Of a DNA stretch of 36,873 nt, positions 1 through 36,873 are shown piece by piece (within the stretch, counting starts at the first letter, position 1; each line of letters opens with the position of its first letter). Under the pieces are notes generated by a model. That model ran no database searches and had not been told where the DNA came from. It saw only the letters and a list, made by a program, of their open reading frames with translations. Position numbers and translations under genes: made by a program. The stretch lies in IMG/VR virus record IMGVR_UViG_3300033996_001188, positions 1-36,873 of that record. One strand, given 5' to 3'. The stretch is from a virus.

Positions 1-83
1 TCGCATTCAAAGCCCATCATTTTAAAGAATTTATCATCCTCTGTTTTAGCACCTATTTTCTTATGTATATTAATCTCTAACAT
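1..83 (-). CDS. Partial duplicate of the 5' end of the ClpP-like protease gene
   Basis: This is the first 27 codons of the protease gene (full copy at 35733-36800), cut by the start of the window. Compared with the full copy, the base at position 30 is a silent change in a lysine codon and the base at position 23 turns glutamate 21 into lysine. It is not a separate gene. It shows that the gene continues across the circle junction. Confidence 0.9.
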   Translation of the reverse strand, partial: MLEINIHKKIGAKTEDDKFFKMMGFEC

Positions 84-102
84 AGTTCTATCTATAATGC
101 GA

Positions 103-134
103 CAAATATAATTGATTATTTCTATAAATGCAAA
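103..134 (-). promoter_or_regulatory. Bacteroidota-type promoter for the structural operon
   Basis: On the minus strand a TTTG -33 box (131-134) is followed after 20 bp by TATATTTG (103-110), which fits the Bacteroidota consensus TTTG-N19-21-TAnnTTTG. The protease start codon is about 20 bp downstream at 81-83, or 36798-36800 in the right copy, where the same promoter lies at 36820-36851. It sits in the 59-bp gap after the tape measure stop, so it can drive protease, capsid, portal and fibre genes apart from the tail module. Confidence 0.8.
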
Positions 135-142
135 TAATTATA

Positions 143-3100
143 CTAAAAATTTGCACTAGCTTCGATATTTGTATATTTTTTGTCCTCACGGCGTATATCT
201 TCAATGGTTGTGTAGATTTTCATCTCCGATATAGTAGCTCTTACTATATCTGCGATACTACCACTAACAGACTGTTGGTTGCTATTTCTTGAAACATAGC
301 CACCATCTGCCATCGTTTGGACAAATGGAACTCCGCCACCTGCTTCGTTAATTGCTGAAAGCACTGGTAAAAACATAGATGTACTGCGTTTGTTGATGAT
401 TGCTTCCCCTCCTTCGGCTTCGATAGGTATTCCACCGTTTGCATGACTAGCACCTCTTAGCAAAGTTCCACGACTAGCTTTGGGTAGTGGAGCCGAAAGT
501 AAAGTAGCCATTTGCAATGCCCCAACTGCCCCAACTGCAATAGCAAACGGGATACCTGCCACTGGTCCCAAATCTGCAAAAGATTTCATTATACCCTGTG
601 CAGTGCTTGCAATGATCCCGAATGCAGAAAGTATTCTAGCACGGATAGCCTGTTCACGTTCAATTTTCTTTTTCTTATTGTCGAGTTCTTTTTCAGAATT
701 GGCGACCTCTTTATCAAACGTCTTTTTGTCAATTAGACCTTTATCAAGTCTTTCTTGTAAATTGGCTTTTTTTGCTTCGTTAGCTTCAGCATCCTTTTGA
801 AGTTCAGCATCCTCATTGGCTTTCATCAAATCGGAAAACGCACCAAATACATTGGCGATAGATTCACCATATTTTACATATTGGTCGGTTTGGCGTTGTA
901 ACTTATCAAAGTTAGCTTGCTCTGCTTTTTGTGCATATTCCTTTTCAATTAAATCAATGCTTTCTCCTGTTTCCTTTGCTTTCTTAATCTCGGCTTGCTT
1001 TTCAAGTTCGAGTTTTTCCAAAGTTAGTTTGTACTCTTCATCAGCAGTATTATAGGCAAGTGCCAACTCCCTGTCAATGTTTGCCTTTTTTGCGTTGTAC
1101 TCTTTTTCGTTTTCATCAAAGATGAATTGAGCATTCGCCTTTGCCAAGTCGGTTTTTGCCTGTTGGTCAATTTTCGCTATCTCATCTTGATATTCAACCT
1201 CACCAATTAAGCCTAGTTTTTTCTTTTCGTCAATTTCTTTTTTGGCATTGACTTTTGTCAACTCAATTGCCAAAGTATCGGCTTTGAGTTGGTCATCAAT
1301 AGATAGGCGTTTGCCTGCCATTATCTCCTCATTCTTGAGTTTGTCAATCTCAACTAATCGGTTGTTATGCTCAATAGTATCTTGTCCTGCCTTTTGAAGT
1401 AGTGCCGTTTGGTCAGATTTCAATTTGGCATCAACGGCTTGTAACTCGGCTGTCAATTCCTCCTTTGTTTTCTTTTCAAACTTCGCACGTGCAATGACAT
1501 TTAGCTTTTCCTGTTGTGTGAAAGTTTCAAGTTGCTTCAATCTGTACGCTACTATGGTAGGGTCAATGATTTGGAATTTGCCCTCCTCCTCAAATGTTTT
1601 GCGCTTGCTGGCTAAAATCCTTTCGTTAGCCTTTAACAAATCATCTGTTTTTTTGCGTTGTAATTCAATTGCTTTTTCTTCAAGTTCCTTTTGTTCTTTC
1701 AATGCTTCGGCACGTTCGGCTTGCAATTTTTTTTCTTTTTCGATAGCTTCTTTTGCCAGTATTTTATTTTCATCTTGCTTTGCACGTCTAAGATTACCCA
1801 AAGCATTTACATAATCAACCGACCGATTAGCCGCCTCCCTTAATCCTCTGATTTCTTCTTCATTGGCTTTTTTTAGTTCAGTAGATTGAGTCAAAAAGCC
1901 TTTTTTATCATTGGCTTTTATTTCATCTTGCAATACTTTAATTTTATCCTCTTTAGCTTTGATTAATGCTTTTTCGGCTTGTATTTCCTGATTGATATAT
2001 CCAACTTGATTTTTTGTATGTCTAAGGTAAACATCTAAATCTTCTAGTCGTTTTTTTGTTTGTGTTTTACTAAGTTCTTTTTCTCTTTCACTTTCGGACA
2101 TCATTAGTAACTTAGTCCCTTTTATAGCACTCGTAAGACCTTCAATCAACGACTTATATCCTTTTGAAAAAGCACCTTCTCCACTATCAAGTGATAGTAT
2201 TAATGATTCCCATGCTCTCGTCAGCAATGTAGTTTTTCCTGAAATAGTGTCGAGCATCTTTTCAGCGGCTACCTTTGAAGCACCTGCTGAATTTTCAAAC
2301 TCTTTGGTTAATGTTGGTAATACTTCCGCATTGTCTTTTAATACCAAAAGAGCCGTTTTTGCATTCCTACCTACTTCATCTTCTGCACCTGCAAGGGTCA
2401 AACCCTCCTTAGATAATTTTGCAAGTTTTTCTTGCAATGTTCCACCCTCACCACTTAGCTGTGATAGTATTTGTCGTAATGATGTACCAGCCTGCGAGCC
2501 TTTAATACCATTGTTCGCAAGTAATCCAAGCAAGGCGGTTGTTTCCTCAAGTGATACACCTGCCTGTTTAGCAATTGGAGCTACATACTTAATTGATTCC
2601 GAAAAGTTATCCAATCCTAAAGCTGTGGCATTGAATGATTGCGACATAACATCAGCTACTCGTTTGCTTTCGCTGGCATTAAGTCCAAATGCAGACGTAA
2701 CACTTCCAACAATCTCGGCTGTTTTTTCAAGGCTCTCACCAGTAGCGGATGATGCCATTACAATACCCTCACTTGCATCAATTATTTGTTGGCTCGTAAA
2801 ACCTAATTTACCAAGTTCTTCCTCTAATCCTGCGACCTCTGTAGCTGAATATTTGGAACTACCAGCCAAATCAATAGCTAGTTGCTTTAGTTGTTTCAGT
2901 TCTTTTCCTGTTGCATTAGTAATTGCTCCAACTTTAGCCATTTGTTGGTCGAATGCTTTCATTGTCTGCATAGCATCTTTGAATGCATTTGAAACAGCAC
3001 CTATAATTGCCGTTACTCCTACAAAACTAAGGAACTTATCTTTTAAGCCATTTAATGCAGTCCCATAATCCCCTACACTCCTTTGGTTTTGCCCTACAGT

Positions 3101-3490
3101 CTTATCAATAGCTTTCAATTTATCATTTAGTCCATTGGCTTCCAGTTGTGCTTTTTTCGCCTGTACGCTATTTACTCCAAATTCAGCTGAAAGGTCTTTG
3201 GCTCTTTGTGCAGATACAGCATACTGCAATGATAGAGCCTTGTACGCCCCTACATTGCCGTTTATTTGAGCATTGGCATTCATAGCAATTTTTGTTTGCT
3301 CTGAAACAACTCCCTGCAATTGTTTTATCTTTAACTGATTTTCAGCAATTGACTGTGAGTTATTGGCATAGTCTTTTGATTGCTTTTTAATCTCTTCCCG
3401 TAAACCTTGTATAGCTGTTTGCGCTTTAGCTAAATTTTCAACCGCTGTTGTTTGAATGTCAAGTAATATCTTTTTCTCTATATCAGCCAT
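143..3490 (-). CDS. Tail tape measure protein
   Basis: At 1115 residues this is the longest protein of the genome. It is rich in Lys, Glu, Ala and Gln with long coiled coils at about residues 10-130 and 460-950, as expected of a tape measure that sets tail length and helps DNA enter the cell. Residues about 180-400, with a repeated Ala/Gly/Ser-rich pattern, resemble the TP901-type tape measure core. Hydrophobic segments occur near residues 150-170 and in an Ala/Gly-rich stretch at about 950-1010, which could enter the membrane. It is the last gene of the leftward tail module, 4 bp after the upstream tail gene, and is followed by the structural promoter. The exact start relies on ATG at 3488-3490. 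Confidence 0.9.
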   Translation of the reverse strand: MADIEKKILLDIQTTAVENLAKAQTAIQGLREEIKKQSKDYANNSQSIAENQLKIKQLQGVVSEQTKIAMNANAQINGNVGAYKALSLQYAVSAQRAKDLSAEFGVNSVQAKKAQLEANGLNDKLKAIDKTVGQNQRSVGDYGTALNGLKDKFLSFVGVTAIIGAVSNAFKDAMQTMKAFDQQMAKVGAITNATGKELKQLKQLAIDLAGSSKYSATEVAGLEEELGKLGFTSQQIIDASEGIVMASSATGESLEKTAEIVGSVTSAFGLNASESKRVADVMSQSFNATALGLDNFSESIKYVAPIAKQAGVSLEETTALLGLLANNGIKGSQAGTSLRQILSQLSGEGGTLQEKLAKLSKEGLTLAGAEDEVGRNAKTALLVLKDNAEVLPTLTKEFENSAGASKVAAEKMLDTISGKTTLLTRAWESLILSLDSGEGAFSKGYKSLIEGLTSAIKGTKLLMMSESEREKELSKTQTKKRLEDLDVYLRHTKNQVGYINQEIQAEKALIKAKEDKIKVLQDEIKANDKKGFLTQSTELKKANEEEIRGLREAANRSVDYVNALGNLRRAKQDENKILAKEAIEKEKKLQAERAEALKEQKELEEKAIELQRKKTDDLLKANERILASKRKTFEEEGKFQIIDPTIVAYRLKQLETFTQQEKLNVIARAKFEKKTKEELTAELQAVDAKLKSDQTALLQKAGQDTIEHNNRLVEIDKLKNEEIMAGKRLSIDDQLKADTLAIELTKVNAKKEIDEKKKLGLIGEVEYQDEIAKIDQQAKTDLAKANAQFIFDENEKEYNAKKANIDRELALAYNTADEEYKLTLEKLELEKQAEIKKAKETGESIDLIEKEYAQKAEQANFDKLQRQTDQYVKYGESIANVFGAFSDLMKANEDAELQKDAEANEAKKANLQERLDKGLIDKKTFDKEVANSEKELDNKKKKIEREQAIRARILSAFGIIASTAQGIMKSFADLGPVAGIPFAIAVGAVGALQMATLLSAPLPKASRGTLLRGASHANGGIPIEAEGGEAIINKRSTSMFLPVLSAINEAGGGVPFVQTMADGGYVSRNSNQQSVSGSIADIVRATISEMKIYTTIEDIRREDKKYTNIEASANF

Positions 3491-3494
3491 TATA

Positions 3495-5291
3495 TTATAA
3501 TTTTAAAAGTTCAACTTTAGTTAGTTTTCCAGTTATGTAATTCACAATCTTATTGATGTAAAAATACTGACCGAAATACGAAATGTAAACGGGTATAAAT
3601 GGGTCGTAATTTGCTATATCTTCATCTGTTAGATTGAAATAAGCCGTTACATATTTCACCTCATTGAGCATTGTATTGAAAAGTGGATACTGCCAGCTGT
3701 TCGAAAAATCAGGATATGAAAAAGCATCAGAACCACCCTTTATTGGGTAATTATCATAAGTTGCATCATATAGGTTTAGCAAATGAAGTTTTCCACCGCT
3801 GAAACTTAACTCACCATCATCCGACTTGCTTACCATTGGGACTGAACAAATGTTCAAGTCTGTAATTGTCTTAGTGGCACAAAATGGGATTTCAAATAAA
3901 TCTTTACGCTTAGCTAAATTTGCGTTTGCGATATTGAACTCGAAAGATTTTTTTACTTGATCATCTTCATTATCCTGCAACCTTATGTAGTTACTTTGTG
4001 CATAATCTGAAAATATAAATTCAATCTGTTGATCTTTCCCAAAGTCTAATTTCTTACTCCAGTCTTTAGCATCGTCAAAATTCTGATAGAGCTTGCTCAT
4101 GCTGTATGCGTGCATCACCTTATTGTCATTGTCAACATTTACAGTAAGTGCAAATTCATTGACAAACATCTTTATTAAATCTAATTGAGTGTTGATATCG
4201 ATTAGACTAGATAAAGGTACATTATCATAGTATTCAGGTGTTTTAACAGTTATAAGAGTAGTTTCAATTGTACTTGATATGTTATAACCTATATTATCCC
4301 ATGCTCTTGAATTAACTACAAATTTAATACTATCACCTGCTACATAGTCAGAATATAGATATTCATAAGTCAAAGGTAATGGCAACCAAACCTCTTTTGT
4401 TTCTTCATGGAATAAAACATTATTCTTAAAAATCTGTATTAAAACTTCACCACCATCTGTGTTGTCTGATATAACATTCAATTTGAAATTTAATGAACCA
4501 TCCAAATCGCCAACAAATGTTATGTAACTTCCAGCATAGTTCAAAAATGCAAACTCACTATTTGGGTCTTTTGAATATGCTAATTGGTGGTAATCTACAC
4601 CCGACAAATAAACACTTGGACTTATTGATTTTTCGACTAGTCCAGTCTTTGTTGGTATCTCATCAAATCCTTTATTACAATTTATCGCCAACCGTTCAAA
4701 GTAGCTTGTATCAATGTCTGTTGACAAAGTAAATCCGTGATGTTGCAATACTTTTTCTACTGCATTTTTGAAGTAGATAAACGGATATGACTCTGAATAG
4801 CCTGTTTTGATAGAATAATCTTTGCTCTCTTTTACGAATGAAGCGCACGGCATCGCATAGTTATTGTTTATTGGATATTGAAAAAAACGATACCCGTGTT
4901 TGTACCAACCTAAATCTGTTTCAGAAAATAGAGTATTTTGTAGTTTTGTAAATAAATCACTATTCCCAAAAAGTATTTGAACGTCTATCACATTGGTAAC
5001 AGATTTGATTACCATGTTACCTCCTACGCCAACCAACTCGAAAGAACCTGCATACATTAGGCATTCCACTATTTCGTATTGCATCCCACCAACCGCATCA
5101 ATACGATTAGGCAAATTGAGAGCATCCAGATTTTTGCGTGTCGGAGGTAGTTTAATAGACTGCGAATAACCTGCCTGCCTGTCTTTGAGTTCAGCAATTT
5201 GATTGACTTGCAAATTTATAGGCACGTCAAGAGTGGTTAAGTCCAGACTTATCCACTCCCCTTGATTATTCTTAGCTTGCAAATCTATCAT
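3495..5291 (-). CDS. Tail protein, probable baseplate/tail tip component
   Basis: The product has 598 residues without an enzymatic motif that I can see. The N-terminus (IDLQAKNNQGEWISLDL, then a QSIKLPPT segment) resembles large tail proteins found between the minor tail protein and the tape measure in Bacteroidota siphophages. The remainder is beta-rich with many aromatic residues, consistent with a distal tail or tail-tip structural role. The start overlaps the previous gene's stop by 4 bp (3' end of 5288-6376), so translation is probably coupled. The assignment rests on size, composition and position next to the tape measure gene. Confidence 0.65.
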   Translation of the reverse strand: MIDLQAKNNQGEWISLDLTTLDVPINLQVNQIAELKDRQAGYSQSIKLPPTRKNLDALNLPNRIDAVGGMQYEIVECLMYAGSFELVGVGGNMVIKSVTNVIDVQILFGNSDLFTKLQNTLFSETDLGWYKHGYRFFQYPINNNYAMPCASFVKESKDYSIKTGYSESYPFIYFKNAVEKVLQHHGFTLSTDIDTSYFERLAINCNKGFDEIPTKTGLVEKSISPSVYLSGVDYHQLAYSKDPNSEFAFLNYAGSYITFVGDLDGSLNFKLNVISDNTDGGEVLIQIFKNNVLFHEETKEVWLPLPLTYEYLYSDYVAGDSIKFVVNSRAWDNIGYNISSTIETTLITVKTPEYYDNVPLSSLIDINTQLDLIKMFVNEFALTVNVDNDNKVMHAYSMSKLYQNFDDAKDWSKKLDFGKDQQIEFIFSDYAQSNYIRLQDNEDDQVKKSFEFNIANANLAKRKDLFEIPFCATKTITDLNICSVPMVSKSDDGELSFSGGKLHLLNLYDATYDNYPIKGGSDAFSYPDFSNSWQYPLFNTMLNEVKYVTAYFNLTDEDIANYDPFIPVYISYFGQYFYINKIVNYITGKLTKVELLKL

Positions 5292-6376
5292 AACTGTAAA
5301 TTTCGTTTTGGAAGTTCAAATGTAATCTCAATGCTCTTTGTCATCAGCTTTGTATCGTTTTCGTTTGCGACCTCCGAAACCTGGCACCCAATCCAGTGCA
5401 TTTGTTTTGTGTCGTAATAATCCACCATTGGGCTGTATTCTATTTCTTTCAAAGCTTCAAACTCATTAGCACTTAACACACCAGCTCCTGCCTTAACAAA
5501 ATTGCTAACTGATAAGTTGGTTAAATCGGTTGTACGTCTATCATTGTGTACGCTTTCAATGAATCGGTTTGCAAACTCTTTTTGCTCTGATTTACTAGAG
5601 TAGAATTGTCTTACTCCAAACATCCAATAATCCCAACCTCCTAGCGTATTAAGCCATCTAACATACAGCGGACTATCAGGGATACAATTATCTTCAACTA
5701 AGATAGATGTTGTTTGAGTTCCATTGTTGACATTAAGGTGTATTTCTTCATCAAAATTGGTAAGTATTATTTCATCAAAGTTGGTAGTAAGTGGCTCAGA
5801 TAGATTAGTTCCACTTATGCTGTTAATCCCCTCTGTACATCTGAATGATACTACATTGATACCGCTATATGCTGTAATCGGATAAGGCTGTCTTTCAATG
5901 GTTGTTAGTCCGTTGTTGAACGGCAAAAAAGAAAGATATCTTTCCCACCCGTAATAGTATTTTATCTTATCAAACTTCGTCAAGAAAGTGCCGTATCTCA
6001 TTGTCATACTTCCACTCTCACCACATTGCGCTACCGTGTTTATTGCCATTGATGAAAATTGAAATACACCTCCGATAAACACACCGTAACTTTGAGAAAG
6101 CACCCAATCACGTTTAACATCCTGTGGTAAGTAGGTAATCTTTTCTTCGAGCCACAATTTAACCACTGAACTCAAATCGAAAGTAACAATATACTTTCCA
6201 CTTGTTTCATCTAATTTGGCGTATCGTTTAAGAGTGAAAGTCTTTGAGCCATTGATGGTGTTAGAACTGCCATTTTGAATTACTATTGTAGCAGAAAAAT
6301 AGGTATCATCATAGTACTTCAATAGTACGGGATTGAAAGCACTGTGAGCCGTTGGCGGTTTGAGTAGTAGTATCAT
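5288..6376 (-). CDS. Minor tail protein, possibly distal tail-like
   Basis: This 362-residue beta-rich protein starts in a 4-bp overlap with the tail completion-like gene upstream and ends in a 4-bp overlap with the tail protein downstream. Residues 1-110 (a YDDTYFSATIVIQNG-like segment, then FDLSSVVKLWLEEKI) look like an immunoglobulin-like or distal-tail fold, but no family could be named from sequence alone. Its position between the gp10-like protein and the large tip protein argues for a distal tail role that links tube to tip. Confidence 0.55.
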   Translation of the reverse strand: MILLLKPPTAHSAFNPVLLKYYDDTYFSATIVIQNGSSNTINGSKTFTLKRYAKLDETSGKYIVTFDLSSVVKLWLEEKITYLPQDVKRDWVLSQSYGVFIGGVFQFSSMAINTVAQCGESGSMTMRYGTFLTKFDKIKYYYGWERYLSFLPFNNGLTTIERQPYPITAYSGINVVSFRCTEGINSISGTNLSEPLTTNFDEIILTNFDEEIHLNVNNGTQTTSILVEDNCIPDSPLYVRWLNTLGGWDYWMFGVRQFYSSKSEQKEFANRFIESVHNDRRTTDLTNLSVSNFVKAGAGVLSANEFEALKEIEYSPMVDYYDTKQMHWIGCQVSEVANENDTKLMTKSIEITFELPKRNLQL

Positions 6377-6816
6377 TTTTCAAATATAGTATTTTGTATT
6401 TCTAACATCAATTTATTTACAACTCTATCAGTAAAATCATTGATAGGCTTAGTAAGAATATCATCTCGTTTGCCATCACGGAATTGTTTTGTCCCCTCTT
6501 TGGCTATTTTCCAAGCTACACCGTTAGCCCACCTCTTAGCCTGTATATTGTTTTCAAAACTTATACCTTTAGCCTGTGCCCATTTCTGAATGATTTCACC
6601 AAAGTTATAAGGTATCTTTCCACCCCTCCTACCCGTTTCAAGTACTCCGATATAATTTGCACCCCACAATTGCGCACCGTTGGCGGTGGGTCTTACTTCC
6701 AAAGAGTTGCGTGTTCGTTTACTGGCATTCTTACCACTTGCATCGATTGCACTTTGAATCTCTAATTTGAGTTTCTCAACTTCCTGAACTATTAAGTCAT
6801 TAACACTACTTGGCAT
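6373..6816 (-). CDS. HK97 gp10-like tail completion protein
   Basis: The 147-residue product has an N-terminal helix, a basic central patch (NASKRTRNSLEVRP) and the segment YIGVLETGRRGGKIP. That resembles the 'Y-x-xx-E-x-G' core of HK97 gp10-like proteins, which join the tail to the head or complete the tail. It overlaps the preceding gene by 11 bp and the next by 4 bp inside the tail module. A gp10-like function is an inference from motif and order. Confidence 0.6.
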   Translation of the reverse strand: MPSSVNDLIVQEVEKLKLEIQSAIDASGKNASKRTRNSLEVRPTANGAQLWGANYIGVLETGRRGGKIPYNFGEIIQKWAQAKGISFENNIQAKRWANGVAWKIAKEGTKQFRDGKRDDILTKPINDFTDRVVNKLMLEIQNTIFEK

Positions 6817-7246
6817 ATTCTTTTTGTAGTTTCTCTTGGTAAATAGCCTTTTTCAAATCGGAATATAGAATACCAAACACTTTGCTGTATTTCCATTGCA
6901 AAATTTCGTCTGGGTCTTTGGAGTACTTTTCAGCTAATGTTGTAAGTGTGCCGTACTCCCCAATGCTTTCATATAACTCCTTTATCCCTGCATTTTTTTC
7001 TTTTGTGCTTGGGTCTCTACATAACATTTTTTTTTCAGCATCTAACCAGTATTTCAACCCGTCCGCTATCTTTTGGAAGTACGGTGCAAATTTAGCAATA
7101 TCTTTCAACTTTGGTTCAATTGAATGCAATTCTTTAAACACTGAATTGAAAATCTCTAAATCGTTTTTAGATTTCTCAAAGCACTTCCCAACGGCTATCC
7201 TTTGCCCATAAGTCCATTCGTTAATAGGGTCTATCTCTTTTAGCAT
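6806..7246 (-). CDS. Probable tail assembly chaperone
   Basis: This 146-residue protein is helical and charged. The C-terminal part (LAEKYSKDPDEILQWKYSKVF) matches the pattern of tail assembly chaperones, in which a short helix-turn segment before 'P-x-E-hhxhxYxxV' is common. Such proteins bind the tape measure during tail assembly. I looked for, but cannot support, a programmed frameshift product: the next frame opens as a separate gene with its own ATG at 6816. It overlaps the upstream gene by 7 bp. Confidence 0.5.
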   Translation of the reverse strand: MLKEIDPINEWTYGQRIAVGKCFEKSKNDLEIFNSVFKELHSIEPKLKDIAKFAPYFQKIADGLKYWLDAEKKMLCRDPSTKEKNAGIKELYESIGEYGTLTTLAEKYSKDPDEILQWKYSKVFGILYSDLKKAIYQEKLQKEYAK

Positions 7247-7701
7247 AGTTGTATTTTATAATCAAATTCAATCATTACACTAACTTCATTAGCATCAAAG
7301 CGTGGGAGCGGTGTTATGTATGGAACATCTTTTGAAAGCAACATAGGGTGTAATCTTATCTTTTCAGCAAAAGCATAAATAATTTCAGTAAACATCAGTT
7401 CCCGGAGTTCCTGGCGTTGCAAAGCATCACAATGAAAGTCTGCAAATTTACAAAAATAGAGTTGGCATTTTTGCACCCTTGCATTCATGTAGCCTTCACG
7501 TTTTAGCGAGCCACTTGTAAATTCTTCAAGATACACAAACGACGCTATCTTTTGCCCTGTCACCTCGTTTGTGTCAGGGTCTATGACATCTTTGTATTTT
7601 AGATACGAATCGGCTTTGATATTCATCATTGCACTTTCTTCGTAAGTGAAAGTGTACTCTGGATTAATAGCCGTAAGTAGGTCGCTTATTTCTTGAATCA
7701 T
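7240..7701 (-). CDS. Hypothetical neck/tail terminator-like protein
   Basis: The 153-residue product is encoded directly after the large terminase, overlapping its 3' end by 38 bp in another frame. It combines a helical N-terminus, a central basic region and a hydrophobic C-terminal beta segment (SVMIEFDYKIQLC). Size and place suit a tail terminator or neck protein, but I recognise no family signature. The overlap with the terminase suggests translational coupling. Confidence 0.5.
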   Translation of the reverse strand: MIQEISDLLTAINPEYTFTYEESAMMNIKADSYLKYKDVIDPDTNEVTGQKIASFVYLEEFTSGSLKREGYMNARVQKCQLYFCKFADFHCDALQRQELRELMFTEIIYAFAEKIRLHPMLLSKDVPYITPLPRFDANEVSVMIEFDYKIQLC

Positions 7702-8998
7702 GATAATTGCTGTGTTTTATTCCGTGTGATATATTTGGTTTAACTTCAAAGTACATCCGCATAATGAACATATCTAAGTAGTCAGGCGAACGCCCTATAT
7801 TTTCTTTAATCTTATCTTTTGGTAGTATCTTTAGCTTATTGTCTTTGTCATTGTCGAATGTCTTTAACTGCCCTAGTTCTATGTTGATAATATCTTTTGT
7901 GGCTTCGTCAATGTTAGCACTGATAGATATTTCATCAAACAACTCCGCCAACTTATACCCACATTCAGCTTTCAAATTAGAGTAGTTTGGATTGTTGGCT
8001 GTTGAATTGTTTACAAATCCTTTTATACCTCTTAAAGTGTCGACTATTCCACCCCCAACCCCATCCTCATCACATACGATATTGTGAACTAACACCTTGT
8101 GTTTTACTGCCAATGCCTTTATGGTATTCTGTATAGTAGTAGTTGAACTAATATCGAAACTAACTACTTCAACTATCGTTAAGCCATCCCAAACAGCTAT
8201 AACAGCCTTATCACTTCCATATCTAGCAATATCCGCCACTATGTATCTTTGACTACCCAATAGAGTTGGCTTCCTGTCCCACATCTCGGATATTTGAGTG
8301 AAGCTAATCAGTGCCGTTGGGTCATCATCGTAGTCAAAGTTCCCGTACAGTAATCTTTGCTTTGTAGCTTCATCCTTCAACTCATGCAACCGCTTAATGT
8401 AATCGGCTGGCAAATATGGATTATCCGTTGGCAAAGCATAAACAAATTTAGTATTTTCTGTTTCCGTTCCGTTCGCATACGGACGGTAGAAAGTTTTATC
8501 TACCCAGTTCTTTTTCGGGTTAAAGGTACAAAGTATTTTAGATTTCACAATCTCATTTTTCCACCTACCAATCCTTGTTTTTAGAACTTCGAACGCCAAC
8601 GGATGAACCTGTGAGGCTTCCTCAATCCACCCAGCGGTATACTCTTTTGAGCCCAACCGCTCAAACATAGGGTCTTTGTAAGGATAAAATGTCAAATCTA
8701 GTAGTTCTATTTCAGTGCCGTTTCCAAAGACTATACCAATATCATTAAACTTATAATCACTAAATCCTATTGACTTAGAAACATCGCTCCATGTTTTCAA
8801 AACGGATGCTCGAGTATCTTTGATTGAATCCCTCCCAATAAAGAATTTAGCACCTTCCAAATAATAACCTAGTTCCATCTGCCATAAGCACCCAAGAACG
8901 CTCTTTCCACTGCCTGAACTGCCTCCGTATCCTACATAATCAGTAGTATTATCAGTTAAGTAATCAAGTGCCTTTTTCTGTTTCGCTGTTAATTGCAT
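7664..8998 (-). CDS. terL: Terminase large subunit
   Basis: The 444-residue packaging motor pumps DNA into proheads and cuts it. A Walker A motif GSSGSGKS lies at residues 26-33, a probable Walker B/catalytic pair WIEEA at 124-128, and a C-terminal RNase H-like nuclease follows with acidic residues D256 (IVADIARYG) and D310 (VCDEDGVGGG), plus a late Asp in SPDYLDMF. The length is normal for this family. The ATG at 8998 overlaps the small-subunit gene by 35 bp. The packaging strategy cannot be deduced from sequence alone. Confidence 0.95.
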   Translation of the reverse strand: MQLTAKQKKALDYLTDNTTDYVGYGGSSGSGKSVLGCLWQMELGYYLEGAKFFIGRDSIKDTRASVLKTWSDVSKSIGFSDYKFNDIGIVFGNGTEIELLDLTFYPYKDPMFERLGSKEYTAGWIEEASQVHPLAFEVLKTRIGRWKNEIVKSKILCTFNPKKNWVDKTFYRPYANGTETENTKFVYALPTDNPYLPADYIKRLHELKDEATKQRLLYGNFDYDDDPTALISFTQISEMWDRKPTLLGSQRYIVADIARYGSDKAVIAVWDGLTIVEVVSFDISSTTTIQNTIKALAVKHKVLVHNIVCDEDGVGGGIVDTLRGIKGFVNNSTANNPNYSNLKAECGYKLAELFDEISISANIDEATKDIINIELGQLKTFDNDKDNKLKILPKDKIKENIGRSPDYLDMFIMRMYFEVKPNISHGIKHSNYHDSRNKRPTYGY

Positions 8999-9446
8999 GG
9001 TTTTCTCTCATTAGTGCGAATGGGTCGATATTAGTTTGCAAATTTACATTCTTTTCCACCTCCGATTTTTCTCTAAGTCCATGAGTAGCAGATAATATAA
9101 ACTTCGCAAAGCCTGCATTTACTTTGTCATGTAAAGCGTATTTTGTGAGCCTAATTTCCTGTATTTTTTCTGCTTTTTTATAAAGTTTGAAACACGAGGG
9201 GAATTTGTCCTTCAAATAACTGATTAATTCAGGGTAAATTTTACCCCCGTAATCACGTAATTTTGGATTATCAAAAAGAAATTCTTCATACAAAAAATTC
9301 AAGTTGCTTTCATTCATCCAGTCCAATAAGTCATTAAACAGCAATAGCGATACTTCCTCCGTCCAAATCTCTTTGTCTGGTTGATAATCGCTCGAAAACT
9401 GTTTGCCTGCTTTTGGCATCTCACCTTTTTTGAATCTTGTATCCAT
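8964..9446 (-). CDS. Probable terminase small subunit
   Basis: This 160-residue, largely helical protein lies immediately upstream of and overlapping the large terminase gene, the standard place for the small subunit that recognises the packaging site. The N-terminus is basic (RFKKGEMPKAGKQF). The middle contains a YALHDKVNAGFAKFILSATHG segment similar to the C-terminal core of Bacteroidota DNA-packaging proteins. I cannot point to a clear HTH, so the call depends on position and general look. Confidence 0.65.
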   Translation of the reverse strand: MDTRFKKGEMPKAGKQFSSDYQPDKEIWTEEVSLLLFNDLLDWMNESNLNFLYEEFLFDNPKLRDYGGKIYPELISYLKDKFPSCFKLYKKAEKIQEIRLTKYALHDKVNAGFAKFILSATHGLREKSEVEKNVNLQTNIDPFALMRENHAINSETEKGT

Positions 9447-9455
9447 AATGAAAAA

Positions 9456-9551
9456 TTAAAATGGTGCTGTCCATGTAATCCCCTTAGGTGCTGTTGTTCC
9501 TGCGCTACGTCCGCCCGAACGTCCACCGCCACCGCTTCCAGATTTTGCCAT
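9456..9551 (-). CDS. Small glycine-rich protein (31 aa)
   Basis: The short frame starts with ATG at 9549-9551 and reads MAKSGSGGGGRSGGRS then a TTAPKGITWTAPF tail. It runs across the last codons of the broken PLD-like gene in another frame and ends 10 bp before the small terminase start. Gly, Ser and Arg make up most of the first half. The arrangement fits a translated small gene in a tightly packed operon. Function is unknown. Confidence 0.45.
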   Translation of the reverse strand: MAKSGSGGGGRSGGRSAGTTAPKGITWTAPF

Positions 9552-9795
9552 TAGATAGATTTTTAAAAAATTGATAATTGAAATCATATAACTCTTTATT
9601 CTCTTGTATAATCATTTGTTCAATATTTGTAGAGCTTCTAAGATTAGCTGAACCATGAATACAAACGTGTCCACCTTTTTTAGTTTTTATTAGCACTGAT
9701 TTGCTGTGATTGTCAGAATAATAAACATTGAAATTATCATTGTGCTTTTCGGATAAATCCGATAGTAATTTGATTGTAGTAGAATGCTTTTTTTG
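9505..9795 (-). pseudogene. C-terminal part of a PLD-like protein, cut off by an in-frame TAA
   Basis: This frame (96 codons, then stop) continues the frame of the gene at 9796-10176 without any shift. The only break is the TAA at 9796-9798. It encodes NHSKSVLIK followed by HGSANLRSS, the H-x-K plus GSxN pattern of phospholipase D/HKD nucleases, although the usual Asp after H-x-K(x4) is not present. No good start codon precedes it. It is either the lost half of a dead gene or reached by stop-codon readthrough. Confidence 0.7.
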
Positions 9796-10176
9796 TTAAG
9801 TTCTAAGAAAGTATTTTGATAAAACTAAATTGATTTTTTCTACAAAATTATTATCAATTAGTGAATCTAACATTTCAAAATTATCATTTCCTCCAGATAA
9901 TGATATTACTGTTAATTCCTCAACTTCCAAGCTATTAACAGTTATAAACGCACCTATAAAATCACCAAAAATAAAATTACCTGCTAAATTTACATAAACA
10001 CATTCGCCTCTTTGGATATGAATGTCATGTGCTAATTTTAAGGCGTTTTGATAAAAAACATCTTTAGATTTGATATTGTGATTTTCTAATTTTATGAATT
10101 TGTTTGAATCTTCATCAGCTTCAATGTTGAAATCAAAGTTAATATCATCTAGTTGTAAAACAAAATTATCATTCAT
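9796..10176 (-). CDS. N-terminal part of a PLD-like protein with its own promoter
   Basis: The 126-residue product looks like the N-terminal half of a single HKD-family domain: acidic start, helix at about 40-55, then alternating beta strands ending in SKYFLRT before TAA. The downstream 96 codons in the same frame carry the missing H-x-K and GSxN motifs. The gene has a private promoter (10196-10227), lies between the nuclease/helicase and packaging genes, and is AT-rich, as moron-type cargo often is. As annotated it lacks its catalytic half, so the short form is probably inactive. Confidence 0.6.
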   Translation of the reverse strand: MNDNFVLQLDDINFDFNIEADEDSNKFIKLENHNIKSKDVFYQNALKLAHDIHIQRGECVYVNLAGNFIFGDFIGAFITVNSLEVEELTVISLSGGNDNFEMLDSLIDNNFVEKINLVLSKYFLRT

Positions 10177-10195
10177 AAAAATAGTTTTTAGAAAA

Positions 10196-10227
10196 CAAAT
10201 ATACGATATAAGTTCTTTATTTCCAAA
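10196..10227 (-). promoter_or_regulatory. Bacteroidota-type promoter ahead of the PLD-like gene
   Basis: On the minus strand TTTG (10224-10227) precedes TATATTTG (10196-10203) by exactly 20 bp, a full match to the Bacteroidota sigma factor consensus. The start codon at 10174-10176 is about 20 bp downstream. The promoter probably also feeds the terminase and tail genes, since no terminator is visible before them. Confidence 0.75.
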
Positions 10228-10569
10228 TTAAATAGATAGATATTTTTTTACATCATCTAAAGAACGGACTAGAATGTAGTCAAACCCTAGACGTTTAACA
10301 TCGTTTTCAAAAGTAATTTGGTTGTCCGATTGTTCCCCTGTTGGAGTTTTTACTTCAATAAAAGTTATTTTGTTCGGTTGGATTAAAACCATATCACTAG
10401 CTCCAGGAAGCATACCGATTGAAAGTTTCCGCATAGTTTCCTCCTTGCTTGCGCTTTCATTTGGTATTGAAAGTATAATCCATTTCGGGTTGTGGTGTTC
10501 TAGTCCGAAATTATTCTTTATGTGTATGAAAATTTCCTGTTGAATTTTAGCCTCTGTCTTATCTCTCAT
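10228..10569 (-). CDS. VRR-NUC domain nuclease
   Basis: The 113-residue protein is a stand-alone VRR-NUC (PD-(D/E)XK superfamily) nuclease. The early E-x4-Q segment (EAKIQQEIF), the GASD motif at residues 56-59 and the IEVK motif at 71-74 form the active site expected of the family, which cuts branched or structured DNA. It follows the SF2 helicase gene with a 1-bp overlap, so the two probably act together in DNA replication or recombination. Confidence 0.85.
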   Translation of the reverse strand: MRDKTEAKIQQEIFIHIKNNFGLEHHNPKWIILSIPNESASKEETMRKLSIGMLPGASDMVLIQPNKITFIEVKTPTGEQSDNQITFENDVKRLGFDYILVRSLDDVKKYLSI

Positions 10570-11969
10570 TATTGAAATACTTTAAATCGGTGCCTATTTA
10601 TTTGTTCAAATCCATGTTTATAACCCATAAGTGAAATGAAGTCGCGAGCCTGTTGTATGTCTGTAAGTGAATGCAATACGGCAAAACCGTTCATTAATCC
10701 ATTTTTACACATGAGGGCTTTTGTTTTTAAGTCTTGATTGTACTTTTCACGTGGTGATAGTTTTTCAAGTTCTGCCAGCTCCTCTTTGACTTCCTTTTTT
10801 AGTTCAGTACCACAATGAGGGCAAATCTTAGTTGATGGTGCAACAATCGCCCCACACTTATGGCACATCTTTATAAAACTAGCATCCTGTTTATCATTCT
10901 TTTTTTGTTCTACTTTTTTCAAAGTCCATGTTCGTGGATCCTGCCAAAAGCCTAAACGGTGGATGTTGTTTCCGAAATCTAATATAGTGAATTTTTTCTT
11001 TGTTGGCGTTACTCTCGACCCACGTCCGCACATTTGTAAGAATAAAGGAAGTGAAGTGGTCGCACGGTAAAGAATAATAACCTCAATGTCAGGGCAATTG
11101 TAACCAGCCGTTAAGATACCACAATTGCAAAGTACTGCACCGTCTGTATTTTCAAACCATGTAAGTGCGTGTTCACGTTCGTCATCGGGTGTTTCGCCAT
11201 CAATGTGCATTGCTTCAATACCGTTATCATTGAACTCTTGGCAAACTTCCCGTGAGCTTTTCACGTTTGAAGCAAATAGAATAGTCTTTTTATTTGGAGT
11301 TAACCTTTGCCAGTTAGATACTACTCCCTGATATAACCTACTTTCAGAATAGAGTTTAGAAGTGTCATAATCATCGCCTTTTTTCTTTGCCTTAGATAAA
11401 TCTATTTTAACGCCGAAACTATCAGCAGACGATAGAAACCCTAACTCTATCAAATCGGGTGTATCTACGCCCTGCACAATGTCTGTATAGAACGTATCTA
11501 GTCCAATAGCATCAGTACCTTTTCTATACGGAGTAGCGGTTGCACCTATCACAATTGTATTTGGACTTATATACTGAAAAATCTTATTGAATGACGATAT
11601 GTGAGCCTCGTCAATTATGATAAGTGTCTTTTCGGACATAAAGTCCTTTTCTCGGCGGTGTATCGTTTCAATCATACCTACGTGGAGTTTTGCCGAAAGA
11701 TTGGATTTTTTGCCTGCCCGTATAAATTTTGGTTTAAGTCCAAACAACTCGAAAGATGATCCAGCCTGCTTGAGTAGTTCCTTTCGGTGTGTTAAGATTA
11801 GAACGTTACCTCCACGCTTGACGTGTTCAGATACCATATATGTGAACATCACAGTCTTGCCACTTCCTGTTGGAGCGCAAAGTACAATTTTTCTATGTCC
11901 TTTTACGATAGATGTACGAAGGTCGGATATTAGATTGTTTTGGTACGGTCTTAATTCTACTTTTACCAT
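10569..11969 (-). CDS. SF2 DNA/RNA helicase (DEAH box)
   Basis: The 466-residue helicase shows APTGSGKT (residues 32-39, motif I), DEAH (120-123, motif II), GATATPYRKG (motif III region) and a C-terminal GRGSR motif VI. A CHKC...CPHC zinc ribbon follows at about 375-395. The order and length match phage UvsW/type III-like SF2 helicases that act in replication and recombination. It overlaps the upstream small gene by 7 bp and the nuclease downstream by 1 bp. Confidence 0.9.
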   Translation of the reverse strand: MVKVELRPYQNNLISDLRTSIVKGHRKIVLCAPTGSGKTVMFTYMVSEHVKRGGNVLILTHRKELLKQAGSSFELFGLKPKFIRAGKKSNLSAKLHVGMIETIHRREKDFMSEKTLIIIDEAHISSFNKIFQYISPNTIVIGATATPYRKGTDAIGLDTFYTDIVQGVDTPDLIELGFLSSADSFGVKIDLSKAKKKGDDYDTSKLYSESRLYQGVVSNWQRLTPNKKTILFASNVKSSREVCQEFNDNGIEAMHIDGETPDDEREHALTWFENTDGAVLCNCGILTAGYNCPDIEVIILYRATTSLPLFLQMCGRGSRVTPTKKKFTILDFGNNIHRLGFWQDPRTWTLKKVEQKKNDKQDASFIKMCHKCGAIVAPSTKICPHCGTELKKEVKEELAELEKLSPREKYNQDLKTKALMCKNGLMNGFAVLHSLTDIQQARDFISLMGYKHGFEQINRHRFKVFQ

Positions 11970-12151
11970 TCGAATATCATTTTTACTTCGTTATTCTCAA
12001 ACCAATATATTTGAATTTCATTTATAGTTTGGCACTTTTCCTTTAGCAGTGCCCTAACTTCTTGCATTGGGTCTAGATTGTCTGTTTTAATCTCCCCGTG
12101 ATATGTCATTTTGAGATTATCAAAACGCGCTGAAAAATGTATTGTTTTCAT
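11963..12151 (-). CDS. Small hypothetical protein (62 aa)
   Basis: A 62-residue acidic, beta-alpha-beta-like protein lies between the primase-helicase and SF2 helicase genes, 3 bp after the former and overlapping the latter by 7 bp. Its tight packing and ATG support a real gene. No motif was recognised. Confidence 0.65.
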   Translation of the reverse strand: MKTIHFSARFDNLKMTYHGEIKTDNLDPMQEVRALLKEKCQTINEIQIYWFENNEVKMIFEW

Positions 12152-12154
12152 AGG

Positions 12155-14557
12155 CTAAAATGGTTCAGTTATGTCTGTTTCTGTTATTTTGTTTTTTGAA
12201 ATATAAAAATACCTTCCGATGTTATCAATCATATTGTTAGCATAGAAGTAGTTGTAATGCTCACAATAAAGTTTAACCCACTTTTTAAACCTCTTTATTG
12301 GTAGTTTATAGCTTCCATTACGATAGTCAGGATAAGCCTTCAAAAACTTTTCAAATATAGCTTCGTTGTAGTGCCTTGTATCAAACTCTAAATTACCATC
12401 GCTAGTCCATTCAATGAACTCCGTTGATGTTTCACCAATGAGCTTTCGTAACTCTAAATTCTTATGCTTTTGTTTTTGTAGTCCATTTTGCAAATAGTAC
12501 TGAATACACTGGATCATAAAGTTGTCAAACCGTTGCCACTCTTCATTACTCCAATCATCAAAAAGGAGGTGCCCGAATTTATCCTGTGGTGAGTAGTTCG
12601 AATTGAAATAACTAGATAGTTCAAGTTCGTGTTTTCGCGCGTCAAAGCTCCCCCCATTCCCTTTTATAGTATAGTTTGTTGTTATTACTATCTTTGGTGA
12701 CTTTGTAACTGGAAGTTTAATCGCTCCCTGCCCTTTGTATTCAATTGTCAAGCCTTCGGTAATAATAGAAAATAAGTCCTCAAAAGGGAAGTTCTTTTTT
12801 ACATCATCATAGACTAGCACTTGACAGTCGGCTTTTACTGTTTGATATGTGAATTGTCCGTTAAGGTCTATTTTTTTACCGTTCAAAGATTCTAGTTTTT
12901 TTAGGTGCTTTATTCCATTAAAGAATAGACCCTTACCACTCCTCCCGTTCGGCTCGTCATCGCTAATCATTTCATCATTCAGAATGATAGCCTTATTGTT
13001 TGCCTGTGTTTTGAATGAATGAAGTAAGTAACCAATGACAGATTTAAAACAATTATAGCTGTGTTCATCCTGTCCAGATATGTACCAAATGAACGAACGG
13101 AACTCACCGCCATGATGGTCAAAATAATGATAATCTCTATCAATTACACTATCCTTCCAAACATAACTATCTAAATCTAGGTAGTCAATAGTCTTTGAGT
13201 AATCAACACCAACTTCAACAACACAATTTTTGAAATAGAGATAGCATTTATCCGCTGTGTCTGTTTTTAGTTTAATATCAACCGCTTCAATCATATTCAA
13301 GAACTCGTTTGAAAAAAACTTGGTATTTACAGCCATAAAGTCAAACGGTGCAAGTCCTATATTTTCACGTGTTTTTAAATCTTTCAAAACAAAGTCTTTG
13401 ATTCTATCCCTATTGGTAAACTCGATTAGGCTCTTATCCTTTTGAACAAAGATGAAAGTTTCAGAAGTACTTTCAGGATAAAACTTCATAAAGTTGTTTG
13501 ATATAAGATACTGTTCAAACTTATGAGCCACTATTGATATTTTACCTTTATCGTTGACCGCCCAAAATACATCTGTTGTGTCGGGTGATTTAAGGCTTGT
13601 AAGGATTAGCTCAAAGTTTTCATCTTTTACAATTGGATTGTTTGTAGATTCAAGTTCGCTTCGTATCTCTTTGGTCGTTTTGCCATTTGATACAGATTTT
13701 TGAAGCATTCTTTTTGTTTCATTGTCCTCAAATGCCTTTGTGTTGAACTCGCTTTTATTTCTTTTGTAAGCTGACTTTACAGCAGTTTCAATTTCTTTTG
13801 CACTAAAGCCTTTTTGAGCGTACTTTTGGAGGTAACTGATAGAAGTGTATTCATTAACCCCGAACGCATTAAGAGCGGATGCAAACCGATAGATAGCATC
13901 ATTTCTTTGCCCTTCGGATACTGTGTACTTTTTATCAAACCATTTTTGGAGTAATCCGATAGTAATACTTTCAGACTGCACTGGAATAGAAACATCGTAG
14001 CGACTTGCACCCAAATTTTGATATTCTTCCTCTTCACATTTAGTCCAAATTTCGGCTTGTTCATTTATGTAAATGTCGGGGTCGTATGATTCAAAACAAA
14101 GTCTTGATATGTCGCTAGTTTTGCTATCCAAATGTACATCAGCATACTTTGAACACAAAGCCCTATACATTGCCCTGTATTTGGTATGATCATCAGCAAC
14201 TCGGAACACAGCCTTTACACCTACACCGCTAGGAGAAATGAAACAAGCGTACAAACATGGGTCTGAAATTAGATTGTCTTTGATTTGGTTAGCATCCTCA
14301 ATTCCGCTTAGTTTATCAAAGTCTAAACAAGCTAGTCCAGAAAATTTAATAAGTGATTTTTCATTCCGATATGAAAAAACGCCTCCGAAAGAACATGCAG
14401 GAAGTTGATTCTTATAAACTGGGTCTTTTGTTTCTCTGTATTTAAGTATTAGTTCTGTTGCTGGGCTTCCATTCTTAATCCTATCAAAGAATACTGATAC
14501 ATCTTTTATGAATGGTGACTCTGGGGAGGTTTTTTTCTTGAAAATTGATATTTCCAT
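12155..14557 (-). CDS. Primase-helicase (VirE/BT4734-like primase fused to SF3-like ATPase)
   Basis: The N-terminal third resembles VirE N-terminal/BT4734-like proteins related to archaeo-eukaryotic primases, with CLDFDKL near 77-83, SPSGVGVKAVFRV near 108-120 and DISRLCF near 149-155. A C-terminal ATPase follows with Walker A GRSGKG (538-543), Walker B VLVYDD (580-585) and sensor KIVITTNY (622-629), as in SF3 or D5-like helicases. It would open and prime DNA at the adjacent origin. I chose ATG at 14555-14557 (800 aa): an in-frame TTG 54 bp upstream would put the RNA hairpin at 14580-14624 into the coding region. Confidence 0.88.
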   Translation of the reverse strand: MEISIFKKKTSPESPFIKDVSVFFDRIKNGSPATELILKYRETKDPVYKNQLPACSFGGVFSYRNEKSLIKFSGLACLDFDKLSGIEDANQIKDNLISDPCLYACFISPSGVGVKAVFRVADDHTKYRAMYRALCSKYADVHLDSKTSDISRLCFESYDPDIYINEQAEIWTKCEEEEYQNLGASRYDVSIPVQSESITIGLLQKWFDKKYTVSEGQRNDAIYRFASALNAFGVNEYTSISYLQKYAQKGFSAKEIETAVKSAYKRNKSEFNTKAFEDNETKRMLQKSVSNGKTTKEIRSELESTNNPIVKDENFELILTSLKSPDTTDVFWAVNDKGKISIVAHKFEQYLISNNFMKFYPESTSETFIFVQKDKSLIEFTNRDRIKDFVLKDLKTRENIGLAPFDFMAVNTKFFSNEFLNMIEAVDIKLKTDTADKCYLYFKNCVVEVGVDYSKTIDYLDLDSYVWKDSVIDRDYHYFDHHGGEFRSFIWYISGQDEHSYNCFKSVIGYLLHSFKTQANNKAIILNDEMISDDEPNGRSGKGLFFNGIKHLKKLESLNGKKIDLNGQFTYQTVKADCQVLVYDDVKKNFPFEDLFSIITEGLTIEYKGQGAIKLPVTKSPKIVITTNYTIKGNGGSFDARKHELELSSYFNSNYSPQDKFGHLLFDDWSNEEWQRFDNFMIQCIQYYLQNGLQKQKHKNLELRKLIGETSTEFIEWTSDGNLEFDTRHYNEAIFEKFLKAYPDYRNGSYKLPIKRFKKWVKLYCEHYNYFYANNMIDNIGRYFYISKNKITETDITEPF

Positions 14558-14571
14558 AAATAGAGGTTTAT

Positions 14572-14661
14572 AAAAACAAACACCCCGAGAAGAGGGTGTA
14601 AGGCGACCCAACTAATCGAGGTGTTGTAAATTCTTTTAACCGCGCCTTACTTCGGTATTTA
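14572..14661 (-). ncRNA. Kissing-hairpin small RNA/leader, copy A (before the primase gene)
   Basis: Written on the plus strand: hairpin 1 has stem ACCG/CGGT (14639-14642 with 14653-14656) and a loop holding CGCCTTAC (14643-14650). Hairpin 2 has a 9-bp outer stem with one G-U pair (14580-14588 with 14616-14624), an inner stem GGGT/ACCC (14594-14597 with 14606-14609) and the 8-nt loop GTAAGGCG (14598-14605). The two loops are perfectly complementary. On the transcribed minus strand hairpin 2 is followed by a U-rich run (14580-14572), terminator-like, 15 nt before the primase ATG. Transcription probably starts near 14661, so the RNA is about 90 nt. The structure is seen in sequence and the role is unknown. 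Confidence 0.7.
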
Positions 14662-14667
14662 CAGATG

Positions 14668-14698
14668 CAAATATACAAACAAATTTGATAAAAACAAA
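14668..14698 (-). promoter_or_regulatory. Promoter for RNA element A and the primase operon
   Basis: On the minus strand TTTG (14695-14698) is followed after 19 bp by TATATTTG (14668-14675), a full Bacteroidota consensus. The expected start, about 7 nt downstream, lies a few bases before hairpin 1 of the kissing RNA. The promoter abuts the iteron region, so origin-binding proteins could also control it. Confidence 0.8.
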
Positions 14699-15000
14699 GC
14701 ATTACGCAAAATTACGCAAATTAGTATCAAAAAATAATTTGCGAAATGCTAAAGTGTTGATAATCAGGACAAGATTTCGCAATTACGCAAATACGCAACT
14801 TTTTGGAAATTTTCAAAATAAAAAAAAACGAAAAATGCGTTTTCTATAGACCAAACTGGGAAATTTTCCGTAATTCCGTAGTTTTTTTTTGTAATCATTT
14901 GATAATTAGATTTTTGGCATTTCGCAACTGTTTTTTAGACCCTCATTTGCGTAGTTTTTCCGTAGTTTTGCGTAATATTTGCGTAGTTTTCCGTAATAAA
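14699..15000. other. Putative replication origin with iterons
   Basis: About 300 bp of AT-rich non-coding DNA hold a repeat built on TACGCAAA and its complement TTTGCGTA, with a TTTTCCGTA variant. Left side: ATTACGCAAA at 14701-14710, 14711-14720 and 14782-14791, with ATACGCAAC at 14791-14799. Right side, inverted: GCGTA/CCGTA cores with GTA at 14951, 14962, 14972, 14983 and 14993, spaced 10-11 bp so that all face one side of the helix. Two CCGTA copies lie at 14868-14880. The region is flanked by primase-helicase and by a DnaA domain IV-like gene, the usual setting of a phage origin. Confidence 0.65.
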
Positions 15001-15003
15001 AAA

Positions 15004-15017
15004 GGGGCAAATGCCCC
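15004..15017 (-). terminator. Intrinsic terminator after the leftward recombination/SSB operon
   Basis: The palindrome GGGGCAAATGCCCC (transcribed as GGGGCATTTGCCCC) starts 6 bp after the stop of the DnaA-like gene. On the minus strand it is followed by six T residues, making a classical intrinsic terminator. It separates this operon from the iteron region and the primase promoter. On the plus strand an ATTTTCT tract offers only weak termination. Confidence 0.8.
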
Positions 15018-15022
15018 ATTTT

Positions 15023-15352
15023 CTAAATTATCAATCCTTTTTTCATACTAAAATACTCATTTTTCAGCTCAGGATAACAGTCAAAAGCATCATCTAGCAT
15101 CTTTATTGAGTGAATAACGGTGCAATGATCACGACCGAATACACCTCCCAACTCAACCAGTGACAAATTACGACTGTATATTTCACGCATAAACTTGTAA
15201 ATAAATGCACGTGCATAAACTACATTAGTTTTTCTACTCCTACTTTTCAAGTCCGATTCCGAAACTTGAAAGTAGTTGCACACCCGACTAATTGAATAGT
15301 CAAGTGTGCGAACTTGGTCAACTGTCATGATATTAGAATGGTAATCCATCAC
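15023..15352 (-). CDS. Stand-alone DnaA domain IV-like DNA-binding protein
   Basis: The 109-residue protein is all helical and has LSLVELGGVFGRDHCTVIHS at about residues 66-85. It matches the DnaA C-terminal domain signature (GRDHxTVxHA), including the residues that read the DnaA box. The ATPase part of DnaA is absent. An SRK-rich segment before it (LKSRSRKTN) fits the basic linker of domain IV. It is the last gene before the terminator and the iteron origin, so an origin-binding or replication-control role is likely. It overlaps the SSB-like gene by 20 bp. A second protein of equal length with the same domain lies at 21620-21949. Confidence 0.8.
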   Translation of the reverse strand: MMDYHSNIMTVDQVRTLDYSISRVCNYFQVSESDLKSRSRKTNVVYARAFIYKFMREIYSRNLSLVELGGVFGRDHCTVIHSIKMLDDAFDCYPELKNEYFSMKKGLII

Positions 15353-15731
15353 CCTCTGGCTCTTCCTGTGCCTGTGCCTGTGCCTGTGCCTGTGGCTCGT
15401 TTGGTTGAGTAGGTGTATTGTTTCCGAATTTAGACAGCTCCATATTTCCGATTATCGGAATGTTTTTCTTTTGCTCATCACTCAATGCGTTGTAACTTGC
15501 CTTTTCAAGTGATTGTTTGGCAAAGTGAGTATCATTATATTGACCAATTTGCTTTTTCTCTGTTATTTCTAAATTACAATATAAAGGTATATGTCCATCT
15601 TTATCTGGTTTACCCTCATAAAATTCAGAAACAGGAATACACAAACAATCTACTTTCTCAAACTTCCCTTGTATCGGAAAGATAAAAGCCTTGTTTAATT
15701 TTTTGACATTAATTTTTAATCTGTAATTCAT
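15333..15731 (-). CDS. SSB-like single-stranded DNA-binding protein
   Basis: The 132-residue product has a beta-rich N-terminal part, a low-complexity Gln/Ala/Pro linker and an acidic tail ending EPEGDGLPF. An acidic C-terminus with a terminal Pro-Phe is the hallmark by which SSB proteins recruit partners. The N-terminal domain does not look like bacterial OB-fold SSB, so this may be a phage analogue. The Gln-Ala linker comes from a perfect hexamer repeat (15365-15394). Its neighbours are recombination genes and a DnaA-like gene. Confidence 0.65.
   Translation of the reverse strand: MNYRLKINVKKLNKAFIFPIQGKFEKVDCLCIPVSEFYEGKPDKDGHIPLYCNLEITEKKQIGQYNDTHFAKQSLEKASYNALSDEQKKNIPIIGNMELSKFGNNTPTQPNEPQAQAQAQAQEEPEGDGLPF
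15365..15394. repeat. Five tandem CCTGTG hexamers in the SSB-like gene
   Basis: Five perfect copies of CCTGTG encode an alternating Gln-Ala linker between the DNA-binding part and the acidic tail of the SSB-like protein. Slippage would add or remove QA pairs without changing frame, so linker length may vary between isolates. Confidence 0.9.
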
Positions 15732-16254
15732 TTTGTTTGTTTTTTTTAGTTATATAATCAAAATTAGCTTCTTCCTCTGTTTTAAAATGTTTTCTGATAA
15801 TTTTTTCACCTATCCTTATTCTACTAACATAACAATTTCTATCATGTCTATAGTGTACACCAATATATTTAGAGCTTTCTTTGTTTCTTAAAATTTTTTT
15901 ACTTAAAAAAGTATTATCTCGTTTTGTTACTATTTCTAAATTTTCAATACGATTATTCAGTTTATTTTCATCAATGTGATTTATAACAAATTTATGTCCT
16001 TCAACTTTATGTTTTAAAAAACTTTCAGCTACTAAATGATGTATTGGTTTTGTTTTACGAACATTATATTTACATAAACCTACAGAATAATAACCATGAG
16101 ACCCAATAGTTGGATTAAGTATTCTCTCTAAAACAACTTGTTTTGCACCGTTTTTTTTATAAATAATGCGTTTTTTACTCTTTACATTACCTAGATTACT
16201 AATCTCATAATAATCTTCATATCCTAATATAGGAAGAAATATTTCTTGTTTCAT
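15709..16254 (-). CDS. NUMOD4-HNH-AP2 homing endonuclease
   Basis: Starting at ATG 16252-16254 the protein has 181 residues. NUMOD4 lies near the N-terminus (LGYEDYYEISNLGNVKS), followed by an HNH nuclease with HH at 72-73, NHID at 92-95 and N101, and an AP2-type DNA-binding domain at about 126-172 (SSKYIGVHYRHD). This is the layout of free-standing phage homing endonucleases that cut allelic sites and spread their own gene. A longer frame to 16305 would run through the terminator hairpin of RNA element B and is unlikely. The gene is more AT-rich than its neighbours and has its own promoter between the exonuclease and SSB-like genes, as an inserted element would. Confidence 0.85.
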   Translation of the reverse strand: MKQEIFLPILGYEDYYEISNLGNVKSKKRIIYKKNGAKQVVLERILNPTIGSHGYYSVGLCKYNVRKTKPIHHLVAESFLKHKVEGHKFVINHIDENKLNNRIENLEIVTKRDNTFLSKKILRNKESSKYIGVHYRHDRNCYVSRIRIGEKIIRKHFKTEEEANFDYITKKNKQNELQIKN

Positions 16255-16257
16255 AAT

Positions 16258-16353
16258 AAAAAAAATGCCCTTAATCAAATCATAGGGGTCTGACTTCCTA
16301 ATCAATGAAAAAGGGCTTTATTAGTTTAATTGCTTATTGTCAGACCGCAATTA
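16258..16353 (-). ncRNA. Kissing-hairpin small RNA/leader, copy B (before the homing endonuclease)
   Basis: Plus-strand coordinates: hairpin 1 has stem AATTGC/GCAATT (16328-16333 with 16347-16352) and a loop holding GTCAGACC (16339-16346). Hairpin 2 has outer stem GCCCTT/AAGGGC (16267-16272 with 16311-16316), inner stem TAGG/CCTA (16283-16286 with 16297-16300) and a loop holding GGTCTGAC (16287-16294). The two loop segments are perfect 8-nt complements. On the minus strand hairpin 2 is followed by eight U residues (16265-16258), and the nuclease ATG comes 3 nt later. The architecture is the same as copies A and C with unrelated loop sequence. Confidence 0.7.
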
Positions 16354-16359
16354 TATATA

Positions 16360-16390
16360 CAAATATAATATTTTATATCTGTATATCAAA
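16360..16390 (-). promoter_or_regulatory. Promoter for RNA element B and the homing endonuclease
   Basis: On the minus strand TTTG (16387-16390) is followed after 19 bp by TATATTTG (16360-16367). The -33 box lies inside the last codons of the upstream exonuclease gene. Transcription should start at about 16353, at the foot of hairpin 1. Confidence 0.78.
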
Positions 16391-17005
16391 CTTTTTACAC
16401 AAATAATTAATATATTTTCTTGATTCAATTACACGTTCTTTTAACTTCTCAATTATTTCAATATCATATTCAAATTCAAACTTTTTATACCTATATTTTT
16501 TATCCACGTTTGAGTAATCAATCTCAACCGAATTATACGTTTCTGGTGTATTCAATAAAATATAAATAACGCTTGCTTTTTTTAACCCTGTCAAATGCAT
16601 ATAAATTTGAACTTGTGTTTCGTACCCTTTTGTTGGAATATTTTCCTCAAATAGTGGTAGTGTGGAAAAATCCCAACTGTTTTTTATATCTATAACCGTG
16701 TCACTAAGCAAAAGGTCGGGCGTTCCAGTGAAATAATCATCCTCATACTGGTTTTCGTTTTTCAAAGCAAAAGGTAAATCAAGCCATTCAATTGCCTTAT
16801 CAATTGCCATATCTTCCATCTCAATGCCTTTATCAATGTACTTTGAGTTTATTTGCGCTCGGTGTCCGTAGATTTGCTCTTTAATCCATGTTTGCAGATA
16901 CGTTTTTGTCGTTTCTGAAAGTGTTTCAGTCTTTGACTTTGGATTAGTCATCAGTGCGCCACTAGCAGACGCACGGCACTTAAATGTTGATAGTGTTGTT
17001 TCCAT
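16373..17005 (-). CDS. PD-(D/E)XK exonuclease (YqaJ/lambda exonuclease-like)
   Basis: The 210-residue protein has an N-terminal S-A-S-x-x-G-x-L segment seen in phage exonucleases, the catalytic pattern FTGTPDLLL...VIDIKN (motifs D and D-x-K; Ile replaces Glu in the classical E-x-K) and YETQVQIYM, matching the QxQ helix of the YqaJ family. Such 5'-3' exonucleases produce single strands for the annealing protein encoded just upstream, with which this gene overlaps by 26 bp. The pair forms a Red-like recombination module. Confidence 0.82.
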   Translation of the reverse strand: METTLSTFKCRASASGALMTNPKSKTETLSETTKTYLQTWIKEQIYGHRAQINSKYIDKGIEMEDMAIDKAIEWLDLPFALKNENQYEDDYFTGTPDLLLSDTVIDIKNSWDFSTLPLFEENIPTKGYETQVQIYMHLTGLKKASVIYILLNTPETYNSVEIDYSNVDKKYRYKKFEFEYDIEIIEKLKERVIESRKYINYLCKKFDIQI

Positions 17006-17633
17006 TTTGTAGTTTTGTTAGTTGTTCCCGTGATTCATCTGTTAATGTATATTTCTCTGAAATGTCGGCTACTTTGAATTTTCCACTTTTTATGGCTTCG
17101 CAAACTTTATTCCAGTTCGGGTGCATCTCATCCATTGGTGTCAAAGTCAAATCTTGCTCGTATTTGATTTGGTCTTTACGATTCAAATCAGAGCCAAATA
17201 ACCGCCCAAAGTGGTCGCTGGCATCCTTAATGGCTCTAGTTTTTGCAATTGGGAACGCCATGCCGAGTGCCCCGTTATTTATATTTTGCAAATCGGCTGG
17301 GCTTGTGCCTTTTGCCGTTTGTAGTTCCGTTGCACCTATGCCATCATGATACTCCCATGTGCCTGTAATTGGGTGCAAGTAGTGAATGCGTACAGTTACC
17401 CAAACACCATTGAATGATTGCCCTTGCCCTGTTATTTCAATACGGTACGACTTGAAAATAGTTTTCAAAAGATACTCAATACGCTCAATAGGTAAGTACT
17501 TGTAATTTTTAATGAATGGGTGTTCTTTCACCCATTCTGTTAAAGGCGGTTGGTTCATTAGAACCATTAACGCATCCTGTTTCTCAATGTTAGACACCTC
17601 GTAAATGTCTTTAATTTTCGGTAAATTGCTCAT
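16980..17633 (-). CDS. Rad52/Sak-like single-strand annealing protein
   Basis: The 217-residue product carries a central segment VTVRIHYLHPITG...DGIGATELQ, then GMAFPIAKTRAIKDASDHFG with LFGSDLNRKD. This resembles the Rad52-like fold's late helix (A-x-x-DAxK-x-x-FG...LGRK) found in Sak-type phage annealing proteins. It would anneal single strands generated by the exonuclease encoded downstream. The last 50 residues are polar and may form the partner-binding tail. It starts 2 bp after the previous gene's stop. Confidence 0.75.
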   Translation of the reverse strand: MSNLPKIKDIYEVSNIEKQDALMVLMNQPPLTEWVKEHPFIKNYKYLPIERIEYLLKTIFKSYRIEITGQGQSFNGVWVTVRIHYLHPITGTWEYHDGIGATELQTAKGTSPADLQNINNGALGMAFPIAKTRAIKDASDHFGRLFGSDLNRKDQIKYEQDLTLTPMDEMHPNWNKVCEAIKSGKFKVADISEKYTLTDESREQLTKLQNGNNTINI

Positions 17634-17635
17634 AA

Positions 17636-17986
17636 TTAAAAGTTGTTTAGTTTATATTCGTCGTGTTTTTCGTCGGGGTCATAGTGGCTGTACTCGATTT
17701 CGTTTTCGGCTTCCAGTTCGGCTTCCATGTCATGCAGTAACTCAAGGAACGTTTTTACAATTTCTGGTTCAAGTTCAGTATCTTGAAACGGTGCACCTGT
17801 CCAAGTTTCTTTGCTGTCATCAGTCATTAAATATCTATCAACTGTTACTATCTCTTTTCCATCAACTACTTTATAGTTGATTTCATAGTGGAAAAAATCA
17901 TCCTTAAAAGTAATGTCGGATAATTCAGTAGGATAATTGCCAAAGCTAAGGGCACTTTCAATCTCTTGTCTAATTTGTTTTTCCAT
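17636..17986 (-). CDS. Hypothetical acidic early protein
   Basis: This is the first gene of the leftward operon, about 20 bp after its promoter, with 116 residues and strongly acidic regions near the C-terminus (LLHDMEAELEAENEIEYSHYD). No domain was recognised. Small acidic products at the head of early phage operons often bind host proteins, but nothing in the sequence proves that here. Confidence 0.7.
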   Translation of the reverse strand: MEKQIRQEIESALSFGNYPTELSDITFKDDFFHYEINYKVVDGKEIVTVDRYLMTDDSKETWTGAPFQDTELEPEIVKTFLELLHDMEAELEAENEIEYSHYDPDEKHDEYKLNNF

Positions 17987-18011
17987 GATGTTTGTCGTTT
18001 AAAATGATATG

Positions 18012-18043
18012 CAAATATAAACATATTATAAACATTATACAAA
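18012..18043 (-). promoter_or_regulatory. Leftward early promoter
   Basis: On the minus strand TTTG (18040-18043) precedes TATATTTG (18012-18019) by 20 bp, a full Bacteroidota consensus. It faces away from the rightward promoter at 18123-18153. The AT-rich 80 bp between the two show no clear operator repeat. Confidence 0.8.
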
Positions 18044-18122
18044 CATTTTACTATCTAATTTATATATACTTTCATTCACTTAATCGAATTTATCTATACA
18101 TGAAAAATAATCATCAAAATGC

Positions 18123-18153
18123 TTGTTTTGTATGCAATTGTATACTATCTTTG
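18123..18153 (+). promoter_or_regulatory. Rightward early promoter
   Basis: TTG (18123-18125), 20 bp, then TATCTTTG (18146-18153) matches the Bacteroidota -33/-7 pattern. It lies 43 bp before the first rightward gene and drives the small-gene early region. A TTTTG just after the -33 box gives an alternative but poorly spaced -33. Confidence 0.75.
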
Positions 18154-18195
18154 TATCAACAATAAGGAAATAAACAACAACTAAAAATTAAGATT

Positions 18196-18393
18196 ATGAA
18201 AACTGAAATTCAAAACACAATCGAAGAAGCTAAAAAAATAATGAAACGTCATAATTTACAATTTGCTACAATTTGGGAAACATCGAGCAGAAAAACAACA
18301 ATGTATGGATTTAACTTTGAGAATGTTGAGGTAGGTTTTTCAGAAAAGAAAGACGGAGTAAAAAGAACAGCAATACAAATCATTAAGGCATAA
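18196..18393 (+). CDS. Hypothetical early protein (65 aa)
   Basis: This is the first gene of the rightward operon. Its 65 residues combine an N-terminal amphipathic helix and a basic, beta-like C-terminal half. No domain was recognised. The ATG is well separated from the promoter and preceded by an A-rich leader, typical of Bacteroidota genes without Shine-Dalgarno sites. Confidence 0.7.
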   Translation: MKTEIQNTIEEAKKIMKRHNLQFATIWETSSRKTTMYGFNFENVEVGFSEKKDGVKRTAIQIIKA

Positions 18394-18397
18394 TAAT

Positions 18398-18426
18398 CAC
18401 CTAAAGCCTTTCGGTGGCGGTTAACC
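18398..18426 (+). promoter_or_regulatory. Intergenic hairpin plus palindrome
   Basis: CACC/GGTG (18398-18401 with 18413-18416) forms a stem around an AAA-GCC-TTT helix, followed by the palindrome CGGTTAACCG (18418-18427 region). Bases 18406-18423 are complementary, apart from a 3-nt insertion, to another intergenic element at 25424-25438 on the same strand. It could be an RNA-processing, attenuation or pairing site. Its position 12 bp before the next ATG suggests a translational effect. Confidence 0.45.
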
Positions 18427-18437
18427 GATTTACAATT

Positions 18438-18938
18438 ATGAATAACGTAATAATAAAAACATGGGTTCATGATCGCATTGAAAATGGAATCATGCTAGAG
18501 AGGGCACACTACGAAGAAAAGCCTGCGGTACTATTACACTGGGGAATAGCATACGAAGAGTTAAAAACCGGAACAGGTATGTTTACCGTGGCATTTGTAA
18601 GACTTGAAGATGGAAGTGTTTGTAATGTATACCCATCGGATATTAGATTTATCATTGACGATAAAATATCGAAGTTAGAAGCTTCGGCACCTAAACAAGA
18701 AAGCCCATACCCGAAAGTAATGATGGTATCGAATGATGGTAGTGAGTGGCTTCAAAGAGTTGTATTTTTAGAGAAAAATTCAAAATTTATAGCTTGGAGT
18801 GCTGAAACTATTAAAGATGCTGAGCGTGCAATATATACTTCAACATGGAACTACGCCAAAGACATCGAGTCTATCCCATCCTACACAATGGAGGAGTTAT
18901 TTGAGAAACTTGGAGAAAAATTCACTATTAAAGATTAA
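18438..18938 (+). CDS. Hypothetical early protein (166 aa)
   Basis: ATG at 18438 is chosen over an upstream GTG (18414) because the latter would put the conserved-looking hairpin into the coding region. The 166-residue product looks two-part: a beta-rich first half with a DGSVCNVYP segment, then a C-terminal helical segment (YTMEELFEKLGEKF). The family is not recognised. Confidence 0.7.
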   Translation: MNNVIIKTWVHDRIENGIMLERAHYEEKPAVLLHWGIAYEELKTGTGMFTVAFVRLEDGSVCNVYPSDIRFIIDDKISKLEASAPKQESPYPKVMMVSNDGSEWLQRVVFLEKNSKFIAWSAETIKDAERAIYTSTWNYAKDIESIPSYTMEELFEKLGEKFTIKD

Positions 18939-18942
18939 GATT

Positions 18943-19053
18943 ATGTGCAAAGTATGCGGAGAGCCAACAGTATATGCTTATTGCTGTGGCAGAAAAGAAG
19001 AAGAACGTCATTATACAGAATATGACGATTATTGCGGAACAATAGAACGATAA
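18943..19053 (+). CDS. Small zinc-ribbon-like protein (36 aa)
   Basis: The 36-residue protein begins MCKVCGEP and continues with AYCCGRK and YDDYCGTIE, giving several CxxC or CC pairs that can bind a metal ion. It begins 4 bp after the previous stop and ends 4 bp before the next ATG, so it fits the operon exactly. It is too short for most gene finders. Confidence 0.65.
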   Translation: MCKVCGEPTVYAYCCGRKEEERHYTEYDDYCGTIER

Positions 19054-19057
19054 AGCC

Positions 19058-19345
19058 ATGAGCAGGAAAATTCTATTCAACGGCAAGCACTACGAACTCG
19101 TCCACTGGCATTTTAGATATTTGGAGGCAAAAGACGAGTTCGGAAATAAGTTATTAATAAAACACTCACAAAATCAAAACAGCATGAAAAGACTAATAGA
19201 AGAAGCAAAAGAGCTAATCAAAGAAACAATTTGGACGTGGTTCGCAGATGAGCCTATGCAGATGGTTCATATTAGAATTACAGTATATATAATTTTCGGA
19301 GTATTAATCATTGCAGGAGCACTCGTTGAGTGGTTTTGTAAGTAA
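19058..19345 (+). CDS. Small membrane protein (95 aa)
   Basis: An N-terminal basic beta-like part (FNGKHYELVHWHF) leads to a helical middle and a C-terminal transmembrane segment of about 20 residues (VYIIFGVLIIAGALVEWF). Such single-span early proteins can act at the host membrane. No family was recognised. Confidence 0.65.
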   Translation: MSRKILFNGKHYELVHWHFRYLEAKDEFGNKLLIKHSQNQNSMKRLIEEAKELIKETIWTWFADEPMQMVHIRITVYIIFGVLIIAGALVEWFCK

Positions 19346-19357
19346 AAATTTAAAACA

Positions 19358-19687
19358 ATGGATATAGAATGCCCATATTGCGGAAAAGGACTTGAAATAT
19401 GCCACGATGATAATTTTGGCTATCAAGAAGGCTTTAAACATCAAATGGAATGTGATTACTGTCAAAAAACATTTGTATTTGAAACTTCAATTGTATTTTA
19501 TTACGAAGCTCAAAAAGCGGATTGCCTAAATGATGGAAATCACGACTATCAATTAACCTACACATTTCCGAAAGATTTTTCAAAAATGGAATGTTCAATG
19601 TGTGGAGATAAACGAGAAATTACCGAAAACGAAAGATTGAAATTTAATATCGGAACTAAACAAATTTACATCGATTCACTTCGTTAG
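19358..19687 (+). CDS. Zinc-ribbon protein (109 aa)
   Basis: Four Cys pairs are visible: CPYC near residue 5, CDYC near 33, and CSMC near 82, with single Cys between. Zinc ribbons of this kind are frequent in phage early regions and may bind DNA, RNA polymerase or nucleic acid enzymes. The length of 109 residues with two ribbons is typical. It is followed by 64 bp without a gene, which hold two short hairpins. Confidence 0.75.
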   Translation: MDIECPYCGKGLEICHDDNFGYQEGFKHQMECDYCQKTFVFETSIVFYYEAQKADCLNDGNHDYQLTYTFPKDFSKMECSMCGDKREITENERLKFNIGTKQIYIDSLR

Positions 19688-19751
19688 ACTCAGTCTGCTT
19701 TTTGCAGGCGGATTTATGGAGTTAGTTAAGTAACCAATAAACCAACAACCA

Positions 19752-19958
19752 ATGAAAAATGTATTTGTTTTTGTCTATGCAAAAGGCAATGAAATAAAAG
19801 TGCTTGATACAGAACAATCAAAGCTATTAGATGGTGATTTGAAAAAAGATGGTTGGAAGCATACAACCACATTAGATGCTTGCATTTTTATTGAGCATCT
19901 GCATAATAATTGTGATGATGCCAAAAAAGAAATAAAAAATCTATCTAAAACTGAATGA
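19752..19958 (+). CDS. Hypothetical protein (68 aa)
   Basis: The 68-residue acidic protein has a beta-alpha-beta-alpha pattern (VFVFVYAKG at the N-terminus, then KDGWKHTTTLDACIFIEHL). It overlaps the next gene by 4 bp, which supports translation. No match to a known family was recognised. Confidence 0.6.
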   Translation: MKNVFVFVYAKGNEIKVLDTEQSKLLDGDLKKDGWKHTTTLDACIFIEHLHNNCDDAKKEIKNLSKTE

Positions 19959-20140
19959 AACGAACCTACCTAGAAGTATATGTACAAGGCACGCTTCACA
20001 AGCGCCACGACATAACGAATGAGAGTGAACAAAAAGTGGATTCTTACTGCAAAAATGCAATGATGTTTGAAACAGTAGAGCTTCATGAGTTAATAACCGA
20101 CCGACTATTACCAGTTGGCAAAATAAATAAATTAGTATGA
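19955..20140 (+). CDS. Hypothetical protein (61 aa)
   Basis: It starts in an ATGA overlap with the preceding gene and ends in a 4-bp overlap with the next, so the three genes form one translational chain. The 61-residue product has a beta hairpin N-terminus (TYLEVYVQGTLHKRHD) and a helical C-terminus. Function is unknown. Confidence 0.6.
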   Translation: MKRTYLEVYVQGTLHKRHDITNESEQKVDSYCKNAMMFETVELHELITDRLLPVGKINKLV

Positions 20141-20532
20141 TAGAAGCACGAGAATTGAGAATTGGAAATTTTGTTGATTGCGAACGTCCACTATATGATG
20201 AAAAATTCATAACAGTAGAATCTGTTTCTTTTGACTCTATAAACTTAAATTTCAGGGAATATGAATTGGAAAAATTGCAACCCATACCCCTCACCGAAGA
20301 ATGGCTTTTGAAATTTGGGTTTGAATTAGAAACTGACGACGGAGACGTAAAATACTATGAAATTCAAAGATTTTGGTATTACGTTATTTTTGACCATGGA
20401 GATGTTAGATTGGACATAAAAACAGGCAAAAACATAACTCATACTGTTTTTTATATGGATGAAAGATTTCAGTATGTCCACCAACTCCAAAACCTATATT
20501 TCGCACTCACAGGCGAAGAATTAACCATTTAA
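20137..20532 (+). CDS. Conserved Bacteroidota phage/prophage protein (131 aa)
   Basis: The pattern 'LRIGNFVD' at the start, LQPIPLTEEWLLKFGF in the middle and YVHQLQNLYFALTGEEL at the end is one I associate with a widespread small protein of Bacteroidota phages and prophages of unknown function. All three parts are present, so it is intact. Confidence 0.7.
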   Translation: MIEARELRIGNFVDCERPLYDEKFITVESVSFDSINLNFREYELEKLQPIPLTEEWLLKFGFELETDDGDVKYYEIQRFWYYVIFDHGDVRLDIKTGKNITHTVFYMDERFQYVHQLQNLYFALTGEELTI

Positions 20533-20542
20533 CAATAGAACT

Positions 20543-20860
20543 ATGAGCAAACTAGCCACCGACCTAACAAAGGCTGTCAATGCCTACATAAAGGCTTTTG
20601 ACGCAAAATATAAAACCCACACTGAATGTGTTGATTTTGGATTAGTATATGAAGTTGCTGATATGTATTTGTCTTTCACTGACATTATACAGTGTATTGA
20701 CAATGATATTCAATTTTCAGACCTTTATGCATGGTATTGGTTCATTACCTACACCAAATGCAAAATTAATCTGCAAACGTATCTAAGGCGAAAAGCAGAC
20801 TATCCAGAGAGTAATCATCAATCTTTACAAATAATTTTACTAAACGAAATGATACCATGA
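20543..20860 (+). CDS. Hypothetical protein (105 aa)
   Basis: A helical protein with a tyrosine- and tryptophan-rich middle (FSDLYAWYWFITYTK) and a basic C-terminal half (LRRKADYPES). It ends in a 4-bp overlap with the next small membrane gene. No domain was recognised. Confidence 0.6.
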   Translation: MSKLATDLTKAVNAYIKAFDAKYKTHTECVDFGLVYEVADMYLSFTDIIQCIDNDIQFSDLYAWYWFITYTKCKINLQTYLRRKADYPESNHQSLQIILLNEMIP

Positions 20861-20970
20861 CCGAACCGGAAGAAAACAAGCTAATGGCTTACAGCGCACT
20901 GGTTGCACTGGTGATAGTGATTTCAATGGTGATAGTATTTTTATTCACTTATAAACTATTATTCACATGA
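20857..20970 (+). CDS. Small membrane protein (37 aa)
   Basis: The 37-residue frame has an acidic N-terminus (MTEPEENK) followed by one long hydrophobic helix (ALVALVIVISMVIVFLF). It starts in an ATGA overlap with the gene before it and ends in an ATGA overlap with the methyltransferase after it. That tiling is strong support for a real gene. Confidence 0.65.
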   Translation: MTEPEENKLMAYSALVALVIVISMVIVFLFTYKLLFT

Positions 20971-21623
20971 TACAGATAGACAACTTCACATTCCATAATG
21001 CTGACAATATGGAAATAATGGCTCAATATCCTGATAAGTTTTTTGATTTGGCGATTGTTGACCCGCCTTATGGAATAAATGTGAATGTTTCAATGGGTAG
21101 AAGGAAAGGCAATAAAAAAAGCGATTATCACAAATTCTCTGGCAATGATTCGTCTATTCCGAATGATGATTATTTTAAAGAATTATTTCGTATTTCAAAA
21201 AATCAGATTGTATGGGGAGGTAACTATATGACCCAATATTTAAAACCAACTCCATGCTGGATTTTATGGGATAAAGGATTTTCGGAAAATGTAACCTTTG
21301 CGCAGTTTGAAATGGCTTGGACTTCGTTTTCTTCAAGTGCAAAAAAGTATGATTTTAATGCTGCAGCAAATAATGAAAGAATACATCCAACGGAAAAACC
21401 GAAAGATTTATACGCTTGGATATTATCGAGATATGCACAACCTAATCAAAAAATCCTCGACACTCATTTAGGTAGTGGCTCAATAGCTTTAGCAATCGAC
21501 AAAGCAAATAAACTCGACAATATGAATTTAGAGTTTGTAGGTATTGAGTTAGACACGGAGTATTTTGAAGCGAGTATGAAACGATTTAATAATTACAGAT
21601 TACAAAAAACTATATTTGAATGA
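20967..21623 (+). CDS. DNA N6-adenine methyltransferase, copy 1 (beta class)
   Basis: The 218-residue protein has the catalytic motif DPPY at residues 32-35 (motif IV), a variable middle of about 125 residues, then motif I-like DTHLGSGS near 165-172 and GIELDTEYF. Motif IV before motif I is the beta-class order, in which the middle is the target recognition domain. It likely methylates phage DNA against restriction. The first 37 residues differ from copy 2 (23684-24343) at one position and the last 55 also at one, while the middle is clearly diverged, so target sites probably differ. It overlaps both neighbours by 4 bp. Confidence 0.88.
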   Translation: MIQIDNFTFHNADNMEIMAQYPDKFFDLAIVDPPYGINVNVSMGRRKGNKKSDYHKFSGNDSSIPNDDYFKELFRISKNQIVWGGNYMTQYLKPTPCWILWDKGFSENVTFAQFEMAWTSFSSSAKKYDFNAAANNERIHPTEKPKDLYAWILSRYAQPNQKILDTHLGSGSIALAIDKANKLDNMNLEFVGIELDTEYFEASMKRFNNYRLQKTIFE

Positions 21624-21949
21624 ACGGATTTATACACTTTTCCGACTTTGTTATACAAATAGTGATTGATGAATACAACATCACACGGAATGACCTAAAA
21701 GGACGTAGCAGAAAAAAACAAATCAGAGAAGCACGACAGTTATTCACTACATTACTCTATTACCATGCCTACTCAAAATACAGGGTAACACTTGAACAGA
21801 TAGGCGATTTGGTCGGAGTAGGACACTCGACAGTCTTACACTCAAAAGATACGGTAGTCAACATGATTGCAACCGATATTGATTTTTCAAACCGAATGGA
21901 TAAACTTCAACGTAAAGTGAAAGAATGGCAAAAAAACAACCAACACTAA
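21620..21949 (+). CDS. Second stand-alone DnaA domain IV-like protein
   Basis: The 109-residue helical protein contains KGRSRKKQIREARQ and LEQIGDLVGVGHSTVLHS. This is the same linker plus DnaA box-reading helix as in the protein at 15023-15352 (which reads GRDHCTVIHS). The Asp before His is replaced by Gly, so its DNA target could differ. It overlaps the methyltransferase by 4 bp and the next gene by 25 bp. Early expression suggests control of replication initiation. No ATPase domain is present. Confidence 0.8.
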   Translation: MNGFIHFSDFVIQIVIDEYNITRNDLKGRSRKKQIREARQLFTTLLYYHAYSKYRVTLEQIGDLVGVGHSTVLHSKDTVVNMIATDIDFSNRMDKLQRKVKEWQKNNQH

Positions 21950-22083
21950 TCAAAGTCGAATCAGTATACTGCAAGAACTGCAAGCACAGGGATAAATAAA
22001 TACATCATCTTATATGGACTTGTAAACTGAAACCAACAATTAAAACAGGGAATTACATTTTAATATGCGAAAATTATGCTTGA
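21925..22083 (+). pseudogene. Cys-rich small protein gene broken by an in-frame TAA
   Basis: From ATG at 21925 the frame reads MAKKQPTLIKVESVYCKNC and stops at TAA 21997-21999. The same frame then continues for 27 codons (IWTCKLKP...ILICENYA) to a TGA that overlaps the next start codon. Together they form a complete four-Cys protein of the CxxC...C...C type common in phages. Only one codon separates it from an intact gene, so it has recently been broken, or the stop is read through. Confidence 0.7.
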
Positions 22084-22246
22084 GAAACTAATAACATGGT
22101 CGGAATTAAGCCGATACTTAACAGGCGGACATCGAACCGCCATACATCCAAAAAAGTTCCCACGTAAACACTGGGCAAAAATGGATAAATTAATACATTA
22201 CGAACTACCACAATGGTGGGAAACATTTAAAACTAAGAATCAATGA
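22076..22246 (+). CDS. Small basic protein (56 aa)
   Basis: ATG at 22076-22078 lies inside the end of the broken Cys-rich frame, and TGA at 22244-22246 overlaps the next ATG. The 56-residue product is Trp-, His- and Lys-rich (WSELSRYLTGGHRTAIHP, then WAKMDKLIHYELPQWWE), possibly a small helical DNA-binding protein. Function is not established. Confidence 0.65.
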   Translation: MLEKLITWSELSRYLTGGHRTAIHPKKFPRKHWAKMDKLIHYELPQWWETFKTKNQ

Positions 22247-22683
22247 GCGAAATGCAATATACCAATCAAGCCATCGCACTGGCGACAAAAGAGCGAAACA
22301 AGGACAATATGGATAAACTTGATAGAACAGCTATCCATGCAGTCAGAGCAAATGACCCGAATAAGACTGTGTTCTTGTTCAAAAAAGAGCCTACACCTGC
22401 AATGATTGAGCGCAATAAGGCACTTGTAACTGATAAGGCAATCAAGCCTACACAATTATACACGGAGGTAGCAAAGAAAAATGAAAACATCTATAAAAAC
22501 GACCCAGATTATACAAATATGGTTGATTTTATATATGCTTTTCCACACAAAAGCCGTGCTGGCGTTGCTAAGTACTTGGATGAAAACAACATAATCGTTT
22601 ACAAGTACAAACAACAAAAGTACGTCAAAACGCAGGATTTTTTAATTATGAAAATAAATCGTCAGAAGTTGACTGTAATTTGA
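22243..22683 (+). CDS. Hypothetical protein (146 aa)
   Basis: The product has an acidic-polar first half and a C-terminal segment (YAFPHKSRAGVAKYLDENNIIVY) that looks like a winged-helix DNA-binding unit. No family was recognised. Its stop codon comes just before the promoter and kissing RNA element C. Confidence 0.6.
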   Translation: MSEMQYTNQAIALATKERNKDNMDKLDRTAIHAVRANDPNKTVFLFKKEPTPAMIERNKALVTDKAIKPTQLYTEVAKKNENIYKNDPDYTNMVDFIYAFPHKSRAGVAKYLDENNIIVYKYKQQKYVKTQDFLIMKINRQKLTVI

Positions 22684-22701
22684 AAAATAGTATTATCTTT
22701 G
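22669..22701 (+). promoter_or_regulatory. Promoter for RNA element C
   Basis: TATCTTTG (22694-22701) is a perfect -7 box, identical to the rightward early promoter. The best -33 candidate is TTG (22669-22671) with a 22-bp spacer, slightly long. The -33 lies within the end of the upstream gene. Transcription would start about 7 nt downstream, just before hairpin 1. Confidence 0.6.
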
Positions 22702-22707
22702 TGATGT

Positions 22708-22796
22708 ATTCGACAGGTGGAGCTGTCTAATCAATTAACACACACACTAGCCCATTGGCGGACGGTACTCCACTACCCGAAGCCGTTGGGCTTTTT
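22708..22796 (+). ncRNA. Kissing-hairpin small RNA/leader, copy C
   Basis: Hairpin 1 is GACAG-GTGGAG-CTGTC (22712-22727) with a closed 6-nt loop. Hairpin 2 has an outer stem of 11 positions with one mismatch and one G-U pair (22749-22759 with 22782-22792), a 4x4 internal loop, an inner stem GGTA/TACC (22764-22767 with 22774-22777) and the closed 6-nt loop CTCCAC (22768-22773). The loops GTGGAG and CTCCAC are exact complements. A U-run (22792-22796) follows, so the RNA can end as an intrinsic terminator. The gap of 137 bp between genes contains nothing else. Confidence 0.72.
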
Positions 22797-22820
22797 AATT
22801 AATTAAATAAATATACAATT

Positions 22821-23051
22821 ATGCTATTAAAAAAAACAACCAAACTTTTCAAAGGTGATAAGGTAAAGGAAGGTGATTATGTTAGATTCCTATCATCTGA
22901 TTCAGAATTTATAAATTGTCAAGTAAAAAAAAGAACATGTGATAATGTTCATTGCGAAACGGGCAAAAAAATGAAAAAAGGTTCTTTGTATATTCATAAT
23001 CAGTTTTTTGATATAAAAGACTATCGAAATGCTGAACCGCAACCTTTTTAG
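22821..23051 (+). CDS. Hypothetical protein (76 aa)
   Basis: A small basic protein (KKTTKLFKGDKVKEGDYVRF) with an SH3- or KOW-like beta start, two central Cys, and a C-terminal acidic/aromatic part. It begins 25 bp after the terminator-like end of RNA element C, so its expression may depend on readthrough there. The family is unknown. Confidence 0.6.
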   Translation: MLLKKTTKLFKGDKVKEGDYVRFLSSDSEFINCQVKKRTCDNVHCETGKKMKKGSLYIHNQFFDIKDYRNAEPQPF

Positions 23052-23070
23052 CATTAACCATAACAAAATA

Positions 23071-23090
23071 TATGTGAACTAAATCACATA
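23071..23090. promoter_or_regulatory. Perfect TGTGA-N6-TCACA palindrome
   Basis: TATGTGA, six bases, TCACATA: a 7-bp perfect inverted repeat in the 63-bp gap before the gene at 23115. The core equals the canonical CRP/FNR-family half-site pair. It could be an operator for a host CRP-type regulator or a phage regulator. No clear promoter is seen next to it. Confidence 0.5.
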
Positions 23091-23114
23091 AATTATAATT
23101 AAACAATTGAAACC

Positions 23115-23687
23115 ATGAACACAACAAAACTAATTATTGCAATCATCATAGGTGGATTGCTAGGTATCGGACTGACAATGTTATTTGCACCTCCAAAGAT
23201 TATTGAAAAGCCTATTGAAGTAGTAATCAAAGAACCTTCAAACGAATGGCGCAAACAAGATGCTTATTTAGATAGTTTGCAGACCGCTGACAGCCTTAGG
23301 ATTGCTTATTTGAGTAAACGTATCACTCAAAGAGAAAACACTATAAATCGCCTTAAAACGATAATTTTCAACGACACGACTAAAACGACAAATGAAGCTG
23401 ACAGCATTATACGGTCGCAAGATAGCACAATCAATGATTTAGGAAATGAAGCAGAGATATATTCTCGTATGTTGCACTCAGCAAAGCAACAAATAGCACT
23501 TAGAGATACAGCAATAGCTGAACGTGATAGCACTATAATGCTTTGTAATGAGATAATGAAAAAGCAATCAACTACTATTGCCGAAATGCGAAACAAAGCT
23601 AAAATAAAAGAGTTCTGGCAAAAAGTAAAAGATACAGGGTTAATCATCAGTAGTACAGCAATAGCAATTTTAATTTTGGTAAAATGA
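23115..23687 (+). CDS. Membrane-anchored coiled-coil protein
   Basis: The 190-residue product has an N-terminal membrane segment (IIAIIIGGLLGIGLTMLF), a long polar coiled-coil middle and a C-terminal hydrophobic segment (GLIISSTAIAILILV). Anchors at both ends recall spanin-like or superinfection exclusion proteins, but the location in the early region argues against a dedicated lysis role. It overlaps the second methyltransferase start by 4 bp. Confidence 0.65.
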   Translation: MNTTKLIIAIIIGGLLGIGLTMLFAPPKIIEKPIEVVIKEPSNEWRKQDAYLDSLQTADSLRIAYLSKRITQRENTINRLKTIIFNDTTKTTNEADSIIRSQDSTINDLGNEAEIYSRMLHSAKQQIALRDTAIAERDSTIMLCNEIMKKQSTTIAEMRNKAKIKEFWQKVKDTGLIISSTAIAILILVK

Positions 23688-24343
23688 TACAGATAGATAA
23701 CTTCACATTCCATAATGCTGACAATATGGAAATAATGGCTCAATACCCAGATAAATACTTTGATTTGGCAATTGTTGACCCACCTTATGGAATAAAAGCA
23801 AGTAGCGGAGCTTCTACAAATGGAACAATGCGTAAAAAGATAGCAAGCGGAGAAATTAAAGGTGGAAGTTGGGACGACTCAATACCAACGGAAGAATATT
23901 TTAATGAGCTTTTCAGAATTTCAAAAGAGCAAATAATTTGGGGAGGTAATTATTTTGGATTACCAGCAAATAAATGTTTTTTAATATGGGATAAAGGCGA
24001 AAGCATTTATAACCGTGATTTTGCAGAGTGCGAAATGGCTTGGAGTTCATTTGATAAATGCGCACGTATTTTCAAAAAATTTCCAAATCAAAATGATAGA
24101 ATACATCCAACTCAAAAACCAGTTGATTTATATGATTGGGTTATTCAAAGATTTGCAAAACAAGGCGATAAAATTCTTGACACTCATTTAGGCAGTGCAT
24201 CAATAGCTTTAGCAATAGACAAAGCAAATAAACTCGACAATATGAATTTGGAGTTTGTCGGGATTGAGTTAGACACGGAGTATTTTGAAGCGAGTATGAA
24301 ACGATTTAATAATTACAGATTACAAAAAACTATTTTTGAATGA
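23684..24343 (+). CDS. DNA N6-adenine methyltransferase, copy 2 (beta class)
   Basis: The 219-residue paralogue of the gene at 20967 has the same DPPY motif and C-terminal DTHLGSAS/GIELDTEYF ends. DNA at both ends is nearly identical, about 110 bp at the start and 170 bp at the end, while the central target region has little similarity. Apart from GGS in the middle and a WDKGE segment, the copy 2 target domain is its own. It likely modifies a different sequence. It overlaps the upstream membrane gene and the DUF4406 remnant by 4 bp each. Confidence 0.88.
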   Translation: MIQIDNFTFHNADNMEIMAQYPDKYFDLAIVDPPYGIKASSGASTNGTMRKKIASGEIKGGSWDDSIPTEEYFNELFRISKEQIIWGGNYFGLPANKCFLIWDKGESIYNRDFAECEMAWSSFDKCARIFKKFPNQNDRIHPTQKPVDLYDWVIQRFAKQGDKILDTHLGSASIALAIDKANKLDNMNLEFVGIELDTEYFEASMKRFNNYRLQKTIFE

Positions 24344-24387
24344 AAACAATCTACATAAGCGGTAAGATTAGCGAAATTTATTTTTAA
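24340..24387 (+). pseudogene. Remnant of a DUF4406-type gene (15 codons)
   Basis: The frame begins in an ATGA overlap with the methyltransferase and reads MKTIYISGKISEIYF before TAA. 'MKxIYISGKI' is the typical N-terminus of DUF4406 nucleoside deoxyribosyltransferase-like phage proteins, whose usual length is about 90-130 residues. The rest is missing, so the gene was lost by deletion while its start was kept. Confidence 0.6.
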
Positions 24388-24405
24388 ACTTGAAATTATA
24401 TTTCT

Positions 24406-24771
24406 ATGACAGGCAAACCAACAAAAGACGCAATTTTTATCAATAATGTCATTTTCATTTTACTTGACATTATCGAGGGCTTAATGAAAGATGCAGAAAA
24501 GGAGTTTCGAGCAACTGGATGCGAACTTAAACACACATCTAAGCAGAACTTCAACAAGACTACTTTTCACCTTAAAAAGTTCTTAGAAGAAGTAAGGCAC
24601 ATACCAATAGACCAGCAAGAGAATTTCGGTGATGAAGCTGATATTCTAAAAGAACTAATCTTTTACGCTGTTGATAGGGATAAAAACACTGAATATGTGA
24701 AAAAACTCATTGAGGTTATCAAACTAAACAAATCAGTACACAATTTTGACTTTAAAAAAATAGGAGTATGA
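24406..24771 (+). CDS. Hypothetical helical protein (121 aa)
   Basis: An all-helical, charged protein with a hydrophobic N-terminal helix (INNVIFILLDIIEGLM) and many Lys/Glu residues. It overlaps the MazG-like gene by 4 bp. No family was recognised. Confidence 0.6.
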   Translation: MTGKPTKDAIFINNVIFILLDIIEGLMKDAEKEFRATGCELKHTSKQNFNKTTFHLKKFLEEVRHIPIDQQENFGDEADILKELIFYAVDRDKNTEYVKKLIEVIKLNKSVHNFDFKKIGV

Positions 24772-25034
24772 CAATCAACGAAATAGCAAAAGAAAACTAC
24801 AAACACGCTGTAAGGCGTGGAAAGATACAAAAAGACGATTCGTTTTGGAAATTTCATTCAGCATTACAGGATGAAGTTAATGAACTTGAATTAAGTGAAC
24901 TTAATAACTGTAACTTCGACCCATCGGAAGCCGTAGATGTAATCTTAGTACCAATGTCGCTACTTGAACACAATGGATATGATGTGGAAGCAGAGATAAT
25001 GAAGAAACTAGAGTTTAACAAAGTAAGGGAGTAA
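24768..25034 (+). CDS. MazG-like helical protein
   Basis: The 88-residue helical protein has the pattern HSALQDEVNELE...DPSEAVDVILVPMSLLEHNGYDVEAEIMKKLEFNKVRE. This resembles the E-x2-E...E-x2-D helices of MazG-type nucleotide pyrophosphohydrolases, whose C-terminal 'DVxLVxxxxxEHxGxDVExExxxKxExN' is a recurring feature. It may cleave dNTPs or (p)ppGpp. The metal-binding set is present but sparse, so the call is tentative. Confidence 0.6.
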   Translation: MTINEIAKENYKHAVRRGKIQKDDSFWKFHSALQDEVNELELSELNNCNFDPSEAVDVILVPMSLLEHNGYDVEAEIMKKLEFNKVRE

Positions 25035-25036
25035 TT

Positions 25037-25426
25037 ATGAGAAAAATTAAATTTAGAGGTAAGGATTTTAGAAATAAATGGGTATTTGGAGACTTACTTC
25101 ATAAACGATACACTGTATTTGCCACTCACATGATAGAGGATTCAAACGGACTAGGCAGTGATGTAAATCCAGAAACCATCGGTCAATTTACTGGCGTTCT
25201 TGACAAAAATGGAGTTGAAATATATGAGGGTGATATAATTACTTTTACAAGATATGCTGGCAGTTTTGCACTTGGTAAAAAACAAGTAAGTAGTACTCAC
25301 ACGGTAGTTTGGGAGCCTGATTTAATGAGATTTGGACTTTCAAATAAATCTGAAAACAGTCAGAAATTTAGAGTTATTCCATCTTATACTTATGAAGTGA
25401 TAGGTAATATATTTGACAACAACTAA
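25037..25426 (+). CDS. YopX family protein
   Basis: The N-terminus MRKIKFRGKD, the core segment IGQFTGVLDKNGVEIYEGDII and the C-terminal YEVIGNIFDN are the three signatures of YopX proteins, common in Firmicutes and Bacteroidota phages. Their molecular function is not established. At 129 residues it is full length. Confidence 0.9.
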   Translation: MRKIKFRGKDFRNKWVFGDLLHKRYTVFATHMIEDSNGLGSDVNPETIGQFTGVLDKNGVEIYEGDIITFTRYAGSFALGKKQVSSTHTVVWEPDLMRFGLSNKSENSQKFRVIPSYTYEVIGNIFDNN

Positions 25427-25438
25427 CCGCCGAAAGGC
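25424..25438 (+). promoter_or_regulatory. Short GNRA-type hairpin, complementary to the 18406 element
   Basis: GCC-GAAA-GGC is a GNRA-capped hairpin. With the preceding bases, TAACCGCCGAAAGGC is the reverse complement of the intergenic sequence at 18406-18423, apart from 3 extra bases there. Both sites are on transcribed plus strands, so the RNAs could pair. Confidence 0.4.
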
Positions 25439-25454
25439 ATAAAACAAAAATAAT

Positions 25455-25634
25455 ATGATAGTAAAAACAGAGAAAAAAGACAAAAAAGGTAATCGCATTT
25501 ATAAAAATGTGCTTACATGTGAAAATCAAATTTTACCGATACATAGTGGCGTTGGTGGACATGGAAGACTTCCTGAAATAGCAAGGCAATATCTGAAACC
25601 TGCACCATCGGCATTTGAACGTAAAATGTTTTAA
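25455..25634 (+). CDS. Hypothetical protein (59 aa)
   Basis: The last rightward gene has ATG at 25455 and TAA at 25632-25634, only 9 bp before the terminator stem. The 59-residue protein has a basic N-terminus (TEKKDKKGNRIYKN) and a Gly/His segment (HSGVGGHGRLPEIARQY). No domain was recognised, but its position in the operon and coding-like composition support it. Confidence 0.6.
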   Translation: MIVKTEKKDKKGNRIYKNVLTCENQILPIHSGVGGHGRLPEIARQYLKPAPSAFERKMF

Positions 25635-25642
25635 ATAACAAC

Positions 25643-25674
25643 AATCCCCCATATCTTCACAGACTTGGGGGATT
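25643..25674. terminator. Convergent terminator
   Basis: AATCCCCC (25643-25650) pairs with GGGGGATT (25667-25674) around a 16-nt loop. TTTTCT follows on the plus strand; the minus side is followed by GTTGTT, so it works best for rightward transcription. It sits between the last rightward gene and the leftward lysis module, where the two operons meet. Confidence 0.85.
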
Positions 25675-25702
25675 TTCTAATTAAACAACAAAACTATGGC
25701 AG

Positions 25703-25906
25703 TCAAGGTATCATGTGTTTATTCATTTGGTAGTGGTGTATCTGGATTGCTAAATTATTAAAACAACAAACACAGCCACCCTTTATATTGCATTCTATTC
25801 CTAAATCATTAGCTTTACTAATCAACTGCTCTTTTTCTGACATTGAAAGCCTTTTTTTAGTCGATAGCTTTATTAAGTCCATATTACATCTTAGTGTATT
25901 TCCCAT
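25703..25906 (-). CDS. Hypothetical protein (67 aa), last leftward gene
   Basis: It starts in a 23-bp overlap with the endolysin gene and ends 29 bp before the terminator stem. Residues include a Lys/Ser/Met-rich helix and a CNIKGGCVCCFNN segment with four Cys. A later ATG (MSEKEQL, about residue 22) could be the real start. Confidence is limited because the whole gene is short. Confidence 0.5.
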   Translation of the reverse strand: MGNTLRCNMDLIKLSTKKRLSMSEKEQLISKANDLGIECNIKGGCVCCFNNLAIQIHHYQMNKHMIP

Positions 25907-26303
25907 TTGACATTCTTAGAACCTCGCATTTGAGATTATTCTTATCATAGCCTACGTGAACCCATTTTGGTTGCTGACTATTTCCACCCTCCCAAATTAG
26001 TTGTGTGAACTTAAAGTTTTTACGAATAATTCCGAAAAGTAGAGCATTATCATCGCAATTCAAATCGGACGCTTGCCCTTTACAGTGTTGTGAGGTCTTT
26101 GAACCTCCAATCGCTTTGTTAACTGCATCGGAACGGAAACCGCTATTCACTTTGATAGGCTTACCAAATTTTATGCGCAATGGCTCAAGTATTTCAGTTG
26201 CTAAAACTTTTAAATTCTCAATTTGCTCATCATTTGGGATGTTTGGCAGTGGTTGACTTGTAACAGTCAATTCAGCTAATGAGAAGTGGTCTGTTAGTTT
26301 CAT
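25884..26303 (-). CDS. Endolysin, peptidase M15 (D,D-/L,D-carboxypeptidase type)
   Basis: The 139-residue protein has the M15_3 signature: FRSDAVNKAIGGSKTSQH with H73, D80 in KGQASDLN, and H116 in WVHVGY, a full zinc-binding set. It cuts peptidoglycan cross-links at lysis. No signal peptide is seen, so it needs the holin for export. The start overlaps the holin-like gene by 4 bp. Confidence 0.9.
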   Translation of the reverse strand: MKLTDHFSLAELTVTSQPLPNIPNDEQIENLKVLATEILEPLRIKFGKPIKVNSGFRSDAVNKAIGGSKTSQHCKGQASDLNCDDNALLFGIIRKNFKFTQLIWEGGNSQQPKWVHVGYDKNNLKCEVLRMSNGKYTKM

Positions 26304-26518
26304 TTTTTCACAGTTTTAGTTTGTCCGTAAGCACTCAACGCCACACCTATACCAATCACCCATTTTAACACTAAAATATCAGAGCTTGAAAGTATGTGAT
26401 TAGATTCATTATACTGCAGTAAAACTCCCGCAATAGCAGACAATGACAAAGATAGCTTTTGCAAATCTCTCCAAATCTTTGGAGTTTCGGCTTTGATTTT
26501 ATCAATTAAGTTTCTCAT
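26300..26518 (-). CDS. Holin-like membrane protein (72 aa)
   Basis: Two hydrophobic helices, at about residues 22-36 (LSLSLSAIAGVLLQY) and 48-65 (ILVLKWVIGIGVALSAYG), separated by a polar turn and flanked by charged ends: a class II holin layout. It lies directly upstream of the endolysin in the same operon, as expected for a pore that releases it. Confidence 0.7.
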   Translation of the reverse strand: MRNLIDKIKAETPKIWRDLQKLSLSLSAIAGVLLQYNESNHILSSSDILVLKWVIGIGVALSAYGQTKTVKK

Positions 26519-26772
26519 TTTCTTTGAAGTCTATCAATTATATAATCCATTTTAGCTTCCATTTTCATGTGGTCTTGTCGGTTTTCCTGCCTTACCATTT
26601 CAGTAGAATTTTCAATCTTATCCATCCGTTGCTCCATGAACTTGTTACGTTCGTCGATTGTAGCTACTTTGATATTCAAATCAATATAAGTTGTAAGGAT
26701 GCCACCAACTAAGCCTAGGAGGGCAAGCAATTGACCAAAAGTCAATCCGAATTTTGTTTCTCTATTAAGCAT
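26515..26772 (-). CDS. Membrane-anchored helical lysis protein (85 aa)
   Basis: An N-terminal transmembrane segment (FGQLLALLGLVGGILTTYI) is followed by a long charged helix to the end. It could be a holin partner or inner-membrane spanin. The 4-bp overlap with the holin-like gene ties it to lysis. Confidence 0.55.
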   Translation of the reverse strand: MLNRETKFGLTFGQLLALLGLVGGILTTYIDLNIKVATIDERNKFMEQRMDKIENSTEMVRQENRQDHMKMEAKMDYIIDRLQRK

Positions 26773-27128
26773 TATAAATTAATTTTCGTTTTTGCAAATA
26801 TAAGCATTTTTTTAATGCAGTGATACATATAAACTGCAAAAAAATATAGTGTTGAAAGTTCAAATCTATCACTTTCTAAAAGATACATGAATAGCCTATC
26901 AGCATCAACTATTGGTATCGGCTCAAACTGACAAAGGAAATCATGCACCAAGCACGCATTATAAGTTCTTTTCGTGTTAAGTGCGCAAGTACACCCATCC
27001 CACGAATAGCCCTTTTTGATAGTGATCATACCATCATCAATAGAACCCCATTCACACTCAAAATAGACCCCCACCAAATCAGTCAAGAATCGTGTGTAAT
27101 CTTTTTGTAGTGTGAATGTATAGTTCAT
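26772..27128 (-). CDS. DUF1353-like protein
   Basis: The 118-residue protein has GYSWDGCT, then ACLVHDFLCQ and DADRLFMYLL, the H-D-x-x-x and R/D-A-D pattern of the DUF1353 family found in many tailed phages near tail and lysis genes. The biochemical role is unproved. It overlaps the neighbouring genes by 1 and 4 bp. Confidence 0.8.
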   Translation of the reverse strand: MNYTFTLQKDYTRFLTDLVGVYFECEWGSIDDGMITIKKGYSWDGCTCALNTKRTYNACLVHDFLCQFEPIPIVDADRLFMYLLESDRFELSTLYFFAVYMYHCIKKMLIFAKTKINL

Positions 27129-27229
27129 ACTGTGTGATTTTTAGCGCAATGCTCGCAATACACCTGATAATAGATGTATCGGGCATTCTCGCTGTTGGTT
27201 ATGTCATTATTGCATCTATTGCACTTCAT
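27125..27229 (-). CDS. Small zinc-finger protein (34 aa)
   Basis: ATG at 27227-27229 is inside the end of the gene upstream and the stop overlaps the DUF1353 start as ATGA. The product begins MKCNRCNND and ends with YCEHCAKNHTV, a two-CxxC zinc knuckle in 34 residues. It is too short for standard gene calls but fully tiled with its neighbours. Confidence 0.6.
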   Translation of the reverse strand: MKCNRCNNDITNSENARYIYYQVYCEHCAKNHTV

Positions 27230-27446
27230 ACGGATCAACGTTAAAGTATTCCATTGCTTCCTCTACTGTTTCAAATCGCTTGCAACAAGTGCCTTCCGTT
27301 CCACACTCACCTAATCCTGTGCCACATTCACATCCAACAGGGCAATAGAAACGAACTTCGGCAGTTATTAAATCGCATCTTTCGAGGGTTGTTTTATCCT
27401 GATATTCGCCCCCTGTGTCGTTCGGTATTTTTTTGTATAGTTCCAT
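27216..27446 (-). CDS. Cys-rich protein (76 aa)
   Basis: The 76-residue protein has seven Cys in the middle (YCPVGCECGTGLGECGTEGTCC) and an acidic C-terminus. The cluster could bind metal or form disulfides. It follows the adhesin gene by 4 bp and overlaps the next small gene by 14 bp. Function is unknown. Confidence 0.6.
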   Translation of the reverse strand: MELYKKIPNDTGGEYQDKTTLERCDLITAEVRFYCPVGCECGTGLGECGTEGTCCKRFETVEEAMEYFNVDPYEVQ

Positions 27447-27450
27447 AATT

Positions 27451-28743
27451 TTAATTTGATATTATCCAACCTTTGTTTGTAGCTATTGATGTGTCGCAAG
27501 TTCCTGCGCCTGTACATCCTGTTATTTTGATATGCTTACCACTTACAGTAGGCAATGAAGTGAATAGCGCATTTAGTGCCGTTGCATCCATAGCACAGTA
27601 TTGTACGTCAACCTGTGGGCTCGAACTTCCGAAAGTGCTATTTGCATTTGTAAGTACTAATCCAGTGATAGGGAGTGGAACGGTAGAACTACCACCCAAA
27701 CTAATCTTACTTAGTTTGGCACCAATAGTAAGTGGTTGTGCTAATTTTTCACATCTCCCGAATATGTTTGTAAAGTTACAGTTAGAAGTCCTACTCCCCC
27801 AAAACTCAAGATTGGTAATGTGAGTTAAATTGTTACAGTTGTTGAAAGTATTAGTTCCATCAGTGATTTTATCATTACCAACTCCAGCGGGCAAATGCAC
27901 CTCGTCCAAAGCTGAATCACCATCAAACATATAAGCCGTTGAACTAACAGACCCCCAATCATTAGCGGTAAATGTACAAGTTCTTAACCTTAGCATATTC
28001 GCCATAAAATATGTCATTGAACAAGATGCTCCACCAGAATAGAATGTGCCAATAGTTGAATTTATAGCACCAGTTCCATATAGTGCATAAGTCCGCGAAG
28101 TAGCTAAAGGCATAGATGGAAAATTGAAATCATCAAAACCAGCACACTCATAAGCGAAATAGTCCGAACTTGTTACAAGACTTACATCATAGATGTTTAC
28201 TTTCTTCAAAAATGGGCTTCTTAGCGGTGATGTTGCCACACCATTGCTGAACATTTGCGATACGTTAACCAATGAAGGGACATTAATTTCCGCCCACGCT
28301 ACACAACTATTTTGAACTGTATATTTTGCGCTCGTTTTGGCAACTTTGAAGTACTTAATTGGTGAACTTGCATTGTAAATCCGAACAGTATAAGCCCATA
28401 CTTTCCACTCTGGAATCCACACACCTAACCCCGACCCGTTACCCTCGACATAAGTGTGAGATACTTGAGCGGTTAAGTTGTTAGCGGCTGTTTGATTTGT
28501 GAATGCTGTTGAAGTCCCTGCCTCAATTGTACCATCACCCCAATCAATGGAATAAGTACCATTCGAGGTCGTTTGCACAGCGAAGCCATTAGCACCTCCA
28601 TTATCAATACAAATCATCAGTATTTCACCTGAATTAGCTTTTCCTGATATATTTGGAAAGCTATTGCCTTGATAATTAACAGTTACATTTCTATATATTG
28701 GGATTAAATCACTCCCTACTTTTGCTTTTAAAATTCTGCTCAT
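27451..28743 (-). CDS. BspA-like/PKD-containing tail adhesin
   Basis: The 430-residue protein has a PKD-like strand pattern near residues 65-115 (SIDWGDGTIE...VSHTYVEGN). The rest consists of repeated MF/FxxC/L units (MFSNG, MFDGD, FNNCNNLTHI, FGRCEKL) like the BspA/DUF285 leucine-rich surface proteins of Bacteroidota. It is the last of the fibre genes and probably contacts host surface polysaccharide or protein. Confidence 0.7.
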   Translation of the reverse strand: MSRILKAKVGSDLIPIYRNVTVNYQGNSFPNISGKANSGEILMICIDNGGANGFAVQTTSNGTYSIDWGDGTIEAGTSTAFTNQTAANNLTAQVSHTYVEGNGSGLGVWIPEWKVWAYTVRIYNASSPIKYFKVAKTSAKYTVQNSCVAWAEINVPSLVNVSQMFSNGVATSPLRSPFLKKVNIYDVSLVTSSDYFAYECAGFDDFNFPSMPLATSRTYALYGTGAINSTIGTFYSGGASCSMTYFMANMLRLRTCTFTANDWGSVSSTAYMFDGDSALDEVHLPAGVGNDKITDGTNTFNNCNNLTHITNLEFWGSRTSNCNFTNIFGRCEKLAQPLTIGAKLSKISLGGSSTVPLPITGLVLTNANSTFGSSSPQVDVQYCAMDATALNALFTSLPTVSGKHIKITGCTGAGTCDTSIATNKGWIISN

Positions 28744-28745
28744 AA

Positions 28746-29216
28746 TTAATTTTGATTCAATGATATGTATTGATTTTCACATTCTCTATAACTATAAGGC
28801 TTCTGCTTAATACTTTCTGAAGGAAACAAATCTACTTCGTAATTTCCATTATCAATTTGCTCTATCTTCGAGTACATCTCTGTGTATAAATCAGTTACCC
28901 ACTGAATATTTGCAACCGCTTTTGAGCAACCTGCCTGTGCAAATTGTGCTATCTTGAGCGTTCCACTGGCCCCAGTATTTCGTGCTTCACACTCACTATA
29001 CGACAGATACACCATCTCTTTAATGTCGTATATATACTGCTCTGTCACTTCAAAATTATTAACAACCAACTCACAGTTAAGTATCTCGCTGATAGTGGCA
29101 TTTGGCTTATCAATTGCAAAATTGAATTGTTCCTCATTCAAAACAATTATTCCATCCTTTGCGCTCAAATCGGCTTCTGTATTAAGTATTGATCCTTTGT
29201 AAATGTAGTAGTTCAT
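28746..29216 (-). CDS. Fibre-associated hypothetical protein (156 aa)
   Basis: An acidic, mostly helical protein (IVLNEEQFNFAID; LKIAQFAQAGCSKAVANIQWV) between two adhesion genes, with 2-bp gaps on both sides. It may be a chaperone or linker for the tail fibre. No family was recognised. Confidence 0.55.
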   Translation of the reverse strand: MNYYIYKGSILNTEADLSAKDGIIVLNEEQFNFAIDKPNATISEILNCELVVNNFEVTEQYIYDIKEMVYLSYSECEARNTGASGTLKIAQFAQAGCSKAVANIQWVTDLYTEMYSKIEQIDNGNYEVDLFPSESIKQKPYSYRECENQYISLNQN

Positions 29217-29218
29217 AA

Positions 29219-29938
29219 TTACATAAATGTATTGTTGGGGTTATTATCATAGTCACACATAGCTATTGTTGTCATTCCAGCCCATGTGGCATTGTTAGTT
29301 ATATTTGGAATATCTGAACCGTTTCTCAATTTCGTTTCTGCTAAATTACAAGCTAACCAAACCTGAGTGCCTACTCTTATTGTTGGATATTGCAATCCAT
29401 CGTTACCATTGTACGGTGTGCAAGGTGCGCCGTTTGGGATGTACATTTGTTCATCCATGGTGGATGGTCTAACTGCTCTTATTGAACACCCCATGGACTT
29501 CTTGCCTGTAGCATCATCATAACCGCCACTCGCACTACTATTAGTAAGCTGAAAGTAATATGGCTGAGGTGCGTAATATTCCCAAATTCTTAAAGTGTAT
29601 TGAAGTGAACTGAAAGCTCCATCACTATGCTGTCTGAATCCTGCGCCCCTCGCATTGAAATTATAAGTATTCAAAGCCCCTACATTTCCAATCCAATAGA
29701 TATTCCCAGTTTCTTTCAATTTTGCACCAGCATCTGCTGTACTTCCACCGTTATAATTAATTAGTGTGTTGATGTTATATCCAGATACACCGCCAAGTGG
29801 CACAGTCCACCCCTCATTCGCCATAGCTAGTGGTATGATTGAATAATCACCTGTGCCCTCAATGACATAGTAGTTATACAACTTTCCATATTTTACCTCT
29901 TTGGCTTTTTTCCCAGCCATCATATTTCGCCTGCTCAT
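29219..29938 (-). CDS. Tail fibre protein with circularly permuted FISUMP domain
   Basis: FISUMP domains normally begin with VxIGxQxWMAxNL...W...GAxCxYxND and continue YGxLYNxYA...GWxVP...AGxKLKE...GFSxRxVR. Here residues 17-155 hold the second part in order (YGKLYNYY, GWTVP, AGAKLKETG, GCSIRAVRP). The first part follows at residues about 185-239 (YPTIRVGTQVWLACNLAETK, then a CDYDNN end). The break is exactly at the point where the two normally join. It probably binds a host surface ligand. The domain may cross-complete between neighbouring subunits. Confidence 0.75.
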   Translation of the reverse strand: MSRRNMMAGKKAKEVKYGKLYNYYVIEGTGDYSIIPLAMANEGWTVPLGGVSGYNINTLINYNGGSTADAGAKLKETGNIYWIGNVGALNTYNFNARGAGFRQHSDGAFSSLQYTLRIWEYYAPQPYYFQLTNSSASGGYDDATGKKSMGCSIRAVRPSTMDEQMYIPNGAPCTPYNGNDGLQYPTIRVGTQVWLACNLAETKLRNGSDIPNITNNATWAGMTTIAMCDYDNNPNNTFM

Positions 29939-31746
29939 TATTCTTGAACTTTATACATTATGGAAACTAAACAAGTTGTAGCACTTGTCATTGCATACAT
30001 ATATGATAGCTCAACACGTTTACCCGAAGGTACTACGATTGAATCTGTTTGCATCAGTTCGTAAGTATAAGTGATACTACCTACCACATCATCGCCTGTA
30101 TTAACTACAAATGTAACATCACTCCCTTTCAAATTCTTAATGACTAAGTATTGAACTGGCTCATTTGTCTTTGGTGGATTAACTGGAAATTCAACTGAAA
30201 CAGCATTACCACTTGCATAGTTGCTCGTATATTTAGCAATTACTGGGGCAAAGTCAGGCACAATAAATGAGCTAGTATTAGCAATGAATGATAGGTTATT
30301 AATGCTAGTCGTATCAACCCATAAAACTTCATTATGTGTCGGTTCGGAATCGCCAATATGAACCTCGTTTAAATCAGCTTTCAAAACATCTTTATACTTA
30401 TCTGAATCTGCGCTATCTTTTAAAACTAGGCTGTCGGCATCAATAGGGATTGTTTTTGTCGCTGTTGGTTTGTCTAACTTCAAATCCAAACTATCTTTTA
30501 CAAGTTTCTCGGTAGGTATTGCAGAATCGCTTGGTGTGGCATTCCACGTTGTTACTTTTTGCAACCATGCCCAAAGCGAGCCAGTCCACGAAAGTATGCC
30601 TGTGTCTTTTGAGATGTATGTTTCTGTCTTTCTAAGCCAAGCCCCCCATGTTGCGCCAACTGTTGAAAAATATCTAATGTATTCATAACCTAAATAGTTT
30701 GTGGCTTCCTGCGCCCAATCGCCTGCTGTAGTACCTGTTGCATTAACGGCGTAAGACCTAACTATTACAGAAATATAATCAGCTCCAAATGCTGTTTGCA
30801 TTGAAGGTAAATTAGCAACCTTAGCAAATCCATTATCTGGACGGAAGGAATCTAGTTTATTCTGTGTAGTAATTACTACGCAAGTACTCCATGTATTCCA
30901 AAAATAAGCACTACCACCCCATACACTAACACGTTGATATTGCAATCCTTTTGAGTCTGTGAACTCTTGGATATAAGTATCACCACCTGCTCCGACTGTT
31001 CTAGTATAAGTATTTTTGCATACTAAAAATTCATCACTTACAGGAAGTGAGATACCGTCCAATCTGTTGTCAATTAAGAATACATGAGGTTCAGATGTGA
31101 ATGTATCAATTTGAACTTGTGTTGTAACTGTACGTCCAATAACGCTAGTCATTGGCTTCCAATTTGTAGTATCAGTGTAAGGGTCAATTGATGAGCTGTG
31201 TTGTGCTATTGGTAAATACAACTGACCTCTGTAACTATACATATAATGCGTCTCGTACGTTGGGATAGAAGAGTTCCATTCGCCAAAGTAAGCCAGTGTG
31301 CCAGCCATCATTATATCTATCTCTGGAATAGTATAAGAATCATTTATTTCAAAATCACCCCATCCATGTACAGTATCATAAAAACGTCTATAACGTTTGC
31401 CATCTATTGCACTGACACCCTCTTGGTATCTATCTGCTGAACTTGTGGCTGTTCCTGCCACACTATAACAGTGCATCTCTATTTTATTCAAGTCAGTGCC
31501 AAATATATCTTGTATATCTTGGTCTATCTGTGCAGTCATTGTTACAATGGCAAACCCACTTTCAGGTCGCCACGCATCAAGGTCGGATTGGGTAGTAATC
31601 TGCTCAACACCGCCAAACAACCCACGCAATCTATTTAGACTAGTTGACTGATAGGCATCTTCACCTACTAAGTTAGGATTACCCAACATAACTTTGTGAT
31701 TTTCCAGCAAATCGGCTGGCTCTTGCATTTCATCCCAAAATCTCAT
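29938..31746 (-). CDS. Tail fibre/receptor-binding protein with repeated knob-like modules
   Basis: The 602-residue product has three related stretches of about 80-110 residues ending in aromatic motifs (RYRRFYDTVHGWGDFE; YQRVSVWGGSAYFWNTW; YIRYFSTVGATWGAWLR), each starting with a T-T-Q-x-x-L/I-D segment, like pyocin knob modules. Residues about 430-600 form a beta-rich tip (LKLDKPTATKTIPIDAD onward). The N-terminus attaches to the tail. Its start overlaps the connector gene by 4 bp and its end overlaps the FISUMP gene by 1 bp. Confidence 0.75.
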   Translation of the reverse strand: MRFWDEMQEPADLLENHKVMLGNPNLVGEDAYQSTSLNRLRGLFGGVEQITTQSDLDAWRPESGFAIVTMTAQIDQDIQDIFGTDLNKIEMHCYSVAGTATSSADRYQEGVSAIDGKRYRRFYDTVHGWGDFEINDSYTIPEIDIMMAGTLAYFGEWNSSIPTYETHYMYSYRGQLYLPIAQHSSSIDPYTDTTNWKPMTSVIGRTVTTQVQIDTFTSEPHVFLIDNRLDGISLPVSDEFLVCKNTYTRTVGAGGDTYIQEFTDSKGLQYQRVSVWGGSAYFWNTWSTCVVITTQNKLDSFRPDNGFAKVANLPSMQTAFGADYISVIVRSYAVNATGTTAGDWAQEATNYLGYEYIRYFSTVGATWGAWLRKTETYISKDTGILSWTGSLWAWLQKVTTWNATPSDSAIPTEKLVKDSLDLKLDKPTATKTIPIDADSLVLKDSADSDKYKDVLKADLNEVHIGDSEPTHNEVLWVDTTSINNLSFIANTSSFIVPDFAPVIAKYTSNYASGNAVSVEFPVNPPKTNEPVQYLVIKNLKGSDVTFVVNTGDDVVGSITYTYELMQTDSIVVPSGKRVELSYMYAMTSATTCLVSIMYKVQE

Positions 31747-32228
31747 ATTGCTAAGAATTTACGTTTGTAGTTTGATTTGGCAGTCTCTATTTTCTTCACA
31801 AATATAAGATATTTTAGGCAATTTTCAAGGTAATCCATCCCTATACTTTCAGCATCTCGAGCCATTGCTAAAGTAGTTTTGGAATCAATAGCTTCACTAA
31901 ATTGACCTGTTTTTTGAACTACTCCGAAGGCTGTCACGTTCACACTTTGATTTCTGATAAACCTCGAATAAGCCAAATAACAATAGGCTTTTTTCAACCC
32001 TGCAAAAACACGTGTGTCATTATCGTAATATCCACCGCTCCAAAGTAGCGATAATTCAGCATCGCCACTACCATCATAGTCGCTTATCTCTTTGAACACT
32101 TTTGCACCCAATCTCGGAGCTACATATATTTGCTCAACTTCATCCACATAAGGCATTACTCGCTTAGTGTCCTCAATGTTGTTTGCAAGTGCCCTACATT
32201 CTCTTATATCGTCTGCTGTTATTTTCAT
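31743..32228 (-). CDS. Head-tail connector-like protein (DUF6712-like)
   Basis: The 161-residue helical protein begins MKITADDIRECRALANNIE and has YLAYSRFIRNQSVNVTAFGVV in the middle, a pattern I associate with DUF6712-type adaptor proteins of Bacteroidota phages located after the portal. It likely sits between portal and tail. It overlaps portal and fibre genes by 4 bp each. Its last codons hold a candidate internal promoter (31799-31828). Confidence 0.7.
   Translation of the reverse strand: MKITADDIRECRALANNIEDTKRVMPYVDEVEQIYVAPRLGAKVFKEISDYDGSGDAELSLLWSGGYYDNDTRVFAGLKKAYCYLAYSRFIRNQSVNVTAFGVVQKTGQFSEAIDSKTTLAMARDAESIGMDYLENCLKYLIFVKKIETAKSNYKRKFLAI
31799..31828 (-). promoter_or_regulatory. 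Candidate internal promoter for the fibre genes
   Basis: On the minus strand TTG (31826-31828), 19 bp, TATATTTG (31799-31806). It lies inside the connector coding sequence, about 45 bp before the large fibre start codon, so it could raise fibre and lysis gene expression. Such a match can also arise by chance in AT-rich coding DNA. Confidence 0.4.
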
Positions 32229-33529
32229 AGTCCTATTGATTTAAGTTGGTCATCTTTGAATCCGTAAATAGTTGATAAAATACCACGTTTAATGGTTGTG
32301 TCAATAGTTGCATCTTTGATTAAGTCCACAACATCTTTTGTGTTTGCGCCTAACTCCTCAGCTTTGGTAATCTCAATGTCATATTTTAGTGGCTCGATTA
32401 TCGCACTATTTTGTACTTGAATGTAGAAATTTGAAAGCAATTTATCAAACACTCTAGTTAAAACATCTCTATCAACTTGCACTACTGAATTGTAGAAATC
32501 ATAAGCATTTTTCATTGCATTTGCACCGAAATTACTTCCCACATCTTCACTCCTTAGAATTGGCGGTTGTGAGAATCGGCGACCGATTGACCCGACAATG
32601 TCTTTTTTCGTAACATCGAAATACTTGTCAAAGTTTTGAGTGGTAAAAGGTATAAATTTAGGCTCTTCAGCATCCCCCTCAATTGCCACATACATAATCT
32701 TACAAGCATTTTCATCGCCTTGAAACTCTAGTAAATTCTTTTCAATGTCGCTTTTCTCGTTTTCATTATGATGCAACCAATAGTCGTCATCATCTTCATT
32801 ACCAGTTCTAGGATTATCAGTAGCATTCACTTTATCAACCAACATACCAGCGGGCATGAAGTTGTTTCGTGCATTTCGGTTTGAAACATTGCTTATCCCC
32901 TCCTCTGTGTTCATGTCAGTAATAACAGAATCAAATATCGGAGTTGGATATGTCAACCCACCTAATCTGGAATAATAGAAAATCATCCCTTTATAATTTT
33001 GCCAACCCCCGGCATTTGCTACTTGCATATTGATTTTATCAATATCAGTAGTAAATATATCGACAAAAACTATATCGCTAGCTTGCCATCTCTTTACGCC
33101 TGTAAATTCATGAGCCCAATCGGGGTGCAATGCTATCTTATCAAATTTACCTGTTGTTACATCTGCTTGTTCAAAACGTGCGTGCTCAAACGGCACATGA
33201 GTTATGGAGGTGTATTTGTAGTTGGCGTTCAAATTCAAATGAAGTGCAAAGCCACCATACATAGCATAGTCAGCATCTACTTTCGCAAGGACATCGTTTC
33301 CGTTGTCTTTTGAGTTAAACAACATTTCGGCAATGGTAGCATCTTGAAAACCTTTGCCGTTTATAAATTTTCTGAAAGTATCAACACAACTGCTCCCCGT
33401 ACCACTTGCATTCACAATAGCACGAACGGACTGCGGATATGCGTTACCCTCACCGTATTGCTGTATCTTTAGGCTTATATCGTTCCGTTGGTGGAAACGT
33501 TTTTCTTTTTTCAGTACACTTACTTTCAT
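32225..33529 (-). CDS. Portal protein
   Basis: The 434-residue product has the portal-like order: N-terminal helical wing (GNAYPQSVRAIVNASGTGSSCVDTF), a central beta part (WQASDIVFVDIF), and a stem/crown region with KKDIVGSIGRRFSQPPIL followed by a long helix (NFGANAMKNAYDFYNSVVQVDR). The portal forms the dodecameric DNA gate. Its position downstream of the capsid gene, rather than next to the terminase, is unusual. Confidence 0.85.
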   Translation of the reverse strand: MKVSVLKKEKRFHQRNDISLKIQQYGEGNAYPQSVRAIVNASGTGSSCVDTFRKFINGKGFQDATIAEMLFNSKDNGNDVLAKVDADYAMYGGFALHLNLNANYKYTSITHVPFEHARFEQADVTTGKFDKIALHPDWAHEFTGVKRWQASDIVFVDIFTTDIDKINMQVANAGGWQNYKGMIFYYSRLGGLTYPTPIFDSVITDMNTEEGISNVSNRNARNNFMPAGMLVDKVNATDNPRTGNEDDDDYWLHHNENEKSDIEKNLLEFQGDENACKIMYVAIEGDAEEPKFIPFTTQNFDKYFDVTKKDIVGSIGRRFSQPPILRSEDVGSNFGANAMKNAYDFYNSVVQVDRDVLTRVFDKLLSNFYIQVQNSAIIEPLKYDIEITKAEELGANTKDVVDLIKDATIDTTIKRGILSTIYGFKDDQLKSIGL

Positions 33530-33551
33530 TTGGATGTGTTTTAATTTGTAT

Positions 33552-33577
33552 CTCTACCCCCAACCAAGGGGATAGAG
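33552..33577 (-). promoter_or_regulatory. Strong hairpin between structural genes
   Basis: On the minus strand CTCTA(T)CCCC pairs with GGGG(G)TAGAG around TTGGTT, giving a 10-bp stem including one G-U pair. It lies immediately after the stop of the gene at 33579 and before the portal start. The following bases are A-rich, not a U-run, so it is not a normal terminator and may act in mRNA stability or partial termination. Confidence 0.6.
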
Positions 33578-33578
33578 C

Positions 33579-34055
33579 CTATTTTCTTTTTTTACGTGTG
33601 AATTTCGGAGCTTCAAAGGCTATTGGTTCGGCTTCAATCTCGATTGATTCATCAATATCAATTGATTCTACTGCTTTTTCGGTCGGCATTTTCTCGAAAA
33701 ATTTAGCACATTTAGGGTTTGATTCAAGGTGATATTTCGCCAAATCGTCTGTTATATTGGCGTTTGACATCATCTTGGAACTATCCCCGTTTACATCACG
33801 AAGGATAACGCCTGCTCTTAACCTATAATTTGTTTCCATTGGAATTTCTTTTAAATTAATTAACTCAAAGTAGGCGTCAAAAACACAATTACTGCAACCT
33901 CCAACACCTACTGTCTTATTAAGAAAGTATTTTGACAAAGATACAATTTCATTTTTAAATTGTACGTTTTCTTGTATAAAAGAAAACAACTCAGCACCTT
34001 TGCCGAATTGTTTTCTAGTGCTTTTCAAATTTTCCAATCTTTCGATTAGTGTCAT
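33579..34055 (-). CDS. Conserved structural-operon protein (158 aa)
   Basis: Between the probable tail tube and portal genes. The middle carries VGGCSNCVFDAYFELI and NYRLRAGVILRD, which I recall as recurrent in Bacteroidota phage head modules, followed by a Lys/Glu-rich tail. The CxxC may bind metal. The function is unknown. Confidence 0.65.
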   Translation of the reverse strand: MTLIERLENLKSTRKQFGKGAELFSFIQENVQFKNEIVSLSKYFLNKTVGVGGCSNCVFDAYFELINLKEIPMETNYRLRAGVILRDVNGDSSKMMSNANITDDLAKYHLESNPKCAKFFEKMPTEKAVESIDIDESIEIEAEPIAFEAPKFTRKKRK

Positions 34056-34057
34056 GA

Positions 34058-34627
34058 CTATGCGATTAATGACGCTATGATAGCATCGGTTGTAGCTTCA
34101 TCAGTGTCAAACAATGAAAGTGGAAGTGTGCCCTCTTTTGATTTGTCGTTTGAAGTCAATTTCAAAGAGTAAACAACTCTATCAGCCATATCAGTAGTTC
34201 CTACTGCTTCGCTTAGTTCAAGTCCTGCACCCCATCCATATACTTCATACTTAACCTCACCATCTGTACCGATAGCACGGTTTTCCACGATAGCTACTAC
34301 TCTAGCACCTGCCAATTGATTTACAAAAGCTTTAGCATCTTCGCTTTTTGTGAACACTTTCAAAGATACAGCATGAGCAAACGTTGAAAAGTATGTTTCT
34401 TTTCCAAGTGTTGCTTCACCCATTGCGCTGTCTGCCAATGATTCAAATGCATAGCCTTTTTTAGTGGCTTTAAGAACAAGGTCTGAAATCACGTTGTTGG
34501 TAACAACTGACAAAGACCTATCAATATCATTGTATGTGATAAGGATAACTTTTTTTCCTGTACCTGGTACTTCGGGCGTGCCACATACAGCACCTACAAG
34601 CCCTTTGGTTATTGAATTACAATCCAT
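34058..34627 (-). CDS. Probable major tail tube protein
   Basis: The 189-residue beta-rich protein, with no Cys beyond the N-terminus, has YEVYGWGAGLELSEAVG and SLKLTSNDKSKEGTLPLSLFD, compatible with a tail-tube fold. It follows the capsid gene after a strong hairpin and a 46-bp gap. A decoration or neck protein is an alternative. Confidence 0.5.
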   Translation of the reverse strand: MDCNSITKGLVGAVCGTPEVPGTGKKVILITYNDIDRSLSVVTNNVISDLVLKATKKGYAFESLADSAMGEATLGKETYFSTFAHAVSLKVFTKSEDAKAFVNQLAGARVVAIVENRAIGTDGEVKYEVYGWGAGLELSEAVGTTDMADRVVYSLKLTSNDKSKEGTLPLSLFDTDEATTDAIIASLIA

Positions 34628-34644
34628 TTTTTATTTTGTATTAA

Positions 34645-34667
34645 GCCCCCACCGATTAGATGGGGGC
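34645..34667 (-). terminator. Strong hairpin after the major capsid gene
   Basis: GCCCCCA (34645-34651) pairs with TGGGGGC (34661-34667) around a 9-nt loop. On the minus strand it lies 7 bp after the capsid stop and is followed by TTAATAC, a weak U-tract, so it may act as a partial terminator or a 3' mRNA stabiliser that raises capsid yield relative to downstream genes. Confidence 0.6.
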
Positions 34668-34673
34668 GGTTAA

Positions 34674-35729
34674 TTATTTTGCGATCATGAATAAGTCAGG
34701 ATTCATCAACTTGACGTCAGCTTGTCCACCTGCTTCAGTTTTCACTTTTCGGCTGTCATTTGAATACCATGTATTCAATGTTTCAAACTGATTTACATCG
34801 TCAAGACCAAGACCAAGAACTGACTTGTTGGTGTACACGGCACGATTTGGAGCGTGGTATTTTGCGCCAGTATCTTCAAATTCAGCTATCATCTCATCCC
34901 AAATAGGAAGTGCAATTAACGGAATACCGTTGAAAGTTACTGTTTGCATACCATCAACCAAGTTAGTGTAAGTAGCTTGGATCTTATCACTTTGCAATGC
35001 CATGATGTAACCATCATAGAATGATTGAGTACAAAGGATAAAATTTCCTGCAAGTCCTTTCAATTTATTTGGCGCCCCAAATACAAGTTTTTGCAAGTAT
35101 CCGATAACGTTTGCTGGCGTAATCTTTTGAGCCACATAACTAACACCTGCATTTTCAGTGATAGCAACCAATTGGGCTGGGTTGGCAGTTACTTGAGTGT
35201 CGATTTGTTTAAACAAACCATCAACCAAGTTGAAATAGTCCAAGTCCAAACCATCTGTGATTACACCTCCACCAGTTACGTTGTCGGCATCAGTGTCATT
35301 GAACCAAGCGAAACGGATTAAGAATTTCTTAAGAGCCATTGTCAACTGGTCAACTACCACGTTCATGTAGTCAGTAGATGTGAAATCTTTTGCGTTCACA
35401 CCAGTGTTCAATGAATAGGTAGCCATTGTAGAGCGCAAGTCTTTCCAACATTGCTCAATGAATACTTCCCATTCAACTGGCGACCATTTGATAGTACGAC
35501 TACCAATTTGAAACGATTGTGCGCTTGGAGTACATCCAGTAGATGCAAGTCCTACAAGTCCACCCTCTGACAGAAAACCTACGAACTTTTCTGTAACAAT
35601 GTTCGGGTAGATAGTATGAATGAGTGAAATTTCAGGTGCTGAAATCACTGCATCATACGTTAATTCATTTATCGCACGAACCTGCTCGGCGGTAAAAGTA
35701 AATTTTGAAAAATCAATTGCAGTAGCCAT
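34674..35729 (-). CDS. Major capsid protein
   Basis: The 351-residue protein shows the N-terminal helix (TAEQVRAINELTYDAVI), an EKFVGFLSEGGLVG stretch, a spine helix region (TSTDYMNVVVDQLTMALKKFLIRF) and a C-terminal P/A-domain-like part with FNGIPLIALPIWDEMI, an HK97-type layout. It directly follows the protease/scaffold gene by 3 bp, the standard order. Strong expression is expected from the promoter ahead of the protease. Confidence 0.88.
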   Translation of the reverse strand: MATAIDFSKFTFTAEQVRAINELTYDAVISAPEISLIHTIYPNIVTEKFVGFLSEGGLVGLASTGCTPSAQSFQIGSRTIKWSPVEWEVFIEQCWKDLRSTMATYSLNTGVNAKDFTSTDYMNVVVDQLTMALKKFLIRFAWFNDTDADNVTGGGVITDGLDLDYFNLVDGLFKQIDTQVTANPAQLVAITENAGVSYVAQKITPANVIGYLQKLVFGAPNKLKGLAGNFILCTQSFYDGYIMALQSDKIQATYTNLVDGMQTVTFNGIPLIALPIWDEMIAEFEDTGAKYHAPNRAVYTNKSVLGLGLDDVNQFETLNTWYSNDSRKVKTEAGGQADVKLMNPDLFMIAK

Positions 35730-35732
35730 TTT

Positions 35733-36233
35733 TTATTTGCGTTTTAGGTTTTTACGTTCTTTTGCTTCATTCTTTAAATCTGCAACAGTTTTTACAACAT
35801 TGCTAGATGAATTTACCGTCGATAGACGTGTTGTCGGTTCAAATGTACTCTTAACTTGAGTTTTCAACTCATTAACTAAGTTTACAGCTTCAACTAGATT
35901 AGTTTTAGCTTCACCAAGTTCATTAGTCAAATCCTCAATCATAGTAGTGTCAGGTGCTGGCATGTATTCAGCACTCAAAGCTATCAATACGATAACTGTT
36001 GCACCTTCAACTTCAACAACTGTTACTACTTTACCATCAGCAGTGGTAAACTCACCCGCTGGGCTGGCTGGCATTCCTACGGCGATATTTTCGCTTTCGG
36101 AAGTGAAAATAACAGTACCATCCTCAGTAAGGTGGTCGTAATTTTCTGTTGCTACTTCCTCAACGGATGGGGCTTCATTCTTTGCGAGAAAGTTTTCCAA
36201 ACGTGCAAGAAGTGATTTTTTTGTTTCACTCAT
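35733..36233 (-). CDS. Nested scaffold protein (internal start of the protease gene)
   Basis: An in-frame ATG at 36231-36233, preceded by an AAAGAAAACAAA stretch, opens a 166-residue frame (MSETKKSLLARLENFLAKNE) shared with the end of the protease. It is helical and acidic-basic, like a scaffold. This resembles lambda C/Nu3, where an internal start gives a separate scaffold. The internal start is inferred, not proven. Confidence 0.5.
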   Translation of the reverse strand: MSETKKSLLARLENFLAKNEAPSVEEVATENYDHLTEDGTVIFTSESENIAVGMPASPAGEFTTADGKVVTVVEVEGATVIVLIALSAEYMPAPDTTMIEDLTNELGEAKTNLVEAVNLVNELKTQVKSTFEPTTRLSTVNSSSNVVKTVADLKNEAKERKNLKRK

Positions 36234-36800
36234 TTTGTTTTCTTTTTGGTTTGTGTTATAAATGTTTGTTTTTGAAATAAATCCGTATTGTATCATCTCG
36301 GATGCGGTGCGTTCTTTTTCCTCTTTCATTAAAGTTTCCAAAGTCGCTAAATCTGTTCCTGTTCTATCAGCATAGATATTAAGCAATGCTGTTTCCTCTG
36401 TTTGAATTTCGTTTGATATTAAAAGTAATTCATCAGTAGTAAAACCACCCTCAATCACTCCACGAACTTGATGTATAAGCATTCTACTATTAATATCGGC
36501 TGTTCTATTTTCTTTTGGAGCTGAAAGTAAAAGGATAATCGCTGAACTGTGACACTCCCCGTCTATGTTTGCATAGATAGTCTTACCACTTTGTCGCAAA
36601 TAATCGTACATATTGATAGACTCACGCACACCGCCACCACTAGAGCGGATATTGAGTTTCAACTCATTTTCAGTTGTATTATCGACTAACATACGTAAGT
36701 CATCATACGAAAACACTTCGCATTCAAAGCCCATCATTTCAAAGAACTTATCATCCTCTGTTTTAGCACCTATTTTCTTATGTATATTAATCTCTAACAT
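35733..36800 (-). CDS. ClpP-like prohead protease fused to scaffold
   Basis: The 355-residue protein has a ClpP/S14-like fold at residues 1-185. The segment 'SSGGGVRESINMYDYL' precedes S85 in GECHSSA and H110 in SRMLIHQ, 25 residues apart as in ClpP, giving two of the three catalytic residues. The rest is a scaffold-like region with coiled-coil ends. It cleaves prohead proteins in capsid maturation. Residue E21 is replaced by K in the left terminal repeat copy. Confidence 0.85.
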   Translation of the reverse strand: MLEINIHKKIGAKTEDDKFFEMMGFECEVFSYDDLRMLVDNTTENELKLNIRSSGGGVRESINMYDYLRQSGKTIYANIDGECHSSAIILLLSAPKENRTADINSRMLIHQVRGVIEGGFTTDELLLISNEIQTEETALLNIYADRTGTDLATLETLMKEEKERTASEMIQYGFISKTNIYNTNQKENKMSETKKSLLARLENFLAKNEAPSVEEVATENYDHLTEDGTVIFTSESENIAVGMPASPAGEFTTADGKVVTVVEVEGATVIVLIALSAEYMPAPDTTMIEDLTNELGEAKTNLVEAVNLVNELKTQVKSTFEPTTRLSTVNSSSNVVKTVADLKNEAKERKNLKRK

Positions 36801-36873
36801 AGTTCTATCTATAATGCGACAAATATAATTGATTATTTCTATAAATGCAAATAATTATACTAAAAATTTGCAC
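36718..36873. repeat. Terminal direct repeat, right copy (circle overlap)
   Basis: This is the partner of 1-156. It starts within the protease gene (its first 27 codons, complete here) and ends in the promoter and the last bases of the tape measure gene. C at 36740 and C at 36747 differ from the T bases in the left copy. The promoter copy is at 36820-36851. Confidence 0.9.

Follow-up and report, generated by a model that had tools for sequence, protein, structure and literature searches.

What kind of RNA is specified by positions 14,572 to 14,661 of this virus record, where the loop of a 5' hairpin is exactly complementary to the apical loop of a following terminator-like hairpin, and how does it relate to the gene that begins directly behind it? 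The stretch of DNA analysed here as a whole (the window; 36,873 bases, with genes for tape-measure protein, terminase, portal, head protease, endolysin and helicase) had been reported to hold three such loci, and all three (copies A, B and C; Table 1) were located where the preliminary description had placed them, each with promoter, 5' hairpin, kissing loops, terminator hairpin, U-run and the start codon of an ORF. The loop complementarity claimed for them is indeed exact (8 nt in A, 8 nt in B and 6 nt in C), and loops of different copies pair with one another over no more than 4 nt. In all three, no more than about 15 nt separate TAnnTTTG from the 5' stem that follows it, the start codon comes 21 nt (A), 12 nt (B) or 28 nt (C) after the foot of the terminator stem, and RNA folding predicts both hairpins (z of −1.8, −3.0 and −3.3 for A, B and C). 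The window also contains a perfect palindrome, GGGGCAAATGCCCC (15004-15017), with U-rich tails on both strands, which by its sequence is likely a bidirectional terminator.

Table 1. Coordinates of the kissing-loop leaders, their elements and the genes behind them, in the window and in cultured Flavobacterium phages.
Record	Feature	Position	Strand	Basis or remark
Window	Copy A, whole RNA	14656-14579 plus U-run	minus	
Window	Copy A, Bacteroidota -7 promoter element TATATTTG	14668-14675	minus	sequence; element upstream of most members
Window	Copy A, 5' hairpin	14639-14656	minus	loop contains GTAAGGCG (14650-14643)
Window	Copy A, 3' terminator hairpin	14579-14625	minus	outer stem 10 bp, inner stem GGGT/ACCC, apical loop CGCCTTAC (14605-14598)
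Window	Copy A, U-run	14571-14578	minus	sequence; terminator-like site
Window	Gene after copy A, 800 aa primase	12155-14557	minus	PF08800 BT4734-like N, PriCT_1; ATG start
Window	Copy B, whole RNA	16353-16267	minus	
Window	Copy B, promoter element TATATTTG	16360-16367	minus	sequence
Window	Copy B, 5' hairpin	16327-16353	minus	loop contains GGTCTGAC (16346-16339)
Window	Copy B, 3' terminator hairpin	16267-16316	minus	apical loop GTCAGACC (16294-16287)
Window	Copy B, U-run	16258-16265	minus	sequence; 8 U
Window	Gene after copy B, 181 aa HNH homing endonuclease	15709-16254	minus	NUMOD4, HNH_3; ATG start
Window	Copy C, whole RNA	22712-22792	plus	
Window	Copy C, promoter element TATCTTTG	22694-22701	plus	sequence
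Window	Copy C, 5' hairpin	22712-22727	plus	loop GTGGAG (22717-22722)
Window	Copy C, 3' terminator hairpin	22749-22792	plus	GGAC/CGAA internal loop, inner stem GGTA/TACC, apical loop CTCCAC (22768-22773)
Window	Copy C, U-run	22792-22796	plus	sequence; terminator-like site
Window	Gene after copy C, 76 aa protein	22821-23051	plus	no assigned function; ATG start
hattifnatt9-1	Leader copy	9372-9458		before helicase gp34
hattifnatt9-1	Leader copy	13311-13387		before NUMOD4 endonuclease gp41
snusmum6-1	Two leader copies			
elemoF_6-3D	Leader copy	9313-9215		before replication-initiation genes
FCV-1 (F. columnare phage)	Leader copy	about 40,365-40,445		before NUMOD4/HNH gp61
FCV-1 (F. columnare phage)	Leader copy	35,875-35,971		before gp52

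When both strands of the window were scanned for a 5' hairpin with 4 bp or more, loops that kiss over 6 nt or more, an inner and an outer stem and a U-run, A, B and C were the sole matches in the 36,873 bases, whereas 200 dinucleotide shuffles gave an expectation of 0.2 matches per window. For kisses of at least 8 nt, two were observed versus 0.005 expected; the chance of about 1 in 65,000 quoted earlier for an 8-nt match holds for one alignment, but these shuffles are the proper control. The observation on the three copies is real, and their structure is firm.

Instead of forming a three-member family, A, B and C belong to a widespread architecture that we encountered at about 50 loci in IMG/VR phages and cultured Flavobacterium phages. 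Its common plan comprises the TAnnTTTG promoter, a 5' hairpin no further than about 15 nt from it, a linker of 10-34 nt, the terminator hairpin, a U-run and a start codon; the kisses span 6-10 nt, and the combination of a GC-rich hairpin with a flush U-run that defines an intrinsic terminator recurs across these kissing-loop leaders. The nearest relative by primase (L002, about 70% identity) has the same structure before its primase gene, in entirely different letters and with a 10-nt kiss. Further members came to light at loci encoding related proteins, and the cultured Flavobacterium phages were reached through protein searches; DNA-level searches of named phages with the window, or with one member RNA, gave no meaningful match.

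Many members share an invariant UAGUA/CGAA internal loop that separates the two stems, outer and inner, of their terminator hairpin, with AGUA/GAA unchanged in 28 aligned members. The loop fits the AGUA/GAA consensus for the bulged-G internal loop (sarcin-ricin, loop E), although the likeness is confined to the one subclass and absent from A–C. A covariance model for the 3' hairpin of the subclass (model R1) scores its true members at 34-59 bits; A reaches 13.6 bits (E 1.2) and B 11.5 bits (E 3.7), C is not among the matches listed, and the window copies thus stand outside the subclass. Each of the 24 phage records with this subclass holds exactly one subclass copy, and the extra copies in FCV-1, like both copies in hattifnatt9-1, are of other types; this unlikeness of copies within one genome may be kept against cross-kissing or recombination. 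Since the subclass pattern gave only two chance matches in 257 Gb of bacterial and archaeal genomes, the subclass looks largely restricted to virulent phages. In L091 (6125-6155) and L195-L197, a mini-hairpin with a GNRA tetraloop, GCCGAAAGGC, precedes the 5' hairpin, with GTCGAAAGAC in L195.

The proposal that pairing but not sequence is kept was borne out by the relatives. In a parsed set of 42 members with 34 different kissing sequences, a member's own two loops match over at least 6 nt in 33 of 34 cases versus 27 of 1122 swapped combinations, and in a blind subset in 22 of 23 versus 18 of 506; the loops are free in sequence yet complementary. The preliminary description had advised building a covariance model and looking for homologues, and both bore fruit. 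In the alignment of the 3' hairpin, 87.5% of cells are paired (59% after shuffling) and the covariation score is 0.774, compared with 0.219 for shuffled alignments and at most 0.33 in every slid control; the outer stem shows both-sided changes at every pair, and the inner stem is 100% paired, with compensated variation at two of the three pairs. Further loci emerged when a covariance model restricted to the 3' hairpin was used for searching, and a kiss of at least 6 nt was present in all ten that were checked, single 6-nt kisses being individually weak here (most p about 0.04-0.2). This strong covariation in relatives upholds the earlier assignment as a structured RNA whose intramolecular kiss is conserved.

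The presence of the kiss in all members partly reflects how members were selected, but sets assembled blind to it show more than selection. Three pattern sets that demanded the UAGUA/CGAA internal loop and a U-run, and ignored 5' hairpin and kiss, returned 37 distinct sequences; 29 have a kiss of 6-10 nt, a TAnnTTTG-like promoter and the helices, and the rest are apparently chance matches. A scan that required neither U-run nor promoter found 20 promoter-positive matches versus 2 in shuffles, nearly all with U-rich tails, and 23 promoter-negative matches versus 17 in shuffles, none with a U-run. In a set blind to both U-run and kiss, a long outer stem occurs in 6 of 79 stretches, each of which also shows the kiss, the promoter and a full U-run. 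Finally, the 700 nt upstream of 80 loci chosen by primase similarity gave eight scan matches, seven of which follow the complete plan; shuffles gave 0.0.

A same-strand ORF follows the leader in all 43 members tested, at a distance of 6-45 nt except in L002 (173 nt). The genes encode primases, SNF2/DEAD-type helicases, replication initiators (Lin1244-like and DnaD-like, the latter assigned by eye), HNH and GIY-YIG endonucleases, Bro-N and small uncharacterised proteins. Free-standing homing/HNH-type endonuclease genes occur repeatedly with the leader (15709-16254 in the window; L089, L133, L177, L175 and L199), which suggests that the leader travels with such genes or holds their expression low. 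Beside the copy A promoter lie four copies of iteron-like direct repeats (AATTACGCAAAT and variants, 14700-14801), and L002 has ACGCAAA repeats downstream of the leader RNA (about 9795-9990); iteron-like repeats near the primase gene possibly mark a replication origin. Beyond the 76 aa gene of copy C follow an unassigned ORF (23115) and a DNA methyltransferase gene (23684), the latter being one of two related N6/N4 DNA methyltransferase genes that flank this copy on the plus strand (20967-21623 and 23684-24343).

With a promoter upstream and a terminator in the leader just before the start codon, the gene would be made from that promoter only via read-through, and a leader attenuator is therefore the simplest reading. 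We consider it probable that the leader is a cis-acting RNA with a built-in intrinsic terminator, for which promoter, two hairpins, kissing complementarity, U-run and ORF position speak at the sequence level. Host-type RNA polymerase would initiate at TAnnTTTG and the 5' hairpin would fold; the apical loop of the second hairpin, once transcribed, would kiss the 5' loop over 6-10 bp, whereupon the outer stem would close beside the U-run and most transcripts would stop at about 90 nt, before the start codon, so that the downstream gene would be expressed from read-through only. Capped by the kiss, the terminator hairpin would become part of a co-linear rod about 30 bp long, which the linker of 10-34 nt would bridge. 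We infer that termination takes place, that the kiss forms and stabilises, guides or times terminator folding, and that read-through increases during infection, for instance when RNA polymerase is altered in a way that depends on phage or host; the gate might be opened by a factor directed at RNA polymerase, by a direct effect on the enzyme as exerted by put RNA (see below), or by a ligand.

The preliminary description had offered a stand-alone small RNA or a terminator-attenuator, and it is the second half of this alternative that the gene positions favour, as an ORF 6-45 nt past the terminator leaves no space for a separate gene promoter. A trans-acting RNA of about 90 nt, with its proximity to a start codon being incidental, would be in keeping with the leader's own promoter and terminator, its compact fold and the wide gap in L002; it appears unlikely, however, given the closely following same-strand ORF in the other members and loops and stems that are unrelated even inside one genome, hence providing no common target sequence. 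The further suggestion of a decoy, or of a trigger or inhibitor of host defence, finds no support: the downstream genes serve mostly replication and recombination or encode homing endonucleases, and the leaders share no sequence able to bind a common target.

A cis-acting antiterminator would invert the role of the leader: the kissing rod would bind RNA polymerase, which would then ignore the leader's own and later terminators. The model for this is the put RNA of phage HK022, about 70 nt long with two stem-loops, located downstream of early phage promoters and known to promote read-through with no phage protein required (PMC9378689). The kissing-loop leaders resemble it as phage cis RNAs of similar length with two hairpins after phage promoters and before replication genes. 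Yet put sites have a common sequence and no built-in U-run terminator, whereas the leaders share no sequence and carry such terminators, and a loop-loop kiss is not mentioned for put RNA (PMC9378689), which makes a put-like antiterminator distinctly unlikely. A 5' UTR element governing mRNA stability or translation start, not termination, would account for a hairpin at the extreme 5' end and for a start codon 6-45 nt beyond the hairpin base in Bacteroidota, which do not use Shine-Dalgarno sequences (PMC6847099). We regard this as quite improbable, as the gap to the start codon is variable and the U-run lies flush with the stem even where the scan did not require one.

In plasmids IncB/ColIb-P9, two leader hairpins before a replication gene pair through their loops to form the RepZ pseudoknot. 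Replication copy control by an antisense RNA, as in that system, would be attractive in view of the loop-loop pairing, the many leaders before replication genes (primase, replication initiators) and the iterons adjoining copy A, but the leaders possess a terminator, homing endonucleases, Bro-N and other genes also stand behind them, and antisense TAnnTTTG promoters are not enriched across the leaders (5 seen versus 6.0 expected); such copy control is thus very improbable. Short matches are frequent in AT-rich DNA and looser scans do yield chance matches, but chance hairpins and loop matches are refuted by the covariation data and contradicted by the blind pattern sets, the swap test and the covariance-model loci, leaving this explanation with practically no probability.

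If the leader is an attenuator, how might it switch? Terminator riboswitches, the T-box and the trp leader likewise combine promoter, structured leader, intrinsic terminator and an immediately following gene start, but no leader peptide, T-box or Rfam aptamer is present in the kissing-loop leaders, whose terminator apical loop kisses the 5' hairpin instead. Nor was a classical antiterminator between linker or 5' hairpin and the terminator enriched: a fraction of 0.28 of the positions in the outer 5' strand pair with upstream sequence, compared with 0.33 in shuffles. In L022 (335-350, TGTTGCAGA), L068 (2318-2326, AATGCAG) and L010 (about 1425, ATGCAG), the 5' loop sequence is repeated just past the terminator near the start codon; as an alternative partner for the apical loop, such a downstream copy is no general feature (the mean match is 3.67, with 3.75 expected). 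From the 3' half of copy A (14580-14599, minus strand), another small terminator hairpin, ACACCC/GGGTGT, can arise that competes with the inner stem for the same bases, so that only one of the two can form; a small alternative terminator from the 3' strands is not general either (−3.13 versus −3.39 kcal/mol). Linker length does not track rod length (correlation −0.19). With linkers of 10-13 nt, geometry suggests that a kiss together with a full outer stem may be strained, and the relation between the two may hence be competitive rather than supportive. Tentatively, the leaders could represent a widespread class of phage gene switch in which the kiss (joined in the largest subclass by the bulged-G loop) is a tertiary-structure gate on the terminator that dispenses with a classical antiterminator, the copies in one genome being kept unable to pair with each other so that every gate closes on itself alone; conceivably, such a gate would bind RNA polymerase or some factor, or else compete mechanically with terminator closure.

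In accordance with the earlier remark that no Rfam family was recognisable, a search of Rfam 15 (gathering threshold or E up to 1) matched the leaders to no family. One large published catalogue reportedly lists predicted phage RNA structures; our literature search found no description of the leader, an unnamed listing in that catalogue being possible. We conclude, with firm support, that the leader is a real, widespread structured RNA of Bacteroidota phages, and apparently one undescribed so far. If the attenuator reading is true, a terminator apical loop locked to a 5' hairpin would be a novel design of attenuator and would offer RNA engineering a compact building block. To our knowledge, almost nothing is known about transcription control in Bacteroidota phages. 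A common covarying RNA at a fixed position before replication and homing-endonuclease genes provides a handle on the timing of their switch-on, one that can be tested in cultured Flavobacterium phages.
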